A stretch of 14,463 nt of DNA from Chloromonas sp. AAM2 (Eukaryota; Chlorophyta; Chlorophyceae; Chlamydomonadales; Chlamydomonadaceae): the NCBI GenBank assembly GCA_004335635.1, contig QAXH01002925.1, forward strand, positions 1-14,463. The letters are read 5' to 3'. How positions within the stretch are numbered: position 1 is the first letter of the stretch; each line of letters starts with the position of its first letter. The notes beneath the pieces are model-generated. The model made no database searches. It worked only from the letters and a program-made list of their open reading frames with translations, and was not told the DNA's origin. Below, one piece after another: positions 1 through 14,463 of this stretch. Made by a program: the position numbers and the translations under genes.

Positions 1-780
1 CTAGCAGCCACAGCGAGGCTTGGGACGGACTGAACCTAAGGCAGGCCTGAAGCTGGTCCCTGATGCGATTACTTGTGCTTACATTTGGCTTGAAGCGGAC
101 TTGGTATGAATGACAGAGAGGATGAACTGTCATCAACCTTGAGAGGATAGGCTGCGATGTGTTGTGGCGAATGGCATAGGCACAGTCTCAACACAAGAAA
201 TTGGCACTCGTGCCAGTGTCTTGTCGTTTGGATAAGGATGTGCGAAAACATTGCGCATGTTGGCTGGACTGGTCAAGGATACACGAGGTGTTGAATGCAT
301 TCATTGATTTGAAGGCATTGACGAGGTCACAGCGCTGCTGCTGAATGGGATAATTGTGCGCTAGCCGCTTTGGCAGTCCTTGGGTTTGGTAAGCACTTGG
401 CGTTTGCATGGCAATGCAGCTTACTTGTACAGCCACTTTGATGCCAAGTGCAATCCTACGGAGACCAGAGACAACATTGTAGCAATCTGCTTGAATCTAT
501 GAATGCAATTGCAAGGAAGGCCGTGTAAGCAACCATGTCTCAAACTAAGTCAGTGCAAGCAGGAAGCATGTCTGAATGTGAAACTACAATCCTTGGTGAT
601 GAAATCGTTAGCAAACGTTAGATTTGCACGCTCACATGCCACCATCAGTTTTGCTGCAACGATGTGCGCAAATCGGACGCACAAGCACTCGACTTGCTTT
701 CCTCAGACCACAAGACTAACACAGAGAAATGCAGTGATTCGATAGTGTCATCTCAACTCCCTGACTTGTGACAACAGTTT
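1..780. other. 3' flank of the transporter gene, no gene seen
   Basis: No ORF here resembles a known protein or has splice-site support; the short ORFs on both strands look like chance. Part of it should be the 3' UTR of the minus-strand transporter gene whose stop codon is at 781-783. The only TGTAA (the usual chlorophyte poly(A) signal) I found on the minus strand is at 79-83, which would give a 3' UTR of about 700 nt. This length is plausible for green algae but unproven. Confidence 0.4.
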
Positions 781-3700
781 TCATCGCATGCCAGAGACTG
801 CACCACTGCACAACGCTGCTCTGGCATGCCCAGCCACGTGCACGGCTTGTGATGCATGCGGCAAACAGGCAGGCCGTTTTCGGTTGACAATCTGCACGCC
901 CAAACGACCTCCGCCCCGTTGCCCACATGCATTCATCAGAACACCCCAGTCCTGCCTATGCCAGCCGCTGAGATAGCCGATCCTGCCTCCAATACCCCTA
1001 TGAATGCACGATGTAGCACAATGAAGTGCACTACGACCAGGCATGAGCCAACTGCCTTCATGCATTGCCCGAGTCCGGCCGGGCGGGGATTTTCCGCCTG
1101 CGCCCGCTGAACCACCTCCCTGGTCCGTCGGCCCCGGCTCAGCACCGGCATCACGTGGCTCCCACGGCCGTTTCCCACGTGACGTTTCCTTGCCGTTTTT
1201 CTTACCGTTTCCTGTATCTCCGCCTCCCGTCACCCGTCCCGCCGCCGCCCCTTCCAAGCCATCACTCTCGCTCGACCCCTGCCCGATCGCCCCCATCCCC
1301 GTCCCCACACCCTGCTGTTGCTGCTGTTGCTGTTGCTGCTGCTGCTGTGGCCCCGCGTAAACCATCAGGACCCGCTGATTGCCCACCCCCCCATCCCCAA
1401 CCACCTGGCCGGAACACCAGAAAGCGACGCCCACAACCGCCAAACCGACCAGGCAGAAGAGCAGCAGGGGGTGGACCGAGCTTGTGGCTGCTCCAGCAGC
1501 GGTTGCGGCCACAGCAGGCGGTAGCTGGGTGGAAGCTGCCGCTGCAGCTGCTAGTGACGGGAGGGCATTGGCAAAGGCAATGGAGAGACAGCAGAGCACC
1601 AGCAAGGGTGCAGCCAGGAGGGTCGAGCCGCCTAGCAAAGCAGACGCTAAAGCCTCATTCAAACGGAAAGAATGAGCGTACTGTAAGATCTGCATCACAA
1701 GCAAGCAAAAGGAACGGTTTTAACGTGTTGTTGCCAGCCGCCCAACTGCCAGGGTATGGTCAGTTTGTGAAAACCAAACTCATGGAGCTGCAAAGGCTAG
1801 GTGGACGTTGCTCGCTTATGCTTGATTGTTTTACCATCGGCCCACTCAGCCAAGTCACAAGCGGCACTATAAGTGCCCACCCAAACGGACGGACAACTGC
1901 TAGAAATGGATAAAGAAACCGATTTCCCACCTCAGGTGCCATGGGAGACAGTAGGCCGATCAGAACACCTGCCACAGCCGTCACCGCCGCTGCATTCGCT
2001 GGCCCGACCAGCAGCAGCACGCATGTGCACACAGCGAGTGGCGCAGCGGCTCGTGCGGCCACTAGGCGGGCTACTTCCGGAACCTGCATCCGAAGAACAA
2101 CAACAACAGCGCAAAACAAACGTGACCGTATTGGCTTCTCCAAATGACAGTTGACGTCAGGTGCGTTTATGAACGTTTGTTACAAAATCCAAGTGAGGAA
2201 GCCAAACCTCGGCGCTCAGAAGCCCAACCCAGAAGAGGCAGCAGTTTGAGGCAGGTTAGCTCAACTAATCAGCTCATCACTCGATTGTTGACACTCCAAG
2301 TCGGCACCTACACCCATACCTTCCACCTACACCTTACTCCGTACTCCAGAGCCCATCAACGCTGGCTGTGGCCTATCAGCCTCACCGGCCTGACCCCGAA
2401 CCCTAAACCCTAAACCTAACGTGTTATGACCTCTTCCTCCTAACCTCCTAACCCAATCTACCATGGCTGGCTGTGGCATGTCAATCTTGATGGACATTCC
2501 CGCTGCCATTAGCATCAGCGGTTTGTTGATGGGCGCCAGGGCGCCAGTAACCGCATCCAAAACGCCTGGTAACGGCTGCCCCAGCGCCACTAGCAGGAGT
2601 GAGGCCACACCGGCCCACAAAGGCACATACTGGAGCAGCAAGGCCGCAGCGTCTTGCAAGGTGCCGCCACCAACTTCAACACTGCAGTTGTGCAATAGTT
2701 GAGTCCGTTTCTCGTCAGTTTTGAAAGCTCCTGTCACTTGAGTTGAACATTACGATGCAGAACGTGCGGCCGCCCACTTGAACGCTGAAGACGAAATCAC
2801 AGGTCGGGCAGCAAGTGAACAGACTGTTGTGTTATTGTGGTCTGCAGCAGAGGGCCTGAGATTCCTGTTTGTTTGCTTTGCGCTCCTGTGTACATCAGTG
2901 TGTTTGATCCTTCGCGTGAAAATGGCTCTCATACCAAAACGACACACAACACAGAATTGTCATCACAGAATTGTCATCACACAGTCGCACACACTAACCT
3001 GCGTGCTGCCAGAGCCGCCTCGCCCGCTCCTTCGGCCGCGTAGGTGCACTGCCACAGCTCGAGCGGCGCCTCCCGCTGCCCGCCCCGCCACCGCCCCGCC
3101 CGCACTTCCCCGCTGGCTAGCGTCCTGACACCTACCCCGCTCATCACACCGCCCGCCCACTCGCCCTCGTACGTGCCGCCCTGCGGTGCGGTGGCGGGTG
3201 TTTTATGCCAAATGAATAAGGTTGTCATGACGGTATGAAGAGTTATTGAGTGCCACGGGCGGTCCCGAGCGTCGCCGAGCATCTCGAGCGGTGCCAAACG
3301 TCACCGGAGCGTCGCCGAGCGTCGCCGAGCATCTCGAGCGGTGCCAAACGTCACCGCAGCGTCGCTGGGCTTGGCTTAAAATGCTCTGTGTTTGGTGATG
3401 CCAGCTTGAAAAATGCTTGCCTAACATGCTTGCCTAAAAATGCTTGCCCATAAAATGCTTGCCTAAAAATATGGCGTGTGTGCACCACGATAGCGCGCTA
3501 CCACACACCGGTCACACACACCTTGGGGTAGTAGTAGACCCCCCTGCCATCCTTGAGATTGTCCCTCCACTCGCCCTCATACCGAGCACCACTGGGCCAA
3601 GTGTACACACCCAGACCCTCCTTGCGCATACCCTGAGAAAAACGGCAAAACGGCACAGTCACATGCATCGTCACATGCACCATTGGGCCATGCGCACACA

Positions 3701-6700
3701 CCCAGCCCCTCCTTGCGCATACCCTGGAAGAAACACAAAAACGCACACAAGATGTGCCCATTTGTAGCCACATACATGCACGACTTCTGCACAGGCAGTG
3801 CATTGCTTTCGGTTGCATCATGCTCTGTACAGCTGATCTGTACAGCTGATCTGTACAGCTGATCTGTACAGTTCATCATGCTCTGAAGGGTGGACAGGCA
3901 GCTGCAAAGCGACCGCGATCTAGCACAAACTGAACCAGATGTAGTCATGATCTCAAAAAGGTGTCATTTGACGATACACAATTCGATCAAGTTACTGCAA
4001 CCAATCCCTAGTATATCCAGTCTCATATCCAGCCAAGCATCACTCTGTCTATCTGCATCTGACCGCTTGTCTGAGCGATCATCCAACACTCACCCTCCAC
4101 TGCCCCCTATACACGCCGCCGTCCTCGTGCCTGAATGCCTCGGGAAAGGCCGGGCCAGCACTGCCGAACAGCAGGTAGGACACCCCTCGCACTGCGACCA
4201 CAAGACACATGCGCACAAGTGAATCACCTAAACATACTGATAATGCGCACTGCAGCCACAAGGAAGCACTTTCACTGACCCTTCCGCTGACCCTTTCACT
4301 GACCCTTCAGCTGACCCTTTCACTGACCCTTCCGCTGACCCTTTCACTGACCCTTCTGCTGACCCCCTCAGAGTTTGCACGCCAGGATGTGCTGGGCCGC
4401 TCCCGGCTCGCACCGTTACCCTTTCCCTTCCTCTCCTCCTCCCTCACCCCTCGCCCTCCCCGCCTCGCCCACACCTCCCAGCGTTCCACTCTCATTGAGC
4501 CTTTGACACATTCCTTATACTGTCACACAGCCCTTGGGCCAACCTGCAATTGTATCTGCCAATGTTGCCAGCGACAGTGACATCGTCCTCCTCTCACCAT
4601 TTCACCCCACGCCCCTTCCTCCTCGTAGCCCCTTCTCCTCCTCCGCACCTCCCCCCAGGCCTACCTGCTACCGCGTTCATGAGCGTTGCCAGCACCTCCT
4701 CCACACCTCCCCCCAGCCCTACCTGCTACCGCGTTCATGAGCGTTGCCAGCCCCTCCTCCACACCTCCCCCCAGGCCTACCTGCTACCGCGTTCATGAGC
4801 GTTGCCAGCACCAGCGGTTGCAGCGGTTGCAGCCCACCCATCACAGCCTCCGCCACCGGCAGACCAATCAAGGGCATGGAAGTGCCCACACTGGCGCCTA
4901 GGAGCACAGCCCTCTCTCGCTTCTGTTTGACCACACACTGGAACCTGCATGCGTCAATTTGAAATCTGGGATGGAAATCTGAGACCAGCATCTGAACGCC
5001 TCTGCGTCACCAGACACTAAAACCTGCGTGTTATAACAGAAGATTTTCCAGCAGTCTCTGAGCCGAGCATTGGAGGTCAGCATTCATCAGATCAAGTGAA
5101 CAAAACGTGTACATTGTAAGAATCATGAAGATTCTGACCTGCATTACAGCATGTATCATGCACTGAGGCCAACTTTCATCACATAACACAAGGCTGGCAT
5201 GTTCTACAAAGCCAATTGTAATTGTAATCGGTTAGTTAGCACACAGGATATGCGATCACCGTCTGAGCCCAGCATCCGTGCATGTTGGCTGCGGCACTGC
5301 ACTTGACACCAGCTTATCCTTGCAGGCCGGAGGCGATTGGCAGGCCCTGGAATCTGCCTCTCTGTCAAACTGTTTGAGCTACGGAAAACGATTCGCTCCT
5401 GGCCCAGTCCATGGTAGGACTTGCTCTGTCAAATGTCATCAGTCAATGGTCAAATGTCTAGTCACAGACTGGCAGCCCACCCCAGGCAGGGTGTATTGTG
5501 AACTTCAACAAATGTAAGTTAACAACATATTTGTTTTTCTTGGTGGTCACTCACCATGCGGCTGCTCCTTGCATGCCAAAGGCCACCAATGCCACCCCAG
5601 CGCCCAGCCATGCCTCGATCGACACTGGGCCAGAGCTGCATAAAACAGGAGCAGGGAGAAGCACGCACTCGTCACACCTCGTCACACCTCGTCACACCTC
5701 GTCACACCTCGTCACACCTCGTCACACCTCGTCACGAAATGGCATTCACAGATTAATCCAAAGCATCGCCCAAATCTGCCCCAAGGCAATACACATGGCG
5801 GGTAGGCCTAGTGGACTGCCTCTGAAACGAATTCTGCAGCGTTAGCCAGCCTGTCGAAAGATTAAAAAAGGGAGGAAGCCGGTCAGAACAACAGGTTGAA
5901 AGCTTTGCCAGGCGTGGAAGCACAGACAGCAGAGCCACCATGGCGTGGAAGCATAGACAGCAGAGCCACCATGGCGTGGGAGCATAGACAGCAGAGCCAC
6001 CATGGCGTGGGAGCATAGACAGCAGAGCAATTGGCAGACTGCTGCGTTGTAGTATTGTAACCTCCTGTGCTGCTGACGTGGGGCCGGGGATCGGTGGGAT
6101 GTGGAACAATCCACGCAAAGTTTTGAGCCTGCCATGCTTCTTCGCCGGCCGAATAGCATCACCGGTGCAATGACAGAGGGGTTATTCGCGCTAAGGCGGA
6201 GTCGAGAGGGGTTTGCTGGTAGGGTGAGGGGGGCAAGGGGGTCGCCTGCTGAGAGTGGCTCGCTCAGGGCGAGTCGGGAGGAGTGCTGCTGCTCCCAATG
6301 GCCACGCTGCTTCTGCTGTTGTTGCCACTGCCAATGCAATTGCTGGCCTGCTGTGGTGGGCTGTAAACGCTGCCATCGTTAATCTTGGTCTGCTGCTACT
6401 GCTGCTGATGCTGTCATTGCTGCAGGTGCTGCACTCTGCGTGCTGTGATATGGTACCAGGTACAATGGTCGGTTCTGCTCCAGACGCGCAACACCAACTG
6501 ACACGCTGCCTGTGGTTTCTGCTGGCCTATCTCACATTGATGCCGTTGCTGCTGTTTCGCACAGCCAAATCCCATCATGCCCCATCCTCACCAGCATATG
6601 GACCTGATGATGACTGATGGCAGTGTGAGGTAGCTGGCGATGCGTAGTGCTGTCTGCATGCAGGTATGAGACGGAACGCTATTTCCACGTATCTTGGCAC

Positions 6701-6847
6701 CCTGCATGCCAAGGTGCCCAACACATGGGCTACTGCATGCATGCGTCACACCTGGCCATCACTAGGGCGTAGAAACCCGGATTGGCGTAACTGATGGCCG
6801 ATGGCGAGCAGGGCGCCGCACTCGGCTGCCCCTGCCAGCGCCTGCAT
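781..6847 (-). CDS. AEC/PIN-like membrane transporter with MORN repeats in its central loop (10 exons)
   Basis: Exons in transcript order: 6847-6752, 6653-6592, 5635-5555, 4944-4781, 4191-4094, 3632-3522, 3180-2999, 2681-2462, 2083-1931, 1689-781. All introns are GT..AG, every junction keeps phase, and the total is 2076 nt (691 aa). AEC proteins are secondary transporters of organic anions or auxin; the substrate here cannot be read. Helices, approximate residues: TM1 3-20, followed by a GHQLRQSGFLRPSDGQ-type turn; TM2 33-54 (YLTLPSVIIRS); TM3 62-84; TM4 92-116 (PLIGLPVAEAVMG); TM5 121-143; TM6 284-299; TM7 316-330 (NKPLMLMAAGMSI); TM8 347-365; TM9 370-388 (LLSPMAP); TM10 406-428, after FRLNEALASALLGGST. 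TM4 and TM9 carry prolines where PIN structures show the broken crossover helices. MORN repeats occupy about 159-240. Residues 429-691 are an unusual tail with an extra hydrophobic segment (463-480) and 12 Gln (504-515). Start: first ATG before TM1; an upstream exon is possible. Least certain are the N-terminus and whether the last ~180 residues are all coding. Confidence 0.85.
1312..1347 (-). repeat. CAG/CAA run encoding 12 glutamines
   Basis: Twelve consecutive CAG or CAA codons on the minus strand, in frame with the last transporter exon (residues 504-515). The run lies after the extra C-terminal hydrophobic segment and before a Gly/Ser/Lys-rich low-complexity tail. Mixed CAG and CAA codons make it less prone to slippage than a pure CAG tract. 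Confidence 0.85.
2398..2420 (-). repeat. short interstitial TTTAGGG telomere-type motif
   Basis: The minus strand reads two full TTTAGGG units plus a partial one, inside transporter intron 8 shortly after its 5' splice site. TTTAGGG is the plant and common green-algal telomere unit. Several TTAGG-like words lie just upstream in the same intron, so it may be a decayed, longer insertion. Confidence 0.6.
2951..2984. repeat. two direct copies of a ~16-bp word
   Basis: ACAGAATTGTCATCAC occurs twice in tandem, inside transporter intron 7 close to the exon-7 donor. Probably a simple slippage duplication. Confidence 0.6.
3267..3366. repeat. two-copy 50-bp tandem repeat
   Basis: A 50-bp unit beginning GAGCGTCGCCGAGC is repeated at 3267 and 3317 with few differences, inside transporter intron 6. 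The unit has internal GAGC(G/A)TC(G/T)CC-like sub-repeats and is more GC-rich than its surroundings. Confidence 0.8.
3409..3470. repeat. ATGCTTGCCTAA tandem repeat
   Basis: About four imperfect 12-17 bp units containing ATGCTTGCC, with A-rich spacers, in transporter intron 6. They lie about 50 nt downstream (minus sense) of the exon-6 donor at 3521. Confidence 0.75.
3686..3723 (-). pseudogene. duplicated start of MORN exon 6 with its own acceptor
   Basis: On the minus strand a pyrimidine-rich tract plus CCAG is followed at 3723 by GGTATGCGCAAGGAGGG and further sequence closely matching the start of the real exon 6 at 3632, about 38 nt with scattered substitutions. The offset is 91 bp. Translated it begins GMRKEGLGVCAWPNGA, so the MORN pattern is still visible. 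Using this acceptor would add 91 nt and shift the frame, so it is either a decayed exon duplicate or an alternative acceptor giving a truncated product. Confidence 0.75.
3825..3876. repeat. four-copy 13-bp tandem repeat
   Basis: CTGTACAGCTGAT repeats with a 13-bp period from 3825 (copies at 3825, 3838, 3851 and 3864), inside transporter intron 5. Each unit contains the palindromic words TGTACA and CAGCTG. Confidence 0.85.
4270..4367. repeat. 12-bp tandem repeat with a 24-bp higher-order unit
   Basis: CTGACCCTTCCG and CTGACCCTTTCA alternate for about eight units in transporter intron 4, so the period is 12 bp with a 24-bp super-period. On the minus strand it is a purine/GT-rich GGGTCAG array. 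Confidence 0.9.
4638..4812 (-). repeat. three-copy 58-bp repeat carrying the exon-4 donor
   Basis: Three near-identical 58-bp units. On the minus strand each contains CTCATGAACGCGGTAGCAG followed by GTAGG, that is, the last codons of transporter exon 4 and its 5' splice site. Donor GT dinucleotides therefore occur at 4780, 4722 and 4664. Only the first keeps frame with exon 5, since 58 is not a multiple of three. The other two would frameshift or, for the third, include an in-frame stop at about 4719-4721. Confidence 0.9.
5668..5735. repeat. 10-bp tandem repeat CTCGTCACAC
   Basis: Nearly seven perfect copies of a 10-bp unit in transporter intron 2. They begin only about 30 nt upstream (minus sense) of the exon-3 acceptor at 5636, where branch-point and pyrimidine elements would be expected. 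Confidence 0.92.
5912..6028. repeat. four-copy 31-bp minisatellite
   Basis: GCGTGG starts at 5912, 5943, 5974 and 6005, giving a 31-bp unit with GCATAGACAGCAGAGCCACC inside each and a shortened last copy. It lies in transporter intron 2. Confidence 0.92.
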
Positions 6848-7165
6848 GCTCAACGGACGGCTCCAAGAAGAACTCAAGAAAAACGTAGGTTTGATCTGGC
6901 AGAGGTCACTTGCCTAGGAACAACATGGCCGTGACTTGCCAGCTCTACTTTCAACTGTTGCTGGGAAGCCAGGGTTCGGCGATCCGATCTGGCAAACCGA
7001 CGATGGCGGTTGCCAGTTGAAATTGTCACTGATTGGCTGGGCATCGGAGCTGTCGAACACATCTTAGGCGCTGCTATTTCCAAAGCGGCTGAAGACCAAC
7101 TCGGAAACGCCTTCTGCACCGCCCATCAACAGGCAAGGATGTTGCCCACAAAGCCAACCACTGCA
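6848..7165. promoter_or_regulatory. divergent intergenic region, likely bidirectional promoter
   Basis: About 300 bp separate the transporter start codon (minus, 6847) from the ankyrin-gene start (plus, 7166 or 7139), so both 5' UTRs and core promoters must fit here unless either gene has an upstream non-coding exon. An inverted CCAAT-type word (ATTGG) lies near 7032. I see no clear TATA box for either direction. Confidence 0.5.
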
Positions 7166-9434
7166 ATGTATAGGCGCACCGCTCAGGCAGCCCCTCGTGC
7201 GTCCGCTGCATTGGTTCAGCGCCCAATGAGCTCAAGGGTGAGGGCAAATCTATGGAGTATATTGCTTGAGCTTCTAGAGATTCGTTTCGAGACACCTCGT
7301 TTTGCCTCATGCTGCTCAACCACTCCCACTCTTGCTTCCCTTTTCTCCCTGTTAAACACACGCTGACCACCCACACTGCTTCTCCAGCCGGTCTCGGGCA
7401 TGCCATGCACTCCGCACATCACTCACAAACAGTTTGTCAGAACCACAGGATGTCTTTCCATCTCGTTCCTTGACCTCAGGTGGCTCGCAGCAGTGTTGTG
7501 GTGCGTGCTGCCGCTGACTCCGGCCCCAACCCTGTGCGCTCAGCCATTGGCGGCCTGGTGTCAGGCATCTACAAGCTAACCGCCATGACCCAGACTGTTG
7601 AGCCAGGGCTCAGTCCCCTGTGGACTGCCATCTCCAAGCTAGACGCGGAAGGTGTCAAGTGAGTGTGGGCTTCTGAACGTGACAAGGATATCACTACCTG
7701 TATCTCAAACTCAACAAACAATCTCCTTACACTCTAGGATGCTTTCACAAGGTCGCCATTGGCGAGCAGGCTACTTTCATTTGCGAACTTTGCTTGTAAA
7801 TGACAGTAGCCTGCTCGCTAATGGCAACATCGTGCAAGCATAAGGTTTGTCGAGATTGACATACAGCTAGTCGATGGGTAGTCTCAATGGATAGTCCCAA
7901 CAAGAGCTCTGCGTAGGCAAAGCTTTGTGTGCTGCAGCTCGGCCGCCTGACCAGCAGTGATCATTCCAATCGCCTCAGGCAGCAGGACTCGTGTAATCAG
8001 CCCAGCCCCTGAGGCAGAAAGAAGTTGTGGTGGTGGCAGCGCAAGCAATGGCACAATGTATCCAACACAACATCACTGTGCGCTCACTTAGTAGCGTCAT
8101 TTGTGGCCCAGTGACAGCAGCCCTGCAATGCCTGTGGCCTGTGCGCCTGTTTTGGTACTGGCTCACCCCGCCGGTGCCTGTGCATACCGCATCACGGTCG
8201 CAATGATGCCAAACTTTTGTCTGTCCAGGGCTGCTGCTCGGTCTGGTGCCGATCTGAACGAGCGCAACGGCGCGGGCGACACGCCGCTGCTCATGATCGC
8301 ACGCCAAGGGCACTACAAGTACCCCCCGGCAGAGGTGCGGGCAGGGAGGGGGAGGGGTTGTTCTGACGGGAGCAGACTCAAAAATCAGACCAAAGCACAC
8401 TGACACTCGAACTGTCCCCCTTGACGCTCACCCTTCCTTCCTTCTCGCGCAAACTATGCACTGACCAATGCCTCTTCCTTGACTATTGGTTAACCCTAAC
8501 CCTAACCCTTTCTCTAGTCTTTGACCTTAGCTCAGGCGGCTCCATCCTGCTTTGCCTTCAGTTGGCCTGCCTTGCCTGCTTTGTTCCCTGCGTTTGTTTT
8601 GCTTTTTTGCTTAGGGTAGGCCAGGACGGTGCCCATCCTGTTCAGTGTCCTCTGACGGCTTCCCTGGTGTAAATACATATACATATACTATTAGTACCCT
8701 CAACCCTCATGTGCTTCTTTGGCACTCATTTTCCTTCCCCGGTCACTCCTTGTTCTTTCCCCGGTCACTCCTTGTTCCTTTCCCCGGTCACTCCTGGTTC
8801 CTTTCTTGAATCTCATCTGCAGATTCCTCAGGCTCTGCTGTCTGCCGGTGCCGACAAGGAGGCCAAGGACAAGGCGGGCATGACGGCCCTGCAAGTGTCC
8901 ATGCTGTCGGGCTGGCAAAACATTGCAGGTAATAACATCATTGTTGTTGTAAATTTATCCATGGGAAAGGGCAGGAGGGGATGGCAGAACTTGGCAGGGG
9001 GACAGGGGGGATACAGGTGTAGGTTCAGATGTGGGCACATGCAGTGGCTTGGGTAAGATGCATCACGCACTGCACCCTGACACGCTATGCTATTTTTGCC
9101 ATGGCATGACAGTCATCCAACAACGCTGCACAGGGTGTCTCAGGTTGTGTTCACACTCTTTGCTGACGTCCGATGGCTGTGCACCTTCCATGACTCCATG
9201 ACAAAACCTATCACGACTCCAGACAGCCATTGCACCTTCTTCAGTGCTGATTGCAGTGCCCATGCACCACCATGTGACCACCTCGATGTAATCCATGGCT
9301 CCATGTGACCACACGCCTTCCTGTGCGCAGAGCTTCTGATCAAGTCTGGTGCTGACACGTCCGGCGTGGCTTCCATTAAGTCGCGCCTCACATGCCCCGA
9401 CTGCAAGGCGCTCGTGGTCAAGTACAGCCTGTGA
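7166..9434 (+). CDS. small ankyrin-repeat protein, probably chloroplast-targeted (5 exons)
   Basis: Exons 7166-7237, 7480-7658, 8229-8334, 8823-8928 and 9331-9434 join in phase to 567 nt (188 aa, stop TGA). All introns are GT..AG. Residues 1-36 are rich in Arg, Ala and Ser with no acids and reach SSVVVRAAAD; V-R-A/A is a typical green-algal transit-peptide cleavage site, so a stromal location is likely. The mature part has ankyrin units: GADLNERNGAGDTPLL then ARQGHY (about 91-114), ALLSAGADKEAKDKAGMTAL then SGWQNIA (about 123-154), and a final ELLIKSGADTS half-unit. The C-terminus is SRLTCPDCKALVVKYSL, with one CxxC. Ankyrin repeats bind proteins; the partner is unknown. LTD/GDC1, the familiar small chloroplast ankyrin protein of the green lineage, was considered, but I do not see its conserved region, so no name is given. 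Start: ATG 7166 or the in-frame ATG at 7139, nine codons earlier. A TGTAA at 10034-10038 is a candidate poly(A) signal. Confidence 0.82.
7739..7841 (+). ncRNA. intronic hairpin resembling a microRNA precursor
   Basis: Inside intron 2 of the ankyrin gene, 7739-7775 pairs with 7805-7841: of 37 positions, 32 are Watson-Crick, one is G-U and four are mismatches. The stem continues inward, after one mismatch, with 7777-7782 pairing 7798-7803 and four weaker pairs, leaving a loop of about seven nt (7787-7793). The longest block without mismatch is 21 positions (7755-7775 with 7805-7825). Such a stem matches Dicer substrates of green-algal introns. A miniature inverted-repeat element is the main alternative. 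Confidence 0.45.
8490..8511. repeat. short CCCTAA telomere-like run
   Basis: Three CCCTAA-type units (TTAACCCTAACCCTAACCC) in ankyrin-gene intron 3, directly before the dispersed repeat copy that starts at about 8514. Confidence 0.55.
8514..8688 (+). repeat. dispersed repeat, copy A
   Basis: A segment of about 175 bp in ankyrin-gene intron 3 that recurs in inverted orientation at about 10576-10750. Shared landmarks in order: CTAGTCTTTG, GGCGGCTCC, GGCCTGCCTTGCCTG, a T-rich stretch, GGACGGTGCCCATCCTGTT, GTGTCCTCTGACGGCTTCCC, then TGGTGTAAATACATATACAT. The end is a TGTAA word followed by a short ATACAT microsatellite, which would suit a non-autonomous retroelement 3' end. No coding capacity is seen. 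Confidence 0.75.
8731..8806. repeat. ~22-bp tandem repeat with CCCCGGTCACTCCT
   Basis: Three units, each with CCCCGGTCACTCCT(T/G)GTTC, in ankyrin-gene intron 3. They end about 15 nt before the exon-4 acceptor at 8822, so the array provides part of the pyrimidine-rich 3' splice region. Confidence 0.85.
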
Positions 9435-9516
9435 GGACTACGAAGAGGAAGACTGGAAAAGCCGACACCTGCCGTCATGCAAACAGGAAAGAGAGAAGGA
9501 AAGCAGGAGAAACCAG

Positions 9517-9575
9517 GAGGTTGATTGATTTGTTACATCAGGGAAGCCGTCAAAGGACACGGGACGGGTTGTGGA
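9517..9575 (-). repeat. dispersed repeat, copy B (partial)
   Basis: Minus-strand sequence with GTCCTTTGACGGCTTCCCTG, ATGTAAC and an ATCAATCAA tail. It closely matches the end of copy D at about 13055-13113 and is related to copies A and C. It lies about 85 nt after the ankyrin-gene stop codon. Confidence 0.7.
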
Positions 9576-10575
9576 GGTCCAGCGTGGAAACCCAACTCTG
9601 GGCGCGGGGCCCGGTCGCCACATCCATGGATGAGTCATGATGGCCTGTGAGGAAGAAGGGAAGCGAGCAAACAAAGGCGGCAGTAAGGAGGCCAAGCTGG
9701 TAAAGAAAGAGTGCTGGTGGAAATGGGATGACCAAGAGTGGAGTCCAAACCCTGCTTAGTGCAGTCTGTCAGGAGGAAGCTGTGGTGATCGAGTTTGCTC
9801 GAGTGTGTACAGGTGTATTGAAGCCCTGGACAATTTATACGTTGTACGGAAAGCTGCCGTGATCAGGTTTGCTAGCAATGACTTGATGTTGCTGATTACT
9901 AAGGGACATGATTTTGCTGATCTTAAGTGGTGCATGGTCACCTTCATCACCAGGCTGAATCAATGTTGGACCGGCTGATGTTGCCAACAGGTGGACAGAA
10001 ACAGGACTGTTATTGAGCAGAATCGTTAAAGTTTGTAAACACGAGACAATGTTGTTCCCATGTTCATTTGTCAGCAAAAGCACCGTCCATACAATGACGT
10101 GGTATTGTAGACGAGCTTCTGACACGGTGGCGCTCACAGTGCACAGCAAAGCACTGCCGGGACAAGCTCTACACACAATGATTACACCCAAGGGGGGGTT
10201 GGCGCCTACGGGCACAGAGTAGCAAGCCATGCAAGAGGCAGGGCAGCAGTGATGCACACAAGATTCACGTTCACGGGTTTCCTAGAATGCAATACCGTGT
10301 GCCAAGCCATGCTAAAGCCATCAAGCCCTTTCACTGGGTTGTTTGTTCTGTTCCACAAGACCGAACCTGTGTTCCATCACTTCGGGGCCCCACCCTCTGG
10401 CTGATGGCAGACAGCAGGTCATTGGCACACGACCGCTTTCAAGCCTAGTGCTGCTTGGGCCAGGCTAGGCCGCTATCATGCGGGCGGGAGACACAACAGG
10501 CTGCAAAATCCCTTCAAGTCTGAGTGCACGTTGCACCGACCTGCTTTCAGACTAAGATACTAGTGGGCCACACAT

Positions 10576-10750
10576 GTATATATATATGTATTTACACCAG
10601 GGAAGCCATCGGAGGACACGGAACGGGATGGGCACCGCCCTGGTCTACCCTGAGCAAGAAAGCAGAACGAAAGCAGGGAACAAAACAGGCAAGGCAGGCC
10701 AACCCAATGCAGAACAGGACGGAGCCGCCAAAGTCAAGGCCAAAGACTAG
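10576..10750 (-). repeat. dispersed repeat, copy C
   Basis: Inverted relative to copy A, with clear similarity along about 175 bp. On the plus strand it reads TGTATTTACACCAGGGAAGC, then GAGGACACGGAACGGGATGG, GCAAGGCAGGCC and CAAAGACTAG. The TG-TATATATATA end replaces the ATACAT run of copy A, so the microsatellite tail varies between copies. Confidence 0.75.
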
Positions 10751-10893
10751 ATAAAGGGATGCTAGAAGGGCCAGGAGCCCTAGTCAGTCACGTCCAGGAG
10801 GAGGCAGCCAGGCTGCAACAGGGCGGAACGTCAGAGAACAGGGACAGCCAAACTGCAGCAGTTGCCAAAGAGCAGGGCCCGGAACACTGGCAT

Positions 10894-11221
10894 CTAGGCT
10901 GCAGGGTCAGGCTGACGAAGAACCAGACGCCCATCGCGCAGGCACCGAAAGCTATGATCCTGGCCCAACATGTATGTGTCGTCTTGAATAGGGAGCACAT
11001 TTTCACGCTGTAGGATGGCGCATTCCAGTCTCATAGGCGCATGGCCAACAAAAATGGGTTTCAATCCCACTGTAGCAAGCTCTTGCGTAAAGCCATCATC
11101 ATGATGAGAAATCAGCCAGCCTGTGCCACACACGAGATGCTCAAGGGATTCATGATCAACTTCCATAACCAAGTGGGCCACACAGTCTGCGGGCTGCGGG
11201 GGGTCACACTTGAAGCAGGCA
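10894..11221 (-). CDS. possible exon or small hypothetical protein
   Basis: An open minus-strand frame ending in TAG at 10894-10896, with composition more protein-like than the surrounding ORFs. Visible stretches are HLVMEVDHESLEHLVCGTGW, ISHHDDGFTQELATVGLKPI, FVGHAPMRLECAILQREN and QDHSFRCLRDGRLVL. Two possible acceptors (CCCCGCAG and CCCGCAG, 11195-11210) precede the best part, so it may be a 3'-terminal exon; an ATG at 11241 would instead make it a 115-codon ORF. I do not recognise a family. Another minus frame (ATG at 11006, overlapping it) encodes a signal-anchor-like start, so which frame is used is unclear. Confidence 0.3.
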
Positions 11222-11356
11222 ATGCGCACTTCACACTTCACTCAAGCTGTGCTTTTACCTCAAACCACACCACCAGGTGTGCAAATGGCGCAAGTTTTTC
11301 TAAAAATGCGCTGGTGCGCTTGGCATTAAACGCGTGTAAGAGCGTTATGAATACAC

Positions 11357-11407
<51 letters not shown>
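11357..11407. repeat. AAT/ATT microsatellite
   Basis: About 17 uninterrupted copies of a trinucleotide (TAA). It creates artificial poly-Asn, poly-Ile and poly-Tyr ORFs in several frames, which are not genes. Confidence 0.97.
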
Positions 11408-12066
11408 GGCACCAAAAGCCACCTGTATCTTCGCATGCTGCAAAAAGCATGCCGGATGAGGCATGCTGCAAAACAATTGCCAGTTCTCGGATTGAATAAA
11501 CACAAAGAACGATTGCCAGTTCTGAGATTGGATGAACATGAACTGACAAACATATGTTTCCCTTATTAGTCAGCATATTCCAATATTGAATGATCAACAG
11601 GCAGGTCAGTGGGTCCAGAAGAGACCAATAGGTCTCTATGATCACGTGAGGTTAATTTTGACGGCACCTGTCCTGGCCACACCACACGATCAGGCGCTGA
11701 GTCCTACATACATCGACCATCAAACCAACTTGCACGTGCCATGTGATCAATGCCCTATCCTCTTCAAGGCCACATACCTTCTAGACTGGCGTGCAACGTA
11801 TCTTGCTCTCTGCTGCATGCCGAAAGTTTGAATTCACCCTGCCATGCGCTTGCCAACTGGAAGCTGATCAGCATAAGAGGAGCGCGCAACGCCTCCGGTG
11901 AGGCGCTTGCACTGTAACTCACTAGCACTCTTCATTCAGGCACGGTAGTGAAATAATGAGTGGAAAACCAAGAGTAAACAAGGCAAAAAACAAACGCATG
12001 CGTGCACGACCTAGTGCCAGTGTTATACATGGCATCTCAGACTAACTAGGCACGACTCGTTGCAAT

Positions 12067-12084
12067 ATTCATTCATTCATTCAT
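12067..12084. repeat. ATTC tetranucleotide repeat
   Basis: Four and a half copies of ATTC. Simple slippage repeat. Confidence 0.8.
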
Positions 12085-12471
12085 CATTTTCATGGCGCAA
12101 TATTATGAGGCTCAACAGGCCTTAGACGAATGGCACCTCTTACCCACAATCTGGCCACTGTCCACGCCATGCCCGGCGGCATTCCAGGCTCAACGGACAC
12201 GCTGGAGTGATACCTCCTAGGCATTTGGTTGGGCGGCATGCTGATTCGTTTGCATCTTAGATTCACTATGCTCGCTCTGAATGGCAATAATCTGGTCACG
12301 TCCACTCTAGATTGGATTGAGATACAGGTGCTGGGTCTCAACTCTTTGCGCTGCTGGCCCTCTCAACTCCTGCCAAAACTCAATGTCTGAAGACTGACTT
12401 CTGTTGCCTTGACCATTGCGCTGACCGTTGCTAGCTTTTGGTTGACCGTTGTCGGTTGTTAGTTGTCGTCC

Positions 12472-13750
12472 TTAGCTCAGGGGTGCTACCAGGGGTGGGC
12501 CCTGGGCTGAGCGACACCACACAAAAAGGTCGTCAATCTGCAAAGCAAAGGTTGACGACAAAATGTTCATAGCAAATACCAAGCTTCATACACGAGCATG
12601 GCAGGTGTTGCAGTCGAAGTGCTGCTGAGAAGGGTTAGGAAACAAGGTTCACAGAAATGTATCAAGCTGAGAACACAGGTGTTGCAATCATACCAGTGGG
12701 TGTCGGGCTGTGAGCAGACCACTCTGTATCATCATCATCATTATCATTATCATTATCATTATCATTATCATTATCATTATCATTATCATTATCATTGCAT
12801 GGCTTTTCATGGTTCAACCCACTGTACTGCAGCTAGACACAATATCTCTCCAAGAATTACACGCCCGACAATCGTTAAGAAAGGTCACTGAAGAAAGACC
12901 GCTTTGTAGAAGGGGATGAAAACACACAACCTACCCTCGAGTGCTAGTCTAAACTTCTGTTGTTTCAATTGGTTACTTGGTTTAATGTGTTAATTGGGGC
13001 TGTTGATGCCTTCTGCCTTCGGGCCTGTGTCTGCCTTCATTTGTTTTTAGTAGATCAGGGCGGGACACATCCCGTCCTGTGTCCTTTGACGGCTTTCCTG
13101 ATGTAACAGATTAATCAAGCAGGCAAGGAAGCAGCCAGGCACGAAAGCAGTTTTGCAACACAACGATAGCAGTCCTATTGGGACTTGCTGAATATCTTGG
13201 GGGCCCACACGCACCGAGCGCAAACGCTAGCAAGCCACCCAAGCTTTCACTGCACTAACTGTTTGTACTGCACCACTTACATGGTAATGACCTTGGAAGG
13301 TCATGCCAGCAGTTCTGACCGCCTCATTGCATGTATTTTGGATACTCTTCTTGAGCCCAGTGAAGAAGCGGTCGTGGTACTCGAACGTTATGCACCTGAC
13401 GTTTTGAATCCATGTCGCCCCGCGTGCAATGTCCTCACACAAGGCTAGCTCTGACCCTTCAATGTCCACCTGCGGAAGGCGTGTAGTAATCAATAACTCA
13501 AAGATAACTTCAAAATTGACTTCAAACCTCGAATATCAATGAATTAGTCAAGACACACTGCGAGTACGTATGCATCAATTGGCATTTTAAGCCGACCCGC
13601 GGAGAGCGTCAAAACAAAGTGCTTTATGTACCAAGGGTATGCATGGTGATGTTGGCTGCTGCTGAGCGCCGAGTTGGTTGGCCTTACGGTACCGCGATTC
13701 AAACCATAGTCAGCCATGTAATGATGAAAGTGATGAAGGGCACAAAGGGG
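12472..13750 (-). CDS. FkbM-type methyltransferase, 3' part (three exons, 5' end unresolved)
   Basis: Exons in transcript order: 13750-13688, 13469-13281, 12537-12472 (stop TAA). All three are phase 0 at both junctions, with acceptors CTGCAG, CCGCAG and TTTGCAG and donors GTAAGG and GTAAGT. The middle exon carries the FkbM signature VDIEGSELALCEDIARGA followed by VRCITFEYHDRFF, the acidic SAM-domain strand and the E-x-H that follow the core in FkbM/Methyltransf_21 proteins. The first exon (LHHFHHYMADYGLNRGT) fits the helix before the VDxEG strand (compare family patterns of the type L-x-x-x-M-x-x-x-G-x-x-x-x-D-x-L-K-x-D-I-E-G), although the join looks a few residues short. The last exon reads IDDLFVWCRSAQG and ends 13 residues later. 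The family transfers methyl groups from SAM, often to sugar hydroxyls; the substrate is not readable. The Rossmann N-terminal half (roughly 100 or more residues) is missing and should lie at 13751-14463 or beyond. Confidence 0.62.
12728..12796. repeat. TTATCA hexanucleotide repeat
   Basis: A short ATC run followed by about nine TTATCA units, inside the last intron of the methyltransferase gene. It yields artificial His-Tyr, poly-Ile and Asp-Asn ORFs. Confidence 0.95.
13021..13113 (+). repeat. dispersed repeat, copy D
   Basis: Plus-strand sequence with GGGCGGGACACATCCCGTCC, TGTGTCCTTTGACGGC, TTTCCTGATGTAAC and a GATTAATCAA tail, inside the last methyltransferase intron. It groups with copy B by its tail and with copies A and C through the GTCC-TTTGACGGC-TTCCTG core. 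Confidence 0.7.
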
Positions 13751-14463
13751 CTGCAGATGCAAAATGGATAATGAGAACAAACGACTTTCAGCTCAGTCAG
13801 TTATAAATCGTGATTCAAAATAAATAATCAATAAAAAAGAAGTTAGAAAAAAAAGAAGTTTGCCAGTTCTGGGACAATTTTGGGACTGGCACTGGAACCT
13901 GCGTGTTTGTGGTGTGTGTTTTGGGCCGTGTGATGTTTCCACTGTTGTCGTGTATGAGTGGTGTCATCTGATCACCGTGGTGTGTCGCTCACGCGTGTGT
14001 TGTGGTAGACGGTCTGGTTCACTGTCATGATACAGGGATATATGAGACACTTGTTACGCCAACTTACAGAGCCAGACCCCACATGACAATTGCACACATG
14101 ACAAATGACGCAGCCAACAAAACTCTCGGTCTACACTGTTCCAATGTGCCGAGAGACAGAAACAAGAGCCAAAACACAGCAAGCAATAAAACACAAAGAA
14201 CACCGGACCGTCCACACCAAGTCCACAGTTGATCAAGCTCGAGCCTTGGGGTCTTGTGTCAGACAACACAACAGTGTCAGGATCGTGCCTACTCCCCAGC
14301 TGTCAACTTTGCCAGCTTGTTGCCCGCAATCACCTCCTGGCTCTGAGTTATTAAATGCCCAGCGGCCTTGGACGGGCACTTGGTATAATGGTGGCGCTGG
14401 GCTGACATGACATGGCAGTCAGTACCCACCAATGTTGCGATCCTTTGACCGGATCGGGATGAA
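13751..14463. other. right-edge region, probably 5' introns and exons of the methyltransferase gene
   Basis: No exon can be placed firmly. Candidates on the minus strand are the segment ending at 14401, listed separately, and a short GT..AG-bounded piece reading NQTVYHNTR (acceptor ATGACAG near 14024, donor GTGAGC near 13995). An A-rich stretch at 13818-13858 holds many A runs and no gene. Confidence 0.3.
14232..14401 (-). CDS. possible upstream exon of the methyltransferase gene
   Basis: After a CATGTCAG acceptor at 14402, the minus strand stays open to about 14232 and reads PLYQVPVQGRWAFNNSEPGG followed by DCGQQAGKVDSWG, where a GTAGGC donor could end the exon (near 14295). The wording resembles the variable segment before the methyltransferase core in green-algal FkbM-like proteins, but I cannot connect it in phase to 13750. 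A second donor candidate (GTGATT after EPG) exists. Confidence 0.25.

Follow-up and report, generated by a model that had tools for sequence, protein, structure and literature searches.

A predicted AEC-fold carrier with MORN repeats in its central linker in the green alga Chloromonas sp. AAM2

We report here the unusual domain organization of a protein predicted from a 14463-base stretch of DNA from Chloromonas sp. AAM2, the whole of which we refer to as the window. As judged from its sequence, the transporter part of the protein is a divergent member of the AEC fold, with MORN units placed between helices 5 and 6, and we regard this architecture, taken alone, as highly probable. The original prediction of an AEC-MORN gene is confirmed overall, in that a single reading frame gives matches to both MORN and AEC profiles. 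Among open-access full texts, with listed papers judged by title, we found no paper describing a protein that pairs MORN with AEC, PIN, or Mem_trans. An rbcL on contig C2098 of the assembly has RuBisCO 1gk8, a Chlamydomonas entry, as its best match, in keeping with a green-algal host.

Gene model and exon structure

The gene runs from 6847 to 781 on the minus strand, where ten exons were rebuilt from splice sites, with all nine introns bounded by GT and AG. The exon phases are consistent throughout and give a single frame, 688 codons long including the stop, corresponding to 687 residues; the ten exons and their consistent phases agree with the model first proposed, although the earlier length of 691 residues does not. 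Exon 1 (6752..6847; this and all other exons are on the minus strand) carries the start codon and helix 1, as placed by the splice model and an N-half AEC alignment. Exon 2 (6604..6653) encodes helix 2 (TALRIASYLTLPSVII), exon 3 (5555..5635) helix 3, and exon 4 (4781..4944) helix 4 with its GLP motif and the first part of helix 5, all three from the splice model together with AEC alignment. Exon 5 (4094..4191), defined by the splice model, contains the end of helix 5, which is placed by hydropathy and a weak ten-sequence AEC alignment, and the first half of MORN unit 1. The splice model and Pfam matches define exon 6 (3522..3632), with MORN units 1 and 2, and exon 7 (2999..3180), with MORN unit 3, a degenerate unit 4, and a linker. 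Exon 8 (2462..2681) encodes helices 6 and 7, and exon 9 (1931..2083) helix 8 and most of helix 9, again by splice model and AEC alignment. Exon 10 (781..1689) supplies the end of helix 9, helix 10, an eleventh hydrophobic segment, a poly-Q stretch, a basic tail, and the stop. The AEC profile does not match the exon 10 tail, exon 10 alone has no Pfam match, and it is uncertain whether its low-complexity end beyond about 1250 is coding. TGTAA is the green-algal polyadenylation signal, and the sole TGTAA on the minus strand of window positions 1-1100, at 79..83, is a possible candidate for this gene.

One reading of this arrangement is that the MORN exons come from another transcript, or that the assembly has joined two genes, such that there is no fusion protein. 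The contig is short, the assembly to which it belongs is divided into 2324 contigs totalling 74.4 Mb, and by our own estimate phase agreement at two borders would arise by chance about 1 time in 9. However, exon 5 joins the end of helix 5 to MORN sequence within one open frame that has a proper splice site on either side, the frame used contains no stop in any of exons 5–7, and the two halves of the transporter align in native order to a single AEC, as described below; we consider the two-gene reading highly improbable. The continuous frame through both sets of exons supports the claim that the MORN exons are spliced in-frame with the transporter exons. Exons 5–7 total 391 nt, and their omission from the usual exon-4 donor leads to a stop at codon 161, such that these 391 nt are needed to put exon 8 in frame from that donor.

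A 58-bp unit is repeated three times at 4637..4812, each copy carrying the end of exon 4 and a donor, which raises the question of whether donor choice sets the presence of the MORN loop in two isoforms, with docking switched by splicing. Joining the second donor copy (after 4723) to exon 8 leaves the reading frame open as far as the normal stop (577 codons including the stop) and is predicted to yield a MORN-free form of 576 residues, while the other joins tested (usual or third donor to exon 8, and second or third donor to exon 5) terminate prematurely. Nonetheless, helix 5 is cut short in the MORN-free form, and the 58-bp repeat may simply be a neutral minisatellite, so a two-isoform system seems very unlikely to us. 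We also note that exon 6 is 111 nt long with phase 0-0, making in-frame skipping possible, and that a 67-nt copy (84%) of the exon-6 start lies 91 nt upstream of exon 6 at 3677..3743; its acceptor, at 3723, was rejected as it is out of frame.

Relationship to the AEC family

The transporter part is not recognized by curated profiles, and because of this the AEC label had to be tested. The Pfam search, at E values up to 10, returned no row for Mem_trans (PF03547) with the model and no family of any kind with the MORN-free sequence, NCBIfam gave no match to the transporter part at the same limit, and the C-half alone recovered one sub-threshold Pfam family (PF20712, E 0.59). The search of model against MORN and Mem_trans profiles suggested previously thus succeeds for MORN, which exceeds its cut-off, but not for Mem_trans. 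A PDB sequence search left the transporter part unrecognized, with one unrelated chain at E 0.28, and PIN chains in the PDB had no phmmer match to the model at E up to 10. An initial AEC profile of ten sequences, comprising YfdV of E. coli K-12 and nine plasmid AEC genes, was too weak to be informative (P 0.013, or 0.036 with the MORN units kept); scored by HMMER, the first AEC profile matched the model with E 0.013, and a phmmer search of early open frames with the model as query ranked an AEC first, with a best E of 0.03.

A larger bacterial profile was built from open frames 250 codons or longer in PF03547 loci, of which 79 of 279 match the ten-sequence profile; 75 of these are distinct and, with the original ten, give a set of 85 AECs. 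Alignment of the MORN-free sequence to this profile with hhalign has a probability of 97.2, a P of 4.4e-11, and a score of 78.5 over 281 columns, vs a mean of 16.8 (s.d. 4.0, maximum 35.1) for 200 shuffles that preserve the hydrophobic, small, and polar classes, and 13.6 for the reversed sequence. Each half scores on its own, with 36.6 for the N-half against a shuffle maximum of 22.9 (n = 100) and 49.6 for the C-half against a shuffle maximum of 26.4. With the halves swapped the score is 49.7 over 142 columns and the N-half is lost, as compared to 78.5 in the native order, and with the MORN units kept in the query the score is 52.5, from the C-half only. Random 13-sequence AEC subsets still give scores of 46-75 over 207-283 columns in all ten draws. 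The score, shuffles, halves, and swap argue for homology across the whole ten-helix fold, and the proposal of an AEC fold on both sides of the insert is well supported by the 281 columns aligned in order.

The AEC score by itself is not specific. When the other open frames were ranked by hydrophobicity and the top 80 used as decoys, one scored 53.3 on the AEC profile and the next 20.7; the former is a member of the SBF (bile acid:sodium symporter) family, with 122.8 bits for SBF and 24.4 for Mem_trans, the latter below cut-off. With this decoy identified, we built an SBF profile of 13 sequences, 12 of which were scored against the AEC profile, where they reach 29-76 (up to 75.6) over 102-147 columns, all in the C-terminal part. 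SBF proteins thus score close to the algal model, and it is the full-length order that separates the families. The SBF/BASS family (PF01758) was itself considered and rejected, as the core scores 18.1 against the SBF profile, under the shuffle maximum of 27.5, and has no SBF Pfam row, although the SBF profile is a weak detector on which AEC members themselves score 17.9-55.3 (17 tested). From these alignments we conclude that the algal protein is an AEC and not an SBF.

The model nonetheless departs from the family in several respects. It retains 28 of the 59 majority AEC columns (47%, vs 37-85% among members), a count made without a shuffle control and with the model inside the alignment, and although the order of the 281 columns is like that of bacterial members such as YfdV, it falls below Pfam reporting and has a long linker with MORN units. 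An Asn in TM4 that is present in 88% of the 85 AECs is a Ser in the model, and the Pro column at the start of TM6, conserved in 100% of the 85, is a Val, with a Pro one residue later; PIN8 and LYCHOS carry the TM4 Asn in alignments. Loss of the TM4 Asn could mean altered or lost transport. The complete ten-helix fold described previously stands as a ten-helix core, but a strongly hydrophobic eleventh segment follows TM10, with its peak at residues 452-479.

Searches for relatives were largely unproductive. A pattern matched 145 times in contigs of bacterial genomes and 8 times in viral contigs, with no close relative confirmed among these, and plasmids gave no match at E up to 10. Of 194 genomes in the phylum to which a Calothrix genome belongs, 20 gave a match with an E value of 1 or lower, and the best of these (2.3e-4) covers 45 residues with three internal stops and was judged to be chance. 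Within the algal genome itself, PF03547 has no match when searched exon by exon, and PIN8 has one, at E 0.18.

The MORN block and the helix 5–6 linker

The MORN assignment is straightforward, with PF02493 matching in the Pfam search at E 2.2e-14 and 52.8 bits vs a cut-off of 22.5, and three stretches passing alone. The units start at residues 157, 180, 203, and 226, and the four units at a spacing of exactly 23 residues noted previously are indeed present, although the fourth is degenerate and has lost most of the consensus. Thirty-one distinct sequences of solved chains match the insert at E up to 0.01, the best being MORN1 proteins, FAP266, junctophilins, and radial spoke head 1. The units are of the 23-residue YxGxW type seen in MORN1, junctophilins, radial spoke head 1, TIC 100, and kinesin-MORN, but the names of the 31 matched chains include no solute carrier that has MORN inserted between its helices.

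The linker between TM5 and TM6 is about 130 residues long in the model vs 8-53 residues (median 15) in the 85 AECs, which have no MORN beyond one chance-level match (E 0.63). Using helix borders that we set ourselves, the six outer segments have no K, R, D, or E at all, while the inner segments have K+R/D+E counts of 2/1, 4/1, 16/17 (the MORN loop), 2/2, 1/0, and 23/12, and this charge distribution places the MORN loop in the cytosol.

This position invites comparison with plant PINs, which, in the cited part of PMC11567971, have two five-helix domains joined, from helix 5 to helix 6, by a large cytosolic loop that is phosphorylated by kinases. The algal model is alike in having 5+5 helices and a large loop at helices 5/6, on the inner side by charge, and the claim that the MORN units occupy the equivalent of the PIN regulatory loop holds when set against that description (PMC11567971). 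However, the PIN loop is disordered and phosphorylated whereas that of the model contains MORN repeats, the model matches no PDB PIN chain, and its TM4 Asn is replaced. A link to auxin or to PINs as such is not supported, given the Ser in TM4 and the Val in the TM6 Pro column; an auxin role is not implied, and nothing ties the carrier to auxin. According to the cited parts of PMC10015382, PMC8524130, and PMC11567971, PILS proteins have been reported throughout the green lineages, and reports of PINs in chlorophytes are less frequent.

Possible roles and origin of the MORN linker

There are several plausible models for what such a protein does. In the one that we prefer, and consider fairly probable as a whole, a single nuclear gene would encode a divergent AEC-fold carrier of two five-helix repeats and an eleventh helix, in which three to four MORN repeats form a folded block within the cytosolic linker that connects the five-helix repeats. 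The carrier would transport a small solute by an elevator mechanism, as expected for its family, and the MORN block would either dimerize the carrier or dock it to a partner, fixing its location or coupling it to that partner; docking is the uncertain step. More tentatively, it is possible, although we lean against it, that the protein represents a new type of AEC carrier in which a folded MORN rod dimerizes or docks to the cytoskeleton or a second membrane and so positions or gates transport, perhaps switched by the choice of exon-4 donor.

Sensing of membranes or phosphoinositides by the loop, as suggested previously, is doubtful. The cited part of Sajko et al. 2020 (PMC7725318) describes the pure MORN protein TbMORN1 as not binding membranes or vesicles, although it interacts with individual phospholipids, and presents MORN repeats as protein-protein modules and MORN proteins as antiparallel dimers in crystals. 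We favor dimerization or partner docking over lipid sensing because, within that account (PMC7725318), TbMORN1 dimerizes and does not bind membranes.

A further model is that the protein does not transport at all, and is a receptor or scaffold in which ligand binding by the AEC core is relayed to a partner through the MORN loop. There is a precedent in LYCHOS (GPR155), a lysosomal cholesterol signalling protein with an AEC core followed by GPCR and DEP domains; LYCHOS chains match the AEC profile with E values down to 3e-27, and AEC cores therefore do occur in signalling proteins. The algal protein is similar in that its AEC core lies inside a larger eukaryotic protein, and its loss of the TM4 Asn is compatible with such a role. 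Against this, the model retains most of the Gly and Pro residues that are nearly invariant in the fold, and no GPCR or DEP domain is found by Pfam in the 687-residue model, MORN being the sole family reported. We regard a non-transporting role as unlikely, and prefer the carrier with a docking or dimerizing linker.

In plant PINs the central loop carries control of both polarity and activity, and if the carrier model is correct, a folded protein-docking module at this position in an algal AEC protein would represent an independent means of positioning or gating such a carrier. It would also allow domain insertion between inverted repeats, in a fold of the elevator type, to be tested with a single gene.

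Other MORN genes in the genome may bear on how the linker arose. A search of the algal genome with the model gives 18 matches at E up to 10, ten on its own contig and eight elsewhere, all eight within residues 145-239, which span the MORN stretch and its borders. Of three further MORN genes in this genome, L017 lacks a GT after GxW-K, whereas L010 and L013 have an in-frame GT directly after GxW-K in phase 0, where we infer that an intron starts. Exon 5 ends after W-R, also in phase 0, at the equivalent position. The MORN exons may have been inserted, with a cut after GxW-K/R in phase 0 at a site that seems to be common to two other MORN genes.

Splice-site repeats and exon borders of the AEC-MORN gene

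Two splice sites of the AEC-MORN gene lie within local duplications. The donor of exon 4 is carried by a 58-bp tandem unit present in three copies (window 4637-4812), and the acceptor of exon 6, together with the start of that exon, is repeated as a 67-nt copy at a distance of 91 nt (window 3586-3743), such that at both the exon-4 donor and the exon-6 acceptor the repeat copies create candidate competing splice sites. The end of exon 5 is matched by two further MORN genes in the same genome (L010 on contig C2004 and L013 on C2273), in each of which a GT occurs in frame directly 3' of the GxW-K motif, in phase 0.

Neighbouring exons and inverted repeats

Ankyrin-like exons are situated on the plus strand at about 7474-9430 of the window, head to head with the AEC-MORN gene, and one of the three frames scanned there has an Ank_4 match with an E value of 0.0038, below the cut-off. 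Three inverted repeat pairs are also present, one of 183 nt (86% identity; 8506-8688 and 10576-10758), one of 53 nt (91%; 9521-9573 and 13066-13118), and a hairpin-like 44-nt pair (86%; 7739-7841), and these are perhaps dispersed mobile elements.

AEC kinship and a further candidate

SBF carriers (L183 and L213-L232) reach scores of up to 75.6 against the AEC profile, with the matches confined to one repeat; the kinship of the two families is visible at the half-protein level. A 402-codon open frame, possibly another AEC gene of the alga, contains a stretch with weak similarity to PIN8 (G000:C1524:36286-36423, plus strand; E 0.18, 37% across 48 residues).

RuBisCO loci and possible foreign contigs

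The rbcL locus L032, on contig CAKZGI010000286.1 assigned to a Trichormus MAG, is 89% identical to the alga's rbcL, starting at residue 1, whereas the other 79 loci have identities of 85% or less; this may be a green-algal plastid contig inside a cyanobacterial bin. The alga's assembly contains a second full-length RuBisCO large subunit (L030) on a separate contig, C1812, and because it appears bacterial by eye, the assembly may contain a co-cultured bacterium.
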